The notes beneath the pieces were generated by a model. It ran no database searches, had not been told where the DNA came from, and saw only the letters and a program-made list of their open reading frames with translations. 64,000 bases of DNA from Stenomitos rutilans HA7619-LM2. Lineage in GTDB: Bacteria; Cyanobacteriota; Cyanobacteriia; Leptolyngbyales; Leptolyngbyaceae. Of the stretch, positions 1 to 64,000 are shown in pieces (positions within the stretch are counted from its first letter, which is position 1; every line of letters begins with the position of its first letter). Location of the stretch: the NCBI GenBank assembly GCA_019358945.1, contig JAHHIE010000023.1, positions 1-64,000 on the forward strand, in the 5' to 3' direction. A program made the translations under genes and the position numbers.

Positions 1-61
1 GGATCAGCCCTTCTAGCTCTGCTCCAGTTTCTCGAATTTCAATGCTCGTTACTCCTGCCAT
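1..61 (-). CDS. IS630-type transposase, N-terminal fragment running off the window
   Basis: Reading leftwards from an ATG at 61, the frame gives MAGVTSIEIRETGAELEGLI, which matches the usual start of the helix-turn-helix half of IS630-family transposases in cyanobacteria. An in-frame upstream ATG at 76 is also possible. The rest of the gene lies outside the window. The element ends near 124-128, where it interrupts a Crp-like gene at a TA dinucleotide, as expected for this TA-targeting family. Assignment rests on about 20 residues and on the position at a broken gene, so it is likely rather than certain. Confidence 0.6.
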   Translation of the reverse strand, partial: MAGVTSIEIRETGAELEGLI

Positions 62-124
62 CACTGCTTTCCTCATCACGCCAAAACCCAGTATCTTATC
101 TGTCACTCCTTTTTTTTAATTTGG

Positions 125-281
125 TATAAACATCAGCAATGGGGTCATTGGCTTCGTAGATTGATTGTTGCAGCGAAAGCGTCACTAGCTCTAAATGCGG
201 CTGAAGGCGATCGTAGTCAGCTTTAGGCAAGGCTGCTAGCAATCGCTTTCCCGGCGGCTGATTGGTTTGAGTATCGGACAT
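125..281 (-). pseudogene. Crp/Fnr-like cyclic-nucleotide-binding regulator, truncated by the IS
   Basis: The minus-strand frame from the ATG at 281 encodes about 52 residues typical of the N-terminus of cyanobacterial Crp/Fnr-type proteins, including the segment LPKADYDRLQPHLELVTL and the stretch ending YEANDPIADVY. In this family that stretch normally continues into the cNMP-binding beta barrel (YFP...). Here it changes abruptly after DVY into a short unrelated tail (TKLKKRSDR) with a stop at 96. The break coincides with the end of the IS630-type element. The nucleotide-binding domain and HTH are missing from the window, so the gene should be inactive. The rest may lie beyond the left edge. 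Confidence 0.65.
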
Positions 282-494
282 TAAGACTAGACTTTATGCT
301 TCCAAGAGCTAGTACGCAACAGGCAGGCAACAAACGCTACAAGGCTTTTATGAGTAGATTGAATGTCTCTACAGCGGCTTTCTTTCAAAGTGGCAATTTT
401 TCCTGGAACCCTACCTTATGTCTGAAAGTGTACTGATCAGTCTTCAAAGATTTGATTCGATATCTTGTGAGGCTGTTTATTTGGGCTTAGGCGT

Positions 495-677
495 GTGTTC
501 TATTCCATTCACCTCACTAATGGTCTAGTCGAACTTCACTTGCTGGAACAAGAACATGTGGTGGACGCCCAAGAAGGGCGCTTAATCTCGACTCAAAAGG
601 GCTATCAAACAGCATGGGAGTCTGCGATCGCTCTGGCAAAAGAAAAGCAGTTACCACTGGTCGATCGTACAAAGTAA
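495..677 (+). CDS. small hypothetical protein (60 aa)
   Basis: A 60-residue open frame begins with GTG at 495 and ends at 677, about 100 bp before the response regulator gene on the same strand. The product is soluble in appearance, with a first half suggesting a beta strand pair and a second half with a short helix (YQTAWESAIALAKEKQ). I do not recognise a family. No strong Shine-Dalgarno sequence precedes the GTG, and the start could be different. Its position just upstream of the regulator suggests possible co-transcription, but that is inference. Confidence 0.4.
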   Translation: MFYSIHLTNGLVELHLLEQEHVVDAQEGRLISTQKGYQTAWESAIALAKEKQLPLVDRTK

Positions 678-775
678 GCGGCGTTAGTGAGCAAAACCAA
701 AGTACCTCAATCCACGTGCGTTGTGCGCGTTTAGAGGGATCGTTGTGTAAGTCAAACAGACAGGGAGCGAAGTTC

Positions 776-1483
776 ATGAATAAGATCCGTATCGCCCTTA
801 TCGAAGATCATGATCTGACCCGTCTTGGTCTACGCCTGATCTTTGAGCGGTATCCTGAGATTGAAATTGTTGGTGAAGCCGCAGACGGCACAACCGGGGC
901 CATGCTCTTAAAGACGATGAACCCCGATGTAGCCGTATTGGATCTGGGCCTTCCAGGCATGAGCGGTATTGAGGTGATCCGCCACTATAAGAAAACGTTG
1001 GATACTGCGTCAAACCAAACCAAATTTATGGTTTTGACCCTGCAAGAAGAAGCGCAGACAGTTTTAGCGGCTGTTGCTGCCGGAGCAGACTCTTATTGCT
1101 TAAAAAATTTACCGGGCGAGCAGCTTGTAGAAGCGCTTCAAAGCACCTATCAAGGCGACAGTTGGCTTGATCCCACGATTACCCGACTGATTTTAGACCG
1201 TCAACGAACGGTTGCTATCACGGCTGCTTCTAAATCAGGCCAAGTAAACATTACAGCTGATGAGACCCAACAGGCCGTGTTGGAGTCTTATCCATTGACG
1301 CGGCGTGAACTGGAGATCTTAGGCATGATTGTGGATGGAGCTAGCAACGCCTACATTGCTGAAACGTGTTACATCACGATCGGGACGGTCAAAACGCATG
1401 TCCGCAATATTCTCAATAAGCTGAGTGTGGACGATCGAACCCAAGCGGCTGTGCGCGCTTTACGCGCTGGGTTGGTTGCTTAA
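776..1483 (+). CDS. NarL/FixJ-type two-component response regulator
   Basis: The product (235 aa) has an N-terminal receiver domain (about residues 4-125) with the acidic pair EDHD near residue 10, the phospho-acceptor Asp at about 56 in VLDLGLPG and the conserved Lys at about 110 (CLKN). A LuxR-type helix-turn-helix (about 168-232) begins LTRRELEILG and contains the recognition-helix segment IGTVKTHVRNIL. I chose the ATG at 776 because GGGAG lies just upstream and the receiver domain starts immediately; the longer open frame from 614 adds an unrelated tail. No sensor kinase is adjacent, so it is an orphan regulator here and its signal and targets are unknown. Confidence 0.85.
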   Translation: MNKIRIALIEDHDLTRLGLRLIFERYPEIEIVGEAADGTTGAMLLKTMNPDVAVLDLGLPGMSGIEVIRHYKKTLDTASNQTKFMVLTLQEEAQTVLAAVAAGADSYCLKNLPGEQLVEALQSTYQGDSWLDPTITRLILDRQRTVAITAASKSGQVNITADETQQAVLESYPLTRRELEILGMIVDGASNAYIAETCYITIGTVKTHVRNILNKLSVDDRTQAAVRALRAGLVA

Positions 1484-1523
1484 ACTTTCAATACCAAGCT
1501 AAATTGTGATGACGGCAGATTGT

Positions 1524-1587
1524 GTAGGGGTAGGTTTTGTCTCAAACAAGCACACAAGTAGTATCTTGAATGCAAACCTACCCCTAC
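1524..1587. repeat. long-spacer inverted repeat downstream of the response regulator
   Basis: A perfect 14-bp inverted repeat has arms at 1524-1537 (GTAGGGGTAGGTTT) and 1574-1587, separated by 36 bp. It lies about 40 bp past the regulator's stop codon. The G-rich arm motif recurs in the hairpin at 18399, so it looks like a dispersed cyanobacterial repeat more than a simple terminator; no T-run follows. Confidence 0.6.
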
Positions 1588-1601
1588 GACTGGCCCCTTG
1601 T

Positions 1602-1741
1602 TAAACCAATTCCATGTGGATTTGCAGACAAATGCAGGTTGGATTGAGTCTAGCGAAACCCAGAAAAGCCAAGCCTCTGTTGGGTTTTACGCTGTTCTAC
1701 CTAACCTGCAATTCTGCGCGTCTTTAAAGAGAATTGGTATA
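1602..1741. mobile_element. MITE-like fold-back element of about 140 bp
   Basis: The left end reads AAACCAATTCC and the right end, read on the other strand, TATACCAATTCTC, giving short terminal inverted repeats (ACCAATTC). Inside, imperfect inverted segments (GCGAAACCCA against TGGGTTTTACGC, and TGCAGGTTGG against CCTAACCTGCA) would let the whole element fold into a long stem. It has no coding capacity. The pattern is that of a small non-autonomous element; the parent transposase is not identified. Confidence 0.5.
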
Positions 1742-1798
1742 GCGAGCAGAATGACCAAAACGGGTTTAGCATTCTGCACTGATCAAAACAGCCAGATA

Positions 1799-2584
1799 TC
1801 ACTCCAACGATTTACCTGTTTTGCTGAGTAATTTGCCAAACTTTTGAATGGGACCTTTGAGACCCCGATGCGCTTCTGAAGCAGCCTCACTAGTTTGTTC
1901 ACCAAGCTGGGTTAGTGCTTCGGCAATGTCAGAGGCATTTGCGTTTTTGCGCTTGAGGATTTGTTTGAGCTCTTTCAAACCATTCGAGATCTCTTTCAAG
2001 CTCTCGTTGTCAGATTTGTGCAAGAGGCCATACCAGTGATCGATCGCACCCACAGCCGTATCGGTATCAACCTCAGTCAAATCACCCTGCAGCGTTTCGC
2101 TCAGCGACTCGATTTGTTCCACCGCTTCTCTGTCTTCAGCTTTACCCAATGCTTGACCAGCCTTAGACAACTGCTTACCTAGCTTCTGTAGAGAGGTTTT
2201 TACCCCTTTATCTGCATCAGCAGCAATGTCACTGGTTTGGTCGCCAATGTGAGAAAGCACTTCGCCAATGTCGTGCCCTGTCGCTTTGCCACCCTTCAGG
2301 AGTTGCTTGAGTTCTTTCAATCCACCAGCAAGCTCTTTGAGTTCTGGCTCTTTGGCTTTTTGCAACAGCCCATGCCACTCGTCGATCGCACCGAGAGCGG
2401 CGTCTGTGTCGATTGATGACAAATCGCCGCTTAATGTCTCCAGCAAAGACTCTAATGCCTGAGTATCATCATTCGCACCACGGTCAGCCGCAACTGCTTT
2501 TGATGAAGTGTCACTTTGATTGTGTTTTTGGTCGTCTTGTTGGGAAGCACTTTGCTTGCTCTTGGGATCTTGCTTAGTAGCCAT
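1799..2584 (-). CDS. hypothetical helical protein with two ~105-residue tandem repeats
   Basis: The product (261 aa) begins at the ATG at 2584; the open frame extends upstream to 2650, but the extension is dissimilar. Residues 1-42 are a hydrophilic, Gln/Asp/Ser-rich leader. Two copies of one domain follow, at about 44-148 and 158-261, with a period of 114 residues. Diagnostic paired segments are IDTDAALGAIDEWHGLL and VDTDTAVGAIDHWYGLL, then GGLKELKQLLK and NGLKELKQILK. Each copy looks like a bundle of amphipathic helices. No signal peptide, transmembrane segment or catalytic motif is visible. It may be a structural or stress-related soluble protein, but no function can be assigned. It is transcribed divergently from the DUF2993 gene. 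Confidence 0.7.
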   Translation of the reverse strand: MATKQDPKSKQSASQQDDQKHNQSDTSSKAVAADRGANDDTQALESLLETLSGDLSSIDTDAALGAIDEWHGLLQKAKEPELKELAGGLKELKQLLKGGKATGHDIGEVLSHIGDQTSDIAADADKGVKTSLQKLGKQLSKAGQALGKAEDREAVEQIESLSETLQGDLTEVDTDTAVGAIDHWYGLLHKSDNESLKEISNGLKELKQILKRKNANASDIAEALTQLGEQTSEAASEAHRGLKGPIQKFGKLLSKTGKSLE

Positions 2585-2863
2585 ATGATGATGTGACAAA
2601 AAATGAAGTACAGGCATTAGCCTATAAAGCAAATGGCATTGATCCCTCATACTAAAGAGCCAATGTCAGAGCCAGTTGCAGTGCGCCGAGATGACTCGAT
2701 CGAAAGAGGTTTTATGCTGCTTTTTTAATCTACGCGCGATCGCTGTCCTGTTTAAAACATCGTTAACCGCGATCGGTCTCATCGCGACCTCTGCCGCACT
2801 GTAGATTTATCGTTCTTTGAGAATCACTACAGTTGCAATGTTGAATGTAGGAAACCGAGAGCG

Positions 2864-3604
2864 ATGTCGAAAGAACCACGTTTGGATGAACAGGTCATTT
2901 CGCAGGTGGCTCATGCGGGCTTGTCTAGCCAGGTAGAGGCGGCAGAAGATCTCAATGTTGACGTGCAAACGGATGCGTTGAAGGCCGCTCAAGGTAAAGC
3001 TGATTCGGTTGCAGTAAGCGGACACGGCGTTGTGGTACAGAAGGTGCGGGTGCACGATGTAACCGTACAAACCGATCGTCTTGCAGTGAACCCGCTTAGC
3101 CTTTTGCTGGGGCAGTTGAAACTGGATCACCCCCTTGATGCCACAGCTCAGGTTGTGCTGACAGAAGCCGACTTGAACCAAGCGATGCAGGCGGAGGCCG
3201 TTACCAGCAGGCTGCCTACTTTAGAAATGAAGGTTGAAGGAGAGCCTGTCAGCATAGAACTGGTGCATCCGATCGCGGTCAAACTACCTGCGGATGGCAA
3301 GATTGCACTCAATGGTGCTGCGCTGCTATACGAACGGGAGGCCATTCGACAGGTTGGGTTTTCAGTGGTGCTAATGCCCCGCACTGATGAACGACCCGTA
3401 CTGATGGAATCGTTTGTGTGTGAGCCAGGAGAAGGGCTGTCGATCGAGTTTGTTATTGCTCTCATGCAAACGTTCAACAAATTATTGGCATTACCGTATA
3501 TCGAAATTGAAGGCATAGCGATTCGGGTCAAACGCTTAAGCATCCAGTCAGGCAAGATGCTGGTTGAAACCGAAGCTCATATCCCTCAAATGCCTCCGCT
3601 ATAG
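2864..3604 (+). CDS. DUF2993 (LmeA-like) protein
   Basis: This 246-residue product resembles the DUF2993 family common in cyanobacteria. The segment AEDLNVDVQTDALKAAQGKA followed by VAVSGHGVVVQ and the later TEADLNQAM are characteristic. Family members are beta-rich proteins thought to bind or handle lipids at the cell envelope (the actinobacterial LmeA acts in lipomannan synthesis), but the cyanobacterial role is not established. There is no obvious signal peptide or membrane anchor in this copy. It stands alone, divergent from the repeat protein upstream and followed by a spacer of about 345 bp. Confidence 0.75.
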   Translation: MSKEPRLDEQVISQVAHAGLSSQVEAAEDLNVDVQTDALKAAQGKADSVAVSGHGVVVQKVRVHDVTVQTDRLAVNPLSLLLGQLKLDHPLDATAQVVLTEADLNQAMQAEAVTSRLPTLEMKVEGEPVSIELVHPIAVKLPADGKIALNGAALLYEREAIRQVGFSVVLMPRTDERPVLMESFVCEPGEGLSIEFVIALMQTFNKLLALPYIEIEGIAIRVKRLSIQSGKMLVETEAHIPQMPPL

Positions 3605-3949
3605 ACGTATTAATCCAACAACAAATTGGATGGGAGGGCAAGACTGGCGCTCTACTTTAGTGTTTAGGGCTTTCTCAACCGCTAGAGAGAGGCCGGATAC
3701 CAGCAGAATTTCTATTGTGTAAGCGCCATGAATTGAGCACAACGAGTTGGGTGGAGATGAATCATCAATGAGGTGAAAGAAAGTGCTGCGATCGACGTTA
3801 TTGGCAAGTCTCGCTACTGCGGTCGCCTACAGCACCATGATTCAGGCTTAAATGCCCAAGCCTTACGGTTTGTTTCAAGTCAAAATTGACGCTCAACCGA
3901 TCGCGCTGAAATAGCGCTGATGAACCTTACATTGATTATCAGGAACTTT
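3605..3949. other. spacer of 345 bp with no recognised feature
   Basis: I see no open frame with family resemblance, no strong hairpin and no repeat ends between the DUF2993 gene and the cupin gene. An AGGAAC sequence just before 3950 is the likely ribosome binding site of the cupin gene. Confidence 0.5.
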
Positions 3950-4288
3950 ATGACTGACACCACCGTTACAAAAGTCGATGCTCAATTTTCGCCCAAAGGT
4001 GAGATGGGGCAGAAGTATCTAGCAACCGGGAAAAAAGTCTCCATGCGTCTGTGGGAAAATGAGCAGCCTGGTGAAGCAAAACCCGCGACCAGTCGAGCGT
4101 ATGAGACGGTCGGTTATGTGATCGCAGGTCGAGCAGAACTGCATCTAGAAGGACAAATGGTTGTGCTAGAACCGGGCAACTCTTGGACGATTCCTGAAGG
4201 GGCATCCCATACTTACAAAATTTTGGAGCCGTTCACAGCCATTGAAGCGACTTGCCCGCCTGCATTAGCGCATGGACGCGATCAGTAA
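3950..4288 (+). CDS. small cupin-domain protein
   Basis: The product (112 aa) is a single cupin barrel. The segments ETVGYVIAGRAELHLEGQ and PGNSWTIPEGASHTYKI correspond to the two conserved cupin motifs, although the first lacks the usual HxH metal ligands and only one His (SHTY) sits in motif 2. A metal-dependent activity is therefore uncertain. The ATG at 3950, preceded by AGGAAC, is preferred over the upstream in-frame ATG at 3920. It could be a small-molecule-binding or detoxification protein. It is followed by transposase debris, so it sits at the edge of a rearranged region. Confidence 0.75.
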   Translation: MTDTTVTKVDAQFSPKGEMGQKYLATGKKVSMRLWENEQPGEAKPATSRAYETVGYVIAGRAELHLEGQMVVLEPGNSWTIPEGASHTYKILEPFTAIEATCPPALAHGRDQ

Positions 4289-4344
4289 CTGGATGTAATT
4301 AAATTGAAGATACTGTTGGGGGTGGAGGGGTTGAAACCCCTTAT

Positions 4345-4620
4345 CTGAGGCAAAGCTATCTGCTGCGAACCATGACAGGCCTCAACCAGAAGGCCTTTGA
4401 AGCCCTGCTGCCAAGTTTTGCCCAAGCCTATGAGCAACGTCAACGCTGGGCGGGACAGACCAGCTCTCACTCCCCTTTGACCAGGGAACGCCGTAAGCGC
4501 TGGTAGCATGGCAGCGGCCAACGCTGTCACTCAAGTGAGCGCTCACGCTCTTGCTTAGCTTGGTGCTGCTCAACTTCTATCAGTTTCGCCTCTCCAAGTA
4601 GAGCTGTCAGAAGATCTTGG
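4345..4620 (+). pseudogene. decayed IS5-group transposase fragment (N-terminal part)
   Basis: The plus-strand frame around 4345-4504 reads LRQSYLLRTMTGLNQKAF and then EALLPSFAQAYEQRQ, the typical N-terminal region of a DDE transposase of the IS5 superfamily. It meets a stop at about 4504. Fragments of the next conserved region (LLNFYQFRLS near 4570) follow in another frame. The catalytic DDE part is absent. This is a short remnant with frameshifts and no coding potential. Confidence 0.6.
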
Positions 4621-4846
4621 TTAACTGCCAAGCGCTGCCTACTGCGGCACGAAAACAAACTTTTATCGTGTCAACGTTTGAGGTGCTCCTGCTTCTCAGT
4701 AGGTTCAACTGGTACACTCCTTAACGGGAATGGAGGTTTGCCTACCACTCAAACCCCAGCTCTAGCGTTTACGCCTTTCGACCGAAGGACAGTAACTATA
4801 CCACCTGGTATGGCTAGTAAGCATACAATTCAACCATTCATCCTCT

Positions 4847-5080
4847 ATGTCTGGAATCGAACAATTAGCGCTAGCAGATCTTGTACGCGAGACTCGTCAG
4901 CGCCTACAACTCTCGCAAGTCAAGTTTGCCACAAAGCTAGGAGTTTCATTTCAGAGTGTGAATCGCTGGGAAAACGGGCGGACAAAGCCCTTACCTGTGG
5001 CTTTGAAACAGATTGAGCACTTGCTGCAACATATGGGCGAGACTGGCAAGGATTTGCTGCTTAAGTACTTTCCTGAATGA
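4847..5080 (+). CDS. small Xre-type helix-turn-helix DNA-binding protein
   Basis: The 77-residue product is almost entirely an HTH_3 (Cro/C1) domain: ETRQRLQLSQVKFATKLGVS forms the first helices and FQSVNRWENGRTKPLP the recognition helix and wing. Close relatives are widespread in cyanobacteria as stand-alone regulators. The ATG at 4847 starts directly at the domain. It lies between two transposase remnants, so it may have arrived or been separated from partner genes by transposition. No toxin-like partner with a convincing frame is adjacent. Confidence 0.75.
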   Translation: MSGIEQLALADLVRETRQRLQLSQVKFATKLGVSFQSVNRWENGRTKPLPVALKQIEHLLQHMGETGKDLLLKYFPE

Positions 5081-5198
5081 GGATGGAGTTCCTATGACTG
5101 GTAACTTCCACTGCTCTATCTTGTCAAGCAATGGTTCATCTCAAAACAGCGCTCAAGGCATTAATAGCTGGATTCTTAGAAGTAGGCTTCATAGGAAG

Positions 5199-6081
5199 CT
5201 TAGAACCCGCCTGAAAAGCCGCTCGATAGAGTAAAGGGGTCGATTAGAGACCCCACAAATGACACGACTAGCTTGCCGTAGCGACCTCACCTCTGCCCAG
5301 TGGAACCTGCTTGCACCTCATATTCCTGCGGCAAAACCCGGTGGACGACCGCGAACATTGAATCTGCAAGAAGTGTGCAATGCCATCTTCTCTTCATCCG
5401 CAATGATTGCCAATGGCGCGACTTAACCCCACGACTTTCCGAAGTGGCAAAGCGTGTGCTCCTACTTTCACCTTTGGAGTAAAGACGGGACTTGGCAGAA
5501 GCTCAATGACCTGTTGCGGGTGCAAGTTCGCGAACAAGCCGGACGCAAGGCACAACCGAGTGCAGGGGCAGTATTGACAGTCAATCGGTCAAAACCGCAG
5601 GCAAGGCGGACGAGAAGGGCTTTGATGGTGGTAAGAAAATCAAAGGACGCAAGCGCACGATTTTGGTTGATACGATGGGGTTGCTCCTGGCGATATGCGT
5701 CCACAGCGCTGGTCGCTCTGACCATGCGGAGCTGACCTTGTTGACGTTCTTCTGCGCCTCGCTCTGGTCGTGCCTGCAACTGATTTGGGTCGACAGCACC
5801 TTTGGCGGCAAGGACTTTATCGCGAAGGTCAAGCAGCGCTACGGTCGGAAGTTGGAAGTGGTCAAACGCTCCGATGACGTTAAGGGCTTCGTCCTGCTGC
5901 CCAAGCGGTGGGTGGTTGAGCGCACTTTCTCTTGGCTGGAACATTTTCGTCGCCTCCGTAAGGACTACGAATACTTGCCAACTCGTAGTGAAGCCATGAT
6001 CTACGCGGCGATGGTGCACCTCATGCTCAGGCGTTTAGCGCCTGCTGATGCAACTGCTTAACTTTTCAAACCGCTTCTAAG
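5199..6081 (+). mobile_element. inactive IS5-family (IS427-like) insertion sequence with terminal inverted repeats
   Basis: The left end at 5199 reads CTTAGAACCCGCCTGAAAAG and the right end, read on the minus strand from 6081, CTTAGAAGCGGTTTGAAAAG; they match at most positions over about 22 bp. Between them lies a broken transposase gene. The IS is about 883 bp, the usual size for this group. A further CTTAGAAG motif at about 5174 just outside the left end hints at an older or nested end. Confidence 0.7.
5259..6061 (+). pseudogene. IS5-family transposase gene with several frameshifts
   Basis: From the ATG at 5259 the frame reads MTRLACRSDLTSAQWNLLAP and continues to CNAIF before shifting. 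Homology resumes in other frames as NDCQWRDL, then FHLWSKDGTWQKLNDLLR, then GLLLAICVHSAGRSDHAELT, and finally an intact C-terminal part (from about 5663) with WVDSTFGGKDFIAKVKQRYG and WVVERTFSWLEHFRRL, which holds the last acidic catalytic residue region. At least three frame changes separate these blocks, so no full-length enzyme can be made without frameshifting. One programmed frameshift is known in some IS5 members, but this many indicates decay. Confidence 0.8.
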
Positions 6082-6140
6082 ATCTAGCTACAATCAAATC
6101 TCTAAATGATTAGTAAGTCCAACAGCTTGTTTGGTGATTT

Positions 6141-6917
6141 ATGTTGAAACTAAAAGCTTTAGCTGCGATCGCTGCAATTGCTTGCTCTGCCTGCGCTGAT
6201 GATACGTGTGAGGGACGGGTTAAAGCACAAAGAACTGGAAATCCTGAACATTTGAAGCAACTTCTACAGACAAAACAATGTCAGGGGTGTGATTTGCGAG
6301 GAGCCAATCTACGTGGCGCTAATCTCATGGGTGCTAACTTGCAAGGAACCAGTCTGATTGATGCAGATCTTACAAACGCAAATTTGCAAGGCGCGGATCT
6401 TCGGGGTGCCACCTTTTATTGGCACGATGGTGGTCACTTTGGATGTCGCACCACACTTGTAACCAAATTTGTTGGTGCAGACCTGCGGCAGAGTAATTTG
6501 AGTGGCACGCGCTTATCAGCTGTGATCTTTCTTGGAGCAAATTTACAACAAGCAAATTTGATGCGTACAACGTTATCTGGAGCCGACTTGAATCGAGCAG
6601 ATTTGAGGGAAGCTAACTTGTCACAAGCTACGCTATATAAAGCACTCTTAAATCAAGCAAATTTTAGCCAGGCACTACTAGTCAATGCAAATTTTGAGCA
6701 AGCTGTTGCACTTAAGACAACATTTGAGCAAGCAGATTTAACTGGAGCAAGCTTTTATGAAGCTCATCTGCGAGGAGCAAGTTTTAGACAAGCAAATTTA
6801 AGTCAAACAAACCTACAAGCCACCGATTTAAGAGAAGTTAACTGGAACGCTGCAAAGCTTAGTACAGCTAAGTTTCCTAGAGGATTTCGCCCTTCTAATG
6901 GCTCTTCGTCTAATTAA
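6141..6917 (+). CDS. secreted pentapeptide-repeat protein
   Basis: The product (258 aa) begins with a signal peptide (hydrophobic run to about residue 18, with an AxA cleavage site at ACAD and two cysteines at 15 and 18 that could instead serve a lipobox). A cysteine pair, CQGC, is at about 48-51. From there to about residue 245 the chain is built of A(D/N)LxX pentapeptides such as GANLRGANLMGANLQG, interrupted around 95-110 by a non-repeat loop (HDGGHFGCRTT). Such repeats form a right-handed quadrilateral beta helix. Export to the periplasm or thylakoid lumen is likely, with unknown function. An Ala at position 8 is encoded within a HIP1 octamer near 6168. Confidence 0.8.
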   Translation: MLKLKALAAIAAIACSACADDTCEGRVKAQRTGNPEHLKQLLQTKQCQGCDLRGANLRGANLMGANLQGTSLIDADLTNANLQGADLRGATFYWHDGGHFGCRTTLVTKFVGADLRQSNLSGTRLSAVIFLGANLQQANLMRTTLSGADLNRADLREANLSQATLYKALLNQANFSQALLVNANFEQAVALKTTFEQADLTGASFYEAHLRGASFRQANLSQTNLQATDLREVNWNAAKLSTAKFPRGFRPSNGSSSN

Positions 6918-7064
6918 TGATTTTTCAACACAACCATTTGCTTAAGGAATCGACAACAGGATGTTTTGAATCGTTGAGGTTAAGTGCAGTAGCTTGGGCA
7001 GAAAGAGGTTGTCTGAAAGAGTCAAAGGCGATCGAGGGTTCCAATTGAGTCGTTTCGAGGTGCG

Positions 7065-7877
7065 ATGGCAATGACACGATCGCCGCTTCCATTACCTGCA
7101 TGGTTGCATTGGTTAGAGACATGCCCCAGCACAAACACCTGGTCGATCGCGCATCTTGCCAAATTGCAGCATGGTGATGTCGTCTTTACACCACGGCAAA
7201 CGGCTGGACGTGGGCAGCATGGGCGCAGTTGGTACTCACCAGAAGGCGTATTAACAGCAAGCTTTGTGTTAGAAGTTCCCGTTGCCCAATTACCTGTTAT
7301 TAGTCTGGGGGCAGGATTAGCAGTGATTTATGCGGTTGAAGATTCGCTACCAGCCTTGCAAGGCGTGCTGCAATTGAAATGGCCCAACGATGTATTGTTA
7401 GAGGGTCGAAAACTGGCAGGCATTTTGTGCGAAGCCAGTGCTCACGGTAATATGAGTCGCGTTGTCGTCGGGATTGGGTTGAATCGTCAGGTGGAGTTTG
7501 AGCAAGCGGAGTTGAATGAACGCACGATCGGTCAGGCTATTAGTTTGCACCACGTTTCGCCAGTGGTACCCGAACCGCTTTTGCTGCTAGAACGCTTACG
7601 CCATTATTTGCTCCAGACAGCAGGCTTGCTGCAATCAGCATCGAATGATCCGTTAGGCAGTGCCCAATTAAACGCATTGCTGCCCGCACTCCGCAGTCGA
7701 GATGCATTACTGGGCCAACCTATCACAGTTGAATTGAATGGCGGATGCATTGCAGGTGAAGCGGCTGGCATCAGCGATCTTGGTCATCTCCTGTTGCAGC
7801 TTCCTAATGGTGAAGTGCGATCGTTCGTTTCAGGACACATTCTTTGGCAGCAGCGTGGGGGGCGATCGTCGTATTGA
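7065..7877 (+). CDS. birA: biotin--[acetyl-CoA-carboxylase] ligase
   Basis: BirA attaches biotin to the carrier protein of acetyl-CoA carboxylase in the cytoplasm via biotinyl-AMP. The 270-residue product is the catalytic type without the N-terminal DNA-binding domain of E. coli BirA. Diagnostic motifs are PSTNTW near residue 21, the biotinoyl-AMP loop GRGQHGRSW at about 48-56, KWPNDVLLEGRKLAGIL at about 105-121 with the catalytic Lys in GRKLAG, and VVVGIGLNR at about 133. The C-terminal SH3-like domain covers about 220-265. It could also start at the ATG at 7071. It is monocistronic as far as can be seen. Confidence 0.9.
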   Translation: MAMTRSPLPLPAWLHWLETCPSTNTWSIAHLAKLQHGDVVFTPRQTAGRGQHGRSWYSPEGVLTASFVLEVPVAQLPVISLGAGLAVIYAVEDSLPALQGVLQLKWPNDVLLEGRKLAGILCEASAHGNMSRVVVGIGLNRQVEFEQAELNERTIGQAISLHHVSPVVPEPLLLLERLRHYLLQTAGLLQSASNDPLGSAQLNALLPALRSRDALLGQPITVELNGGCIAGEAAGISDLGHLLLQLPNGEVRSFVSGHILWQQRGGRSSY

Positions 7878-8157
7878 AATTGCTAATGCAATGAATGTAG
7901 AACGTTTCGAGGCTGGAGGTGGAGCGATCGAGACGACATGCTAGTCTGATCTATCAACGGAGGAAGAACAGGGCTGTTAGATGAAACCTTAGCTCCCGGT
8001 ATTAATCAGCAGAACTGACGGATAACACCCCAAAAACATGGAATTAAGCAGCAGGTCTTCTGCATAATTCCTTAAAAGAGGGTACTATCCCACCACTTTG
8101 ACAAATAATTCTGAAGAAATGGGTGCTTATCCAGCGGATCTGACACTTAATACATAG
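7878..8157. other. spacer between birA and the cassette-like VOC unit, with one imperfect hairpin
   Basis: No gene is recognised. An imperfect 15-bp inverted repeat lies at 8040-8054 and 8057-8071 (GGAATTAAGCAGCAG against CTTCTGCATAATTCC), without a T-run. The spacer ends in the GTTATAC core site at 8157-8163. The sequence directly left of that site lacks the paired arms of an attC, so it looks like a bare target or secondary recombination site. Confidence 0.5.
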
Positions 8158-8786
8158 TTATACGCCATGTGAATGTCACATGCCGGACGTTTCTGGTCAA
8201 GAATGAGAGGAAATGATATGGCTCTTAAGCGCATGGACAACGTTGGCATCGTGGTGGAATCCCTCGACACCGCCATCTCTTTTTTCGCCGAGCTTGGTAT
8301 GAAGCTCGAAGGGCGAACCACGATCGAAGGAGAATGGGCCGGGCGCGTCACCGGACTGGGCCTCCAGCGCGTCGAGATCGCCATGATGGTCACTCCCGAT
8401 GGACACAGTCGGCTCGAGCTCTCTCGCTTTCTTACCCCGCCTGTAGTCGCTGATCACCGGAACGCCCCGGTGAACGCGTTCGGCTACCTCCGCGTCATGT
8501 TCACCGTGGACGACATCGACGAGCTGCTTGCCAAGCTCTGCAAGCGCGGCGCACAGCTCGTTGGCGAAGTGGTGCAGTACGGGGACTCGTATCGGCTCTG
8601 CTACATCCGCGGCCCCGAAGGACTGCTCATCGGGCTCGCCGAGCAACTTGGGTAAAGCGTCCCCATAGAGGCGCAGAAGCGCACGTGCTTTGCGGCAAGC
8701 GAACGGCCGTTGGGATACTTTCATTGGCGTATAACAATCGGTTGCAGCGGACGACCCGCTGCGCGGCCCATCGCTGAACCGGAGCG
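8158..8786 (+). mobile_element. integron-type gene cassette carrying a VOC-protein gene
   Basis: A 629-bp unit is bounded by identical GTTATAC heptamers at 8157-8163 and 8786-8792, which fit the GTTRRRY core consensus cut after the G. It contains one gene, in plus orientation, followed closely by an attC-like site, which is the standard cassette layout. Base composition is markedly GC-richer than the flanks and no GCGATCGC octamer occurs inside it. No integrase gene is visible in the window, so capture was either by an integrase encoded elsewhere or through an ancient event. Confidence 0.7.
8218..8655 (+). CDS. VOC-family (glyoxalase/bleomycin-resistance fold) protein, cassette-borne
   Basis: The product (145 aa) is a single-chain vicinal-oxygen-chelate protein made of two beta-alpha-beta-beta-beta modules. 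It starts MALKRMDNVGIVVESLDTAI, has ELGMKLEGR in the first module and FTVDDIDELLAKL at the start of the second, and ends with YIRGPEGLLIGLAEQ, where the family often has the metal-ligand Glu. Family members bind divalent metal and act on small molecules as lyases, isomerases, dioxygenases or drug-binding proteins; the substrate here is unknown. The ATG at 8218 follows GAGAGGAAATGAT. GC-rich codon use differs from the neighbours, in line with transfer as a gene cassette. Confidence 0.85.
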   Translation: MALKRMDNVGIVVESLDTAISFFAELGMKLEGRTTIEGEWAGRVTGLGLQRVEIAMMVTPDGHSRLELSRFLTPPVVADHRNAPVNAFGYLRVMFTVDDIDELLAKLCKRGAQLVGEVVQYGDSYRLCYIRGPEGLLIGLAEQLG

Positions 8787-8792
8787 TTATAC
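8729..8792 (+). other. attC-like recombination site
   Basis: The site opens with R'' GTATAAC (8729-8735) and closes with R' GTTATAC (8786-8792), an exact inverted pair. Inside, CGGTTGCAGCG pairs with CGCTGAACCG (read on the other strand CGGTTCAGCG) except for one extra G in the left arm. That single unpaired base is the extrahelical residue typical of attC sites. The central part (GACCCGCTGCGCGGCC) can also fold. Spacing from the VOC stop codon is 73 bp and the total length is 64 bp, both normal for attC. Confidence 0.8.
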
Positions 8793-8881
8793 CACTAGAT
8801 CGCGATGGGGACGGAATTGAGAGGTTATTGATGAAATGTCACTGCTGGTTGAATAAGTTTAAGTTTTGGCTTAAGGCGTAG

Positions 8882-8900
8882 CCACATCATTCTGATGTGG
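8882..8900. terminator. hairpin downstream of the TetR gene
   Basis: CCACATCA (8882-8889) and TGATGTGG (8893-8900) form an 8-bp stem with a 3-base loop, 10 bp beyond the stop of the minus-strand TetR gene. No U-run follows in the minus-strand direction, so termination strength is uncertain. Confidence 0.45.
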
Positions 8901-8909
8901 GCAAGATCG

Positions 8910-9566
8910 CTATCCAGCAATAGATTCAATCTGGAAATACTGCCTTAAGTAGGCAATGAGTAGCTTCTTGGTTTCTACAAGAACTTGTTGCCTGAAATGA
9001 CGATCGCGAGTCAGTGAGAGAATTTCCAGCACACTACCTACTTCCACGCTGACGATCGCAATGAGATCTCGTTGCTCTGGTTCAAGTAAAGGATTACGAA
9101 CCGCAAAAAAGTCTGCTAGCTGCTGGACAATGGCTTGATTAAACGCTGTATCCATCGACAGAATTTCGGTTGAGATCAGACGCGACTGAACAAAAACGGC
9201 TCGATAGCCAGGATTCGCTGCAACGAAGCGATCGAAGGCATCAATCATGTGATTAATGTAGTCCTCAAGCGGCAGGTGAATCGTTTCATCCGTGTGCAGG
9301 GCTGTGAATAGTTCCTGCAATTGGTTGAAATAGCGATTGGCTAAGGCATGAAAGACTGCCAACTTATCTGGAAAAAAGCGGTATAGCCCACCGACCGACG
9401 TATTTGCCTGGGCTGCAATATCGTCTGTGGTCACCGCATCGTATCCAACCTCAGCAAATAGTGCTGCTGCCGCATCCAAAATGCGATCGAACCGCTCTCG
9501 ACTGCGTGCTTGTTTGGGCAGTCGCCAGCGAGGTGCTTGAGGTGCTTGCTCAAATGTTTCAGCCAT
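8910..9566 (-). CDS. TetR-family transcriptional regulator
   Basis: The 218-residue product has the TetR_N DNA-binding domain at about residues 20-65, with DRILDAAAALFAEVGYDAVT, DDIAAQANTSVGGLYRFFPD as the HTH, and then DKLAVFHALANRYF. The C-terminal two-thirds is the helical ligand-binding and dimer domain, whose inducer cannot be read from sequence. It is divergent from the cytochrome P450 gene across a spacer of about 100 bp carrying two copies of one palindrome, so it very probably represses that promoter and its own. It lies between the two attC-like sites. Confidence 0.85.
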   Translation of the reverse strand: MAETFEQAPQAPRWRLPKQARSRERFDRILDAAAALFAEVGYDAVTTDDIAAQANTSVGGLYRFFPDKLAVFHALANRYFNQLQELFTALHTDETIHLPLEDYINHMIDAFDRFVAANPGYRAVFVQSRLISTEILSMDTAFNQAIVQQLADFFAVRNPLLEPEQRDLIAIVSVEVGSVLEILSLTRDRHFRQQVLVETKKLLIAYLRQYFQIESIAG

Positions 9567-9580
9567 AGCTCAAAGTTGGG

Positions 9581-9631
9581 TTGACAAACGCGAGGTTTAT
9601 CTCGTATTTTGAAGTCACGAGGTTTATCTCG
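9581..9631 (+). promoter_or_regulatory. P450 promoter with two copies of a TetR-type operator
   Basis: TTGACA at 9581-9586 and TATTTT at 9605-9610, 18 bp apart, make a near-consensus promoter for the P450 gene. The identical sequence CGAGGTTTATCTCG occurs twice, at 9591-9604 within the promoter spacer and at 9618-9631 just past the -10 box. Each copy has CGAG...CTCG dyad symmetry, and the copies start 27 bp apart. This layout fits repression by the adjacent TetR protein. Confidence 0.75.
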
Positions 9632-9670
9632 CGTTCTTAAGTCTACTGTACTGCAATGGAGGAAGCGACT

Positions 9671-10846
9671 GTGCAACAAAATTCTCAACGGCTCGAAACC
9701 AAACCAGGCGCACCCCAGTTTGACAATCTCCTTGCCTGGCATACCGGACAGCTTTTTGACGGTCTCTTTGCCTGGTATGCCGAGATGCGCCGTCATCCCG
9801 TGTTCTATGACTCTGGGCGTGAAAGCTGGATGGTGTTTGGCTACCAGGATGTGAAACGAGTGTTCAGCGATTGGCAAACTTTTTCCTCCCGCATTCCCCA
9901 TCCACCCGATCAAACCGACTTCACTCAAAGCCTTAACTTCACCGATCCACCCAAACATCGATCGCTCCGTTCTCTGGCTCAACAGGTCTTCACTCCCCAT
10001 CGAGTGGAGAAACTTGCTCCCCGGATGACTGCAATCACCCATGAACTGCTCGATCGCGTGGTCGAGCAAGGTCAGATGGATTTCATGCATGACTTGGCGA
10101 CTCCTGTGCCGATTATTGTCATTGCCGAAATCTTGGGCATACCTCTAGAAGACCGTGAGGATTTCAAACGCTGGTCTGATGGCATCGTTACCTTTGACCC
10201 CACTGCCCTGCAAGCGATGGCTGACTACTTCCGTGACTTGATTGGGCAGCGTCGAGGCAAACCGCGTAACGACTTAATTAGCGATTTGATTGCGGCCCAC
10301 GAGGGTGGAGAAAAGCTGACGGCTCAGGAGCTTGTGGATTTCTGCATTGTGCTCCTCGTCGGCGGGAACGAAACAACCACCAACCTGTTAGGAAATGCGA
10401 TCCTCTGCTTCAACGAATACCCGCAGGCGTTTGAGCAGTTGAAGCATGAGCCATCCTTGCTGCCACTGGCGATCGAAGAAGTCTTGCGCTACCGATCGTC
10501 GATTCAAGCCATGCAGCGAATGACCATAACAGAGACGCAACTCGGCAATCAAATGATTCCGCCTGGACAGATCGTGACGGTTTGGCTGGGTGCTGCCAAT
10601 CGAGACGAGACGCAGTTTGAGCAAGCGGAAACGTTTGTGGTCGATCGCAATCCCAATCCCCATCTTGCTTTTGGCAATGGAATCCACTTTTGTTTGGGTG
10701 CGCCCCTAGCTCGCCTGGAAGGAAAACTGGTGCTACAGGCAGTCCTGGAGCGATTGCCAAATCTGCAAATCGATCCGACTGCGGCGCTGGAATTCATTCC
10801 CTCTAGCGATATCCACGGAGTCAAATCTCTACCCGTTTTGTTCTGA
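9671..10846 (+). CDS. cytochrome P450
   Basis: This soluble class I-type bacterial P450 (391 aa) needs an external ferredoxin and reductase, and none is encoded nearby. The I-helix oxygen-binding motif is LVGGNETTTN, the K-helix ExxR is EEVLRYR, and the haem-binding loop is FGNGIHFCLGAPLAR with its thiolate Cys. I prefer the GTG at 9671, which has GGAGGAA 6-12 bp upstream, over the in-frame ATG at 9656, which overlaps that site. The substrate is unknown. It heads a likely operon with the DUF5367 and GAP membrane-protein genes and is probably controlled by the divergent TetR gene. Confidence 0.9.
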   Translation: MQQNSQRLETKPGAPQFDNLLAWHTGQLFDGLFAWYAEMRRHPVFYDSGRESWMVFGYQDVKRVFSDWQTFSSRIPHPPDQTDFTQSLNFTDPPKHRSLRSLAQQVFTPHRVEKLAPRMTAITHELLDRVVEQGQMDFMHDLATPVPIIVIAEILGIPLEDREDFKRWSDGIVTFDPTALQAMADYFRDLIGQRRGKPRNDLISDLIAAHEGGEKLTAQELVDFCIVLLVGGNETTTNLLGNAILCFNEYPQAFEQLKHEPSLLPLAIEEVLRYRSSIQAMQRMTITETQLGNQMIPPGQIVTVWLGAANRDETQFEQAETFVVDRNPNPHLAFGNGIHFCLGAPLARLEGKLVLQAVLERLPNLQIDPTAALEFIPSSDIHGVKSLPVLF

Positions 10847-10882
10847 TTCATTCAACTCACAACACTTTTAACGGAGGCAATC

Positions 10883-11323
10883 ATGCAAACTGTAACGAAG
10901 GAAATAATGACAGAGAACCGCGGTATCCGCATCTCCTACGGGTTCTTCTTCGGCATGAGTTTTCTGATCTGGCTGAGCGCAACGGTGGTGCTGCGGTTGT
11001 GGGGACATACCTTTTTTATGCCTAACAACAATGTGAGCATGGTTAGCAATTTCCTGTTCTCCCTGACTTTTCTGCCGCTGCTGGTTCAGGCAATTTTGCG
11101 ATGGCAGAAAGTGCCGCCGCATCAGCGCTTGGAGGCTGCTGTTTGTCTAGCCATTCCTGGAATGCTGCTCGATGTTGCGACAACCTACTTTTTCACCCAC
11201 GCTTTTCCAACTATTTTGCCGATTGCTGCTGGTGCCTTTGGTGCGTGGTTGCTTTGGGGCTGCGCGATCGTGCTGTTAACAGGACTGATCACAAGTCACA
11301 GCAGTAAATCACAGTCCCTATAG
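10883..11323 (+). CDS. DUF5367-like four-helix membrane protein
   Basis: The product (146 aa) has four predicted transmembrane segments at about residues 18-40, 52-70, 82-102 and 108-130, with a short charged start and a polar C-terminus. The segment YGFFFGMSFLIWLSATVVLR resembles the DUF5367 family of small bacterial membrane proteins of unknown function. A good ribosome binding site (ACGGAGG) precedes the ATG at 10883, 36 bp past the P450 stop, which suggests a shared transcript. Involvement in export or handling of the P450 substrate or product is only a guess from context. Confidence 0.65.
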   Translation: MQTVTKEIMTENRGIRISYGFFFGMSFLIWLSATVVLRLWGHTFFMPNNNVSMVSNFLFSLTFLPLLVQAILRWQKVPPHQRLEAAVCLAIPGMLLDVATTYFFTHAFPTILPIAAGAFGAWLLWGCAIVLLTGLITSHSSKSQSL

Positions 11324-11359
11324 CCATTGCCTGAGATGCCAGAATGAGGAGTTATTAGA

Positions 11360-12037
11360 ATGTCACTGCTAAGTTATCTGGTAGCGATCGCCGCGATTGA
11401 TAGTCTCAATCCGACTGCCACTGCAATTCAGGTTTATTTATTGACGACTCCTAAACCTGTCAGTCGATCGATCGCCTTCATTACTGGCATCTTTTTAGCG
11501 TACTGGATGGTCGGCTTGTGCGCGACGCTGGGACTTGCCAGATTCATCCAGTGGGTATTGGCGACTCAGGGTGAGTGGGTGGATGTCATGCAGTTCGTGT
11601 TAGGGATCGCGCTGCTTTACACAGGGTATGCTCTCAATTCACCCACTCACGCGAATCAACCCGTCAAAAGCGAGCCTAATTCGCTACAGCCGATTCACAC
11701 GTTTTTACTGGGCACAAGCGTCACACTTTTAGAGACTCCCACCGCGTTTCCTTATCTTGCCGCGATCGAGCGGATTGCTCGTACCAAGCTCAGTTTGCTC
11801 GACCTGGCAGGATTTTTAGGAATCTACAACTTCGTGTTTGTCATGCCCTTAATTGGATTGCTAGGCATTTACATTGTCTTCCAAAGCAGGAGTACCAAAC
11901 TTTTAAAGCGGGTTAATCAAGCGATTACAAAGTGGTCGCCTAAAATTCTGCGGGTGTTGCTGCTGCTAATGGGTGCTTTTCTCTTAGCTGACAGCAGTGC
12001 AGCCATTTTGGGTCGTCTACTGCGATCGCTGCAATGA
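11360..12037 (+). CDS. GAP-family (LysE-superfamily) membrane protein
   Basis: The 225-residue protein has about six transmembrane helices. Its opening LLSYLVAIAAIDSLNPTATA and the later LLGTSVTLLETPTAFPYLAA match the GAP (Sap, sulfolipid-addressing-like) family, related to LysE/RhtB transporters, in which a pseudo-duplicated three-helix unit carries conserved Asp and Pro residues. Members are thought to move small or lipid-like molecules across the membrane. It follows the DUF5367 gene by 36 bp, so P450, DUF5367 and GAP probably form one operon with a modification-plus-transport theme. Its stop is 28 bp before the second attC-like site. Confidence 0.75.
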   Translation: MSLLSYLVAIAAIDSLNPTATAIQVYLLTTPKPVSRSIAFITGIFLAYWMVGLCATLGLARFIQWVLATQGEWVDVMQFVLGIALLYTGYALNSPTHANQPVKSEPNSLQPIHTFLLGTSVTLLETPTAFPYLAAIERIARTKLSLLDLAGFLGIYNFVFVMPLIGLLGIYIVFQSRSTKLLKRVNQAITKWSPKILRVLLLLMGAFLLADSSAAILGRLLRSLQ

Positions 12038-12065
12038 GCTGAGCTAGATTTTAGGTAAAAGAGCG

Positions 12066-12151
12066 GTATAACTAGCGCATTGCGGCGGACTCATTCAAAC
12101 CCGAAGCATTGCAACAATTCTTACCGCCGCTGAACGCAATAATTGTTATGC
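12066..12151 (+). other. second attC-like recombination site
   Basis: R'' is GTATAAC at 12066-12072 and R' is GTTATGC at 12145-12151 (GTTRRRY); they are inverted with one transition. The inner arms GCATTGCGGCGG (12078-12088 region) and CCGCTGAACGC (12128-12137 region) pair with G-U allowance around one unpaired G in the left arm, at the same position as in the site at 8729. The total length is 86 bp. It follows the GAP gene stop by 28 bp, as an attC follows its cassette gene. Confidence 0.65.
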
Positions 12152-12242
12152 TGCAGTCCTTCAGTGGTAGCAGCCAGAAGATCATCGGCGAAAACTTCAG
12201 TGCTAAAATTTGCCTGACGGTCGGTTGAAATAAAATCATTTC

Positions 12243-12800
12243 ATGCTTACTCAATTCACGCTAGAAACGACCAGATTGATCCTGCGCCCCTTATCCCTTG
12301 AAGATGTGCCGTCAATTCAATGTGTGGCGAGTCGTCGTGAAGTTGCCGATACTATGATTTCTATCCCTCACCCATATCCTAAAGATGAGGCGGAGCAATA
12401 CCTACGAAGGCGAATTGCAGAGTTTAAGGCAGGGTCTTTAGTTTCATTTGCAATTGAACGCAAATTTGACAAGGCATTTTGCGGAGTTATCGAGATTCGA
12501 GATGTTGAAAAAGAGCATTCTCAAGCTGAATTGAGTTTTTGGTTGGCAGTTGAGGTGTGGGGACAAGGGTATATGAGCGAGGTCTTAAAACCTATGCTTC
12601 GCTTTGGATTTGAAAATTTAGATCTCAATAGACTTTATGCTTATCACATGACTAGAAATTCAGGCTCAGGCAAAGTATTGCAGAAAAATGGGTTTGTACA
12701 AGAAGGGTTGCTGCGTCAGCGAGTACGAAAATGGGGAGTGTTTGAAGATGTAAAGTTATGGGCAATTTTGCGAAGAGATTGGCATAGCGAAGTGGCGTAA
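12243..12800 (+). CDS. GNAT-family N-acetyltransferase (RimJ/RimL-like)
   Basis: The product (185 aa) opens with FTLETTRLILRPLSLEDV, typical of the RimJ/RimL branch of acetyl-CoA-dependent acetyltransferases. The acetyl-CoA-binding region is at about residues 95-130, with WLAVEVWGQGYMSEVL holding the Q/R-x-x-G-x-G/A-type loop, and the family ending motif NSGSGKVLQKNGFVQEG follows. Substrates in this branch include ribosomal proteins, other protein N-termini and antibiotics; none can be chosen here. It starts 92 bp after the second attC-like site, and sequence at its stop codon resembles the first half of another attC, so it may be a gene cassette. Confidence 0.85.
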   Translation: MLTQFTLETTRLILRPLSLEDVPSIQCVASRREVADTMISIPHPYPKDEAEQYLRRRIAEFKAGSLVSFAIERKFDKAFCGVIEIRDVEKEHSQAELSFWLAVEVWGQGYMSEVLKPMLRFGFENLDLNRLYAYHMTRNSGSGKVLQKNGFVQEGLLRQRVRKWGVFEDVKLWAILRRDWHSEVA

Positions 12801-12820
12801 CAACCCGGTCAGAACGGACT
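12795..12820 (+). other. possible truncated attC left half
   Basis: GCGTAAC at 12795-12801, overlapping the GNAT stop codon, is followed by AACCCGGTCAGAACGGAC, a layout like the R''-L'' half of an attC. No complementary right half or GTTRRRY site can be found before malQ (a GTTAGCG near 12873 does not fit). If real it is a remnant. Confidence 0.3.
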
Positions 12821-12875
12821 GCTGAGAAACCTAGGTGTTGTCGCAAAGGCTATCAATAACCGCTTAATCGAAACG

Positions 12876-14399
12876 TTAGCGACTGTAGAGTTGCGTAAGC
12901 GCGAGGAGTCGATCGCTCAACGTCTGCGTCAATTGTTCAGAACTGCGGTAGCGCCAACGCCAATTGCCATCATTATGGCTGGGGTCATTCATCCGGGCGC
13001 GGCCGTCTAAATCCAGCAGATCTTGTAAGGGAATAATGGCTAGATCGGCAACAGAGGCTAAGGCTGTACGAATGAGCAGCCAATTAATGTCAGGGATGTC
13101 ATCAGGTGAGGTGTAGCCAAAGTACTTCGCCAGAAATTGTTTCTCGGCTTCACTGGCTTGTTGCCACCAACCAATGACGGTGTCATTATCATGGGTGCCG
13201 GGATACACCACCGTATTGCGCACATAATTGTGTGGCAGGTAAGCATTACCCGGATCATCGCCAAAGGCAAACATAAGAATGCGCATACCGGGAAAGTCAA
13301 AGCGATCGCGCAAGGCTTCCACTTCGGGCGTAATGATGCCGAGATCTTCTGCCAGAATCGGCAACGTTCCCAGTGCCTTTCCCAGCGCTTCAAAGAATTG
13401 CTCGCCCGGTGCTTGAATCCATTTGCCATTAATCGCAGTCTCTTCACCAGCAGGCACTTGCCAATAGGCTTCAAACCCGCGAAAGTGATCAACGCGGACA
13501 ATATCCACGTATTGCAACGTCACTTGGAAACGCTTAATCCACCAGGCAAAATTTGTTTTTTGTGCCTGTTCCCAGTTGTAAACTGGGTTGCCCCAAAGCT
13601 GCCCGGTCGCGCTGAAATAATCGGGTGGCACGCCTGCAATAAACGCAGGTTCAAAGGTGTTTGGATCAAGTTTGAACAGATCTGGAGCTGCCCACACATC
13701 GGAGCTGTTATGGCAAACGTAAATGGAAATATCGCCAATGATTTTGATGTTTTTACTGTTCGCATACTGACGCAATTTTCGCCACTGCTCGAAGAAGATA
13801 AACTGCAAAAATTGATGAAATTGAATGCTGTCCTGTAATGCTTCTTTTTGGGCTTTGATGGCATCAGGATCGCGGCGTGCGATCGCAGTCTCCCACTGAT
13901 GCCAACTTTTTCCACCGTTGGCTTCTAACAACGCCATAAATAACGTGAAATCGTCCAGCCAGGAGGTTTGTTCCTGGAGAAATTGGGTGAATTGCGTCGT
14001 TTGTCCAGATGTGGTTTGTTCAGACGATCGCGCTTTTTGAAAGCGATCGTAGGCCAGCTTCAGCAAGTGCATCTTGTGCGAAATTACGCGATCGAAGTTG
14101 ACCTGATCGAGATTGTCGTCTGCAATCGGAGTTAATTCGTTTGCCTCCAGCAATCCATCACTGACAAGCTGTTCCAAATCAATCAGCAGTGGATTGCCTG
14201 CAAAAGTGCTGAAGTTCATGATGTACGGCGAATGCTCGTAGCCCGTCGGCCCCAAAGGCAAGACCTGCCATAACGTTTGACCGCTGTTTGCCAAAAAATC
14301 CACAAATTCATAAGCGGCTTTGCCTAAATCGCCAATCCCAAATTGGCTGGGTAGAGAAGTTGGGTGGAGCAAAACACCACTTGCACGTTGAAAAGCCAT
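12876..14399 (-). CDS. malQ: 4-alpha-glucanotransferase (amylomaltase)
   Basis: MalQ (EC 2.4.1.25) moves alpha-1,4-glucan segments between maltodextrins in glycogen breakdown. The 507-residue product is the usual bacterial GH77 length. It opens with RASGVLLHPTSLPSQFGIGD; the catalytic nucleophile Asp lies in VDIVRVDHFRGFEAYW, the acid/base Glu in ILAEDLGIITPEV and the transition-state Asp in YPGTHDNDTVIGWW. It is divergent from the trehalose synthase-maltokinase gene across a 305-bp spacer, which places two glucan/maltose enzymes side by side and suggests coordinated use of maltose and maltodextrins. Confidence 0.95.
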   Translation of the reverse strand: MAFQRASGVLLHPTSLPSQFGIGDLGKAAYEFVDFLANSGQTLWQVLPLGPTGYEHSPYIMNFSTFAGNPLLIDLEQLVSDGLLEANELTPIADDNLDQVNFDRVISHKMHLLKLAYDRFQKARSSEQTTSGQTTQFTQFLQEQTSWLDDFTLFMALLEANGGKSWHQWETAIARRDPDAIKAQKEALQDSIQFHQFLQFIFFEQWRKLRQYANSKNIKIIGDISIYVCHNSSDVWAAPDLFKLDPNTFEPAFIAGVPPDYFSATGQLWGNPVYNWEQAQKTNFAWWIKRFQVTLQYVDIVRVDHFRGFEAYWQVPAGEETAINGKWIQAPGEQFFEALGKALGTLPILAEDLGIITPEVEALRDRFDFPGMRILMFAFGDDPGNAYLPHNYVRNTVVYPGTHDNDTVIGWWQQASEAEKQFLAKYFGYTSPDDIPDINWLLIRTALASVADLAIIPLQDLLDLDGRARMNDPSHNDGNWRWRYRSSEQLTQTLSDRLLALTQLYSR

Positions 14400-14704
14400 A
14401 GTCTTTAGAGATAACGCGGAGGTAAAAACAAACGGTACACATTAACGCGGGTTCTAACCGTGAGCTGATAATTTCGATTCTCTTGGAACCGATCGCCATA
14501 CTCAGTATGAAGGGATGTCGATTGAACGCACCTATCGTTGGGGCAGTAGTTGATGGGGTTGCCCGCGATCGAAAGGAGGAGATTTACTTGGCGATGTGAG
14601 AAGAAAGTGGAGCTAAAAGGGGGCAAAAAGCAGGCGGATAACGAAGCTGAACGCTGAACGCTGAGAGCTAAAAGCCATTCCGCGATCGTTCCTACCTTTG
14701 CAAG
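14400..14704. other. divergent spacer between malQ and treS with heptamer repeats
   Basis: The region must hold both promoters, but no clear boxes can be assigned. From 14646 to about 14674 it carries heptanucleotide units of the GCTGAAC type (GCTGAAC, GCTGAAC, GCTGAGA, GCTAAAA), a small member of the heptamer repeats found in several other spacers here. Confidence 0.5.
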
Positions 14705-17700
14705 ATGACGAAGCGCGATGTTTCAGTTAACGTGTTTGAGTCGTTTGCATCAATGGGCAGTTTGATCTTGAAAAACGATCCTTTATGGTTTAAGAACGCC
14801 ATTATCTATGAAGTGCCTGTGCGTGCCTTTGCAGACAGCAACGGTGATGGCATTGGCGACTTTCGAGGACTAACCGAAAAGCTGGATTATTTACAAGATT
14901 TGGGCGTGACAGCCATCTGGCTGCTGCCGTTCTTCCCATCGCCCTTGCGCGATGATGGGTATGACATTGCGGATTATGTAAACATCAACCCGATTTACGG
15001 CACGCTGGACGACTTTAAAGAGCTTTTACAAGCCGCGCATCAACGGGGCATTCGCGTCATTATCGAGCTGATTGTAAACCACACATCCGATCAGCATCCC
15101 TGGTTTCAACGCGCACGCAAAGCGCCAAAGGGCAGCCCAGAGCGAGACTTTTACGTTTGGAGCGATACTCCAGAGAAATATCAAGAAGCAAGGATCATTT
15201 TTCAAGATTTTGAAACCTCCAACTGGTCGTGGGATGCGGTTGCCAGAGCCTACTTCTGGCATCGCTTTTATGCCCATCAGCCCGATTTGAACTACGACAA
15301 TCCCGCTGTGCGTCAGGCCGTTTTTGACGTGCTGGATTTCTGGTTGGCGATGGGGGTAGATGGGCTGCGGATGGATGCGGTGCCGTACCTCTATGAGCGC
15401 GACGGGACAAATTGTGAGAATTTGCCCGAAACCCATGCGTTTTTGAAGCAACTGCGCCGCCATGTCGATGAGAAGTTTCCCAACCGGATGCTGCTGGCGG
15501 AGGCGAACCAGTGGCCTGAAGATGCAGCCGCCTATTACGGCGCTGGCGATGAGTGCCACATGAACTTCCATTTCCCGCTGATGCCGCGCCTGTTCATGTC
15601 GTTGCGGATGGAAGACAGTTTTCCCATTGCCGACATTCTGCAACAAACGCCCGCGATTCCTGACAACTGTCAATGGGGTCTGTTTTTGCGGAACCACGAC
15701 GAGCTGACGCTAGAAATGGTGACGGATGAAGACCGGGACTTTATGTACCGGGTTTATGCTCAAGATCCAGAGATGCGGGTGAATCTGGGCATTCGACGAC
15801 GGTTAGCGCCGCTACTAGGGAACGATCGCCGTCAAATCGAGCTCCTCAACAGCCTCCTGCTCTCGCTGCCGGGAACGCCCGTGCTGTATTACGGCGACGA
15901 AATTGGGATGGGCGATAACGTCTACGTGGGCGATCGCAATGGGGTGCGGACTCCTATGCAGTGGAGTTTCGATCGGAATGCGGGGTTTAGCCATGCCAGT
16001 CCTCAACGGTTATATCTGCCGCTGATTGTCGAAGCGGAATATCACTATGCCACCGTTAACGTAGAAGCACAGCGAGCAAATCCCAATTCCCTTTTGAATG
16101 CAACCAAGCGGCTCATTGCGATGCGGAAACGCTTCCAAGCACTGGGCAGCGGCGACTTTCAAATTCTACATCCCGAAAACCGCAAAGTGCTTGCGTTCAC
16201 GCGCACCTATGAGGACGAACAGATTCTCGTGGTAGCGAACCTTTCCCGCTTTGTGCAAACGGTAGAGCTAGATTTATCCTCCTTTCAAGGACGAGCACCG
16301 ATCGAGATTTTTGGACGCACCGAGTTTCCGGCGATCGAGGACGCGCCTTACTTCCTCAGTCTAGGATCTTATGCGGTCTACTGGTTTACGCTCAAGCCAC
16401 AGGCGCTATCTCTACCCGTTTTGCCTCCACAGACAGAACGACCCACGCTAGCAATGAGCGGTACCTGGCAAACCGCTTTTACCGCCTTGCAGTCGGCCCA
16501 AACGCGCAGCTTTACCACCAGCTTAGAAACCCTGCTGCCAGAGTACTTAGCCAACCATCGATGGTTTGGCGGCAGAACGCGCACCGTACAAGCAGCTCGG
16601 ATCAACGACGCGATCGCCATTCCCTACAGCAACAACCATGCCTATATGCTGGCGCTGCACGTCGATTATATTCAGGGCAGTCCCCAAACCTATGTGCTGT
16701 TTCTAGCGTATGCCGAAGGGGCGCAGGCGCTTCAGTTGCTTTCAGATACGCCACAGTCGGTGATCGCTCGGTTGAATCCACTCGATCGCGATGAGGTTGC
16801 CGTGCTATTTGATGCGATCGCTGACCCGGCTTTTCTAAGCGCTCTGCTGGATGGCATTGCCCAGAATCAGCGGTACAAAGATACCACCAGTCACCTAGTT
16901 GCCACCGCAACACCCTTATTTGCGGCTCTCAGCGGCGGTAAGCAGTTCCTCGATCCTGCCCCCTTAAAGGGACTGCATAACAACACGCTGATTGCCTATG
17001 CCGACACGAGTGAGGTTGTGTCGCAGAACCGTCTCATTCTGAAGCTCTTCCAAAAGGTAGAAGAAGGCATTCATCCTGATTTGGAAATGCGGCGCTTTCT
17101 AGATGAGCATCAGCGCTTTCCCTTTATGCCTTCGATCGCAGGCACCTTGGAGTACCACTGTCTCAACACAGAACCGATCACAGTGGGCATCCTGCAAGAA
17201 TTTGTTCCCGATACGCGAAGTGCCTGGGACTATACGCTCGACAACTTGCGTGACTACTTTGAACTCGTCGTGATGCATCAATCAGACATCACCGAAGTGC
17301 CCATGCCGTCTAGCTCACTTTTAGAAGACCTACAGCCTGCACTCGATGGTGGCCTCCCAGACAGCAACGAACCGACAGACGTGTTTTTTCCGCTCCCTTC
17401 CTGTCCGCCCAGTCTGGCATCGTCGCAAATTCCCGCCTGCAAAGCAATCAACACCTATCTGGCAAATGTCCAATTGCTAGGGCAACGGACTGCCGAACTT
17501 CATCTTGCCTTGGCTTCAGATGCAGAGAACCCTGCCTTTGCGCCAGAGCCATTTACAACGCTCTACCAGCGATCGATCTATCAGTACAGCAGGAACCTGA
17601 CTGGGCAGGTGTTATTAATGCTCAAAAATCGACTCCACATCCTGCTGCCAGAGACACAACCGTTTGCCAAAGCGGTGCTGAGTCAACAGGATGACTGCTT

Positions 17701-18211
17701 GCAGCGGTTTCAATCCGTGCTGAACCACAAAATTACCGCATTACGAACCCGTTATCACGGCGACTATCATCTAGAACAGGTGCTTTTTACGGGCAAAGAT
17801 TTTTTCATCATTGACTTTGAAGGTGATCCCGCCCGTACTTTAAGCGAACGACGCATGAAGCGATCGCCCTTGCGAGACGTTGCTGGCATGCTGCAATCGT
17901 TTTACTACGCTGCGAGTGTAGCACTCGACCAGGAGATTGAAAGCGGTATGAGCCAAACGGAACAGTTGCCGCAAATGCAGCAGTGGGCTGAATGCTGGCA
18001 GCGGTGGGTCGGTGCAACCTTTGTCAAGGCCTATCTCGCTACAGCAAATCACGGTAGCTTCTTGCCAAAAACAGAACAAGAGTTGCGGGTACTTCTAGAC
18101 TATTACCTGCTTGAACAAGCTGTTTACGATTTAGGACGTGAACTAGTCAACCAGCCAGAACAGCTCAAGATTCCCCTGCAACGCATTCTTCAACTTTTGT
18201 CGATCGTTTAG
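14705..18211 (+). CDS. treS: fused trehalose synthase / maltokinase (TreS-Pep2 type)
   Basis: The 1168-residue protein joins two enzymes. Residues about 20-570 form a GH13 trehalose synthase (maltose to trehalose isomerase, EC 5.4.99.16) that opens WFKNAIIYEVPVRAFADSNG; the nucleophile Asp is in DGLRMDAVPYLYER, the acid Glu in LLAEANQWPEDAAAYYG and the third Asp in LFLRNHDELTLEMV. Residues about 600-1168 form a maltokinase (ATP plus maltose to maltose 1-phosphate) with LPEYLANHRWFGG and the kinase loop HGDYHLEQVLFTGKDFFIID. Maltose 1-phosphate normally feeds GlgE, which is not in this window. Translation may start at the in-frame ATG at 14753 (MGSLILKNDPLW). It is divergent from malQ. Confidence 0.9.
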   Translation: MTKRDVSVNVFESFASMGSLILKNDPLWFKNAIIYEVPVRAFADSNGDGIGDFRGLTEKLDYLQDLGVTAIWLLPFFPSPLRDDGYDIADYVNINPIYGTLDDFKELLQAAHQRGIRVIIELIVNHTSDQHPWFQRARKAPKGSPERDFYVWSDTPEKYQEARIIFQDFETSNWSWDAVARAYFWHRFYAHQPDLNYDNPAVRQAVFDVLDFWLAMGVDGLRMDAVPYLYERDGTNCENLPETHAFLKQLRRHVDEKFPNRMLLAEANQWPEDAAAYYGAGDECHMNFHFPLMPRLFMSLRMEDSFPIADILQQTPAIPDNCQWGLFLRNHDELTLEMVTDEDRDFMYRVYAQDPEMRVNLGIRRRLAPLLGNDRRQIELLNSLLLSLPGTPVLYYGDEIGMGDNVYVGDRNGVRTPMQWSFDRNAGFSHASPQRLYLPLIVEAEYHYATVNVEAQRANPNSLLNATKRLIAMRKRFQALGSGDFQILHPENRKVLAFTRTYEDEQILVVANLSRFVQTVELDLSSFQGRAPIEIFGRTEFPAIEDAPYFLSLGSYAVYWFTLKPQALSLPVLPPQTERPTLAMSGTWQTAFTALQSAQTRSFTTSLETLLPEYLANHRWFGGRTRTVQAARINDAIAIPYSNNHAYMLALHVDYIQGSPQTYVLFLAYAEGAQALQLLSDTPQSVIARLNPLDRDEVAVLFDAIADPAFLSALLDGIAQNQRYKDTTSHLVATATPLFAALSGGKQFLDPAPLKGLHNNTLIAYADTSEVVSQNRLILKLFQKVEEGIHPDLEMRRFLDEHQRFPFMPSIAGTLEYHCLNTEPITVGILQEFVPDTRSAWDYTLDNLRDYFELVVMHQSDITEVPMPSSSLLEDLQPALDGGLPDSNEPTDVFFPLPSCPPSLASSQIPACKAINTYLANVQLLGQRTAELHLALASDAENPAFAPEPFTTLYQRSIYQYSRNLTGQVLLMLKNRLHILLPETQPFAKAVLSQQDDCLQRFQSVLNHKITALRTRYHGDYHLEQVLFTGKDFFIIDFEGDPARTLSERRMKRSPLRDVAGMLQSFYYAASVALDQEIESGMSQTEQLPQMQQWAECWQRWVGATFVKAYLATANHGSFLPKTEQELRVLLDYYLLEQAVYDLGRELVNQPEQLKIPLQRILQLLSIV

Positions 18212-18611
18212 GGTCTGTGAAGAAAGCAGGTCGCAGGTTGTTGCTGTTAGCGACCAGCGCATAGCCTTGAGGGAACCGCTGACTGCTCGCCCTTGATGGG
18301 TCGTTATGCCCAACAAGAGTGGGGAGCGGCGGCTTGCTCATTGTAAGGCATGTTGTCTGATACCGATTCAAACAACAATCGCTACAGATGATCGTTGGGT
18401 AGGGGCAAGGCAATGCCTTGTCCCTACAGAATGTGTTGGATTTTCAATTTAACCTGGTACAACCAAGTTGCATGTCAAACGAGCCAATATACAGGTAATT
18501 TAGTGTAGGAGGGAATGACACGATCGCTACCGTTTGCCCGCTCACGCCTCCACGGTACCCATGACTCTACAACCAACTGCTTAAGGTCTTCGTTGAACTA
18601 TTTACAATCTC
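18212..18611. other. 400-bp spacer with one dispersed hairpin
   Basis: The spacer upstream of the DAHP synthase gene holds a near-perfect 14-bp inverted repeat at 18399-18412 and 18414-18427 (GTAGGGGCAAGGCA against TGCCTTGTCCCTAC), a repeat type also seen at 1524 and 48921. No open frame with homology is seen. The aroG promoter must lie in its last 150 bp, but no boxes stand out. Confidence 0.5.
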
Positions 18612-19694
18612 ATGCACAAAACCTCCGATCTTCACGTCGTTGAAACTCGCCCGTTGTTGAGTCCAGCCTTTGTCCACGGCGAATTACCCCTAACCGAAAA
18701 GGCAGCGCTTCTGGTCACCGAAACCCGCGATCGCATCCGTAATATTTTGCGCAGCGAAGATCGACGCTTGCTTGTGATCGTTGGCCCGTGCTCGATTCAT
18801 GATGTAAAGGCCGCTTACGAGTATGGTGAAAAGCTGGCAGCACTCCGCACAGAATTGGCAGACGAGCTTGAAATCGTGATGCGGGTGTACTTTGAAAAAC
18901 CTCGCACCACGATCGGCTGGAAAGGGTTGATCAATGATCCCCATCTCGACGGCAGCTATGACATTAATACAGGGCTGCGACTGGCACGGAAGCTGTTGCT
19001 CGATCTCGCCCATTTAGGGTTGCCTGCTGCAACCGAGCTACTTGATCCCATCATTCCCCAGTACATTGCCGACGTGATTTCTTGGACGGCGATCGGCGCT
19101 CGCACGACCGAAAGCCAGACTCACCGAGAGATGGCATCCGGACTTTCGATGCCCGTCGGCTTTAAGAACGGTACGGATGGCGGCTTCCGCATTGCGGTGA
19201 ATGCGATGCTTTCCGCGAGCCAGCCTCACCGCTTTTTGGGAATCAATTTTCACGGACTGGCAAGCATCGTCACGACGACAGGCACGCCCGACACCCATCT
19301 CGTGCTGCGAGGCGGCAAGTATGGTCCCAATTACGACGCCCTGAATGTCGAAAAAGCAGCGGCTGAACTCACCCAAAATGGCTTAAATCCACGCGTTATG
19401 GTCGATTGCAGTCACGATAATGCCAGCAAGGACTATACCAACCAACCGATCGCGCTGCAAAATGTTGCCGATCAGGTTGTGGCGGGTTCTCACCACCTCA
19501 TGGGCGTCATGATCGAAAGCCACTTGAAAGCAGGCAACCAGAAACTGCCCAAGGATTTAAGCAAGCTGGTGTACGGTCAAAGCATTACCGATGCCTGCGT
19601 GGATTTTGCCACCACCGAGACCATGCTGCGATCGCTGGCATCCTGTCTTACCAAGGCAAATGGTCGAGAAAAATGCGCTGTTGCGGTTGACTAG
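18612..19694 (+). CDS. aroG: 3-deoxy-7-phosphoheptulonate synthase, class I (AroG/AroF type)
   Basis: DAHP synthase (EC 2.5.1.54) condenses PEP and erythrose 4-phosphate, the first step of the shikimate pathway. The 360-residue product has the class I marks: VGPCSIHD with the PEP/metal-binding Cys near residue 62, RVYFEKPRTT, GWKGLINDPHLDGSYDIN, IGARTTESQTHREMASGL and VMVDCSHDNASKDY near the C-terminus. The short N-terminal extension is the site where AroF/G/H enzymes bind their feedback amino acid, but the specificity (Phe, Tyr or Trp) cannot be read here. It is convergent with the PEP-synthase-like gene, whose substrate family is also PEP. Confidence 0.93.
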   Translation: MHKTSDLHVVETRPLLSPAFVHGELPLTEKAALLVTETRDRIRNILRSEDRRLLVIVGPCSIHDVKAAYEYGEKLAALRTELADELEIVMRVYFEKPRTTIGWKGLINDPHLDGSYDINTGLRLARKLLLDLAHLGLPAATELLDPIIPQYIADVISWTAIGARTTESQTHREMASGLSMPVGFKNGTDGGFRIAVNAMLSASQPHRFLGINFHGLASIVTTTGTPDTHLVLRGGKYGPNYDALNVEKAAAELTQNGLNPRVMVDCSHDNASKDYTNQPIALQNVADQVVAGSHHLMGVMIESHLKAGNQKLPKDLSKLVYGQSITDACVDFATTETMLRSLASCLTKANGREKCAVAVD

Positions 19695-19740
19695 GGGCAA
19701 GAGACGCTCTGCATCGACTGGAACCGTTAGCGATCGTGGG

Positions 19741-22428
19741 TTAGCGATCGTGCGCTTCGTGGCGAGCCGACTCTAGCAAGAGTCGTCGCTCTGCTCGCGC
19801 GATCGCCCAATAGGTCGCTTCTACAGCACCCGGATCAACCGAGATGGACGTGATCCCCCAGCGCACCAACGCCTCCACCAGGTCAGGATTGTCGGAAGGT
19901 GCTTGCCCACAGATAGAACAGGAAATACCGCTCTGTCTGGCTTGCTGAATGAGTTGGGCGATCGCAGCCCTCACAGCCGGATGGCGTGCATCAAACGCCG
20001 ATGCCATCGTACCGTGGTCGCGGTCTGCGCCCAAAAGTAGTTGGGTCAAGTCATTGGTGCCGATCGCAATGCCTTGCACGCCCGCACGAACATAGTCTGG
20101 CAGCAAGAACAAAACGGAGGGCACTTCTGCCATCATCCACAGTTGAAACTGCGTTTGCTGCATCAATCCAGCATTTTTTACCCGCTGACGACAGAAGGAA
20201 AACTCCTCCACCGTGCGAACAAACGGTAAGAGCAAGTGAAGGTTAGGATATTTGACCTGCACCTTCGCCAGTGCTGCCAGCTCTAAATCAAACAGGGTTG
20301 GGTCAAGGTAGTAGCTAAAGGTGCCGTGTAGTCCCAGCGTCGGATTCAACTCTAGAGGAATGGTTTCGCCACCGGGTAAGCCTCTCGCTTCGTGCGATCG
20401 CAAATCTAGCGAGCGGTAGAACACCGGGCGAGGCGTTAAAGCAACGACAAACTGTTCCAGACTGTCAGCTAAACGCTCTACCAATGCAGCGCTGCGTCCA
20501 CTGTTTACCCATTGAAGAGGGTGCTGGTGATCCAGTACTGAGAGTGCTAAGAGTTCGCCTCGCAGGAGACCAATGCCGTCGATCGGAAGGGTGGCGATCG
20601 CGTCCAGATGGTCGGGCTGGCTGAGATTCACCATCAGGCGTGTCCCTAACGGTGGGCGATTGCGAATCGTAATCACATCGTTGGCAGGAGTTACAGGCAG
20701 AACCGCTAATGGTTGACTGATATCTGCCATCCGGTAAACCTTGCCCTGATCGCCATCCACCAAAATCAATTCGTCTGGCTGAATGCACTGAGTGGCATCA
20801 GTGGCAGCAATCACGGCTGGAACACCTAGCTCTCTTGCAATAATCGCGCTGTGCGAGGTCATACTGCCTTGCTCCAACACAAGACCTGCCGCTTGCTTAA
20901 TCAGGGGGAGGCAGTAGGGTAGCAGCATGTTAGCCACCAGAATGGTTCCTGGTGGCGGTGGCGAGATCGCTGTGTTCTGGTCTGGAATGATGTAAGCTCT
21001 CGCGATCGAGCGGCCCTGTGACGCGGCTAAGCCTGTGACCAACAATGCCTGTAACTCAGGTGGGGCGCTTTGCTCGATCTGAACTAGCTCTGCATGTAAC
21101 AGAGCGGATGGCAACGGCGCAGAAACAGATCTTGGCTCTGCCTGAATCGACCGATCAAGGGTCGCCGCGATCGGGATTGGTGGCTCTTGGTCTATGGGAT
21201 GAAGACTATGCAGTGCTTCAGATGAAAGCGTCAGGACTTGGGTCAGCCAAAATTGTCGCTGCCCATCCTGCTCTAGAAACTCCTCTGGCTCTAGAGACAT
21301 CCCCTTTCGTGGAGACAGCGTCCATTCTAAAGTCGACACGTTTCCCACCTCTGCCATCACTCGTTGCACCAATTGCATTAGGGCACTGACTTGCGCGTTG
21401 TTGAGGGATAAGTGTTTTTGCTGGCTCTCATCGGGAAAATCAGTCTTGAGCAAGGACAGGGATGAGTCGTGAGGAACCACAAAGGCCGTGTGTTGAACCG
21501 CTGCCGCTCCAAGGGTTGGCACTGATTCTAAAGGGTTAAGGCTTGTTGGAGCAGGCGGTGAACTCACCACCAAATCGCTTGGAGCTGTTGTCGGAGCGGG
21601 TGGATCGCACGGCTCGATCGCATTAACATGCGGTTTAGCAATAGCGTCCTCTGTAACCTGGTAGACGATCGCCCGATTGCCCAACTGCTGTGTCTGCACA
21701 TTGCCAGTGGTCGCCTGAACCCGATAAAGGTCGGGTATTACTTCACCCCAAGCGATTGCCATACCCAAACCAGGCGTTGACTGAATCTGCACCGTGTCGT
21801 CTAGCCACTGCACCGTCCCAGAGGCCAGCGCCGATCGTAGCGGTTGCACCAACACAGCTAATCGAACCTGCTGTAAATGAATGCCCAGGCGCTGCCAGTA
21901 AAATAAGCTTTTTGCCCGAAAAAGCTGTGCCCAAAGACGCTTCAGCCCCTGATCTACATCAGTCGCCGTTGCCTGACAAAACTGAATATCAAACAACGTC
22001 GAGCTTCTGCCATCCGCAATCGTGCTGACTTTAGAAGCATGACGGGCACTAGTTTTGATAAATAACGAGGGGCGCAAGATCAGTACAGGCGCATCTAACT
22101 TTTGAATCGCTGCCTCCAGGTCAGTTTGCCACTCTAGAGGTAAAGGAGTCCCTTCAATAGACTGCCGCAACTGCTGCGCGATCGCCTGTAGCTGCTGGGG
22201 ATTGCCAATATCCAACCGAAGCGATGAATGCGGCAAATCGGCAAAGAACGGTTCTGACCAGTTGATAGATTCCAAAAACTGGCGCAGCATACCAGCCGAA
22301 ACCACAAACCCTGGCACGACAGGAAAGTCCTTTTGCAGCAATTGCCCTAAGTACAGCGCTTTGTTGCCCACTAAAGCCCGATGGTGCGGTTGAATCTGAT
22401 CGAGCCAGTAAAGATTAGCCACAGTCAC
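19741..22428 (-). CDS. PEP synthase/PPDK-like PEP-binding protein with degenerate ATP-binding part
   Basis: The 895-residue product has the three-part architecture of phosphoenolpyruvate synthase. The N-terminal part (1-250) resembles the ATP-binding domain (HHRALVGNKALYLGQLLQ), but where PpsA has the VRSSATAED nucleotide loop this protein reads LILRPSLFIKTSARHASKVS. A low-complexity linker (about 270-440) follows. The phosphohistidine domain retains its His in GSMTSHSAIIARELGVPAVI. The C-terminal TIM barrel keeps GTNDLTQLLLGADRD and the catalytic Cys in CSICGQAPSDNPDLVEALV. Phosphotransfer between PEP and the His domain therefore looks possible, whereas ATP use is doubtful. A regulatory or transfer role is inference. 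Confidence 0.75.
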   Translation of the reverse strand: MTVANLYWLDQIQPHHRALVGNKALYLGQLLQKDFPVVPGFVVSAGMLRQFLESINWSEPFFADLPHSSLRLDIGNPQQLQAIAQQLRQSIEGTPLPLEWQTDLEAAIQKLDAPVLILRPSLFIKTSARHASKVSTIADGRSSTLFDIQFCQATATDVDQGLKRLWAQLFRAKSLFYWQRLGIHLQQVRLAVLVQPLRSALASGTVQWLDDTVQIQSTPGLGMAIAWGEVIPDLYRVQATTGNVQTQQLGNRAIVYQVTEDAIAKPHVNAIEPCDPPAPTTAPSDLVVSSPPAPTSLNPLESVPTLGAAAVQHTAFVVPHDSSLSLLKTDFPDESQQKHLSLNNAQVSALMQLVQRVMAEVGNVSTLEWTLSPRKGMSLEPEEFLEQDGQRQFWLTQVLTLSSEALHSLHPIDQEPPIPIAATLDRSIQAEPRSVSAPLPSALLHAELVQIEQSAPPELQALLVTGLAASQGRSIARAYIIPDQNTAISPPPPGTILVANMLLPYCLPLIKQAAGLVLEQGSMTSHSAIIARELGVPAVIAATDATQCIQPDELILVDGDQGKVYRMADISQPLAVLPVTPANDVITIRNRPPLGTRLMVNLSQPDHLDAIATLPIDGIGLLRGELLALSVLDHQHPLQWVNSGRSAALVERLADSLEQFVVALTPRPVFYRSLDLRSHEARGLPGGETIPLELNPTLGLHGTFSYYLDPTLFDLELAALAKVQVKYPNLHLLLPFVRTVEEFSFCRQRVKNAGLMQQTQFQLWMMAEVPSVLFLLPDYVRAGVQGIAIGTNDLTQLLLGADRDHGTMASAFDARHPAVRAAIAQLIQQARQSGISCSICGQAPSDNPDLVEALVRWGITSISVDPGAVEATYWAIARAERRLLLESARHEAHDR

Positions 22429-22701
22429 AACTCATAGCAAACATCAATAGGAAACACTACAGCAAGTATTGAATTGATCTTAGGGGCTAGGAAGAAATAA
22501 TGTCACGGACTGGAGTGGAAAGGAGGCAGAAGGAGCGGTCAGCCTCCTCTGGGTATAAACTATGCAGGTTAGTCAGGACACGCCGTTACGGTTAAAGCTC
22601 TGATAGATGGAGTTTTGCCTTCTGCCTTCTGCCTCCTGCCTTTTGCTATAGCAGTATCAATAGTTGGGCATACTTGAGCGAGACGCATCATATCCCTATT
22701 G

Positions 22702-22746
22702 ACTTCCCTCGTAGGCGCAGGTACCTACTGCGCCTACGAGGGAAGT
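22702..22746. repeat. perfect 19-bp inverted repeat upstream of comF
   Basis: Arms at 22702-22720 (ACTTCCCTCGTAGGCGCAG) and 22728-22746 are exact complements around a 7-base loop (GTACCTA). It lies in the 388-bp spacer between the PEP-synthase-like gene and comF (both 5' ends face it). No T-run follows, so a dispersed palindromic repeat or a cruciform-forming element is more likely than a terminator. The rest of the spacer shows purine-rich tracts only. Confidence 0.7.
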
Positions 22747-22816
22747 GCGTATTTCCTCTCTACCCTCCTTTCTGTATGGTTATTTCCCGCTTTACTCATG
22801 CAAGGTGCCTCTTGTG

Positions 22817-23491
22817 ATGCATGGCTTTAGCAAGCGAATGTTTGGGGTTTCTGATCTACTATTGCAGGCTCAGTGCCCACTCTGCCAGCGTTTTACTGCA
22901 AAGACATTCTGCCCAAATTGTCAGCGTCAAATTCAACAGTGTCGGTTTTCCCATCCTGAGTGGATGCAGCAGGAGCACCTGCCAATCTTTGCCTGGGGCA
23001 GATATAGCGGTGCCTTACGACGAACGATCGCCGTGTTCAAATATGAAAATAAGCCCCACCTGGCACGCCCCCTCGGTCATTGGTTAGCCGATGCCTGGTT
23101 AAGTCTGCCCGATCGCGCCAGATCATTTACTGTGGTGCCTATTCCCATGCATTCAGAAAAGCGGCAACAGCGCGGCTTCAATCAGGCGGATTTGCTAGCA
23201 GAGCACTTTTGTGAGCAAACGCGGCTTCCTCTACAAAAGCTTGGACTGGAGCGATCGCGCGAAACGACAGCACAATTTCAACTATCGGCGGGCGATCGAG
23301 AACGAAACCTAGCAGACGCCTTCAGCCTCGGCCCAGCCTTTCGTAAACGCCCTCCTACCAAAGCGGTGCTACTACTCGACGACATCTACACTACAGGCGC
23401 AACCGCCCGTTCTGCTGCGCAAACATTACATCGCCACGGCATTCGAGTGCAGGGGCTGATTGTTCTGGCAAGGGCAGAAATGGAGAAATGA
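22817..23491 (+). CDS. comF: ComF-family phosphoribosyltransferase-like protein
   Basis: The product (224 aa from the ATG at 22817) has an N-terminal zinc-binding pair, CPLC and CPNC at about residues 20-38, and a type I phosphoribosyltransferase domain with VVPIPMHSEKRQQRGFNQAD and the PRPP loop VLLLDDIYTTGATARSA. ComF proteins support DNA uptake during natural transformation; their exact activity is not established. The open frame could be extended to a GTG at 22745, but that start lies inside the palindrome at 22702-22746. No other competence gene is adjacent. Confidence 0.85.
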   Translation: MHGFSKRMFGVSDLLLQAQCPLCQRFTAKTFCPNCQRQIQQCRFSHPEWMQQEHLPIFAWGRYSGALRRTIAVFKYENKPHLARPLGHWLADAWLSLPDRARSFTVVPIPMHSEKRQQRGFNQADLLAEHFCEQTRLPLQKLGLERSRETTAQFQLSAGDRERNLADAFSLGPAFRKRPPTKAVLLLDDIYTTGATARSAAQTLHRHGIRVQGLIVLARAEMEK

Positions 23492-23671
23492 GGGGATAGG
23501 GGGAGCGAGGGAAGCAGAGAGAGACGGGGAAGCGTTGAGTGTTGAGTTGAAGAGAGGAGTCAGAAGTCAAGAGAGTCTTGAGTGTTGAATCGCCTCCTCA
23601 CTCCTTAATCCCTTCCACCTTCTGCTCCCTCCGCCTCCCTTGCCTCCCCTGCTTCCTCTACCTCTACCTCC

Positions 23672-24364
23672 CTACTCCTTAATCAACCCATGCTCCAATG
23701 CATAGCGCACTAGCTCTGTGCGGCTGCTGGTACCCGTTTTACTAAAGAGGCGGCTGACGTACTTTTCGACATTGCGGACGCTGGTTTCGAGACGACGAGC
23801 GATTTCTTTATTCATCAGACCGTCTACCACGAGGTTAAGAACGCTCTGTTCTCTAGGGGTGAAGTCAATTTGGGTGGTGTTGGGAAGTTGAGCGATCGTG
23901 CCTCCCTTCGTCAACAGGCGCTTAATCTCTTCGATTTCCCGAATCACATCATCAATATTGCGCGGTTCGTCTTCACCAGATGCGCGTACAGCATCTCGCT
24001 TTTGCAGCAAGTTAGTGACGATCGCCACTAGCTCATCGGGGTCAAACGGTTTGGATAGGTAGGCATCGGCACCAGCGTTGTAGCCCTGAATGCGATCGGC
24101 CGTCATGCCTCTAGCGGTGAGAAAGACGACTGGCAGAGTTTTGAACTGCGGCTCTTCACGCAATTGCTTGAGGAACTGGTAGCCATCGACCTGGGGCATC
24201 ATGATGTCGGTGATGACCAGATCGGGATGCTGTTGCCGCGCGAGTACCAATCCTTCAGCCGCGTTGCTGGCCGCATTCACCGCAAAGCCGCTGTCTTCCA
24301 GATAGGCCTGCACGGCTTCCCGCAAACCTGGTTCATCATCCACAAGCAAGAGTTGACCTGGCAT
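23672..24364 (-). CDS. Rre1/Ycf29-like response regulator with LuxR output domain
   Basis: The 230-residue protein has a receiver domain starting MPGQLLLVDDEPGLREAV, with the phospho-acceptor Asp in LVITDIMMPQVDGY (near residue 54) and the conserved Lys in YLSKPFDPDEL. A linker with EEIKRLLTKGG leads to a LuxR-type HTH from about 165, with FTPREQSVLNLVVDGLMNKE and SVRNVEKYVSRLFSKTG. Sequence and length fit the conserved cyanobacterial Rre1 group, related to plastid Ycf29, which mediates stress responses downstream of Hik2/Hik34 in Synechocystis; that link is taken from the family. I start at the ATG at 24364 because the domain begins there. A purine-rich spacer separates it from comF. Confidence 0.85.
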   Translation of the reverse strand: MPGQLLLVDDEPGLREAVQAYLEDSGFAVNAASNAAEGLVLARQQHPDLVITDIMMPQVDGYQFLKQLREEPQFKTLPVVFLTARGMTADRIQGYNAGADAYLSKPFDPDELVAIVTNLLQKRDAVRASGEDEPRNIDDVIREIEEIKRLLTKGGTIAQLPNTTQIDFTPREQSVLNLVVDGLMNKEIARRLETSVRNVEKYVSRLFSKTGTSSRTELVRYALEHGLIKE

Positions 24365-24510
24365 GAAGACCCGCGCTCCTATAATCGTTCGCATTCTCCC
24401 TATTGTAGCGATCGGTGCTGCGATTCATGACTCCGTTTGTGGAGAAGGGTAGGGAGGCAGAAGGCAAAAGGCTAAGGGTGAAAGGCGCAAGGCTGACTGC
24501 TGACCGCTGA

Positions 24511-25458
24511 CTACTGACCCTTAACCACAGGTTTAGTGTCTGGCTTTGAGTTGGGTGTTGGTGTGGCTCCGGGTTTTTTACCGCCGATCGCCGGGGTTGA
24601 CGTTGGTGGCTTACTGGTGGGAACTAGCGGCCTACTGGTTCCTAAAGGAGACGCGGTTGGCTTTTTCTGCGGTTTTTTTTGTACGGTGGAGCTGCTGGGC
24701 TGCTGGGCACCCTGCACTTTGAAGGATTGAATGCTTTGTTCAAACATGGCGAGTCGCTGCGAGTAGTCACCCGCTCTGGTTGAGTAGGCGACTGTCCAAA
24801 GGGTTCTTCCCTGCTTAATGACGTAAATCAACTGTCGCAAAGCATCCAGTTGAGACGCGTTGGCTTTTACGTTGGCTTCTGTCACCAAGCGTCCGGCTGG
24901 ATATTGCCCGACTTGCACCGTTTTGCGTTCGATCGTCCGCAGGGGGGTAGGCAAAGACTGCATGGCAGCATCAATATACGCCTCCACTGTCACGGTTTCG
25001 GGCACGTTAACCGCACTGACGACTACATTTGTCACCCCACCTGTGCGATCGGGCTTAGGATCTACGGCGATCAGCAGAAACGTGCTGGGGTTTTGCTCGA
25101 CCAGGCTAGCAATCTTCTCATAGTCTGATCCGAGCGATCGAATCCCTTTAATGAGTGTTTGCAGCCCGGTGGTGTTAGGGCTACCACCGCGATAATTTTC
25201 GGGTAGCGCTAGCTCAATGCCAGGAGCCTTGAAGGTTTGCCACTTTTCAACCAGTGCGCTTGCTCCAGAGGGATTAAGGCGCGATCGAGCACCGGATGTT
25301 CCCGTCAAAGCATCTGCCCCCGATGGCTTCGCCTGCGTTGCACCATTTGCTGCTGGCGCTTTCTGTAGCTTGGTCTCTAGTTTGGGGGTTGCCGCCTGGC
25401 TGCAAACTGCCCCAAAACTCAGAAGGATAAAGCCGATACAAATCAATGTTTTTTGCAT
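24511..25458 (-). CDS. secreted hypothetical protein with PsbP/LpqN-like core and Pro-Thr-Lys tail
   Basis: The 315-residue product starts with a signal peptide (MQKTLICIGFILLSFGAVCS, cleavage near QAATP). Residues about 30-65 are a low-complexity Ala/Gly/Ser linker. A core domain at about 70-250 begins WQTFKAPGIELALPENY and contains VSAVNVPETVTVEAYIDA and GRTLWTVAYSTRAGDYSQR, a pattern reminiscent of the PsbP-like/LpqN fold. The last 60 residues are Pro, Lys and Thr repeats (KKPQKKPTASP, SKPPTSTPAIGGKKP). The stop codon sits inside a heptamer repeat tract at 24491-24519, so the extreme C-terminus may be repeat-derived. Function unknown. Confidence 0.65.
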   Translation of the reverse strand: MQKTLICIGFILLSFGAVCSQAATPKLETKLQKAPAANGATQAKPSGADALTGTSGARSRLNPSGASALVEKWQTFKAPGIELALPENYRGGSPNTTGLQTLIKGIRSLGSDYEKIASLVEQNPSTFLLIAVDPKPDRTGGVTNVVVSAVNVPETVTVEAYIDAAMQSLPTPLRTIERKTVQVGQYPAGRLVTEANVKANASQLDALRQLIYVIKQGRTLWTVAYSTRAGDYSQRLAMFEQSIQSFKVQGAQQPSSSTVQKKPQKKPTASPLGTSRPLVPTSKPPTSTPAIGGKKPGATPTPNSKPDTKPVVKGQ

Positions 25459-25512
25459 AAAGTGTGTTGAACAGGAAATTTATGATTCTAAGCAAGCTGT
25501 CAATGTGTTAGC

Positions 25513-25590
25513 GCTGACCGCTGACCGCTGATGACTGCTGATAGCTTTTCATCTCAAAACTCAAAACTTCTACACTGACCGCTGATCGCT
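25513..25590. repeat. heptanucleotide repeat cluster upstream of pyrG
   Basis: Units of GCTGACC and variants (GCTGACC GCTGACC GCTGATG ACTGCTG ATAGC, then TGACCGCTGATCGCTG near 25575) sit between two divergent genes. The same heptamer family occurs at 24491, 37780, 40621, 40782 and 57243, always in spacers. It matches the short tandemly repeated repetitive (STRR) class known from cyanobacteria. Confidence 0.7.
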
Positions 25591-25634
25591 GCCATCATCC
25601 CCCATCCTGACAGTAAATCCTTATGGCAGAATGA

Positions 25635-27344
<1,710 letters not shown>

Positions 27345-27494
27345 GGCGATCGCGCCCCTTTGCCGTCTGTCAAACCGCCGCTTCTACCATGCCGTTTACT
27401 GACAACCAGGTAAATGATGGAAGGTATAACGGGTGCTAGCGCCACACCCAGAGGGGTGATAAGGTTACGCTAGTCTTGAGTCTCTAGAGAACGC

Positions 27495-27707
27495 GTGGCT
27501 TACTGGATCAAACTTCAATACGAGCGTAATACCTATGTGATCGACCTGGATCGAGTCACAGCGTTTTGTTATGTGCCAAATGCGCGCGTATCGTTTGCAC
27601 TCTTGGACGGTAACACCACGATCGTCGTCACGCAGCAAAGCGATCCTGATACGTATCAAATGATTCTGGACTATGTGGAAAAGCGCACAGGATTTGGGTT
27701 GCCGTAG
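27495..27707 (+). CDS. small conserved-looking hypothetical protein (70 aa)
   Basis: A GTG at 27495 opens a 70-residue frame, beginning MAYWIKLQYERNTYVIDLDR and ending YVEKRTGFGLP. The pattern of alternating hydrophobic residues suggests a compact beta-rich fold with a final helix. There is no signal peptide or membrane segment. It lies 150 bp after pyrG on the same strand, and GCGTG-type context gives no strong ribosome binding site. I do not recognise the family; codon use is like the neighbours, which supports a real gene. Confidence 0.55.
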   Translation: MAYWIKLQYERNTYVIDLDRVTAFCYVPNARVSFALLDGNTTIVVTQQSDPDTYQMILDYVEKRTGFGLP

Positions 27708-27824
27708 GGGAATGGGGGAGAGGGAAGTAGAGAAGGTAGAGGGGGCAGGGGAAGCAGGGGGAAAGTTTTTAAGTTCACTGAATCATTGCCTTTAGCCTTT
27801 AGCCTGCTGACTCCTAACTTCAAT

Positions 27825-28607
27825 CTATGCCTCATCAGGCATCACCTGATCTCCTACGCGTAGGACTTTGCCTGCTTGCGATGACAGAGTACGGGTATTT
27901 ACGGCCAATCGAAAGAAGTGGTTGAAGCGGGATGTCACTACCCAGGCTGGCAGGGTTTCTTTGCGTTTTGTGGTGAAGGTTTTTTGAAACTGGGGGAGGC
28001 TTTCACCCGTCATGGCATCACGAGTGACGACCACGCAACGCTGGCAAGGATTCACGCCTGCAAACTGCACTGCACCGATGTGAAATGGGATGGTGCGATC
28101 GTGTTCCCCAAACAAACTATCTTCCCAGAACGGTTCGACACCTGAAATTTCCAGGTTCGAGCGAAAGCGGCGGCGTGTTTCTTCCAGGCTCAATAAGAAC
28201 CAGTCTGCGATCGCTTGCAGGGTTTCCGTACTGATCACGGTAGGCCCCGGAGATTCTGTGTCATCAGGAAAGCCAACCTGGGTGTCTTGAATCAACCTGA
28301 CGGCAAAGCCAAAGTAATCGCTGAGCCATGTTTCTAGCGCCGATCGATCGTCGTCCAGGTGAAAAGTCTTTGCTTGAACCTGATCCTGCGTGTGAAGACG
28401 AACTGTCCAGGTGCTCAGATCAATCTGAGAGCGAATGCCGTGGACGGCTGCCGTCCGTTTTCCATTGACAAACTTGCCCTGCATATCGACGATCGCAAAC
28501 TCGCGATCGTGCTGCAACGCGCCACTCTCCAGGACAGTAGTTTGCGTCACCGTGACCCCATCCAAAGATTTAATTGGAAAAATTGCAATTTGGGTTAACG
28601 CAGGCAT
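27825..28607 (-). CDS. MOSC-domain protein (N-terminal beta barrel plus MOSC)
   Basis: The 260-residue product starts at the ATG at 28607 with MPALTQIAIFPIKSLDGVTV, the typical opening of the MOSC_N beta barrel; the longer open frame upstream to 28937 is not conserved in character. The MOSC domain (about 110-255) has GVEPFWEDSLFGEH, then the Cys-bearing GVNPCQRCVVVTRD and GDQVMP. Relatives include YiiM/YcbX-type proteins and mARC, which bind molybdenum cofactor and reduce N-hydroxylated compounds. Electron partner and substrate here are unknown. It is divergent from the small membrane-protein gene at 28666, with only 58 bp between the starts. Confidence 0.8.
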   Translation of the reverse strand: MPALTQIAIFPIKSLDGVTVTQTTVLESGALQHDREFAIVDMQGKFVNGKRTAAVHGIRSQIDLSTWTVRLHTQDQVQAKTFHLDDDRSALETWLSDYFGFAVRLIQDTQVGFPDDTESPGPTVISTETLQAIADWFLLSLEETRRRFRSNLEISGVEPFWEDSLFGEHDRTIPFHIGAVQFAGVNPCQRCVVVTRDAMTGESLPQFQKTFTTKRKETLPAWVVTSRFNHFFRLAVNTRTLSSQAGKVLRVGDQVMPDEA

Positions 28608-28665
28608 AGGGTTACAACTCAAATTGCTATAACTATACGTGGTATGGGTTGCTGGGCAATGGATA

Positions 28666-29067
28666 ATGGCTCGACTGCGGTGGAAACACGTATTACACTC
28701 CCTGGGACTGGAGTTTTGGCTGCTGCTGCCATTACTAGGGCTGGGCTTTTGGTTTACGAGTGGGGCGTTAACAGACCGGGTACTACACCGATCAAATGAG
28801 ACAACTCTGTATATTGAGGGTGTTCGCAAATCAAGTAAGCAACCACCACGCACTATACAATCCATTATCATCGTCACGCACCCACAGCAGAGAACGTCAA
28901 CCGTCATGGTCAAGACAGTCAACTCAGCCCTCACCACCTTGTTATTTGAGTTTCCTACGACTGAACGAGATCACATCGAAGCAGCCATTAGCCATGAGTT
29001 GGGTCTGCCGCGCGATCGCGTTCAAGCGCTGGTGCAATATCAGTCTGAGCATAGGCAGAAGGAGTAG
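28666..29067 (+). CDS. hypothetical single-pass membrane protein
   Basis: The product (133 aa from the ATG at 28666) has one strong hydrophobic segment at about residues 9-32 (LEFWLLLPLLGLGFWF), an extracytoplasmic or cytoplasmic basic stretch (VRKSSKQPPR), and a C-terminal region with beta strands and a helix ending ISHELGLPRDRVQALVQYQ. I do not recognise it. An upstream in-frame GTG at 28639 would add nine residues. It shares a short promoter region with the divergent MOSC gene and runs into a purine-rich spacer before hom. Confidence 0.55.
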   Translation: MARLRWKHVLHSLGLEFWLLLPLLGLGFWFTSGALTDRVLHRSNETTLYIEGVRKSSKQPPRTIQSIIIVTHPQQRTSTVMVKTVNSALTTLLFEFPTTERDHIEAAISHELGLPRDRVQALVQYQSEHRQKE

Positions 29068-29160
29068 GAAGGCAGAAGGCAGGAGGCAGAGGGCAGAAGG
29101 GGCAGGGGGCAGCTTTTTTCTAACAACCAACAACTCCTTTTGCCTTTTTGCCTTCATCCC

Positions 29161-30489
29161 TCACAGCACTCTCAACGTACTGGCAATACTGCTAATTGCT
29201 GCCATTGCCCGAATCTCTTCCAGAGCAGTGCGGAAGTTGCCTTCACGAACATGATGGGTGACGACGACGATTTCTGCCAGGTTATCGCGTAAGCCTGTTT
29301 GCACGATCGATTCCAGGCTGACATTATGGTTGCCAAAGCAGGTGCCTAGTTTGCCAATCACACCGGGAGAGTCTTGGGTAAGAAAGCGAGCATAAAAGCG
29401 GGTTACAAGTGCCTCAATGGGGACGATCGTGCAGTAATGCTGGTGCGAACACGCCAGCAAGGGGTCAAGTAAGGGCGTGCTATTCTGCTTCAGTGCGGCA
29501 CCCCGCTCTACCTTCAAAATCGCAGCAATGTTCAGAATGTCCGCCACGATCGCGCTGGCAGTTGGCCCCGCACCCGCACCAGGGCCAAAAAACATGACCT
29601 GGCCGATCGGGTCGCCCTCAATGAGAATGGCATTGTACACATCATTCACACTCGCAAGCGGATGGCTTTTGGGCACCAGCGTTGGGTGAACTCTGACCTG
29701 TAGCTGCTCTGGAGACTCTGCAAGCAACTCGGCTTCTCGTTTAGCAACCGCTAGCAGCTTAATGACAAAGCCCAACTTATCCGCATAGGCAATATCTGCG
29801 GCGCTGACCTGCCGAATGCCCTCGCAGTAAACTTCAGGCAGCTTAATTCGCCCACCAAACGCAAGTGAGGCGAGAATGGCGATTTTATCTGCCGCATCCA
29901 GACCATCTACATCGGCAGTGGGGTCAGCCTCGGCATAGCCTAACCGCTGTGCATCCGCCAGGATATCCACAAAATCGCCGCCCTCGTTCTGCATCCGCGT
30001 CAGGATGTAGTTTGTAGTGCCATTGATAATGCCTGTGACAGTTTGAATGCGGTTAGCACAAAGGGATTGCTTTAACGGCTCAATGACCGGAATGCCACCT
30101 CCCACGGCAGCCTCTAACAACACATAGACCCCAGCTTCTTCAGCAGCCGTAAAGATTTCGGCTCCGTACCGCGCGATCGCCGCCTTGTTTGCCGTCACGA
30201 CATGCTTTCCATGCGCAATGGCTTTGAGAATGAGCGATCGAGCGGGTTCTAAGCCACCAATAACCTCAACCACAATATCCACGTCTGGATCGGTGACGAT
30301 CGACTCTAAATCAGTGGTGATCAAGCGGGGTGGAATATCAACAGACCGAGGCTTGTCGGGCGATCGTACTCCTACCCGATAAAGCTCTAACTCCTGTACT
30401 AACGGATGCCGCTGGTCTGGGTTCTGCAAAATTTGCACCGTTCCTGTGCCCACGGTTCCCAGACCCAACAGACCAATTTTGAATGCCAC
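29161..30489 (-). CDS. hom: homoserine dehydrogenase
   Basis: Hom (EC 1.1.1.3) reduces aspartate semialdehyde to homoserine on the way to Thr and Met. The 442-residue product begins at the GTG at 30489 with the NAD(P)-binding segment FKIGLLGLGTVGTGTVQIL; the open frame upstream to 30729 is a low-complexity artefact of a purine-rich spacer. It contains VVEVIGGLEPARSLILKA, TANKAAIARYGAEI, AAVGGGIPVIEPLK and GTTNYILTRM, and the catalytic-domain motif LGYAEADPTADVDGLDAADK. A C-terminal ACT domain (about 350-435) suggests threonine feedback. It is convergent with the small membrane-protein gene. Confidence 0.95.
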   Translation of the reverse strand: MAFKIGLLGLGTVGTGTVQILQNPDQRHPLVQELELYRVGVRSPDKPRSVDIPPRLITTDLESIVTDPDVDIVVEVIGGLEPARSLILKAIAHGKHVVTANKAAIARYGAEIFTAAEEAGVYVLLEAAVGGGIPVIEPLKQSLCANRIQTVTGIINGTTNYILTRMQNEGGDFVDILADAQRLGYAEADPTADVDGLDAADKIAILASLAFGGRIKLPEVYCEGIRQVSAADIAYADKLGFVIKLLAVAKREAELLAESPEQLQVRVHPTLVPKSHPLASVNDVYNAILIEGDPIGQVMFFGPGAGAGPTASAIVADILNIAAILKVERGAALKQNSTPLLDPLLACSHQHYCTIVPIEALVTRFYARFLTQDSPGVIGKLGTCFGNHNVSLESIVQTGLRDNLAEIVVVTHHVREGNFRTALEEIRAMAAISSIASTLRVL

Positions 30490-30712
30490 AGTCTCAACCT
30501 GCCATGCAAGAGTTCCTCCAACATTGTAGGAGGGGATGGGGAACAGAGGAAGCAGGGGAAGCGGAGGGGGCAAAGGAAGCGGAAGGAGCAGGGGAAGCAG
30601 AGGGAGAGAAGATGAGGGATGAAAGTTTTGAGGTTGGAGTTCATTCTGACTTCTGACTTCTGGCTTCTGAATTCCTCTTCTACCTTCTGCCCCTGCCCTC
30701 TGCCTTTGGCCC

Positions 30713-32623
30713 CTACAAAATCGTCGCAATTTCCTTTAAATACACACGGCTGAATGGCTCGTTTTCACCCAGTTTGTACTGTTCCATCAGCCCATTTTGC
30801 TGCACTGAAACGGTGTCTTTTTGCCGGATGACAACGGTAGAATCGTCAAACACATCACGAGCAAGCATCATTTCGGTTTCGGTTGGATCATCCAGCACCA
30901 CGACATTGCTGCCGTAGTAGAACATGCCGTCTCGATCGAGCACGTCTTCTCGATACTCTGCGACCAGCAGGTCGAGTTTGGGATTGCGCATCAGGTTTTG
31001 CAGATTGGTGTTGTAATCAGAGTGCAAGCTCTTCTCAGAGCGATTGACAAACACCCCATCGCGGCATACAGCGCCGATCGCCCAGTGAGGATGCTGGAGC
31101 AAAATATGATCCACAATTTCTTGCAGATCTGACACCGAGACGTGATTGAACGTGATGATGGGAATCCGCGCTGCTGTGCCCGTTTCAAAGAATGTCTTCA
31201 GAATATGAGCAGGCACATCAACACTCTCGCCCACTGCGGGCTTCAGGTGCATGTTGATGCCGGGGGCCGCGTTGATTTCAATAATGCCAAAGTTGCCCTC
31301 TTTCCACGATTCAGCGAGGTCAAGTGAAATGACATCAATACCCAGGCAGGTAAGGCGGAAATGCTGGGCAATATCCTGCGCCAGAATGACATTATCGGGG
31401 TGAATTTGTCGCGTGGCATCGATGCTTAAGCCACCTGCCGAAAGGTTGGCAACTTTACGCAGGTAAATGGTGCGATCGACCTCCAGCATACTGTCTAGAG
31501 TCAACCCCTGTTCATCCAGGTAGCGTTCCATCGCTGCATCCGACTGAATTTTGCCGAGCGGTGAGGTTGGGGTATCCACACGAGCAGGCGTGCGGTTTTC
31601 ACGATCGATCAACTCACGAATGGTAGACTTGCCATCCCCTATAACTGAGGCAGGACGGCGTTCGGTTGCGGCAACAAAGCGTCCATTCACGCACAAAAGG
31701 CGGTAGTCTTTGCCCGCAATGCTTTGTTCGACGATGATGCGAATGGACTGTTCGTCGGGTACAGCTTCTACCGCGCGATCGAACGCCAGTTCCAGATCAT
31801 CAGCATCTTTAACATCCGCCGTTACCCCAATACCCTTATGACCTACAACGGGCTTCACCGCTACAGGATAGCCAATTTGTTTAGCGGCTGCTAACGCTTC
31901 ATTCGCCGTGTAGACAATGCTGCCTCTGGGTACGGGAAAGCCGAGCGTATGGAGAAACTCCTTGCAATCATCCTTGCCCGTTGTGAAATCTGAATCGATA
32001 TGGCTGTCGTGGTCAAACGTGGTGGCGATGCCTCGAACCTGCTTTCTGCCATAGCCATACTGCATCAACCGTTCATCCCACAGGTAGAAGCTGGGAATCT
32101 CCAGTTCATACGCCGTTTTGAGGAGTGCATACACGGTGGGGCCACCATAGACCGAATCACGAAAGAAGCCTTGCAACACTTCAATCTGGTCTTCGATCCA
32201 AAAGCGTCGATCGCGCGTAATCGCCTCAAACCAATCCCACACGCAGTAAACGATTGCGCGGCTGGTGCGTCCATGCAGCGACTGCACAGCTACTCTATCC
32301 CGTCCTTTCTCTTCTCTGACGCTCCACTGGGTGAGATGCAAGTCCATTTCAAGCTTGCTCACTTCGGCTACAGTGCGGGCGAACAATTGCGCGTAGGAGT
32401 CGTAGGTTTCATCAAGCAGGTGAGGATAGCGATCGCTAATGACGGTCAAGTATGTGTCTAGCGATCGCGGCGGGTTTTCCTTAACCAATGCGAAGTCAAA
32501 CGCAGCAGCGGCTGTCCCCAGGTAAGGGTTTGGCCCTGCGTAGTGCCTGAGATTAAAGATATCAAACGCATCAGTTGTCCTTGCGTTGACTCGGACAATA
32601 TCTATGCCTTGATCTACCACCAT
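30713..32623 (-). CDS. cphA2: CphA2-type cyanophycin synthetase (Mur-ligase ATP site lost)
   Basis: The 636-residue product aligns in pattern with cyanophycin synthetase: an N-domain (1-210), an ATP-grasp domain (about 220-480) with YPVAVKPVVGHKGIGVTADV and GIIEINAAPGINMHLKPAVG, and a C-terminal stretch (RDGVFVNRSEKS, LVAEYREDVLDRDGMFYYGS) that resembles the second half of the Mur-ligase domain but lacks the P-loop GKTT segment. CphA1 is about 870-900 aa with both ATP sites; the shorter CphA2 type polymerises beta-aspartyl-arginine dipeptides. The N-domain has GPNPYL where CphA1 typically has GPNYWS, so the assignment to CphA2 is likely but not certain. The cyanophycinase gene lies divergently 760 bp away. 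Confidence 0.8.
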   Translation of the reverse strand: MVVDQGIDIVRVNARTTDAFDIFNLRHYAGPNPYLGTAAAAFDFALVKENPPRSLDTYLTVISDRYPHLLDETYDSYAQLFARTVAEVSKLEMDLHLTQWSVREEKGRDRVAVQSLHGRTSRAIVYCVWDWFEAITRDRRFWIEDQIEVLQGFFRDSVYGGPTVYALLKTAYELEIPSFYLWDERLMQYGYGRKQVRGIATTFDHDSHIDSDFTTGKDDCKEFLHTLGFPVPRGSIVYTANEALAAAKQIGYPVAVKPVVGHKGIGVTADVKDADDLELAFDRAVEAVPDEQSIRIIVEQSIAGKDYRLLCVNGRFVAATERRPASVIGDGKSTIRELIDRENRTPARVDTPTSPLGKIQSDAAMERYLDEQGLTLDSMLEVDRTIYLRKVANLSAGGLSIDATRQIHPDNVILAQDIAQHFRLTCLGIDVISLDLAESWKEGNFGIIEINAAPGINMHLKPAVGESVDVPAHILKTFFETGTAARIPIITFNHVSVSDLQEIVDHILLQHPHWAIGAVCRDGVFVNRSEKSLHSDYNTNLQNLMRNPKLDLLVAEYREDVLDRDGMFYYGSNVVVLDDPTETEMMLARDVFDDSTVVIRQKDTVSVQQNGLMEQYKLGENEPFSRVYLKEIATIL

Positions 32624-32831
32624 ATGAAGCCCTTTTTCGACGCCTTATTGAGACTAGCTGGTTGCAGCGACAGCTTTCCTCTACCGAAGGGTACGCTTTA
32701 CCTAGAGAATGGTTGTGAAATCGGCCTCTATCCTGTGAAATACCCCTTTTGACGGGTGAAAAAACGGGTCATTGTCGCTAAAAATACATATCACCTTGTC
32801 AAGAGGTCATCACCTTACGAACAAGAAATTT

Positions 32832-33077
32832 ATGAACATATCCTTTAAAAACAAACCATCCACTCATGTGCCAACTGGTCATCCTGAGGATGGCCAGCTT
32901 CGGGGCGAAGTCCACAAGTTAGCAGACGCGGCTTTTCACCGTCATCTCATCTCAGGACATGGAGATAGTGAATATCCTGACGAATACCAGATCGTGCATC
33001 AAGGCAAGCCAAAGCATTTTCCGCTGAGCCGTGCCCGTGCCTTTTTAGCAAAACTCATGCAGCGATCGACATCATAA
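32832..33077 (+). CDS. small hypothetical protein between cphA2 and cphB
   Basis: The 81-residue product (MNISFKNKPSTHVPTGHPED at its start) is hydrophilic and His-rich, with HKLADAAFHRHLISGHGDSE in the middle and a basic tail (LSRARAFLAKLMQRS). The ATG at 32832 is chosen; the open frame from 32772 adds a dissimilar leader. It has no signal peptide or membrane segment and I do not recognise a family. Its place between a cyanophycin synthetase and a cyanophycinase gene, in the same direction as the latter, suggests it may belong to that system. Confidence 0.5.
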   Translation: MNISFKNKPSTHVPTGHPEDGQLRGEVHKLADAAFHRHLISGHGDSEYPDEYQIVHQGKPKHFPLSRARAFLAKLMQRSTS

Positions 33078-33096
33078 GTCCGCCCAATTTTGGCAG

Positions 33097-33130
33097 CGAT
33101 GAGCAGCGAAGGTTACAGCGTTGCTCATCG
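33097..33130 (+). terminator. hairpin after the small gene
   Basis: CGATGAGCA (33097-33105) and TGCTCATCG (33122-33130) form a 9-bp stem 20 bp after the stop at 33077, followed by a short T-containing tract (TTTGCTTAGC). It may end transcription before cphB. The remainder of the 303-bp spacer (to 33380) shows no other feature. Confidence 0.45.
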
Positions 33131-33380
33131 TTTGCTTAGCTTAACTATCTTTGACGCAGAGTAGCCGATCAACCTGGAGCCACTTGGAAAGCTGAGTCTT
33201 TCCAAACGCTGCTATGCGATGTCAGTTTGGCCTTTGTATGCTGCCGTAAGGGTTGTCTAAGTTGAATTAACAATTTTGTTTGCTCAAATTTTTTGTATCA
33301 AAATCTACCGAATGACGGTGACGAAGCCCGCGATCGCCGTGTTCTACTAAGAAATTCACTAGTTAGAGCTTGGAGACAGT

Positions 33381-34262
33381 ATGACAGTACAGGATGCTGA
33401 AGGAACCGTTGTAGCGGCATCGCCAGACGATACAGCAGAGCTACAGGAGAGCGTTGCCCTTCCAGAAACCCACGGGCAACTGGTGATTATTGGTGGTGCA
33501 GAGGATAAAGAAGGAGATTGCACAATTCTGCGGGAGTTTGTGCGTCGCGCAGGCGGGCTACAGGCTCGCATTGTGGTGATGACAGTAGCAACGGGGCTTC
33601 CAGGCGAAGTCGGCGAAACATACCTGAACGTTTTTGAACGGTTGGGCGTTGAATCGGTGCAGGTGGTAGATACAGCAAGACGCGAAGATGCGAGTGACCC
33701 AAGAGCGCTGGAGCTAACCCAGGATGCCACAGGGGTGTTTTTCACGGGTGGCAACCAGGCTCGTATTACCGAATGCATGAAAGACACTGAACTCGATGCC
33801 TTGCTGCACAAGCGCTTTGCCGAAGGTATTGTTGTTGCGGGTACTAGTGCGGGAGCTGCCATGATGCCCGACATGATGATTGTAGAAGGCGAATCGGAAA
33901 CGAATCCCCGCATGGAAGTGGTGCGAATGGATCAGGGAATGGGCTTTTTGCCCGGTGTGGTAATTGACCAGCACTTTGCTCAGCGGGGACGGTTAGGCCG
34001 CTTGTTGTCTGCGATCGCCCAACAGCCCGTCAACCTCGGCTTTGGCATTGATGAAAACACGGCGATCGCCATCAACGGTAAAGAGCTAGAAGTCATTGGT
34101 GAAGGCGCAATTACAGTAGTCGATGTGGCAAACATCACTCATAACAATGTGGAAGAGTTGCTGCGAGACGAACCACTCGCACTGTGCAATGCGACACTGC
34201 ACATTTTGCCCCACGGGTACAAGTTTGACCTGGAGAAGCGATCGCCCATCGATCGAAGATGA
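33381..34262 (+). CDS. cphB: cyanophycinase
   Basis: CphB (peptidase family S51, EC 3.4.15.6) hydrolyses cyanophycin to beta-Asp-Arg dipeptides in the cytoplasm. The 293-residue product has LVIIGGAEDKEGDCTIL, FFTGGNQARITECM, the nucleophile Ser in VAGTSAGAAMM, and the downstream VVIDQHFAQRGRLGRLL and GFGIDENTAIAI that complete the active site. About 25 residues precede the core, as in cyanobacterial homologues. Together with the CphA2-type gene it would allow dipeptide release and re-polymerisation; CphA1 is not in the window. Confidence 0.93.
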   Translation: MTVQDAEGTVVAASPDDTAELQESVALPETHGQLVIIGGAEDKEGDCTILREFVRRAGGLQARIVVMTVATGLPGEVGETYLNVFERLGVESVQVVDTARREDASDPRALELTQDATGVFFTGGNQARITECMKDTELDALLHKRFAEGIVVAGTSAGAAMMPDMMIVEGESETNPRMEVVRMDQGMGFLPGVVIDQHFAQRGRLGRLLSAIAQQPVNLGFGIDENTAIAINGKELEVIGEGAITVVDVANITHNNVEELLRDEPLALCNATLHILPHGYKFDLEKRSPIDRR

Positions 34263-34286
34263 TACGGCAGAAGAAGGCAGGAGGTA

Positions 34287-34384
34287 ATACCAGTTTTGAG
34301 TTTTGAGTTTTGAGCTACAGAAGCTCTGTTCCATCACTCTTTGAGGTTCTTGATCTGTAGCTCGATGAGAGGGAAACGGTATAA
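34287..34384. mobile_element. MITE-like element with heptamers after cphB
   Basis: The ends ATACCAGTTTT and (other strand) ATACCGTTTCC are similar inverted termini. Inside, GAGCTACAGA (34312-34321) and TCTGTAGCTC (34354-34363) form a perfect 10-bp stem. The left part carries three TTTTGAG heptamers. There is no coding capacity. It resembles the ACCAATTC-ended element at 1602. Confidence 0.4.
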
Positions 34385-34455
34385 AGCCTTATATCAATAC
34401 TTTTGCTCGTTGCAGCGTGGTGTAACCAGCAGGCTTTTCTTGAACCAGCCGTAAC

Positions 34456-35406
34456 TCAACGTGGGACGGGCACCTGATTCAGGAGGGTTGTAATGACTGC
34501 ATCTACCTGAAGTCCATCTAACTGTGCTTCGGGACGAAGGATGAAGCGGTGGCGCAAAGTGGGTGGGGCGATCGCTTTAATATCATCGGGCGTGACAAAA
34601 TCGCGTCCGTTAAGCCATGCATTAGCCTTACTTGCCTGAAGCCATGCCACCGCCGATCGTGGTGATGCGCCTAACGCCAAGTCAGGATGCTGACGCGATC
34701 GCTGCACCAGGGCCAGCAAATAATCGATTAACGGTTCGGTGATGGTTATCGATCGCACAGCCTGACGGGCAGCCAGAATTTGTTCAACCGATAGGAGAGG
34801 CTTAAGCTTTGCCAGATCGAGCCGTTTGGTTTGCTGCCCTTTGTGGCTGTTGAGCAGCATCTGCTTCTCGGCTTTGGGGTCAGGATAATCCACCATGAGC
34901 TTGAACAGGAAGCGATCGAGCTGTGCTTCTGGTAGAGGATAGGTGCCCTCAAACTCTAATGAGTTCTGCGTTGCAATCACCCAGAACAAGTCTGGCAGTG
35001 CCAAACTTTGCCCGTCTAGAGTGACCTGCTGTTCTTCCATCGCCTCCAGCAGGGCAGCCTGCGTTTTAGGCGGGGTGCGGTTCACCTCGTCAGCCAGCAA
35101 CACCTGGGTAAAAACGGGGCCTTTCTTCAACGTAAAGCTCCGCGTATTCAGGTCGAAAATATTCGTACCCAGAATATCGGAAGGCAAAATGTCGGGCGTT
35201 AGCTGAATGCGGCGGAACTCTGCCTGCACCAGTTGCGCTAATACCTTCACCAGCAGCGTTTTGCCCGTCCCCGGCACGCCCTCCAAAATGACGTGTCCGC
35301 CTGCTAACAGCGCTACCATAAACTGCTGTACCAGGGCAGATTGTCCGACAATTACTTGGCTCAAGGCTTGAGAGAGGCGATCGAAGGCGATATTGAGTTC
35401 GGACAT
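34456..35406 (-). CDS. MoxR-family AAA+ ATPase
   Basis: The 316-residue protein is a full MoxR ATPase: Walker A GVPGTGKT near residue 42, LTPDILPSDILGTNIFD, Walker B LADEVNRTPPKTQAALLEAM, sensor-1 FWVIATQNSLEFEGTYPLPE, the arginine finger region EAQLDRFLFKL, and a C-terminal lid with LALGASPRSAVAWLQASKA. MoxR proteins act as chaperones that mature partner enzymes or membrane complexes, often with VWA/DUF58 proteins. Here it follows DUF4129 and DUF4350 genes on the same strand, a common cyanobacterial arrangement, but the usual DUF58 partner is not seen within the window. Confidence 0.92.
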   Translation of the reverse strand: MSELNIAFDRLSQALSQVIVGQSALVQQFMVALLAGGHVILEGVPGTGKTLLVKVLAQLVQAEFRRIQLTPDILPSDILGTNIFDLNTRSFTLKKGPVFTQVLLADEVNRTPPKTQAALLEAMEEQQVTLDGQSLALPDLFWVIATQNSLEFEGTYPLPEAQLDRFLFKLMVDYPDPKAEKQMLLNSHKGQQTKRLDLAKLKPLLSVEQILAARQAVRSITITEPLIDYLLALVQRSRQHPDLALGASPRSAVAWLQASKANAWLNGRDFVTPDDIKAIAPPTLRHRFILRPEAQLDGLQVDAVITTLLNQVPVPR

Positions 35407-35523
35407 AGGGAGAAGGAGAGAGGAGAGAGGGGTAAGGAGTGAAAAGGCAGAGAGTAGAAGCTTAAGGAAGCAGGGGAAGCGGTGGCGGGGGAGGCAGGGG
35501 AAGTAAGGGAGCGATCTTCTGAA

Positions 35524-35633
35524 TAGGACTTACGCAAAAGCGGTCATCTTTCGTCCCCTAGCTCCCAATTTTGAGAGAATCGAGCCAATTAAAGCCCCAG
35601 AGTAGGGGTTTGGGGTTAAATGCGTATCCTACT
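35524..35633. mobile_element. MITE-like element with GGACTTACGCA-type ends
   Basis: The left end TAGGACTTACGCA (35524-35536) and the right end read on the minus strand (AGTAGGATACGCA, to 35633) are inverted repeats with a two-base gap. The interior can fold, with GCCCCAGAGTAGGGGTTTGG near 35604. The 110-bp unit has no frame. Elements with such ends are common in cyanobacterial spacers. It lies between the DUF4350 and MoxR genes, which may weaken their co-transcription. The rest of the 283-bp spacer is a purine-rich tract. Confidence 0.55.
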
Positions 35634-35689
35634 GAACTCAAAACTTTTTATCCTTCATCCTTTACCCTTTCTTGTTCCAACTCAAAACT

Positions 35690-36898
35690 TCATTTCCCTA
35701 GCTGTCGTCTTACAGTCTGGAGCGCATCCAACCACCTTAACAATTCTGCTTCGGAAGCACGGCGAGGGCGTTTAATAGGGTTCAAGGCGGCTTCTAGCAT
35801 CGTCGGTGATTGTTTAGTTTGGGCTGTCCAGGCATCGAATAGCGTTGTGAGAGGGAGCGGTTCTGCGCCCAGACCAAGTGCCTTCTGCACGTCAAGCTGC
35901 TCGGCTTTGCAGACCGTGTTGACGACGAATTGGCTGCTTTCAGCTTTACGCAAAACGGCTGCTAGCGCTTGGATATAGGCTTCGCTGTTGTCAACTGATG
36001 GAGCGGGAAGGGCGATCGCAGGCCCCAATCGCTGATTTTGCCCCCAGATTAACACCAGGAGAATCACGGCTGCTTGAATTGCCACCAGAAGCAATGGCGT
36101 TTTAGCCAGATAACCGATGAGGGTACCAGAGGTTTCTTGCTGGATGATCTCTGCATCTTTGTATCCGTGCGAATATTCATCAACCCAAATGGGTAGCCCT
36201 GGCTCGGTGACGAGCTTTGCCAGAAACTCAAAGTTTCCCGGCTCATCTTGATACGCATTAGCCGCTAAGTGTGGCGTAGCGGCACGAATTACACGAGCCT
36301 TCCCGTTCTGATGCTGCCAGACGATCGCGCCAAAGGTATCGGACAGCAGTGGCTCGGGTTTGTCCTGCTTGTCATCCGGCTTAGCCACATCGCGACGACT
36401 TGTTTGGATGCGAACGTTACCCACAGGGCTGGCGATCGTACTTTCAAAAGGAGCCTGCGTGCTTAATGCTTTAGCACCAAGCTGCACCAAAACGTTCCCT
36501 TTTTCGAGCCAGTCTGAGGGAGCTGCCGAGAGGGGCGCTGCACCGTTGCTGACCTGCAACAGCATGATCGGTGAGATTGGGGCAGATGTGGCGGTAGAAG
36601 CAGAGACGGCTGTAACATTGAGCCCAATGGGTTGCTCTACGTCTGGACTGAAGGTTTCGATCGCAGGCGTTTGAGGTTCGTTTGGCTCATATAGTGACCT
36701 CAACGGCTTCTGCCAGCGATGAATAGTCACACCTCTAGACTCCATAAAGGCATACCAGGCTCCATACCCATCGGGCGATCGACCATACGTTGAGCCACTT
36801 CGTAGTTGATTGCCTCTCGGTGCGGCGAAGAGGCTAATGACCACCAAGGTAACAAGGGCAATCGCCAGTATCCAGATTTGTCGCTTGGAAAGGGACAT
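35690..36898 (-). CDS. DUF4350-domain membrane protein
   Basis: The 402-residue product has a transmembrane segment at about residues 9-26 (IWILAIALVTLVVISLF) and another at about 278-295 (LLLVAIQAAVILLVLIWG). Between them lies an extracytoplasmic domain whose start, GSTYGRSPDGYGAWYAFMES, is the hallmark of the DUF4350 family. The C-terminal cytoplasmic part (about 300-402) is helical. DUF4350 genes recur next to DUF4129 and MoxR genes in bacteria, and the proteins are thought to act as one membrane system of unknown function. This gene sits between the two in that order on the minus strand. Confidence 0.85.
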   Translation of the reverse strand: MSLSKRQIWILAIALVTLVVISLFAAPRGNQLRSGSTYGRSPDGYGAWYAFMESRGVTIHRWQKPLRSLYEPNEPQTPAIETFSPDVEQPIGLNVTAVSASTATSAPISPIMLLQVSNGAAPLSAAPSDWLEKGNVLVQLGAKALSTQAPFESTIASPVGNVRIQTSRRDVAKPDDKQDKPEPLLSDTFGAIVWQHQNGKARVIRAATPHLAANAYQDEPGNFEFLAKLVTEPGLPIWVDEYSHGYKDAEIIQQETSGTLIGYLAKTPLLLVAIQAAVILLVLIWGQNQRLGPAIALPAPSVDNSEAYIQALAAVLRKAESSQFVVNTVCKAEQLDVQKALGLGAEPLPLTTLFDAWTAQTKQSPTMLEAALNPIKRPRRASEAELLRWLDALQTVRRQLGK

Positions 36899-37071
36899 GA
36901 GTGAAGAAGGCAGAGGGTAGAAGGGAGAAAGGTTACTGGCTCTATGTAGAAGCAGGTGTTAACAACTTTAGAGGAAGTTAAACGCTAGAGAATGGTTTAC
37001 TGGGGTACTATCGGTTGTGAATGCTCAAAGCTCGAAGCGCCAAGCTTTTACCGCAACGACGCACAAGCTAT

Positions 37072-37692
37072 CTAAATCTCCCCTGGCTTCCCACGCTCCC
37101 GCTGCTCCCCATCCCTTGCTTCAATGGCTCGATACGCTTGCTGGCAGCGATCGAACTCGGCGGCGGAAATATCAGCGTTGCTAAAACAGAGTTGTTCATG
37201 GGTGCGGATGAGGCGTTGATAGGGAGCGGAGAGAGGCAGCGTTTGCACAATGCGTAGATATTCGCCGTCTGTCCGGCTGAGTTCATGGGGGACGGGTTCA
37301 GTGTCGTTTAGGTGCTGAAGGGCTGCCCTATAGAGGGCGCGGCAGGCTTCGCGATAGTTTCCCTGCTGGGCAAACGTGCGCGATCGCTGAAGCCATGCAG
37401 CTACAGTGAAGGGACGATCGACCTGAGTCTGGCGATCGGACTGTCCCTGTTGGGCGATCGTGAGCGCAGTCAGGTAAGGACGTGCAAGCTGATAAATCTG
37501 CCAGATTGCCCAGCTTACAAGGCCACCGATGACAATCCAAAACAGCAGCCGAAGCAACCAATCTGGCAAGGACCAGTTAGGCAACCCGGCTCGATCGTTT
37601 GGAGCAAACAGCCGTTCCAGCCATTCGCTCAAACGCTGCTGTAACAAATGAAGCTGCCACTCGACACTCGTTTTCTCAAAAGAACCAGCCAC
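37072..37692 (-). CDS. DUF4129-domain membrane protein
   Basis: The 206-residue product has one transmembrane segment at about residues 47-68 (LLRLLFWIVIGGLVSWAIW). The C-terminal DUF4129 domain (about 105-195) contains GNYREACRALYRAALQHLND and SRTDGEYLRIVQ, with a tail holding the usual FSNADISAAEFDRCQQAY. It is the first gene of the DUF4129-DUF4350-MoxR minus-strand group; the spacer to the next gene is about 170 bp. Family members resemble a transglutaminase-associated C-terminal region, but this protein has no transglutaminase domain. Confidence 0.82.
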   Translation of the reverse strand: MAGSFEKTSVEWQLHLLQQRLSEWLERLFAPNDRAGLPNWSLPDWLLRLLFWIVIGGLVSWAIWQIYQLARPYLTALTIAQQGQSDRQTQVDRPFTVAAWLQRSRTFAQQGNYREACRALYRAALQHLNDTEPVPHELSRTDGEYLRIVQTLPLSAPYQRLIRTHEQLCFSNADISAAEFDRCQQAYRAIEARDGEQRERGKPGEI

Positions 37693-37881
37693 TGTTTATC
37701 CCTCGTAGAAGTTTTGAGTAGCGCTTTGCGCCGCTACGCTAGAGAGTTCTGAGTTTTGAGTTGAAGAGCTACCAGCTATTAGCGGTCAGCGGTCTTCTAA
37801 CAACCAGCAACTAAAAACCCTAGCGAAGCCATGCCGAAGGCTTTACAACTTCTTTTGCCTTCTCCCTTCTCTCTTCCCCCC

Positions 37882-39198
37882 CTAATCCACCTCCTCTGGT
37901 TCTGGCGGTGGCACCAGAATCACCCGCACACGCTGACTATCTTCAAGCACTGTGAGGTGAACATCATCAATTTGCAACGTGTCACCAGCTTCAGGAGGGC
38001 GCTGCAACTCTTCCAAAAACAATCCCGCTAAAGTAGCTGCTTCGTCACGGGGCAACTGCACATCCAGTTCGTTGTTAACAGTAGCAATGCTGGCACGAAT
38101 TTTGAAAATGCCTTCATGGGCGCTAATTTGGCGGAACTCCCGTTCTTCTTCTGCATCATACTCGTCACGGATTTCGCCAACGATTTCCTCCAGCACGTCT
38201 TCGAGGGTGACTAGCCCTGCGGTGCCGCCAAACTCATCGCGTACCACAACCAGATGCAGGCGATTCTTCTTCATTTCTGTCAGCAGGTCGGTTGCTGACT
38301 TCGTTTCAGGAATGTAATGAACGGGGCGCAACAGTTCGCGAATGCCAGGTGGGTGCTCCAGCGTCGCTGGCAACGGGCGAATCAGGTCCTTGACGTGCAA
38401 AATGCCCACGATATTGTCTAAATCGTCATCACAGACAGGTAGGCGAGTATGGGCATTCTCAGACACAATCTGGCAGGCTTCCTGCAAGGATGTGGTGCTT
38501 TTAAGGTACTGAATTTGCACCCTTGGCACCATGATGGCTCGTGCGGTAATGTGACTGAGTTCAACGGCACCTCGAATAATGCGGCGCTCTTGTTCGCCGA
38601 CCGTACTACCTGCCAGTCCAGCATCGACCATCGCCTTGATTTCTTCTGTACTAACAGCCCCTTCTTCCTCAGACTCAGGATTGCCTGTTAGCTCCAAAAT
38701 CAAATTGGTCGAAAGGCTGATTAGCTTGACGATCGGAGCCGTCAATTTTTGCAGAAAGCGCAATGGGCGGATACAGAAGAGTGCGAACTCCTCTGCATGG
38801 CGAATGGCTAGCTTTTTGGGGACAAGCTCACCAAAGATGAGGCTGACAAGAGCAATCACAACGGTGACGCTGACAAGCGAAATCTTTTCGGCCAGATCAC
38901 GGGCCATAAACGGAACAAGCACCTGAGACAGAGGCGTTGCCAGGTTCTCAGCCGCAAAAGCACCATTGAGAAAGCCTGTCAGCGTAATGACGAGTTGAAT
39001 CGTTGCCAGAAAGCGCGTACTGTCTTCGGTGGTTGCAAGCACCATACGGGCGCGACGATTACCCTGATCTGCTAGCAACTGCAAACGGACATCACTGGAG
39101 GACACAAGCGCGATTTCTGCTGCCGCAAAGAAGGCATTGATGGCAATCAGAGCAATGTTGATTCCAAGCAGTAGAGGAATATTGGTGGCGGTGTTCAT
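37882..39198 (-). CDS. CNNM/CorC-type (hemolysin family) membrane protein with CBS pair
   Basis: The 438-residue product has an N-terminal DUF21 domain with four membrane segments (about 8-190), opening LLLGINIALIAINAFFAAAE and containing FGELVPKKLAIRHAE. Two CBS domains lie at about 215-335 (MVPRVQIQYLKSTTS and VRDEFGGTAGLVTLEDVLEE), and a CorC_HlyC transporter-associated domain at about 350-430. The family is linked to Mg2+ or other cation efflux with ATP sensing by the CBS pair; the older hemolysin name is not meaningful. I take the ATG at 39198, though an upstream in-frame ATG at 39225 exists. Confidence 0.9.
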   Translation of the reverse strand: MNTATNIPLLLGINIALIAINAFFAAAEIALVSSSDVRLQLLADQGNRRARMVLATTEDSTRFLATIQLVITLTGFLNGAFAAENLATPLSQVLVPFMARDLAEKISLVSVTVVIALVSLIFGELVPKKLAIRHAEEFALFCIRPLRFLQKLTAPIVKLISLSTNLILELTGNPESEEEGAVSTEEIKAMVDAGLAGSTVGEQERRIIRGAVELSHITARAIMVPRVQIQYLKSTTSLQEACQIVSENAHTRLPVCDDDLDNIVGILHVKDLIRPLPATLEHPPGIRELLRPVHYIPETKSATDLLTEMKKNRLHLVVVRDEFGGTAGLVTLEDVLEEIVGEIRDEYDAEEEREFRQISAHEGIFKIRASIATVNNELDVQLPRDEAATLAGLFLEELQRPPEAGDTLQIDDVHLTVLEDSQRVRVILVPPPEPEEVD

Positions 39199-39463
39199 GT
39201 GTCGGGTTGGCGATCCGATGGTCATCCACGAGACGCATCAAGTTATCTAGCCAATAAATAATTTAGAGGACTCTCCAAAGTTTAGCGTCTATCCTGTGAC
39301 CTTTCTCATGCGATCGTCATTGAGGGTGCAGAAGCCCCGGTAGACTCACCACTGTTTAACAGAGGATTAGATTTAGCAGGGGATTAGATTGACTGACAGA
39401 AAATGAGACACGATTAATCTTCAAGTAGCTTTATAATACATCTGTATTGATTTGGAGAAAAAG

Positions 39464-39892
39464 ATGCAGCAACGACTCAGCCTTGTGACGCTAGGAGTAC
39501 AAGATTTGCCGCGATCACTCCAGTTTTACCGCGACGGGCTGGGTTGGAAGCCGTCGAGTGCGAGCCAGGAAGAGATCGCATTTTTCCAACTGGGTGGGGT
39601 CGTGCTGTCGCTGTATTCACGTACAAGTTTGGCAGAGGACGCAACGGTTGAGCCTGTGGGAACTGGCTTCTCAGGGATCACGTTGGCCTACAACACCAAA
39701 CGGAAAGAAGAAGTGGATGAGGTGCTCCAACTCGTTGAGCAGTTGGGCGAACGGATCGTAAAACCAGCACAAGATGTCTTTTGGGGTGGCTATAGCGGCT
39801 ATTTTGCCGATCCGGATGGGCACCTCTGGGAAGTCGCTTGGAATCCCTTTTGGGCGTTTGACGATGCTGATCAGGTGATTCTGCCTTCGTGA
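39464..39892 (+). CDS. VOC-family protein (glyoxalase-like)
   Basis: The 142-residue product has two VOC modules. The first begins RLSLVTLGVQDLPRSLQFYR and continues GLGWKPSS; the last strand, SGYFADPDGHLWEVAWNPFW, carries the family's conserved DPDGHxWE motif with the metal-binding Glu. The WNPFW ending is typical of a subgroup annotated as glyoxalase-like or lactoylglutathione-lyase-related; the substrate is unknown. GGAG precedes the ATG at 39464, favouring it over an upstream TTG. Unlike the cassette-borne VOC gene at 8218, its codon use and context are ordinary. Confidence 0.88.
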   Translation: MQQRLSLVTLGVQDLPRSLQFYRDGLGWKPSSASQEEIAFFQLGGVVLSLYSRTSLAEDATVEPVGTGFSGITLAYNTKRKEEVDEVLQLVEQLGERIVKPAQDVFWGGYSGYFADPDGHLWEVAWNPFWAFDDADQVILPS

Positions 39893-39904
39893 CGAGCGTT
39901 GCCC

Positions 39905-40570
39905 TCATTGACTTACCCGTCTGGCGATCGCGGTCAGTGCTTTCAACCCGCGCAGGGAGCCACGAATGAGACGGATCGCGGCGATCGGCTGTCGCATCAT
40001 GCCCCACGCAAGCGGTAATGCGTGCAGAGTGCCATCAGAGCCGATGGCCTGCGCCAGATCGGGTAGATCGTGCTGTGCGTTATCGCTAACTACTCGCAGC
40101 ATGGCAACGCTTGCGCCTGCTTGATGCAACACGTCGAGCGCAGCAAACCCTTCCATATCAACTACGGTTGCCGAGTACTGTTGGGCAAGCTGGTGCTTTT
40201 CCTGAGCATATGAGACAAGGCGATCGCTCGTCAGTGCGCTGACTACAGCCGCCGTCGGTATTTTTTGCTGTAGCCATGCCAGCAACGCCGCATCACAGGG
40301 TAGGGCACCACCCGGTTTAGTGCGGTTAATACAGTCCCGATAAAGCACCACGTCAGCGATCGCGTGCTGTGGCCCAAGGCTACCGCAGAGTCCCATGATT
40401 AATAGCTTCTTACCTGCGATCGTGTTTGTCTGCTGCCAGGTTTTGAGATAGCGGCTGAGGGGTGCTGGCCCAACGGGAATAGGGATTACAGTAGGAAGCT
40501 GGGTACGTCCCACGCCCCGACGCACAGCTTGATATTCTGCTCCTTGCGGGACGAGAATGGTGTCAATCAC
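39905..40570 (-). CDS. nucleoside phosphorylase-like protein, possibly hopanoid-associated HpnG
   Basis: The 221-residue product resembles the PNP/MTAN superfamily: it opens DTILVPQGAEYQAVRRGVGR, has the glycine-rich strand KKLLIMGLCGSLGPQHAIAD and the active-site region ATVVDMEGFAALDVLHQAGA (the VxMEG motif contacts ribose), then LRVVSDNAQHDLPDL with the catalytic-type Asp. The bacterial HpnG enzyme of this family releases adenine from adenosylhopane. Given hpnA and hpnH 6-8 kb away, that role is plausible but inferred. It is convergent with the VOC gene, stops 12 bp apart. Confidence 0.75.
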   Translation of the reverse strand: MIDTILVPQGAEYQAVRRGVGRTQLPTVIPIPVGPAPLSRYLKTWQQTNTIAGKKLLIMGLCGSLGPQHAIADVVLYRDCINRTKPGGALPCDAALLAWLQQKIPTAAVVSALTSDRLVSYAQEKHQLAQQYSATVVDMEGFAALDVLHQAGASVAMLRVVSDNAQHDLPDLAQAIGSDGTLHALPLAWGMMRQPIAAIRLIRGSLRGLKALTAIARRVSQ

Positions 40571-40620
40571 AGGTCTGGCGTTCCAATTTGATGGGTGAAT
40601 GTTGGTTTGGGTTAGCTTTT

Positions 40621-40832
40621 AGCGGTCAGCTTTCAGCTTTCAGTTTTACGGCATGAAACAATCATTTCAAAACGCTGTAGGATTAGTCCTGACTTGTGAT
40701 GATGCTGTTGCTGACCTGTGATGATGCTATGCAGTCCTAAAAGCATTCGTGAAAAGCATGCTGTGTTCAACCCAAGTAGCGTCAGCGGTCAGCGGTCAGC
40801 CTAGAATTTAAAGCTGAAAGCTGAAAGCTATC
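40621..40832. repeat. heptamer-repeat spacer before the DUF4912 fusion gene
   Basis: The 337-bp spacer (40571-40907) holds two clusters of AGCGGTCAGC-type heptamers (40621-40645 and 40782-40832), including AGCTGAA units. Between them, GAC(T/C)TGTGATGATGCT occurs twice near 40692 and 40718. No gene is seen. The region must also carry the promoter of the 40908 gene. Confidence 0.6.
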
Positions 40833-40907
40833 CAGCATCATGTTCACAAATCAAATAGGATCGCCATATGTGTGTGAGATCGATACTGACATATCAGGGC
40901 TATTGAT

Positions 40908-43166
40908 ATGACCCGGTTGCGTAACCAAAAGACTGCAATGGTCTCCTTCTCTGTTTTGCTGGTAGCTACGATCGGAGGCGTCACTGCCAGACCGCTCATT
41001 GCGGCATGGCTCGTTAACCCCGTGCTGGCTCCGGTGTTAGGTGCCAGTGCTTTTCCGCTACCGACCAGTGTACCTGTAGGCACCGTCATTCGGATTGGTG
41101 GCTCCAGCGGGATGGAGACGATTAATCAAGTGCTGAAGCGGCGCTTTGAGCAGCAATTTGTTGGCACAGATGTTGTACTGAATACGCAGGGAACAGGGCC
41201 AGCGATTAAAGACGTGCTGGATGGCAATGCTGATCTGGCAGCCATTGGTCGATCGCTCACAGAGCAGGAAAAAGCGCAGGGACTCGTCCCCGTGCCCGTG
41301 TCACGGCATAAAATTGCGATCATTGTGGGGACGCAGAACCCGTTTAAGGGTGATTTGACGTTTGAGCAATTTGCCAAAATTTTTCGGGGTGAAATTAAGG
41401 ATTGGTCGCAACTGGGCGGTGCTCGCGGTGCCATTCGGTTTATCGATCGCCCAGACAGTAGCGACACGCGCCAAGCCTTTCGCAACTACCCCGTGTTTAA
41501 GCAAGCCCGCTTTGTTACAGGAAAAACGGCGCGGCAGGTAGCTCAAGACAGCACCAGCCAGGTAATACAGGCGCTAGGCACCGATGGTATTGGGTATGCG
41601 ATCGCCGATCAGCTTGAAGGGCGGGGCGATGTGCGCGTGCTCACCATGCACAAAACCTTACCGAGTAACCCCAAGTATCCGTTTTCTCAGCCACTCATCT
41701 ACGTTTACAAAGGCCCCCAGCCCAATCCATCGGCACAGGCATTTCTGGGCTTCGCGTCTGCCCCTACCAGCCGCAAAACTATTGAGACCGCTCGGAAAGA
41801 GTCAACCGCTCTCCTAGCCGCTAATCCTGAAGTTGCGTCCCCAACGCCCAAAGTCTCAGTTCCCAGTGCTCCAGCCCCAAAGCCCAGTGCCACTGCGGTA
41901 CCCCAGGCCGCTTCTCCCGCGCCTTCTAACGCACCAGAGACGTCACTAGTCAGCGCAAGGCCCTGGTGGTGGTTGCTGGCACTACCGCTTTTGGGAGGAC
42001 TGTTCTGGTGGCTGCTGAAAGACCGTGAGGGGCAGTTTGAGCCAGAAGAACCGCTGCCTGAGTCGATGGAACCGGATGCACCACTGGAAGAAACAATCGT
42101 GCCCGTGCCTGAGATTGTCCCACCTCTGCTGGGGACCCAATCGACGGGTCGTAGTCGCATTACTCTGGTACCCCGCGATTGCACAAACGCCTACGTTTAC
42201 TGGGAAATGCCCACGGATGAAAAAGAGGCGCTACAGCAGCAGGGCGCTCGTAAACTTGTGCTACGGCTCTACGAGGTGACGGGGGTCGATCTTGACCACC
42301 AACCGCCCGTTAGTTTGCAGGAATTTGATTGCGATACTGAGGCGCACGATCGACACCTTCCCATTCGGACAGACGATCGTGATTATCTGACTGAACTCGG
42401 ATACGTTGCCGAAGATGGCCGCTGGCTTTCGGTTGCTCGCTCGGAGGCCGTACATGTGCCTGCCTGCCTAGCGCCACAGCCATCGATCGCAACAGATGAA
42501 CCAACGCCTGTGAGTGAACCATCGCCCGTGCTACGGGATGAGGGAAAGACAACCGACGGTGCCCCTTTGGTAGACGGTGGCGTGGCAGAAGATACCGCAC
42601 CAGAAGGCGATGCAGGTACTCGCACGATGCTTGCGGACGATCGCACCTATCAGCCTTTTAGCGCCGAAGCGAATCACATTAGCCTGATGCCACCCAAGAC
42701 CGCAGACGCTTACGCCTACTTAGACGTGGTTGGTCGGTCAAAAGGCGATCCTGGCACCACGTCCACGTCCTTCTTTTCACACGAAGCGGCAAGGGATCAG
42801 CGCCACGATCGCGCCACTGAAGACAGTTTGGCAGGAGACCATCAGGCAACAAGCCATGAGATTTTTCTGGTGCCTCGTGACCGTCAAAGTGCCTACATCC
42901 ATTGGAAGGTGCTTCAAACAGACAAGGATGCTCTGAAGCATCAGGGTGGGCAGCAATTAGTACTGCGAATCTATGACGTGATGGGTACCGAAACCGCTTC
43001 TGGCTACAGTATGCAGCAGTTTCTCTGCAACGAATGGGAGCAAGAGCAGCTCGTACCCATTCCCGTCAGCAATGTTGACTATGTGGCTGAACTTGGCTAC
43101 ACCACGTTGGATGGACGCTTTTTAAGCCTGGCACGATCGATCCCCACACGGGTTCCTGGCGCTTAA
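40908..43166 (+). CDS. phosphate-binding-protein (PstS-like)/DUF4912 fusion membrane protein
   Basis: The 752-residue protein begins with a hydrophobic export segment (about 10-33). Residues about 58-295 form a PBP2 phosphate-binding domain: IRIGGSSGMETINQVLKRRF, LNTQGTGPAIKDVLDGNADL and GTDGIGYAIADQLEG are the PstS-type contacts. A Pro/Ala linker (300-345) leads to a transmembrane helix (WWWLLALPLLGGLFWWL). After it come DUF4912 modules at about 410-530 (RITLVPRDCTNAYVYWEM) and 645-750 (EIFLVPRDRQSAYIHWKV), and a shorter, degenerate copy near 600 (ISLMPPKTADAYAYLD). A periplasmic ligand sensor joined to cytoplasmic domains is inferred; no pst transporter genes are adjacent. Confidence 0.8.
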   Translation: MTRLRNQKTAMVSFSVLLVATIGGVTARPLIAAWLVNPVLAPVLGASAFPLPTSVPVGTVIRIGGSSGMETINQVLKRRFEQQFVGTDVVLNTQGTGPAIKDVLDGNADLAAIGRSLTEQEKAQGLVPVPVSRHKIAIIVGTQNPFKGDLTFEQFAKIFRGEIKDWSQLGGARGAIRFIDRPDSSDTRQAFRNYPVFKQARFVTGKTARQVAQDSTSQVIQALGTDGIGYAIADQLEGRGDVRVLTMHKTLPSNPKYPFSQPLIYVYKGPQPNPSAQAFLGFASAPTSRKTIETARKESTALLAANPEVASPTPKVSVPSAPAPKPSATAVPQAASPAPSNAPETSLVSARPWWWLLALPLLGGLFWWLLKDREGQFEPEEPLPESMEPDAPLEETIVPVPEIVPPLLGTQSTGRSRITLVPRDCTNAYVYWEMPTDEKEALQQQGARKLVLRLYEVTGVDLDHQPPVSLQEFDCDTEAHDRHLPIRTDDRDYLTELGYVAEDGRWLSVARSEAVHVPACLAPQPSIATDEPTPVSEPSPVLRDEGKTTDGAPLVDGGVAEDTAPEGDAGTRTMLADDRTYQPFSAEANHISLMPPKTADAYAYLDVVGRSKGDPGTTSTSFFSHEAARDQRHDRATEDSLAGDHQATSHEIFLVPRDRQSAYIHWKVLQTDKDALKHQGGQQLVLRIYDVMGTETASGYSMQQFLCNEWEQEQLVPIPVSNVDYVAELGYTTLDGRFLSLARSIPTRVPGA

Positions 43167-43328
43167 GAAAGTGTTCCACGCACCGTTAAACGAGCCGTTA
43201 AAGCCCGTATTTTACACTTTGGCTCTGCTTTGAGTGCTCTTGATGCCAACGATCGCTCAAAGCAGTCGTTTAGAGTGTGAAACGGTAGGATGGCTAATAG
43301 ATCATTAAGGGTTGGACCTACTACCGCA

Positions 43329-46028
43329 ATGTCTTTGCGAGAGCGTTTTAACATTTCTAAGCTAGCGATCGAGTACCCCTGGCTGACGCTGGGCTTTTGG
43401 CTTGCTGTTTCCATTGCGGGGATAATGGCATTCAGTTCGCTTAAGTATGCCCTGTTTCCGGATATTACCTTTCCCGTGGTGGTGGTGAATGCGTCGGCAG
43501 AACTGGCGACCGCTCAAGAGACTGAAACTAAACTCACAGCCCCCCTCGAACAGGCACTGAAGGGGCTAGAAAAAGAAGGCTTGAATGGTGTGCGCTCTTC
43601 GACCTATCCAGGACGGGCGATCGTCAGCCTGTCGTTTGAGGTCGGCACCAATTTAGAACAATCGGTGAAGCGCGTTGATGCCACGCTTAAACCGCTCAAG
43701 TTGGCGAATAACAGCACGTATAAGCTCACTCCTGTTAATTTGAATGAGTCTGCGGTTGCCAGCTACGTCGTTGAAAGCAAGCAACAGTCCTTATCGCAGT
43801 TGACGACGTTGACTCAAGAACGGATTCTACCCACGATCGCACAAGTACCTGGTGTCCTCAAGGTCAACCTGCTGGGCATTCCCGGTGGGGCAACGGTCAA
43901 AACACCTGCATCAAAGCCAAACACAGCCGAACAGGTGATCCTGGATGCAGGCACCTCTGCGGTACGGTTTAGCGGTCGAGATGCCTTAGCCTTTGAGGTC
44001 ATCAAGCGTAGCAATGCCAATACACTGGAGGTGGTAAAAGCCATTGAGCAGTCTGTTGAAAAGGTGCGATCGCAGGTCTTAGAGGTACAGATCAACCTGG
44101 CAGAAACGCAGGCAGAGTACATCCGTGAAGCAACAGATTCCACGCTGGATGCTCTGGTGCTGGCAACCGCGCTCTCGGTGATCGTCATCTTTCCTTTCTT
44201 GTGGAACTGGAAGGCCACGCTGATCTCGGCACTGGCGATTCCCACCTCCCTGCTCGGCACTTTCATTGTGATGGCAAGCTTTGGGTTCAACCTGGAAACC
44301 ATCACGCTGTTAGCGCTGGCCCTAGTGGTGGGGATTATTGTTGACGACGCGATCGTGGATGTGGAAAACATCGCCCGCCACCTGGATGAAGAAAACACAT
44401 CGCCTCGACAGGCTGCCATCAACGCCACGAACGAGATCGGCCTCACGGTGACGGCGGCAACTTTGACGATCGCGGCAGTTTTTCTGCCCGTTGGCCTGAT
44501 GGAAGGGGTGATTGGTCAGTTTTTTCGCCCCTTTGGTATCACCGTTTCAGCCGCTGTCATCATTTCGCTGCTGGTGGCCCGCACATTGTCGCCCTTGCTG
44601 GCGGTTTACTGGCTGCGACCACAACAGCATCAGCCCACGACACAGCGTTGGTCAGGGTTTGTCCGCAGTTATTGGAGTTTGCTGCAATGGTCACTCAACC
44701 ATCGGGGCATTGTGATTGGCGCGGCATTGCTTAGCTTTGCAGCAGGTGTGGCGCTCATTCCCATCATTCCGAAGGGGTTTATTCCCAAGCTCGATCGGGG
44801 CGAATTTAACATCACGTACACCGCTCCTCTACCCCAGGCGGCACTGGCTCAAGCGGCTCAGGCTCAGGGTACTGGTGCCCCTCCAACGACGCTTCCCGCA
44901 GGTATCAATCGTGCCGACTTAACAGCGCAACAGGCACCTCCTATCAACCCCCTTACCGAATCGCTCGACACGGCGAAGAAGCTCGAAGCCTTTGTGCTGA
45001 AGTCGCCTCAGGTGGAAGCCGTTTTTACGACTGTGGGCACTCGGCAACAGCCCAACAAAGGCACGCTTTACGTCAAGCTCCGCAAAGACCGCACTATCCA
45101 CACGGCTGAGGTACAAGACCAGTTTCGACAAAATTTGCCTGTGCTCAAAGGGGTGACGACAAGCGTTGAAGATATTCAGTTTATTGATACGGGTGGTGAG
45201 AAGCCGTTACAGGTTGCGTTGATCGGCGATGATCCGCTGGTGTTAAGCCAGACGGCAAAAACCATTAAACAGCGGCTTGAGAAACTACCTGGCTTTGCGG
45301 ATATCAGCACCACAGGTGACGCTAACACCAGTGACAAAATTGTCGAGATCGATCGCTGGAATGCTCGTCGTGTGGCATACGTCAGCGCAAACTTAGAGCA
45401 AAATTTGGCATTGGGTGCCGCGACCGATCGTGTCGTGGCGATCGCCAATGAAGTCAAGCCAGCCTCCATCACGCTCGATCTGGGCGGCGATTCGGCTAGA
45501 GTGGGCGAAATTTTTGGCAGCTTTGGCACCACGCTTACCCTCTCGGTCGTCTGCATTCTCGCGGTGCTGCTGCTGCTCTTCCGCAGTTGGACTGACCCGC
45601 TGGTGATTGCGTTCTCGCTGCCATTGTCGATCGTGGGCGCGTTGCTGGCATCCTTGCTCACGCGGAGCGACTTCGGCATGATTTCGGTCATTGGCATCGT
45701 GTTTCTGCTGGGTCTGGTCAACAAAAACGCCATTCTGCTGGTGGATTACATCAATCAGTTGCGCCGCAGCGGGGTTTCTCGTACCGATGCCATCCTCAAA
45801 GCGGCTCCTGTCCGCCTACGCCCCATCTTGATGACCACCGCTGCCACGATTCTTGGCATGCTGCCGATCGCACTGGGTTTGGGAGCCGGAGCCGAACTCA
45901 GAGCACCAATGGCGATCGCCATCATCGGCGGACTCGTCACCTCTACACTCCTGAGCCTGATCGTCGTTCCCGTCGTCTACGCACTACTGGACGACATCAA
46001 ACTTCGATTAAAGAGGAAATCCATTTGA
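43329..46028 (+). CDS. RND-family efflux transporter (AcrB/MdtB-like)
   Basis: The 899-residue product from the ATG at 43329 is an RND inner-membrane pump with 12 predicted transmembrane segments. It has an N-terminal periplasmic loop (FPDITFPVVVVNASAELATA) and the conserved TM4 segment LALALVVGIIVDDAIVDVEN with its proton-relay Asp pair, followed by GLTVTAATLTIAAVFLPVGL. The second half shows LGLVNKNAILLVDYINQLR and ILMTTAATILGMLPIALGLG. It is shorter than AcrB (about 1040), with a reduced first periplasmic loop. No membrane-fusion protein or outer-membrane channel gene lies beside it. Substrate is unknown. Confidence 0.88.
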   Translation: MSLRERFNISKLAIEYPWLTLGFWLAVSIAGIMAFSSLKYALFPDITFPVVVVNASAELATAQETETKLTAPLEQALKGLEKEGLNGVRSSTYPGRAIVSLSFEVGTNLEQSVKRVDATLKPLKLANNSTYKLTPVNLNESAVASYVVESKQQSLSQLTTLTQERILPTIAQVPGVLKVNLLGIPGGATVKTPASKPNTAEQVILDAGTSAVRFSGRDALAFEVIKRSNANTLEVVKAIEQSVEKVRSQVLEVQINLAETQAEYIREATDSTLDALVLATALSVIVIFPFLWNWKATLISALAIPTSLLGTFIVMASFGFNLETITLLALALVVGIIVDDAIVDVENIARHLDEENTSPRQAAINATNEIGLTVTAATLTIAAVFLPVGLMEGVIGQFFRPFGITVSAAVIISLLVARTLSPLLAVYWLRPQQHQPTTQRWSGFVRSYWSLLQWSLNHRGIVIGAALLSFAAGVALIPIIPKGFIPKLDRGEFNITYTAPLPQAALAQAAQAQGTGAPPTTLPAGINRADLTAQQAPPINPLTESLDTAKKLEAFVLKSPQVEAVFTTVGTRQQPNKGTLYVKLRKDRTIHTAEVQDQFRQNLPVLKGVTTSVEDIQFIDTGGEKPLQVALIGDDPLVLSQTAKTIKQRLEKLPGFADISTTGDANTSDKIVEIDRWNARRVAYVSANLEQNLALGAATDRVVAIANEVKPASITLDLGGDSARVGEIFGSFGTTLTLSVVCILAVLLLLFRSWTDPLVIAFSLPLSIVGALLASLLTRSDFGMISVIGIVFLLGLVNKNAILLVDYINQLRRSGVSRTDAILKAAPVRLRPILMTTAATILGMLPIALGLGAGAELRAPMAIAIIGGLVTSTLLSLIVVPVVYALLDDIKLRLKRKSI

Positions 46029-46089
46029 GCCGAATACGAGAGATTGAAGCGTTTGTTAAAATGAGCATCAGGTGGAGCAAGTATCCAAA

Positions 46090-46266
46090 ATGCCTACTGT
46101 GTCTTAATTAGAAAGTTTATGTCGTGTCAGCTATCAGTTAACGTTTATCATGTTGCAACCGATTCATCTGATCTGCATTGATCATCATACTCGCAATGTC
46201 TACGTTTTGGCTGGATACGATGAAACGCTTGAGTTTGAAATTATACAAAACGGGGAGGTGTTGTGA
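46090..46266 (+). pseudogene. DUF6888-like gene with an early in-frame stop
   Basis: Starting at the ATG at 46090 the frame reads MPTVS, then TAA at 46105, then LESLCRVSYQLTFIMLQPIH, LICIDHHTRNVYVLAGYDET and LEFEIIQNGEVL to a TGA at 46264-46266. The pattern fits the small DUF6888 proteins that occur in cyanobacteria next to DUF6887 genes. A single C-to-T change (CAA to TAA) would explain the stop. Translation could restart at the ATG at 46150, giving 38 residues. The stop overlaps the start of the following gene (TGATG), so the pair was translationally coupled. Confidence 0.55.
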
Positions 46267-46508
46267 TGAGTCAAGTAAATCTTGATGCCATGAATGATGC
46301 TGAATTAAAACGATACTTTCTGTCAAATCGCCAAGATCAAGATACTTTTCAAGCGTATTTGGACAGGTTTAGCCAGCGCCCGAAAACAGTCATTGCGAGA
46401 CCAAGCGATCCTGATTTTGATGCCAAGATTCAAGCAGCAATTCGACAAAAATTAGAAGCTTTGGGTAGTAGCCAAGCAGACAACAATACAGTAGAACGCA
46501 TGGAATAA
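46266..46508 (+). CDS. DUF6887-like small protein
   Basis: The 80-residue product begins MSQVNLDAMNDAELKRYFLS and continues with NRQDQDTFQAYLDRFSQRP, matching in layout the DUF6887 family of short cyanobacterial proteins (a helical N-terminal motif and a variable, charged C-terminus). Its ATG overlaps the stop of the DUF6888-like frame. Such pairs are compact two-gene units of unknown function that resemble toxin-antitoxin loci in size and coupling, but there is no evidence here for that activity. Confidence 0.6.
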   Translation: MSQVNLDAMNDAELKRYFLSNRQDQDTFQAYLDRFSQRPKTVIARPSDPDFDAKIQAAIRQKLEALGSSQADNNTVERME

Positions 46509-46568
46509 TTTTGAGATCTACATAAGCGGAAAACCAGGCTTTTCAAACATGACACACTTAAACTTTGA

Positions 46569-46688
46569 GCCTATATTTTAGCACACTGGAATGATGGTAA
46601 AGCCCTCCAGAGCTACATCAACAAGCGCTATAGCGAGAATCCAACTACACAGGTATATGCGCCTGAAGATGATGTCGCCCAGCTATAA
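46569..46688 (+). other. open-frame remnant without a start codon
   Basis: A 39-codon frame reads ILAHWNDGKALQSYINKRYS followed by ENPTTQVYAPEDDVAQL and a stop at 46688. It is bounded upstream by a TGA at 46566 with no ATG. The amino-acid pattern looks protein-like, so it may be the tail of a lost gene. The family is not recognised. The rest of the spacer up to hpnA shows nothing else. Confidence 0.3.
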
Positions 46689-46780
46689 CAGAGCATTTGA
46701 AAGGCAAAAAATAGCAGGAAGACTCTTAAATTTCTCAATCTATTCAATGAGTTAGCCGCCACAACTACACTAAAGACTCA

Positions 46781-47797
46781 ATGCAAGCATTTGTTACGGG
46801 TGGAACGGGGTTTATTGGCGCGAATCTGGTCCGCCTACTGCTGCAAGAAGGATATGCGGTGAAGGCACTAGCGCGATCGCACAGCCGCTTAGACAACCTG
46901 CAAAATCTGGATGTCGAAATCGTCCAAAGTGACTTGAATGATCCCGGCTTGTGGCAACACATTAAAGGGTGTCAATTTCTCTTTCACGCGGCAGCCCATT
47001 ACTCGCTGTGGCAAACCGATCGCGAGGCACTGTATCAAAACAATGTCGTCGGTACCCGTAACATTTTGGCAGCCGCACAGAAGGTTGGGGTAGAACGCAC
47101 CGTCTATACCAGTTCGGTTGCAGCGATCGGCGTGGGCAGTGACGGCAAACCTGTAAACGAAATGTACCAAAGCCCGGTTGAAAAATTAATTGGTCACTAC
47201 AAGAAATCAAAATATCTTGCCGAACAGGAAGCAGTCAAAGCGATGCAGGCAGGACAGGATGTTGTGATTGTTAACCCCAGTAGCCCGATCGGCCCCTGGG
47301 ATATCAAGCCCACACCAACAGGAGACATTATCCTGCGCTTTCTCCGTCGCCAGATGCCTGCTTATGTGGATACCGGACTAAACTTCGTCCATGTGCAGGA
47401 TGTCGCGTGGGGACATTTGCTGGCATTACAGAAAGGGAAGACGGGCGATCGCTATATTCTGGGCCATCAAAACCTGACGCTCAAGCAACTGCTCGATCAG
47501 CTAGCCCAGTTGACAGGGCAACCCGCGCCCCAGCGATCAATTCCGGCCTGGATTCCCCTCACGGTTGCATGGATTGACGAGCAAATTCTCGCGCCGCTGG
47601 GTAAAACGCCATCTGTACCGCTAGATGGCGTTCGGATGTCGCAACAGCCGATGTACTACGATGCCGCTAAAGCCGTACGCGAACTCGGTCTACCGCAAAC
47701 CCCCATTTCTACGGCGTTGCACGATAGCATAGAGTGGTTTGTAAAAAATGGTTACGTGTTGAAAGGCAAAGGGGAAAGGCTCAAGGCTCAAGGATAA
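46781..47797 (+). CDS. hpnA: HpnA, hopanoid-associated sugar epimerase (SDR family)
   Basis: The 338-residue protein is an extended short-chain dehydrogenase: NAD-binding TGGTGFIGANLVRLLLQEGY at the N-terminus, the SSVAAIG region with its Ser, and the catalytic YKKSKYLAEQEA (YxxxK). It matches in length and in the segment NPSSPIGPWDIKPTPTGDII the HpnA proteins encoded in bacterial hopanoid clusters, whose exact sugar step remains unproven. It lies 92 bp upstream of hpnH on the same strand. The last residues (KGKGERLKAQG) come from a repeat-like spacer and may be a recent extension. Confidence 0.88.
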   Translation: MQAFVTGGTGFIGANLVRLLLQEGYAVKALARSHSRLDNLQNLDVEIVQSDLNDPGLWQHIKGCQFLFHAAAHYSLWQTDREALYQNNVVGTRNILAAAQKVGVERTVYTSSVAAIGVGSDGKPVNEMYQSPVEKLIGHYKKSKYLAEQEAVKAMQAGQDVVIVNPSSPIGPWDIKPTPTGDIILRFLRRQMPAYVDTGLNFVHVQDVAWGHLLALQKGKTGDRYILGHQNLTLKQLLDQLAQLTGQPAPQRSIPAWIPLTVAWIDEQILAPLGKTPSVPLDGVRMSQQPMYYDAAKAVRELGLPQTPISTALHDSIEWFVKNGYVLKGKGERLKAQG

Positions 47798-47889
47798 AAA
47801 TTTAAGCCTTTGGCCTACTGCTTCGCAGAAGCAAGCTACATACTTGAGCCTTTCTTCATCCGTGTTCCCGTTTTGAGGAGTGAAAATGT

Positions 47890-48912
47890 ATGGCAATTCT
47901 TCTACAGCAGGCGATCGAAGTTGGTAAGTATATCGTCTCTCAACGTCTGAAGGGACGCACAAAGTATCCCCTGACCTTAATGCTGGAACCGCTGTTTCGT
48001 TGCAATCTAGCGTGCCCTGGTTGTGGCAAAATTCAACATCCCACCGACATTCTGCGTCAGAATATGACCCCTGAACAGTGCTTTGCTGCTGTTGAAGAGT
48101 GCGGGGCACCTGTGGTTGCCATTCCTGGTGGGGAACCATTATTGCATCCCCAAATCGACGAAATTGTGCGGGGTCTGGTCGATCGCAAAAAATTTATTTA
48201 CCTCTGCACCAACGGCATTTTGCTGGAGAAGAGCCTGGATAAGTTTACGCCCTCGCCTTATCTGACGTTTAGCGTCCACTTGGATGGCTTGCGCGAACAT
48301 CACGACAAGTGCGTCGATCGCAAGGGCGTGTTTGATGTTGCCGTCAAAGCGATCAAAGCGGCGAAAGCGAAAGGCTTCCGGGTCACTACCAACACCACGA
48401 TTTTTGATGGCACTGACCCAAAAGAGATGCAAAGCTTCTTCGATTTCCTTGAAACGCTGGGCACCGATGGCATGATGGTGTCCCCCGGCTACAGCTACGA
48501 GTGGGCACCTGACCAGGAACATTTCCTCAAGCGCGAACAAACGAAATCACTCTTCCGCGAAATTCTGGCTCCCTTTAAGGCGGGTCAAAAGAACTGGAAC
48601 TTCAATCACAATCCCCTGTTCCTAGACTTTCTCACGGGTGTTAAAGACTATGAATGCACACCCTGGGGAATGCCAAGCTACAGCGTACTGGGTTGGCAAA
48701 AGCCTTGCTACCTGCTCAACGAGGGGCATTATGAGACGTTCCAGGAACTTCTGGACAACACTGATTGGAGCCAATATGGGCACTCTAGCGGCAATTCTCA
48801 ATGCGCCGACTGCATGGTGCATTGCGGCTATGAACCCACCGCCGCTGTCGATGCGATGCAGCCGCAAAACATGATGCGGGCGATCGGCAGCGTGTTTGGT
48901 GTTGCAAACTGA
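47890..48912 (+). CDS. hpnH: HpnH, adenosylhopane synthase (radical SAM)
   Basis: HpnH is a radical-SAM enzyme that adds the 5'-deoxyadenosyl radical to hopene (diploptene), making adenosylhopane, the first step of hopanoid side-chain extension. The 340-residue product has the [4Fe-4S] cluster motif CNLACPGC (Cx3Cx2C) at about residues 38-45, the SAM-binding [34 protein letters not shown] and the C-terminal [15 protein letters not shown] with further cysteines. The ATG at 47890 gives the conserved [15 protein letters not shown] start. It follows hpnA, and squalene-hopene cyclase is not in the window. Confidence 0.92.
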
Positions 48913-48920
48913 ACCAATAT

Positions 48921-48956
48921 ATTTGTAGGGACGTTTCATGGAACGTCCCTACAAAT
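48921..48956 (+). terminator. perfect hairpin just after hpnH
   Basis: A 15-bp stem pairs ATTTGTAGGGACGTT (48921-48935) with AACGTCCCTACAAAT (48942-48956) around a six-base loop, nine bases past the hpnH stop. Its position suits a terminator for both hpnH and the convergent gene at 48997, but the GTAGGGAC-type arm also resembles dispersed cyanobacterial repeats. Confidence 0.6.
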
Positions 48957-48996
48957 TCATGCCCAAGACATGACGCTAAATGGCACAGCAGATCTT

Positions 48997-49380
48997 TTAA
49001 TCAGTAAGATCTCTAGCTGCACGATCGGCACCACTCCAAACATCGTCAGCAGTTTTCTCAGCACCCTTCGCATAGCCTGAGCCAAATTCTTTAAAGGCTT
49101 CTGCTGATTCTTTACCAATGCGCTTAAAGCGCTCACCAAGATCGCCTTCTGTTTCACGGGATTCTCGATTCCATTGCCCGGTTGTTTTGGGTCGATCAGC
49201 ATCGTTTTGGTTAATGCGATCGCGAAGGTTTGCAGGCAAGGCTTGATCATTCTTGCCAGGATCAACGTTGGTGGTTAATAGAAGAAAGCCAACTAAAGCA
49301 GCTGCGAAAACTTGTTTTAGTTGCAGTCTATTCAGTAAGGCGTTAAAACGAGCGATCGCTCTAGAAATCAAATGTGTCAT
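48997..49380 (-). CDS. hypothetical stress-type protein with one membrane segment (DUF6658-like)
   Basis: The 127-residue product has an N-terminal basic region, a hydrophobic segment at about residues 22-37 (QVFAAALVGFLLLTT) that may be a signal peptide or anchor, and a long hydrophilic helical tail (EGDLGERFKRIGKESAEAFK). It resembles small cyanobacterial proteins of the low-temperature-induced or DUF6658 type in layout. It is convergent with hpnH. A spacer of more than 700 bp lies upstream, so regulation may be elaborate. Function unknown. Confidence 0.6.
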   Translation of the reverse strand: MTHLISRAIARFNALLNRLQLKQVFAAALVGFLLLTTNVDPGKNDQALPANLRDRINQNDADRPKTTGQWNRESRETEGDLGERFKRIGKESAEAFKEFGSGYAKGAEKTADDVWSGADRAARDLTD

Positions 49381-50115
49381 GCCATTGCTCCATTAATGCG
49401 TTCTTAACCTTTCGCTGTTCTGAGATGTGTTTACTTGCTCCAAAGGTGGCAATTACAATCAACGAGAATTGCAATCGTCTGCACAGATGGATGAGGTCGT
49501 TGGTATTATTCTTTACTTCAAACCAGTAACTTCAAGCGATTAACATCTCTCAGCACATCGTCAAGACTAACGTTCGACACAGCATGTTTCCTCCAACAAA
49601 AGTTATAGTTCTGTGGTGTGAATGCAGGCAATACAAATTACAGCAGAATTCGGGAGTCAAAAAGTAGGAGACAGGCGTGAAAAGACTGACATGGAGCTTC
49701 TAAACTTTGATATGCATAGGACTCATGCATTTTGATTGAAACCTCGGCAGTTTAAGCGACGACATTTAGTGATGACGCCTGATGCCTGGTGAACACGCTG
49801 ATTGACTAAACAGAAGTCTTGAAAGGCTGATGACGCTGTTGCTCACCTGCCCGTGCTTAAAAGCCGAGCTAACAACGCGAAACCCGTTAAAACGTGTGGC
49901 GAGATGCTTGCAGTCCTCTAAAGAGGAGTTCCTTCGGTTAGCCCGCACTTTGAGTGCAGGACGGGGTGGACGATCCCGGCAAGATTTGTCAGCCAACCAG
50001 GTGAAAACCTCGGAGGTTTGCGTCAGTCCTATATAAATTCTTTTATCTGAAAGCGGCTTTTTCTCTCAAAATCGCTTTTGATAGGGCATAACGGTTTTTT
50101 CTGATCAACCATTCG
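49381..50115. other. 735-bp spacer with structured RNA-like segment at 49880-50035
   Basis: No convincing protein gene is seen. Several hairpins lie close together: AGTCCTCTAAAGAGGAGTTCC near 49913, CCCGCACTTTGAGTGCAGG near 49943 and AACCTCGGAGGTTTGCG near 50006. The layout resembles the structured 3' ends of IS200/IS605 (tnpB) elements, but no tnpB remnant can be shown. It could equally be an uncharacterised small RNA gene. The first 400 bp must hold the promoter of the 49380 minus-strand gene. Confidence 0.3.
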
Positions 50116-51108
50116 ATGAAGCGCTTACAGAGTTCCTTGCTTGCCTGTTTTCTCTTGATTGGTAGTAGTTCGCTAACAGGCTGCAATGTGGAGAAGGCGC
50201 GCGCCATTCAGAGTGCTGCTGTGCAGTTTAAGTCCGAATCGCTGGCAGCGATCCAGGCGATCGACGACATGCGCAAGCAAGAGTTGGAACCGCCGCCGCG
50301 ATCGCAGTCTGAAATCCGAAGCGACTTTGTGACGGGCATCTTGAACTCCAAAAGTGACATTAATGCCAGTTTGATTGATTTGGCGATCGATCCCTACAAG
50401 CCACCTGATGATCCAGAGTGGAACACCTTTACGGCTGATCTACGGAACCAATACGAAACCTTTGCCACTATTTTTGACAAACTCGATGCGGGCAGTCTGG
50501 TTGCCGTGGATGAAGTCCGCCAATCAGCCGAACATGCCAAAACGCTGACCGTACAGATGGCGCTCTTTGCCGATGCAGTAAGCAAAAACCCGCCCGTTCT
50601 CTACCGCTATCGCAATGCGATCGTCGTCAAACTACGCAAGCAACGCCAGGCTTACCAGTCGCTTCAGACACAGCTCAAAGCAAACCACGGCTCGATTGAT
50701 GCCAGCCCCCAAGCCTCACGAGACAAGCTACGCGATATCGAAAATCAGGTCGGCGAGATTATGGGTGAATGGCAGCAGGTGAAGCTACAAGAGCAAAAAC
50801 TGCTAGAGTCAACTCTCACCCAATGCCTCAAAGCGGCTGTGCTGGGCAAAGAGCTAGGGAACCTGATCAACCGCTACGATCAGCTTGATCTCAACACGAT
50901 CAATGCGCTAGTACCTCGTATTCTCAACATCGCTGGAGGCATTAGCGGACGAGATGTAAGCTTTTTGCGTGTTAAAACAACCAGCGTCATTGGCGAAATC
51001 AACCAAGATCCATTGTGGAAAGGTGCAGCAAACTTAGCGCTAGGTCAAGTGAATACAGCTGTCGTCAATCGACGCAAAGCGCAGGCATCGCTTTCGGTGA
51101 AGAAATGA
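50116..51108 (+). CDS. hypothetical lipoprotein
   Basis: The 330-residue product opens with a lipoprotein signal (LLACFLLIGSSSLTGC; the lipobox ends at about residue 23). The mature part is mostly alpha-helical, with segments such as SAAVQFKSESLAAIQAIDDM and LRKQRQAYQSLQTQLKANH that suggest a long helical bundle or coiled coil. Length and order are typical of conserved cyanobacterial hypothetical lipoproteins. No enzymatic motif is visible. It is followed by a 98-residue gene on the same strand, 90 bp downstream. Confidence 0.7.
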   Translation: MKRLQSSLLACFLLIGSSSLTGCNVEKARAIQSAAVQFKSESLAAIQAIDDMRKQELEPPPRSQSEIRSDFVTGILNSKSDINASLIDLAIDPYKPPDDPEWNTFTADLRNQYETFATIFDKLDAGSLVAVDEVRQSAEHAKTLTVQMALFADAVSKNPPVLYRYRNAIVVKLRKQRQAYQSLQTQLKANHGSIDASPQASRDKLRDIENQVGEIMGEWQQVKLQEQKLLESTLTQCLKAAVLGKELGNLINRYDQLDLNTINALVPRILNIAGGISGRDVSFLRVKTTSVIGEINQDPLWKGAANLALGQVNTAVVNRRKAQASLSVKK

Positions 51109-51197
51109 CCTCTATCCAAAAATATGCGGCTTTATCGCGCCCCCAATACTCCGTATACCGCCAAAAGACTTGAGAATACAATCACTGTAGGAACCTG

Positions 51198-51494
51198 ATG
51201 ATGACCGACAGCAACACCCTCTTTCTACAAACAGCGGCGGCTGTGATGAACGAGTTGGATATTCGTTATATGGAGGCCGATTTGGATGGCAAGGTGCAGC
51301 TCAAAGATGACCTGGACAGAGCCATGATGACTTTTTCAGAGATCCGTTGCCGCATTTTGGAAAGCGAACTTACCTGTACACCAGCGGATGTTGCCAAAAT
51401 GCAACAGTTGCGGGAAGAAGTCAATGAGGCAGGAGAAATACAATCTGTTCTCTCTACAATGGTGCGATTGACTAAATTCTTTGCTCGTTTATAG
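51198..51494 (+). CDS. small helical hypothetical protein (98 aa)
   Basis: The product is entirely helical and hydrophilic, with TAAAVMNELDIRYMEADLDG and DVAKMQQLREEVNEAGEIQS. No signal peptide or membrane segment is present. It starts at the ATG at 51198 (or the second ATG, three bases later) and may share a transcript with the lipoprotein gene upstream. I do not recognise a family, and a partner-binding role suggested by its helices is only a guess. Confidence 0.55.
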   Translation: MMTDSNTLFLQTAAAVMNELDIRYMEADLDGKVQLKDDLDRAMMTFSEIRCRILESELTCTPADVAKMQQLREEVNEAGEIQSVLSTMVRLTKFFARL

Positions 51495-51753
51495 AGTGGC
51501 TGATCATCTCTATGAATTGGCGGGGCAGGGGCAGAGCAAGTGTATGCGTGGGCTACACTGAAAGCCAGATTTAAACAGAATGTGAATTTTCTGGATCAGT
51601 CCACTATATTTAGGTATTATCTGAAGCTTAAAACGGAAGTAAAATGATTCTTAAGCGCTAGATATAGCGTTTACGGCAGTTTGTTTGATGACGGTGACTT
51701 TGGACAATGAGTGTTAAACAGCGAATCTAGCAGGGCTTCGGCGCGGGTGTGAG
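51495..51753. other. spacer before the 828-residue protein gene
   Basis: AT-rich sequence of 259 bp without recognised repeats or frames. It should hold the promoter of the long gene starting at 51754, but no clear boxes can be named. Confidence 0.4.
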
Positions 51754-54240
51754 ATGGAACACTGGGAATTTTTATTGCAGAAAGAGGGCGATCGCTCCTG
51801 GCTTCCACTCGATTCGCCAGATGTAGAAATCCTGGAGGGTCGCTACCGCGTGGTGGCTCGCTCAAGGTATATAAACGCCGCGATCGACATCCGCATCGCG
51901 CACCTGGCAACCGAAGCCGTACCTCCTAAGCGTCGCATCCAGAAACGATCGTGCCGAACGAATCACGATGGCTTGATGGTGGTCATTCCCTTTACCCACC
52001 TTGAGTCAGGCCAGTGGGAATTATGCTGCTCTCCCGCCGACTTGATGAGTGACCTGATGGCAGGAGCGCAACCGTATGCGTTAAAGCTGCAAGTCCTCGC
52101 GCATTCCTTAGAAGAAGACTGGGAGCCAGATTGGGTGGCACCTACGGCTCAGCCTGCTGCCACATCTACACCGACGGCACAAGGTATAGAGCCAGTGCAA
52201 AGCGAGGCAGACCCCAATACGGGTGTGATGAATCATGCCGCGATAGTAGGCGCGTCCGCAGCAGATGAGCCACTCTCATCATCCACAGCGGCTAGTCAAC
52301 CAGTCTCTTTACCCCCAGAGGTGGCTGAAATCCTTGCGGCTTCAATGGATCGGCTGTTCCAAATTGCGGAGCAAATGTCTGATCAGTTGGTTGATGAAGT
52401 GCTGCAAGATTTTGATTTGACTGCGATCGCCAATGCACCAACAGCGGCTTCCAATGAAACAGCACAGCCAACGCCTGAACCAGCCACAGTCGCACCGACA
52501 TCATCAGGCGATTCGATGGCTGAGTCAGGGGAGGAGCAATCTTCTACAGGCTACACGCTCGCCGCCAATGAAACGTTTATGCTGACGCTCGACCAATCCG
52601 CGTTTGTGGCGGCACGGGGAGAGGTCATGACGCTTTCTGGGCAGTTGGCGATTGTATCGACCTCCGAGTCTGTTGCTGGTCAGCGCTTAGTCCCGTCTGC
52701 TACATCCCCTATGCCAACCAGAGAGCAAGGGCTGAGTGACCCGTGGGAAAGCGATGTTGCACTCGATCTGCTGGGTGTAACCGCTCAAGAAATTCAGCTT
52801 TGTCTGCGTGACCCTCAGAGCCTACAGGTTCTGGTCAGCGATCGCCAACCGCTTCAGCAGCAGCCCCTACCCTGTCCCTTCACCTTTTTCTTCTCGCTAC
52901 CCGATGCATTTACAACCCACCTCGTCTTGGGAGAAGTTTTGCTCTGTGGCACGTTCATCGGTAATGAGGCTACCTCAATCGCACTCGTCACCCAGGCGTT
53001 TTCCATTACGGTTGACCCTGGCGCGCTGGTTAACGAACTGACGAAGCTGAATGATGCCCTGACGGCTGATATTGAAGATGAAGAGCGCATTGATTTGCCG
53101 CTAGAACTATCGTCTCGTCTAAAAGAGCAAGCCACTCCTGCGATCGACCTATCCTTCTTGAGTGAGTCGATCGTCGAGTCACCAGTAGAGCGATCGCCCC
53201 GCTTTCCATCCCTGGCTGGGCAACCGTTGCCACCTCAAATTTATCGACCTGCTCCCAATCAAGTCCGCGCCAAAGCACCTGACTTGCCTGCGTTTAAGCT
53301 GGTTGCGTCACCAACAGTTTCGACCGATGCTTCATCAGCAAATGAGCAGGTTTCCACAGAGCCCCCAACCGTTGAGTCGGCGGCTAGCGCCGCTGTCGAT
53401 GTGCCGATAGACAGTGCTGAAGCGGAGTACATAGCTTCAGATAACATTCAGGCTACAGAGGAAGCACGTTCTGATGCTTTGACTAACGAGGTAGGCGAGA
53501 CGGCATCCTCTGATGTAAACACAAGCGTTGCAGTAGACAATATCGATCCAGCTACCGAAGAAGTACCGCTGGATTTGCCATCGCCTACTCAAATGTCCTT
53601 TCAATCACTGAAGCTTCAGGATCGATTTCTCACCCGCCTGACTTCATTAGCGACAGATGCTGAGCTTTCAGCGCTGTTAAAAGCCAATATCGCGCCTGGT
53701 CAAGCTTCGTCTTCGCCAGCACAGTCACCAGCGCTTGCGGAAGACCGTTCCCTCAGCGAGGAGATTGTCATTGATGACGATTCCCAGCCAACCGAGCGAC
53801 GACGCAGCAAGCCAGTTGCCTCTACTGAGCCAGAGCCTTTAGACACACCACCCAGTCATTTGCTTTTGCCAGCAGACGACCCTGTGCCAACCCCAATTCT
53901 GGAAGTGACAACGGGAGAATTAACGGCTGGGAAGCCCATCAGTATACGGGTCAAATTGCCTGATCTCCTGCCCCGCATTTACGTCAAGCTCTGGGTCATC
54001 GATCGCCAAACCCGTTCACTACTGGATGGCCCCCGTTGGCTTGTCGATTTTCTCCCCAATGGACTAGGTGAGTTAGAAGCAATGACCCCACTGACAGTAC
54101 CATTTGGAAGTGTGGAGCTTCGTTTTGAGGCGATCGCGGTTGAAATGCATACCCAGCGCGAAAGCTACAAAGTCGCCGTTGATCGAATTGTGGTGCCACC
54201 TGATTTGCCAAACGTTTCTTTAGACGACTTTCATGCTTAG
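51754..54240 (+). CDS. large cyanobacterial hypothetical protein with acidic linker and beta-sandwich end
   Basis: The 828-residue product has an N-terminal domain (1-130) beginning HWEFLLQKEGDRSWLPLDSP and containing VVIPFTHLESGQWELCCSP, which reads like a beta-rich module. Residues about 130-260 and 430-700 are long low-complexity, acidic, Ala/Ser/Thr/Pro-rich linkers. A middle module is at about 270-430 (FMLTLDQSAFVAARGEVMTL), and a C-terminal Ig-like domain at about 710-820 (TGELTAGKPISIRVKLPDLL). There is no signal peptide or membrane segment. I know no function; the modular layout suggests a scaffold. Confidence 0.65.
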   Translation: MEHWEFLLQKEGDRSWLPLDSPDVEILEGRYRVVARSRYINAAIDIRIAHLATEAVPPKRRIQKRSCRTNHDGLMVVIPFTHLESGQWELCCSPADLMSDLMAGAQPYALKLQVLAHSLEEDWEPDWVAPTAQPAATSTPTAQGIEPVQSEADPNTGVMNHAAIVGASAADEPLSSSTAASQPVSLPPEVAEILAASMDRLFQIAEQMSDQLVDEVLQDFDLTAIANAPTAASNETAQPTPEPATVAPTSSGDSMAESGEEQSSTGYTLAANETFMLTLDQSAFVAARGEVMTLSGQLAIVSTSESVAGQRLVPSATSPMPTREQGLSDPWESDVALDLLGVTAQEIQLCLRDPQSLQVLVSDRQPLQQQPLPCPFTFFFSLPDAFTTHLVLGEVLLCGTFIGNEATSIALVTQAFSITVDPGALVNELTKLNDALTADIEDEERIDLPLELSSRLKEQATPAIDLSFLSESIVESPVERSPRFPSLAGQPLPPQIYRPAPNQVRAKAPDLPAFKLVASPTVSTDASSANEQVSTEPPTVESAASAAVDVPIDSAEAEYIASDNIQATEEARSDALTNEVGETASSDVNTSVAVDNIDPATEEVPLDLPSPTQMSFQSLKLQDRFLTRLTSLATDAELSALLKANIAPGQASSSPAQSPALAEDRSLSEEIVIDDDSQPTERRRSKPVASTEPEPLDTPPSHLLLPADDPVPTPILEVTTGELTAGKPISIRVKLPDLLPRIYVKLWVIDRQTRSLLDGPRWLVDFLPNGLGELEAMTPLTVPFGSVELRFEAIAVEMHTQRESYKVAVDRIVVPPDLPNVSLDDFHA

Positions 54241-54371
54241 AGCTTGACCTCTCTCAAGTATTAAATGTGCTGAAGCACTGAATATTAAGAATGGTTAGAA
54301 GTCAGAAACATGACACCGCTTCACAGTAAAGTCAGTTTTGGAACCACTTAAATTTAGATAGGAAACTTGTT

Positions 54372-54500
54372 ATGACAGGTTCATACGCAGCTTCGTTCTT
54401 ACCCTGGATTCTCATCCCAGTTGTTTGCTGGCTCCTGCCCGCAGTGGTTTTTGGCCTACTGTTTCTCTATATCGAACGTGAAGATCCAAGCGGTATTTAA
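54372..54500 (+). CDS. psaI: photosystem I subunit VIII
   Basis: A 42-residue product, [20 protein letters not shown] and onward, carries the single transmembrane helix and PWILIPVV motif of PsaI, which supports PsaL binding and trimer formation in photosystem I. It was too short to stand out as a long frame but is unmistakable. The C-terminus ([10 protein letters not shown]) is slightly longer than in typical 38-40-residue PsaI. A hairpin terminator lies 75 bp downstream; psbJ converges from the other side. Confidence 0.93.
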
Positions 54501-54575
54501 GAGCATCGCTGTTTAAGATCCCCACTGCTTGCAGCAGACATTGACCTGTAGCAGGCCACCTGTAGCAAACCATTG

Positions 54576-54612
54576 AAAAGAGACCTCCTAACTTAGTTAA
54601 GAGGTCTCTTTT
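54576..54612. terminator. bidirectional terminator between psaI and psbJ
   Basis: AAAAGAGACCTC (54576-54587) and GAGGTCTCTTTT (54601-54612) form a perfect 12-bp stem, extended inside by TAACT/AGTTA around a small loop. It has an A-run before and a T-run after, so it can end transcription from psaI (plus strand) and from psbEFLJ (minus strand). Confidence 0.85.
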
Positions 54613-54687
54613 TGCTTGTCAACCGCACGCTCTTGACACAGATTTCAAACAGGCTTGGACTCTGTATTAAACGCGTTAATCCAGGGT

Positions 54688-54807
54688 CTACATGGAGGAA
54701 CCAAGACCTGAATAAGCACCATAAAAGAAAAGACCCAGAACGACCAGCACGCCCGTGCCCGCGATCGTCGCTACAATCCACAACGGAATTCTTCCAGAAC
54801 TAGACAC
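54688..54807 (-). CDS. psbJ: photosystem II protein J
   Basis: The 39-residue product starts at a GTG at 54807 and reads [20 protein letters not shown], then the helix [19 protein letters not shown], a standard PsbJ with one transmembrane segment near the cytochrome b559 side of photosystem II. A GAGGTGAT ribosome binding site precedes the start. It is the last gene of psbEFLJ on the minus strand and is followed by the bidirectional terminator. Confidence 0.92.
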
Positions 54808-54874
54808 AACAATCACCTCTTAAACGAAAAAGCTCATCTGATGCAAAGGGAAGCCAACTGAAAGCTGAAAAGAA

Positions 54875-54997
54875 CTAGTTAAAGAAATAGCTAGAAAAGA
54901 GAATGCCAAGTGTAAAAATCATCAGCAAGCCCAGGTAAAGCGATGTACGGTTTAGCTCGACTGGCTGCTTGTTGGGGTTTGGACTTCTGGTTGCCAT
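54875..54997 (-). CDS. psbL: photosystem II protein L
   Basis: The 40-residue product reads [20 protein letters not shown], then [20 protein letters not shown], matching PsbL almost residue for residue in the C-terminal helix. PsbL stabilises the PSII dimer and the QA side. The start at 54997 lies 9 bp after the psbF stop, inside the psbEFLJ operon. Confidence 0.95.
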
Positions 54998-55006
54998 GAG
55001 TATTCC

Positions 55007-55141
55007 CTATCGTTGAATAAACTGCATTGCGGCGATCGCGCCTAAAAAGAAAACAGACGGCACAGCCAGCGTATGCACAGCTAGCCATCTCACAGTGAAA
55101 ATAGGATACGTAACGGGTTCGTTGGGGGTTCTGCTAGTCAT
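55007..55141 (-). CDS. psbF: cytochrome b559 beta subunit
   Basis: The 44-residue product, [20 protein letters not shown], continues [20 protein letters not shown] and ends FIQR. The His in AVHTLAVPS binds the haem of cytochrome b559 together with the PsbE His. The gene starts 20 bp downstream of the psbE stop. Length and sequence are typical. Confidence 0.97.
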
Positions 55142-55161
55142 AACGGTGAGTCATCCTTAAA

Positions 55162-55410
55162 TTACTTGGCGAGAAACTCTTCAATCTCTTGTTTCGCTTC
55201 AAAGCGGTCTTTAATAATCGGTGCTGATTGCACTTGCGTTGGATAGTATTCGTTGGGACGAGGGGTACCAAACGCGTCATAGGCCAAACCTGTCTGCACA
55301 AACAGCCAACCGGCAATGAATAATGCTGGAATTGTGATGCTATGAATCACCCAGTAACGGATGCTTGTAACGATGTCCCCAAACGGGCGCTCTCCAGTAG
55401 TACCAGCCAT
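55162..55410 (-). CDS. psbE: cytochrome b559 alpha subunit
   Basis: The 82-residue product has the conserved [20 protein letters not shown] helix with the haem-ligand His, followed by the lumenal part [19 protein letters not shown] and the tail [12 protein letters not shown]. Together with PsbF it forms cytochrome b559 of photosystem II. It is the first gene of psbEFLJ and lies downstream of ycf48 and rubA on the same strand, an arrangement conserved across cyanobacteria. Confidence 0.97.
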
Positions 55411-55591
55411 TTAGATTCCTCCACTGACAACAATTAAACGCTGACTTATGTTCATCATACGAAACCACCGAACCACTCACAAGCAACTTTTTAAGATTAA
55501 GTAAAAGCAACTTAAGATCAAGCAACTGAAAATAGTTCGGCACTGCTCGATCTTTGTAGTTCATTTGTGCAAACCAACCACGATCGCTTCA

Positions 55592-56623
55592 CTATGCCGC
55601 TGCTCCTGTGTCGCTGTACCGTAGCAATGTTCCTTTCTGTCCGATAATAAAGCCCTGTTCTGAACCCAGGAACAGAATCTTATAAAGGTTAGACGGAACG
55701 TTCTCGATCGAGCGATCTTTTTCCCACGTTTCGCCACCGTCCAGGCTGCGCAGGAGATTGCCGCTGCCACCAGAAACCCAAACCTCACCTGGAGTGCGAT
55801 ACGCCAGGTCTAGCAAGCCCCAACTGGTAGAAAACTCAGGACTCACCGCATTTTCCCACTCATCGGGTGTGTTTGGCACCTGGAATTGAATCTGCCCACC
55901 ACGCGCAATCATCCAAAGCCGACCATCCGGGGCAAAACCCATATTCTGGAGTCGTCGAGAGCTATTGCGATTGTGAGGTTCCCATGCGGTTTGTCCGGGC
56001 TCCCAGATAGAGTAAAAGTTACCACGAGACGATACCGCGACGTAGCGACCATCCGGTGCCCGCGAAATATTGCGGATGACACCAACCGCCGCTTCGACCA
56101 TTGCCTTCCAGTTTTTACCCCCGTCTGCTGTGCGATAGATCGCTCCAATATCGGTCGTCATTTCAGCCGCTTTGGGGCCAAGGGCAAGAACCGTATTGGG
56201 AGAACCAGGAAGCTTTGCGCTCAAAGGCACTCTAGCCCACGACTGACCGCCATCCGTCGTATGGAGCAACAGCGACGGTTGACCCGCAATCCAGCCTTCG
56301 TCACCAGAAAAGCTCACCGAGTTGAAACGATAAGCCTGGTCTAGATCCAGGTTGCGGGGTTCCCAGGTTTTACCGCCATCAGTGGTTTCCAACAAGGTGG
56401 AATTAGTACCTGTCAACCAACCATGCTGAGCATTGATGAAGCTCAGATCCAACAGATTGGCCTCGGTGGGTACCGAGATGGGTTGCCAGGGACTGGCGCT
56501 AATCGAAGGTAGATAGCCGCCGCAGCTTGAACACAGCAGCGCGATCGCACACAGCACGATCGCCTGCCTGATGACAACCCACTGTCCGATCGTCCGCCTC
56601 AGAAAAGTTGTAACTAAATGCAT
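55592..56623 (-). CDS. ycf48: Ycf48 (HCF136) photosystem II assembly factor
   Basis: Ycf48 helps build the PSII reaction centre by binding precursor D1. The product (343 aa from the ATG at 56623) has a lipoprotein signal peptide ending in ALLCSSC, then a seven-bladed propeller with recurring [24 protein letters not shown] and SLDGGETW blade motifs. It is lumenal and membrane-anchored by the lipid. The open frame could start at 56665, but [15 protein letters not shown] begins nearer the signal. It lies between rubA and psbE, whose products act in the same assembly pathway. Confidence 0.93.
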
Positions 56624-56740
56624 TGCGCTCAAATCTCTACTCAATCTCATGCAGTTGTTTGTCAAGAATGTCTAAGCTGTTCCTCAGAATTTGCAGCGTC
56701 ACGGTTAAGCAGAGGCGTAAGCCTCGCCTTCTCATCTAGC

Positions 56741-57076
56741 TCACTGCAAGCCATAAAGACTAATAAAAAATAGGAACCCTAAAGCCAGGGCACCAAAAAT
56801 CAGAATATTCTTTTGTCCGGGTGTTAAAGTGTTAACTCCAAGCCCATAGCCCAAATTTTCCTTAAACCCAGATGGTGAACCCACTTCGCCAATATTGGAG
56901 AAACGTGTTTTGGCTGCACCACACACAGGGCAGCGCCAGCCGTCAGGCACAGCCTCAAAGGGAGTGCTCTCTGGAATCTGGCGTCGATCGTCTCCTTTCA
57001 GTGGTTCGTAGATATAGCCACAGGTTTGACACTCGTAACGGTCTAAAGCTGTTGGTTTAGCAGCATCTGTACTCAT
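56741..57076 (-). CDS. rubA: membrane-anchored rubredoxin (RubA)
   Basis: The 111-residue protein has a rubredoxin domain with two Cys pairs, CQTCGYIYEP and CPVCGAAKTRF, that bind one iron, and a C-terminal transmembrane segment (ILIFGALALGFLFFISLYGL). In cyanobacteria and plastids RubA is needed for photosystem II reaction-centre assembly. It is encoded directly upstream of ycf48 and psbEFLJ, in the conserved order. Its start is standard (MSTDAAKPTALDRYECQ). Confidence 0.94.
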   Translation of the reverse strand: MSTDAAKPTALDRYECQTCGYIYEPLKGDDRRQIPESTPFEAVPDGWRCPVCGAAKTRFSNIGEVGSPSGFKENLGYGLGVNTLTPGQKNILIFGALALGFLFFISLYGLQ

Positions 57077-57412
57077 TGCTCTGGTGCCAGGGATAAAGGC
57101 AACATTAAAATACGCTTTGAGATCCCAGAATTCTGAGATCTCTGTAAACGATTATGACATGAGTGGGAATCGCTGAATATTGACATCGCAAAAGTTGAGC
57201 GGAAGGCAGAGAGCAGAGGGCAAAAGGCAGAAGGCAGAAAAGGCTGATAGCTGACCGCTGACCGCCCATCCCTCTTACCTTCCCTCTCTTCAGCTTATCT
57301 ATAGAGTCCAGCGGGGCTTTTCGATACATCTTGGGTAGCGCTGACCCTATAATATGAAGGCAAGTAACGTAAACGTTTTTCCGGTCATCCAACAGCCTGA
57401 GGGGTATTGCTA
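57077..57412. other. divergent spacer between rubA and ndhC
   Basis: The 336-bp spacer separates two divergent photosynthesis/respiration transcripts and must hold both promoters. It contains an imperfect palindrome GAGATCCCAGAATTCTGAGATC near 57119 and heptamers of the GCTGACC type at 57243-57266, after a purine-rich tract (GGCAGAGAGCAGAGGGCAAAA). No gene is seen. Confidence 0.5.
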
Positions 57413-57775
57413 GTGTTTGTCCTCAGTGGTTATGAGTATCTACTTGGCTTTTTAATGGTCTGTAGCCTGGTACCGCTCTTAGCGCTAACGGCGTCTAAGC
57501 TAGTGCGTCCCAGTCGCCGAGGCCCAGAGCGTCGCACAACGTATGAGTCTGGCATGGAGCCGATCGGTGGTGCATGGATTCAGTTCAACATTCGCTACTA
57601 CATGTTTGCCTTGGTCTATGTCATTTTTGACGTAGAAACGGTGTTCCTCTACCCGTGGGCAGTGGCGTTCAACCAGTTAGGCTTATTAGCCTTCATCGAA
57701 GCGCTGATTTTTGTTGGCATCCTTATTATTGGTCTTGTTTACGCGTGGCGCAAAGGAGCACTGGAATGGTCATAA
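57413..57775 (+). CDS. ndhC: NDH-1 subunit 3
   Basis: NdhC is a membrane subunit of the cyanobacterial NDH-1 complex. The 120-residue product from the GTG at 57413 begins [20 protein letters not shown], with three transmembrane helices and the conserved [20 protein letters not shown] loop near residue 45. The GTG has GAGGGG 8 bp upstream, so I prefer it to the TTG at 57407. It overlaps ndhK by 10 bp, and the order ndhC-ndhK-ndhJ is conserved. Confidence 0.93.
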
Positions 57776-58509
57776 ATCCAAAGGCGGCGACGAAAGGTGG
57801 CATCGGCGCGTCCGAGGTGATCTTAAATCCGATCGAGCATCCGCAAGTGACTCACGATCTGTCCGAGAACGTGGTGTTGACGACCGTGGATGACCTTTAC
57901 AACTGGGCACGCTTGTCGAGTTTGTGGCCGATGCTTTACGGCACGGCTTGCTGCTTTATTGAGTTTGCCGCGCTGATTGGCTCACGCTTTGACTTCGACC
58001 GCTTTGGGCTGGTACCGCGATCGTCTCCCCGGCAGGCGGATTTGATTATCACGGCTGGCACCCTCACCATGAAAATGGCTCCAGCGCTGGTGCGTTTGTA
58101 TGAGCAAATGCCAGATCCTAAGTATGTGATTGCGATGGGAGCCTGCACCATTACAGGCGGCATGTTTAGCGTCGATTCACCAACGGCTGTGCGTGGGGTC
58201 GATAAGCTCATTCCGGTGGATGTCTATCTACCAGGTTGCCCACCACGACCGGAAGCCATTATCGATGCCATCATCAAGCTACGAAAGAAAATTGCGAATG
58301 AGTCGATTCAAGAGCGTGGCGTGCTGCGTCAGACCCATCGGTACTACAGTACAACCCACACCATGAAAGCGGTGGAGCCAATTTTGACAGGGCAGTACCT
58401 TCAGTCAGAAACACGAGAAGCGCCACCTATAGAGTTACGAGAGGCGATGGGTCTCCCTGTACCACCCGCACTCAAGGCCGCCGAAAAGGAGGGACGCGAT
58501 CGTGCCTGA
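57766..58509 (+). CDS. ndhK: NDH-1 subunit K (NuoB-like, iron-sulfur)
   Basis: The 247-residue product has the [4Fe-4S] cluster N2 motifs of Nuo[33 protein letters not shown] and [18 protein letters not shown]. It connects electron transfer to the membrane arm of NDH-1. The ATG at 57766 overlaps the end of ndhC by 10 bp, so the two are translationally coupled. The C-terminal 40 residues ([20 protein letters not shown]) are the cyanobacterial extension. Confidence 0.96.
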
Positions 58510-59062
58510 AGAAGAGTCTAGAGCAACTCCAAAAGCCGATGAAGGTGCTGCCCTTGCGCCGCCTGCAAAGTCTGTGCCAGCGGAAGTAGCAGGTACCGTT
58601 TCAAAATGGCTGACACAAAATGGGTTTGACCATGAATCTCTAGGCTCAGATGCATCTGGTGTAGAGATGCTGAAGGTAGAGCCAGAGTTTCTGGTGCCCT
58701 TTGCTACGGCACTCTACGCCTATGGCTTTAACTATCTGCAATGTCAGGGAGCCTACGATATGGGGCCTGGCGACCAATTTGTGAGCTTTTATCACTTGAT
58801 CAAACTGGGCGATAACGCCGATCGTCCAGCTGAAGTCCGCATTAAAGTCTTCTTGCCGCGTGAAAACCCTCGCGTGCAATCGGTTTACTGGATTTGGAAG
58901 ACGGCGGACTGGCAGGAGCGGGAATCCTACGATATGTACGGCATCATTTATGAAGGTCATCCGAACCTGAAACGTATCTTGATGCCAGAAGATTGGGTGG
59001 GTTGGCCTCTCCGCAAGGACTATATCTCGCCTGATTTTTACGAATTGCAGGATGCCTACTAA
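58502..59062 (+). CDS. ndhJ: NDH-1 subunit J (NuoC-like)
   Basis: The 186-residue product has a low-complexity N-terminus of about 25 residues and then the NuoC-type fold, with [40 protein letters not shown] and [20 protein letters not shown]. It joins the peripheral arm of NDH-1. Translation starts at a GTG at 58502 inside the ndhK end (8 bp overlap), with GGAGGG just upstream. It ends the ndhCKJ operon. Confidence 0.95.
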
Positions 59063-59227
59063 GCTGTGCTCTTCAGCAGTGGTCTATGAACCAGCATTGA
59101 ACCACTGCTGAAGATTCAGTCTGAACTTACGCCAACCTCTGAGGTGTTGACCAAGCATTAAACCTCAGATTTGCTTCGACGTTTAAACCTTCAAGGGTTT
59201 GGCAAACGAGATTTTGGCAAAATGCGG

Positions 59228-60637
59228 TTAGTTCCCTGATTCTTGTTTGGCTTTACTCTTTACCCAATCTTGGCCGATTTGAATGGTTACGTCGGAATCA
59301 AGATCGCCCGTACTTTCGATCCGCACTTCACCAAACCCAAGCGATCGACGGACAGCTTCAGCACTTTTGACATCGCCTTGCTGCGCAACGATGCGGGTAA
59401 CGTTGAGCGGCTCACGCTTTGGCTCTGCAACGCTGACATTACCATAGCCACCCTGCTTGAGTTTGCTCACTATGGCTGGAGTGGCACTAGTTTGACGCGT
59501 GCTGTCTTGAAGAACGATCCTTACGGCATTCGCATAGGACTCGGTTGCCGATACGGTACCAAAATCAAAGTGCTGCGCCATCATGGTTTGAATGCGCTGT
59601 GCACTCGGAAGCCAGTAGCTCACCCCACTAAATTCATGCGGCTGACTGAAGCTGCCTGGTACCATTAACATCTGCACCTGAGAGCGATTAGTACGTGCCG
59701 CAAAGCCAACTAACGCCACGAGTTCTTCAACACTAAGGTTAGTGTCGATATGTGACTGAACGATCGAGAGAATTTTGGGTAAACGCACCAGCGTTGCAGG
59801 GTTGAGAGTCTGCTCCATGAGCGATCGCATCACCATCTGCTGCCGCTGAATGCGGCCAATATCGCCATATTCGTCATGGCGAAAGCGGAGGAGTTGCAGG
59901 ACTTGATCGCCATTCAGGTGTTGCTGACCTGCTTTCAGGTTGACATACAGATGCTGGCTTTCATCCTTATATTTCATGTCTTTGGGTACAAAAACCGTTA
60001 CGCCGCCGAGCGCATCGACGAGGGCTTGTACCCCCTGCACATTAATGGACACATAGCGATCAACCCCAACGCCGCCTAACAAGTCGCTGGTTGCTTTGGC
60101 ACTCAGCGCCGGACCACCATCCACGTTGGCTTCATTAATTTTAGTCACGCCATAACCTGGTACTGCTGTGCGGGTGTCTCTCGGAATCGAAAGTGCCACC
60201 AATTTTTTCCCTTCAGGATTGAACCGTAGCAGCAGCATGGTATCGGTTAACCCATCAAAGGAGTTAACCAATGCCTGATAGCGCAATTTTTTGAGATTAG
60301 CAGGTGGGTTTTGAACGTCGGTCGTCAGCACTTTGAGACCCAACACCAAAATATTTACTGGGCGGGTTAGTTCAGGCAGTTGTAGACTGTTGTTTTTCGA
60401 GATGCTTTCGTTTTTAGAAAAGACTGATGCCTGTTCAGGACTCAGCTTGCGTTGCATGAGGGGCGTACTTGCGAATGACATCGCCAACAGTGCGCCTGCG
60501 GTAGCTGATAGCAACGCCACTCCTGCCAACCCACTCATCAACCAGAGCCAGTGCCGCCCTTTCTGTTTTGGCACCTTTCTCAGCACTGCCTTTGGTTTCC
60601 GCGCTGCCTGCGGAGGACGTTTATTTGAACCGTTCAC
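59228..60637 (-). CDS. LytR-CpsA-Psr (LCP) family protein
   Basis: LCP proteins transfer polymers such as teichoic acids or polysaccharides onto the cell wall. The 469-residue product has a basic N-terminus, one transmembrane segment at about 32-54 (WLMSGLAGVALLSATAGALL), an LCP domain at about 90-330 (VNILVLGLKVLTTDVQN, SIPRDTRTAVPGYGVTKINE, LLRFRHDEYGDIGRIQRQQ), and a C-terminal LytR_C domain at about 380-460 (YGNVSVAEPKREPLNVTRIV). The Arg and Asp residues of RDTRT and RHDEYGDIGR are the lipid-pyrophosphate contacts. It is convergent with ndhJ. Confidence 0.9.
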   Translation of the reverse strand: MNGSNKRPPQAARKPKAVLRKVPKQKGRHWLWLMSGLAGVALLSATAGALLAMSFASTPLMQRKLSPEQASVFSKNESISKNNSLQLPELTRPVNILVLGLKVLTTDVQNPPANLKKLRYQALVNSFDGLTDTMLLLRFNPEGKKLVALSIPRDTRTAVPGYGVTKINEANVDGGPALSAKATSDLLGGVGVDRYVSINVQGVQALVDALGGVTVFVPKDMKYKDESQHLYVNLKAGQQHLNGDQVLQLLRFRHDEYGDIGRIQRQQMVMRSLMEQTLNPATLVRLPKILSIVQSHIDTNLSVEELVALVGFAARTNRSQVQMLMVPGSFSQPHEFSGVSYWLPSAQRIQTMMAQHFDFGTVSATESYANAVRIVLQDSTRQTSATPAIVSKLKQGGYGNVSVAEPKREPLNVTRIVAQQGDVKSAEAVRRSLGFGEVRIESTGDLDSDVTIQIGQDWVKSKAKQESGN

Positions 60638-60956
60638 TGATTTCTTCTACCCCACACAACGATTAGGACTGCTGAAACGGCGACATTATTGCAACAGTAG
60701 ACTGAATAGCTCAGGAAAACGGACTGTGCAGATATCAAAAATGATAGCTCTACCGTTAGAGGCCCTGTTGCGATGTCTGCCCAGCGCTTGCCGCTTTTGA
60801 TGCAACCCTAGCAGCAGCATGGTAGCAATAATTTCTCCGATCGGCTGCAAAGGTTCAATAATCATATGCGAACCATTACAAATTGGAGCGATCAGCGTCC
60901 GTCGTGCGGTGTGGCACCTGTTATACAAAAGCCGTCATCAAGGCGATCGCGCACGG
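60638..60956. other. 319-bp spacer between the LCP gene and cupS
   Basis: No hairpin, repeat or convincing frame is seen. A minus-strand frame at 60686-60928 (80 aa) looks like a chance frame without ribosome binding site or family likeness, although a short helical part (IIEPLQPIGEIIATMLLLGL) is hydrophobic. Confidence 0.4.
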
Positions 60957-61358
60957 TCACCCCATTAAGATTACCGTATCAATCACATGAATCACGCCAT
61001 TGTCGGCTTCAATATCAGCCGCAACAACGGTGGCATTTTTAACCTCAAAGCCATCAGTAGTATTAATGCGAATTGGCGAACCCTCAACTGATGTCAGCGA
61101 ATCCACAGTTTGCAAGTCAGCGTGCATGAATTTTCCTGCAACTACGTGATAGGTCAGGATGCGGGAAAGTTGAGGAATATTTTGCACCAACGTCTGTATA
61201 GTGCCAGGTGGCAGTTTGGCAAACGCTTCATCTGTTGGCGCAAATACAGTAAAAGGGCCAGGGCTGCGTAGCACATCAACTAATGCAGCCGCCTGTACCG
61301 CTGTAACAAGCGTCTTAAAGGAATCAGCATTGACTGCAATATCAACGATGTCTGGCAT
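60957..61358 (-). CDS. cupS: CupS, fasciclin-domain subunit of the CO2-uptake NDH-1 complex
   Basis: The 133-residue product is one fasciclin (FAS1) domain: [56 protein letters not shown] and [14 protein letters not shown]. In cyanobacteria CupS has this fold and joins NdhD3, NdhF3 and CupA in the inducible NDH-1MS complex. It lies 110 bp downstream of cupA on the same strand, in the conserved order ndhF3-ndhD3-cupA-cupS, which supports the assignment over other FAS1 proteins. Confidence 0.88.
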
Positions 61359-61469
61359 AGGAGTAAGGGGATAAGGGCTGAAGGAGAAGGCAAAAGTGGA
61401 GCAGGCAAGGGAAACGGGGGAGGCAGAGGAAGCAGAGGAGGCTAACTCAAAACTCAGAACTCCTCACTT

Positions 61470-62762
61470 CTACCTGTATTCCTGGTGCTGGATGTTGCGG
61501 ATTCGCGCTTCGGGGCGTTTGAAGCGATCGAGTTGGGCTTCAAAGAACGCTCGGTTCGCCTGGAGATGCTTAGGGTTTGGGTCGTCGAGAGGATACAGGA
61601 GGGCGGTGCGTAGTGCCTGGATGACGGCTGAGGTAACGCAGTACATCGATCGCTGGAAGCTAACGCCCAGTTGGATCAGCATGTCATCTTCGCCACGACA
61701 GTGCTGACGGTAATAGTCCACCAAATAGGGCGGTAAGAAGTGCAACATATCCTGCATCAACAGGGTGGGTGGAATGCCTGCTGTGCCGACCGGAAAGACA
61801 TCGGCGTAAAGAATGCCAAAGTGGAAGTCCCTTTGCTCATCGGGCACTTGCTTGGCTTGAGCGTTGTAGGACTTGGTGCCCCGGAATGGCGACGTGCGGT
61901 AGAAGACTGCTTCTACATAGGGCAGGGCTGCTTCATAAAGCCACATAAAGCCTTTCGTTTTGGGAATAATTTCATAGCACTCGCCCCGGATGTAGACATG
62001 GTGGTAGATGGGGCGACCCGCGATCGCAAAAATACCATTGACCAGAAAGTTCATGGCATCGGGAACGCTGGCAATTTTGCCTTCATCGTACAAATCCGAC
62101 ATTTCAAAGAACACGGGAGCCATCACTTCCCAGAACAGCCCCAGGTTGGCGTAGTACGACATTTGCCGACACTGCTCCAAAAACAGATCAGGAAACAGTT
62201 TGTACAAGCCCAACATCGCCGGGTTGTATTTGAAGTACGCTCGAATGGCGCGATCAGCATTCGCTTTGTACTCTTCGCTATCCAGATAGGGATCAAACTG
62301 ACCACCCATACCCCGATGCCAGAGCATCGATCGCATGCATTCCTCGGCAAACTCCATATTGATGCGATCGTGCCAGAGGTGATGGAACAGTCGGGGCATT
62401 TTGATGGTTTCCCCTTTCTCCATAAACGCTAGCAGTTCAGGATGTGCCGTCGCTTCGCCTCGCCAGATCCGCAAATCGGCATCATCGCCTGCGTAATGGT
62501 TGTGCAATTCCAGATACTCGTTCGGCAAAAAGTATTTGAAAAACGGCAGCGGATTCAGAAACTCTTGCTCCGCAATGTACAGCAAATCACGCCAGTAGAA
62601 ATCCATCGGCACTGCATACGCCTTGTACAGGCCAATAATTTGCATCAAGTTTTCGGGCGTATCCGGTAGCATCACACCACCTGCTTCTAAGCGATGCACA
62701 ATATCAGCAAATTCGTGCTGAGAGGGAGGGAGAATGGTTTTGGTAGGGGTTGCAGTGGTCAT
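61470..62762 (-). CDS. cupA: CupA (ChpY), CO2 hydration protein of NDH-1MS
   Basis: The 430-residue product is the family-typical length, with QHEFADIVHRLEAGGVMLPD, FYWRDLLYIAEQEFLNPLPF, the His-rich LFHHLWHDRINMEFAEECMR and RGMGGQFDPYLDSEEYKA, and the C-terminal DDPNPKHLQANRAFFEAQLD. CupA and its paralogue CupB convert CO2 to bicarbonate on the NDH-1 membrane arm as part of the carbon-concentrating mechanism. Neighbouring cupS and ndhD support CupA over CupB. About 390 bp of spacer, mostly repeat array, separates it from the upstream ndhD. Confidence 0.9.
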   Translation of the reverse strand: MTTATPTKTILPPSQHEFADIVHRLEAGGVMLPDTPENLMQIIGLYKAYAVPMDFYWRDLLYIAEQEFLNPLPFFKYFLPNEYLELHNHYAGDDADLRIWRGEATAHPELLAFMEKGETIKMPRLFHHLWHDRINMEFAEECMRSMLWHRGMGGQFDPYLDSEEYKANADRAIRAYFKYNPAMLGLYKLFPDLFLEQCRQMSYYANLGLFWEVMAPVFFEMSDLYDEGKIASVPDAMNFLVNGIFAIAGRPIYHHVYIRGECYEIIPKTKGFMWLYEAALPYVEAVFYRTSPFRGTKSYNAQAKQVPDEQRDFHFGILYADVFPVGTAGIPPTLLMQDMLHFLPPYLVDYYRQHCRGEDDMLIQLGVSFQRSMYCVTSAVIQALRTALLYPLDDPNPKHLQANRAFFEAQLDRFKRPEARIRNIQHQEYR

Positions 62763-62772
62763 GGGTGGAGAG

Positions 62773-63115
62773 AGTTTTGAGTTTTGAGTTTTAAGTTTTG
62801 AGTTTTAAGCGTGGAATACTGAGGTCTAAACTCGGAACATCAAGCTTTTGGGCCGGAAGGCCGAGCTTAGAACTCAAAAGGTTGAGCTTAGAACTCGGAA
62901 GATGGAGCCTGGAACTCGGAAGCTGGAGCTTGGAACTCGGAAGGTGGAGCTTGAAGGTCGGCGTGTCGAGCTTGGAACTCGGAAGGTGGAGCTTGAAGGT
63001 CGGCGTGTCGAGCTTGGAACTCGGAAGCTGGAGTCTGGAACTTGGAGTGTCGAGATCTGTGGTCGAAACGTCGAGCTTTTGGGTCGGAAGGTCGCGTTTG
63101 GGACTCGCCACAGCA
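62773..63115. repeat. heptanucleotide tandem array between ndhD and cupA
   Basis: The block runs as 7-bp units. It begins with TTTTGAG/TTTTAAG copies (62773-62808) and continues as GAGCTTG, GAACTCG, GAAGGTG, AAGGTCG, GCGTGTC and similar. A 42-bp (six-unit) segment is repeated exactly in tandem, 62926-62967 and 62968-63009. Because 21 is a multiple of 7 and 3, several frames on both strands stay open (for example 62791-63111 minus, with LPSSKLDTPTFKLH units). These frames have no upstream ribosome binding sites and are best read as repeat artefacts. Confidence 0.85.
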
Positions 63116-63155
63116 CGTCTAAACTTGCAAGCGCTGATTCTGTCTTATGCATGCT

Positions 63156-64000
63156 TCAGCCTTTAGCCTTTCCCCCCATTCCCGACTTCCGATTCTCGAC
63201 TCCCAACCGATCGCCAATAGCCACCTGCTGCCCGCTACTGATGGGCAACGCTGCCACCATCGCGTTTGTGGTCGGTTCACTCCAGCGCAGAAGCCAGGTT
63301 GGCTGTATCCCCAGAAAGAAAATGATTACGATCAGTACCAGGGCGGGTGTTTGCTCTGTCCATGTGACGTTGGGATAGTAGGCCGTTGCGTTATCTAGCT
63401 TGCCGAAACAGGTGCGGTTGAGCAAAATCACGAAGTAAACAGCCGTTAGCCCACTGGCGATGACACACAGCAGCGTGGGAATGGGGAAGACTGGAAAACT
63501 GCCCTGGAAGACCAGAAATTCTGCGATGAAACCAACCATACCGGGGATACCAGCGCTTGCCATGCCGCCGAGAATGAGCAAAGCGCTTGTTAACGGCAAA
63601 CCGCGAATGGGATTCAGCAGACCATTGAGCTTATCTAATTCGCGAGTACCCACCTTCGCTTCAATGACACCCACCAGATAGAACAAAATTGCCAGAATCA
63701 AGCCGTGGCTGACCATTTGACCAATGGCACCCAGCAAACTCAACGGTGTTCCAGCAGCACAGGCGACCAGGACATACCCCATATGCCCGATCGAGCTATA
63801 GGCCACCATGCGCTTGATATCTTTTTGAGAAATCGCGGTCAATGAGCCATACATCACACTGACAACACCCGCGATCGCCAATCCTGGTGATACCAGCGAC
63901 CAGGTATCTGGGAACAACTGCAAGCCAAACCGCACAATGCCATAGGTACCTAACTTTGCCAAAATGCCACCCAGCAAAATCGCCACAGGCGGTGATGCTT
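63156..64000 (-). CDS. ndhD3: NDH-1 subunit 4 paralogue of the CO2-uptake complex (3' part)
   Basis: The visible C-terminal part of an NdhD protein (about 281 residues) starts outside the window; the edge codons read ASPPVAILLGGILAKLGTYG. It has about seven transmembrane segments, with the conserved QKDIKRMVAYSSIGHMGYVL and AGIPGMVGFIAEFLVF. The C-terminus (GVENRKSGMGGKAKG) appears partly derived from the flanking repeat DNA. Adjacent cupA and cupS on the same strand mark it as NdhD3 of the inducible NDH-1MS complex and not the respiratory NdhD1/2; ndhF3 should lie just past the edge. Confidence 0.85.
   Translation of the reverse strand, partial: ASPPVAILLGGILAKLGTYGIVRFGLQLFPDTWSLVSPGLAIAGVVSVMYGSLTAISQKDIKRMVAYSSIGHMGYVLVACAAGTPLSLLGAIGQMVSHGLILAILFYLVGVIEAKVGTRELDKLNGLLNPIRGLPLTSALLILGGMASAGIPGMVGFIAEFLVFQGSFPVFPIPTLLCVIASGLTAVYFVILLNRTCFGKLDNATAYYPNVTWTEQTPALVLIVIIFFLGIQPTWLLRWSEPTTNAMVAALPISSGQQVAIGDRLGVENRKSGMGGKAKG

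Follow-up and report, generated by a model that had tools for sequence, protein, structure and literature searches.

In the 64,000-nucleotide stretch of DNA analysed here (the window), the interval between birA and malQ is very probably a relic chromosomal integron, that is, an attI site followed by an array of three gene cassettes, whose own integrase gene, intI, is gone. An integron is a gene-capture site, and a cluster of attC sites lacking an integron integrase is termed a CALIN. The locus holds attI, three G|TT boundaries and, in its first cassette, an attC of intact structure; relatives carry the same locus empty, and no intact intI was found in the genome (Table 1). The initial annotation had described a lone cassette carrying a VOC gene; this cassette is real but is the first of three, and its left junction is an attI site rather than arbitrary DNA.

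Table 1. Coordinates in the window of the birA-malQ locus and its integron-derived features
Feature	Position	Strand	Details
birA (biotin protein ligase), chromosomal, left of insertion	7065..7877	+	Pfam PF03099, PF02237
Spacer where intI expected	7878..7992	.	no recognisable intI remnant
attI site, crossover after G8157	7993..8157	+	165 bp; 28 homologous copies in family genomes
Cassette 1: VOC gene and attC	8158..8786	+	629 bp, 60.1% GC; 5' end complementary to own R''
VOC ORF (glyoxalase/bleomycin-resistance superfamily), 145 aa	8218..8655	+	PF00903, E 2.8e-10
attC of cassette 1, short type, with the bottom strand recombinogenic	8726..8792	+	fold; covariance model (CM) 45.6 bits
Cassette 2: TetR (-), cytochrome P450, DUF5367, SfLAP, attC	8787..12145	+	3359 bp
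TetR-family regulator, in cassette 2	8910..9566	-	PF00440, PF17918
Cytochrome P450, in cassette 2	9656..10846	+	PF00067, E 2e-38
DUF5367 protein, in cassette 2	10883..11323	+	PF17329
SfLAP-family protein, in cassette 2	11360..12037	+	PF11139
attC of cassette 2, partly decayed	12063..12154	+	CM 24.6 bits, E 4.6e-4 in window
Cassette 3: GNAT acetyltransferase and attC	12146..12875	+	730 bp; between two same-orientation attCs
GNAT acetyltransferase ORF, 185 aa	12243..12800	+	PF13302, E 4.6e-32
attC of cassette 3, partly decayed	12792..12883	+	CM 34.4 bits, E 1.3e-6
malQ (4-alpha-glucanotransferase), chromosomal, right of insertion	12876..14399	-	PF02446

The VOC cassette and its origin

Judged by its sequence, cassette 1 is a real integron gene cassette that lies in a cyanobacterial chromosome and ends in a complete attC. 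Read as the bottom strand, 8726-8795 (the attC starts at 8726 when the extended R'' is included) folds with -19.0 kcal/mol and a z-score of -2.97 relative to shuffles, with the R and L helices paired and one unpaired base. Fold and covariance model agree that R''/R' and L''/L' are complementary and that the extrahelical base lies in L''. The initial annotation had claimed arms that pair except for one extra base and had proposed a covariance-model check; in agreement with it, a home-made model with rough E-values, trained on 20 attCs from other genomes with the window attC left out, matched the same interval with 45.6 bits (E 1.6e-9). In addition, GGCGTATAAC at the attC start (8726-8735) and GTTATACGCC at the cassette start (8157-8166) are perfectly complementary. 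This 10/10 match, compared to a mean of 7.7 and a maximum of 9 for shuffled targets, is the signature of a circular cassette, as the circular form requires.

Other arguments made for this cassette at the outset fared unevenly. The GTTATAC cores said to bracket a GC-rich gene are present at 8157 and 8786, with the complement of the heptamer at 8729-8735, and the gene's base composition does differ from that of the flanks (60.1% versus about 52% GC). As GTTRRRY-type ends, these cores hold only in part because GTTATAC breaks the strict consensus at position 5. The heptamer occurs six times in the window versus 2.66 times expected, which is not significant alone, and we dropped its count as evidence because it is not enriched by itself. 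Similarly, the HIP1 octamer GCGATCGC is indeed absent from the 629 bp, but 58 copies per 64 kb predict only about 0.6 in this length, and this uninformative absence was also dropped. The lack of enrichment of GTTATAC would suit a reading in which chance inverted repeats surround an ordinary, vertically inherited VOC gene; however, the covariance-model E-value, the 10/10 complement and, as described below, the empty locus in relatives and the rarity of the gene in cyanobacteria all speak against it, leaving this reading next to no probability.

The attC of cassette 1 is 64 nt long versus about 86 nt for most cyanobacterial attCs found, and the cyanobacterium G030 has an attC 89% identical to it. 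We note that two viral contigs (L176, 18-81; L177, 6136-6199) carry one short attC each, near-identical to those of G030 and the window. The region of this attC gave no match to plasmids, and a scan of the window with Rfam, which may or may not hold an attC family, gave no match. For the encoded VOC protein, the closest solved structure is that of a glyoxalase-family protein (PDB 1ss4, E 1.3e-73).

Relatives of the VOC protein with 81-90% amino acid identity occur in many phyla, and only 2/145 cyanobacterial genomes, the window genome counted, have the gene at E<=1e-15. From this rarity, we consider that the VOC gene is foreign to this cyanobacterium. The entire block is absent between birA and malQ in two same-genus genomes (G005, G001). 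Close relatives had been anticipated in proteobacterial integrons; instead, the closest cassette-borne ones that we found are in Chloroflexota, with attCs that a regular-expression finder missed and the covariance model found. In the Chloroflexota metagenome-assembled genome (MAG) L091, an attC (32.6 bits) lies behind the VOC gene, and the DNA is 82.7% identical to window 8172-8727, a span that takes in the leader, the gene and the trailer as far as the attC. In a second Chloroflexota MAG, L029, a VOC gene (89% amino acid identity) is flanked by attC-like sites arranged as in an array (23.5 and 18.3 bits), and a third attC-like site is visible by eye. Thus, one VOC cassette body is associated with different attCs in different phyla. 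Because the VOC relatives lie in cassette contexts in Chloroflexota, transfer of the cassette across phyla, in either direction, is likely, and the VOC cassette probably derives from cassettes in circulation among Chloroflexota as well. A search of phages for the VOC gene gave three distant matches only.

The attI site, the array and the empty locus

A DNA search in relatives recovered a repeat whose copies end at the start of a cassette in many genomes. When 28 copies were aligned, the majority base was mostly at 0.8-1.0 up to G|TT and dropped to ~0.3-0.5 only a few bases further on. G018 (L134/L111) has this sequence ~100 bp away from a divergent, near-full-length intI (with one TAG, counted in the family search), and the attI regions of other intact cyanobacterial intI genes end in a similar motif, e.g. 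TAATAAATA|GTT. Because the repeat is conserved to G|TT, neighbors intI in G018 and resembles the motif at other intI loci, we identify 7993-8157 as attI. The alignment ruled out that the VOC cassette is an orphan inserted at a random site. On the plus strand of 7880-8920, a scan restricted to the consensus found no sigma-70-like site for a cassette promoter Pc. As a separate observation, attI regions beside intact cyanobacterial intI genes (L109-L128) have tandem palindromic repeats between intI and the crossover; in L110 (2592-2790), these are about five repeats of ~40 bp (TTAGGCAGA..TCTGTCTAA).

The right edge of the insertion is equally well defined. Six of six same-genus genomes have malQ with 81-91% identity, and in G005 and G001 birA and malQ are convergent neighbors with nothing between them. 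These two genomes match the window as far as the end of birA and again from exactly 12876 onwards; this second point, the right edge of the insertion, is the G|TT of the cassette 3 attC (12875/12876), where the malQ stop codon adjoins the crossover. G003 has a different insertion between birA and malQ, ending in an attC beside malQ, and both G002 and G003 (L202, L201) have another type of attI downstream of birA, unlike the window genome. The content of G002 and G003 therefore indicates that integron material entered this locus repeatedly, or that its attI was replaced. Upstream of birA, ORFs in window 5454-6061 look by eye like a putative broken IS5-like transposase.

We also considered that the cassette entered a secondary chromosomal site of the attG type, with no attI involved, as a lone attC without integrase (SALIN). 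Such insertions have been reported, at least as Loot et al. 2024 is cited in PMC12444791 and PMC12690207, the genome has no integrase, and the edge of the block exactly at G|TT by malQ could itself be such a site. However, the 165 bp at the left junction have homologues at 28 other sites, all of which end in G|TT with different DNA beyond, and the VOC attC is one of three; accordingly, we regard this origin as very improbable.

Treating the DNA to the right of the VOC cassette as host DNA was ruled out by the presence of a second cassette there. In G013 (contig C246, L209), the genes for TetR, P450, DUF5367 and SfLAP have the same order, with a 68.6-bit attC behind them; DNA homology to the window begins exactly at 8786 and extends over 3259 bp with 77.8% identity. 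This gene order and this start of homology show that 8787-12145 is one large cassette. Of note, this cassette (counterpart L209 881-4095) is unusually large, carries a divergent TetR gene of its own and a P450 gene among its four genes, and is present in two genera. The complement between cassette start and R'' is 9/10 for cassette 2 and 7/10 for cassette 3, within the control range, and the attCs of both fold no better than shuffles, unlike the VOC attC. Their low model scores (24.6 and 34.4 bits) and poor folding weigh against the integron reading of the whole array. Because only its attC still folds well, and because it has a foreign composition and adjoins attI, the VOC cassette is suggested to be the youngest of the three.

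Dispersed attI sites in a genome without an intact integrase gene

The initial annotation had noted that no integrase was visible, and the genome-wide search agrees: no IntI above the family cut-off was found in this 99.9%-complete draft of 119 contigs, the gaps of which could hide an intI. IntI proteins above the cut-off are present in 29/42 genomes of the family and in 49/146 cyanobacterial genomes. By contrast, attC model matches occur in 106/146 cyanobacterial genomes; the 40/146 that lack a match act as the model's negative control. These counts suggest that across Cyanobacteria cassettes are more widespread than full integrases (106 versus 49 of 146). The window genome itself has about 49 attC matches (E<=1e-3) on about 30 contigs and at least 10 cassette-bearing attI-like sites, two of which (on C39 and C92) have intI remnants. 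Covariation in the attC helices was 0.464 versus 0.170 in shuffles, for an alignment fitted to the model, which favors structure.

Three of the attI sites of this genome (L230, L232 and L236, on C4, C54 and C3) share a near-identical left unit of ~200-250 bp (92-98%) and a similar right end (GTTATGTCTGAAAATCCTCG) and are followed by different cassettes. Part of the left unit recurs without attI in G003, and the repeated unit is possibly a small mobile element carrying attI. The right end GTTATGTCTGAAAATCCTCG resembles by eye part of a tRNA-Phe gene, a candidate match.

Our working model for the window locus is that an integron integrase was once encoded in the genome and acted in cis or in trans, and that each cassette would have been captured by recombination between attI and the folded bottom strand of its attC, the VOC cassette probably arriving last. 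With the loss of intI, the array would have become frozen unless an integrase acting in trans remobilises its cassettes. A tblastn search of the spacer between birA and attI (7878-7992) with 20 cyanobacterial IntI proteins gave no match, and because the spacer has no trace of intI, we infer rather than observe that the gene once stood at this very spot. In a variant that is compatible with the core of the model, intI was never at the locus, and an attI platform that already lacked intI, or that rode on a small repeated element, came to lie beside malQ, its cassettes being captured by an integrase in trans. The lack of an intI trace here, the at least 10 attI sites with cassettes but no intact intI in the genome, and the three attIs that share a left unit yet have different cassettes are all consistent with this variant. 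On the other hand, the window attI lacks the repeated unit, the remnants on C39 and C92 fit decay in situ, and the same type of attI in G018 is still beside intI. We consider the variant unlikely. A broader scenario, to which we assign a slightly smaller chance still, is that of a distributed integron in some cyanobacteria, with the enzyme no longer tied to the capture sites: many dispersed attIs and cassettes would have no integrase of their own, some attIs would be copied around the genome on small repeats, and the integrase would act only in trans or transiently.

What appeared to be an orphan cassette thus becomes a series of events comprising capture at attI, the likely passage of a cassette body between phyla and loss of the integrase. 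With attI, attC and the empty locus identified, together with candidate integrases in related genomes, the system is testable.

Relation to known integrons and CALINs

Cyanobacterial cassettes without a visible integrase had been called little described, which applies only to the details: reviews already list cyanobacterial integrons (PMC8618304), and an attC model specific to Cyanobacteria has been published (PMC8352920). A limited search of the open-access literature turned up no paper with cyanobacterial integrons as its subject. Decay of the integrase is frequent among integrons (PMC2426708, PMC3108266), and CALINs and their remobilisation in trans have been described (PMC9668308).

The window locus resembles sedentary chromosomal integrons (e.g. 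the one with intI annotated on a Kovacikia minuta plasmid, H24) in having attI, cassettes in the same orientation, attCs with R and L boxes and an extrahelical base, and a G|TT crossover. It differs from them in having only three cassettes, two of them with decayed attCs, and no intI genome-wide; compared with a complete integron, it has attI and lacks a functional intI. Like a CALIN, it has at least two attCs <4 kb apart (8726, 12063 and 12792, by the home-made model) and no intI, but it keeps attI at the start of the array, a feature that the usual CALIN definition does not demand. With the SALIN/attG insertions of Loot et al. 2024, as far as these are described in the papers citing them, it shares a chromosomal cassette without a nearby integrase; here, the left junction is attI and not a secondary site, and there are three attCs instead of one. 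The Chloroflexota VOC cassettes have a homologous gene and, in L091, also the leader and trailer; their attCs belong to a different, longer type (112-135 nt), whereas the window attC is of the 64-nt type found in G030 and the two phage contigs. We conclude that the window locus is a decayed case of known integrons and CALINs, and that the unusual aspect is the number of attI platforms without integrase. Less expected are the three attIs on a near-identical unit with different cassettes and the large, regulated P450 cassette.

Follow-up and report, generated by a model that had tools for sequence, protein, structure and literature searches.

The stretch of DNA analysed here, called the window, is 64,000 nt in length and belongs to contig C12 of the Stenomitos rutilans HA7619-LM2 genome (7.28 Mb, 119 contigs). 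Two chromosomal genes flank the region of interest: a birA-like gene for biotin–protein ligase on the left (7065–7877, plus strand; Pfam PF03099/PF02237, TIGR00121) and malQ, which encodes 4-alpha-glucanotransferase, on the right (12876–14399, minus strand). Between them lie three units that appear to be integron cassettes, all read on the plus strand, in the order VOC, four-gene block and GNAT. They are preceded by what looks like a relic attI-like platform that has no integrase (7975–8159, plus strand), with the cassette crossover at G8157|T8158. GC content differs by cassette, being 60%, 50% and 44%, respectively.

The first cassette (8158–8786) carries a VOC/glyoxalase-family gene, which starts at 8173 or 8218 and ends at 8655, and is closed by attC site 1 (8729–8792, plus strand), whose R' box GTTATAC is at 8786–8792. 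The block in the middle is 3,359 bp in length (8787–12145). It begins with a gene for a TetR-family repressor on the minus strand (8910–9566; PF00440 and PF17918), followed on the plus strand by genes for a cytochrome P450 with the heme-ligand motif FGNGIHFCLG intact (9656–10846; PF00067, E=2e-38), a DUF5367 membrane protein (10883–11323; PF17329, E=2e-21) and a GAP/SfLAP, or sulfolipid-addressing, membrane protein (11360–12037; PF11139, E=3e-26). The block is closed by attC site 2 (12066–12151, plus strand), which is partly decayed; its R'' box GTATAAC pairs with the GTTATAC that starts the block at 8786. The third cassette (12146–12875, 43.6% GC) contains a GNAT acetyltransferase gene (12243–12800) and attC site 3 (12795–12880, plus strand), whose R' box GTTAGC shares bases with the malQ stop codon; the last bases of malQ, TTAGCG, form the right junction of the array. 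No tRNA was found at the insertion site, and an Rfam search gave no matching family. Elsewhere in the window, at 5454–6061 upstream of a pentapeptide-repeat gene, the translation resembles that of a decayed DDE transposase (IS5 type) spread over shifted frames.

attC sites and borders of the array

A reading of the sequence alone had pointed to a second attC-like site 28 bp past the GAP stop codon (12037), and the architecture is present at exactly 12066–12151: R'' GTATAAC, L'' GCATTGCGGCGG, L' CCGCTGAACGC and R' GTTATGC. When both strands of the 64-kb window are scanned without a model, the sole demand being that R''/R' and L''/L' pair with one base left unpaired, only two sites score at least 15.5, those at 8729–8792 (15.5) and 12066–12151 (16.5); from dinucleotide shuffles, 0.23 and 0.067 sites are expected per window at these two scores. 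Two covariance models were also used, R1 built on 18 attCs that come from other genomes and with few exceptions lie next to an intact integron integrase, and the wider R2 built on 88 attCs. Sites 1 and 3 score well with both (site 1, E=4e-7 with R1 and 1e-8 with R2; site 3, E=2e-8 and 5e-9). The model score of site 2, which the sequence-only reading had proposed as a check, turns out to be borderline, neither clearly significant nor insignificant: 19.5 bits and E=0.07 over 301 kb with R1, 18.2 bits and E=0.03 over 64 kb with R2.

One spacer of site 2 has three extra bases. Its bottom-strand hairpin has a z-score of −0.8 relative to shuffles (site 1, −4.0; site 3, 0.3), or −1.8 in the circle form, and the counterpart in a second genome, G013, has −3.8 and −5.5. 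Because of the weak score and poor folding, site 2 looks decayed, and the case for it rests on synteny. By score alone its identity as an attC is borderline; by its position at the end of a unit of homology, which a 77-bit attC bounds in another genus too, it is not borderline. The hairpin of site 3 is also decayed by this measure.

Relatives in the same genus show what the locus looks like when empty. Junction data come from G005, G001 and G003, and the stretches from G006, G002 and G004 are without birA. The gap between birA and malQ is approximately 35 bp in G005 and 5 bp in G001, versus 5.0 kb here; since the two genes are nearly adjacent in both relatives, 7878–12875 is an insertion. At the right border, attC site 3 ends in GTTAGC and its TTA is the malQ stop codon, with the junction at G|TTAGC; both empty relatives read TTTAGCG at this point. 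In G003 the same spacer has a different 3-kb insert (L067:10281-13238) with a methyltransferase gene and two other genes, where the only attC-like match, if it is one, is very weak (10274–10356, E=0.0055). Perhaps the birA–malQ spacer is an insertion hotspot, as the different insert suggests.

The left border, 7975–8159, is 70% identical to a sequence just upstream of an intI pseudogene in the same genome (C39:353576-353739, minus strand) and 72% identical to one that immediately precedes intI in G018 (L134:10325-10490). In either case the match breaks off at the GTT with which the first cassette starts. The region thus resembles an attI by homology only, and the assignment is limited to 7975–8159, as the alignment of 7872–7975 with the intI leader is gappy and was set aside. 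No intI remnant was found at the window locus. Another attI-like copy, approximately 7 kb from intI and with no integrase beside it, is present in G044 (L116:2104-2282) and holds repeated motifs of the GATAACACC/GGTATTATCC type.

A second copy of the block

The complete block was found in one other genome only, G013, which belongs to another genus (g8) of the same family. There the four genes are present in the same order at L070:881-4183; the 5.3-kb contig is identical to L108, from Leptolyngbyaceae cyanobacterium CSU_1_3. The two blocks align over 3,259 bp with 78% identity, and amino acid identity is 85% for TetR and approximately 82–87% for the P450. Homology begins at window position 8786 (L070:881), the base with which the left GTT box opens, and stops at the end of the GAP gene. 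Right after this gene G013 has an attC that scores 77 bits (E=9e-17). The left neighbour of the block in G013 is an attI-like region, not another attC, and an N-terminal remnant of intI is found approximately 100 bp upstream of the block, which thus has an integron platform before it in this genome as well.

The boxes at the two ends of the block match each other. In both copies the box at the start is reverse-complementary in all seven positions (7/7) to the block's own R'', which lies about 3.3 kb away, yet the letters differ by copy: GTTATAC/GTATAAC here and GTTAGAC/GTCTAAC in G013. Such co-variation is expected of a cassette, since on excision as a circle the two boxes meet and together make up a single R box. 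The neighbouring cassettes show the same complementarity between own R'' and 5' start (VOC, 7/7; GNAT, 6/7). It should be pointed out that two R boxes drawn at random from this cyanobacterial family agree in about 12% of cases, and therefore any match taken singly is of modest weight; that the boxes change together between copies weighs more.

The two neighbours recur elsewhere. A VOC homologue from another family (G154) has 86% amino acid identity, and the DNA homology extends into its own attC (58 bits). The GNAT cassette is also present in G054 (78% amino acid identity), with homology that sets in at 12138 and takes in the attC of the G054 cassette (67 bits). By these comparisons VOC and GNAT are independently recurring cassettes, each with its own attC. 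The comparisons also show the block, VOC and GNAT to be separable units with edges at GTT crossovers, in an array that extends from the attI-like left border to the malQ stop codon. The breakpoints that had been proposed for a synteny check (8157, 8786 and 12145) are all confirmed, and 12875 joins them as a fourth; the third attC and the attI-like left border are likewise additions to the earlier reading.

Regulation and likeness to known cassettes

A putative promoter/operator is situated at 9580–9631 (plus strand), between tetR and the P450 gene. It consists of a TTGACA −35 box, a TATTTT −10 box and two exact copies of the 14-mer CGAGGTTTATCTCG (9591–9604 and 9618–9631), one of which sits between the −35 and −10 boxes. 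With up to two mismatches allowed, 0.25 copies of CGAGGTTTATCTCG are expected per window, versus the two exact copies observed. L070 also has two exact copies within the same promoter frame, one lying in inverted orientation, and the −35/−10 pair and operator layout are conserved in both blocks. Among the 171 loci compared, CGAGGTTTATCTCG was not found beyond the overlapping loci of the window and L070 stretches. The CGAGGTTTATCTCG pair and the conserved promoter boxes indicate a self-regulated cassette. By analogy with established TetR-family behaviour, TetR may bind both copies and repress the P450 operon until an inducer binds. With such control from its own promoter, expression would be independent of the integron Pc promoter. 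The gene content suggests that the block is probably an inducible oxidation-plus-membrane module; the gene families allow the guess that it perhaps serves in detoxification or lipid modification.

A typical cassette is a single promoterless open reading frame with an attC, approximately 0.5–1.5 kb in length, and is expressed from Pc. The block departs from this form, which is typical rather than defining, in having four open reading frames, a divergent repressor and its own promoter/operator. Arrays adjacent to intI in this family have a median attC spacing of 0.83 kb; five of 38 spacings reach 2 kb and one reaches 3 kb, a two-gene cassette of 3.4 kb. The large cassettes L117 (3.4 kb, ATPase and TPR) and L128 (2.4 kb, methylase and partner) of the same family resemble the block in exceeding 2 kb and are intI-adjacent; they have two genes, versus four here, and no divergent regulator or operator was noted in them. 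Judged by translation, the large cassettes beside intI look like carriers of defence genes: an ATPase with a TPR protein (L117:2385-5557), a DNA methylase with its partner (L128:6686-8876) and an OLD-like ATPase (L121:4092-6188).

Cyanobacterial integrons and attCs are already known (PMC8618304, PMC8352920), and a Cyanobacteria attC model exists (PMC8352920). With cassettes of sedentary chromosomal integrons the block shares an attC of about 86 bp, the GTT crossover, R''/R' end complementarity, placement in a head-to-tail array and recurrence in different arrays; it differs in its four genes, 3.36-kb length, divergent repressor and own promoter. Cassettes with two open reading frames or none are described as exceptions in a review figure (PMC8618304). 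Pc-independent expression, predicted here, is shared with own-promoter cassettes such as cmlA and toxin–antitoxin cassettes (PMC8876359, PMC8618304), which have one or two open reading frames; in the block, by contrast, a repressor gene faces an operon of three genes, and the putative operator is present twice. A literature search found no paper naming a P450 cassette. A cassette of four genes, one of them a divergently oriented repressor gene, is thus unusual, within already known integron biology.

Origin of the array and its genomic setting

The block is very probably one 3,359-bp integron cassette that consists of a repressor and a divergent P450–DUF5367–GAP operon with its own promoter and a single attC. 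The sequence-only reading had suggested an unusually large cassette of several genes, equipped with a promoter and repressor of its own, between two attC sites, and synteny supports this. It had offered as an alternative that the block is ancestral DNA with cassettes inserted on both sides; the block would then have been native between birA and malQ, and the inserted cassettes would be single-gene ones. The GC content of the block (49.7%) is indeed near that of birA (51.8%) and malQ (48.9%), and P450 orthologues are found in ordinary chromosomal clusters of Nodosilinea. Nevertheless, G005 and G001 have no block between birA and malQ, no same-genus relative carries it (the best P450 match within the genus is 41% identical), and the homology with G013 has its left edge on the crossover base and an attC after its right end; the ancestral alternative is rejected as very improbable. 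Relatives with the P450 block and no attC at its borders, which would have counted against a cassette, were looked for and none was found. Nodosilinea, tried as a native source, has a P450 that is 73% identical, but in a TetR–DUF5367–P450–methyltransferase cluster with other partners. A search of plasmids yielded P450 or TetR fragments only, never the block.

Perhaps the block was built inside integrons from at least two cassettes whose internal attCs were then deleted. Operon-like fused cassettes are documented in mobile integrons (PMC8876359), and DUF5367 and GAP could each be a former single-gene cassette. However, neither a full-sensitivity model scan nor the model-free scan finds an attC-like site or relic within the block, and the chromosomal TetR–DUF5367–P450 neighbourhood in Nodosilinea suggests capture of a ready-made gene group. 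Fusion therefore seems rather unlikely, and as gene order, operator and spacing are common to G013 at 78% identity, any such event would be old. A question apart is how the array came to this locus. In the preferred reading of a local integron, an integron integrase would have joined circular cassette copies to attI here; the platform would then have lost its integrase gene, and decay of two of the three attCs would have left an immobile array. The array might instead have arrived directly at a secondary site of the attG type at the malQ stop codon, a possibility that carries some weight although it is the less probable course. The right junction falls exactly at G|TTAGC where empty relatives read TTTAGCG, the genome has many attCs and no integrase, and integration at such sites is documented for IntI1, as cited in PMC12444791 and PMC12901181. 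Against direct arrival, the left border is attI-like and not plain birA–malQ spacer.

The locus has the features of a CALIN (a cluster of at least two attCs with no nearby integrase; PMC9024848), with three attCs and no integrase, nearby or intact in the genome; it lacks the intact intI beside attI of a complete integron. It differs from a CALIN in keeping the attI-like platform at its left, and so looks like an integron minus intI. A profile search of the same genome gave no IntI over the family cut-off and otherwise distant tyrosine recombinases below it. There are 52 attC-like sites (E<1e-3) at approximately 33 loci on 29 contigs, 20 of these sites being single, and no intact integron integrase. 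These scattered attC loci are apparently stranded cassettes; examples are C17:360-4365, C53:11065-15263, C27:46438-49412, C118, C4 and C92, with approximately 27 more. In a search across the order, intact intI is found in 29 of 42 genomes of the family, one genome having as many as five intI matches, not all of them complete, and attCs are found in all 41 genomes searched, at 3–87 each. From these counts, integrons are near-universal in this cyanobacterial family.

A tentative proposal, more speculative than the cassette status of the block, is that integrons in this family take up entire self-regulated operons, each as one cassette, and that such cassettes stay useful after integrase loss and accumulate as scattered domesticated operons. 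If this is true, cassette genes need no integron promoter. With repressor, operator, promoter and three-gene operon in one cassette, a whole regulated function would be transferred in a single step, and it could persist after the integrase is gone. With approximately 52 apparently stranded attCs in an integron-rich family, the genome might serve as a natural case of cassettes becoming ordinary chromosomal genes. The defined empty site, the copy in a second genus and the co-varying boxes make cassette status and the limits of capture directly testable.

The same genome has a second fossil integron, at L074 (G000:C39:346000-362000), where the integrase fragment that falls below the cut-off is a broken intI pseudogene. 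The intI remnant is at 7839–8267 on the plus strand and is broken by foreign sequence; an attI-like region is at 7577–7740 on the minus strand, and two attCs of classical geometry are at 6433–6517 and 5023–5111, both on the minus strand.
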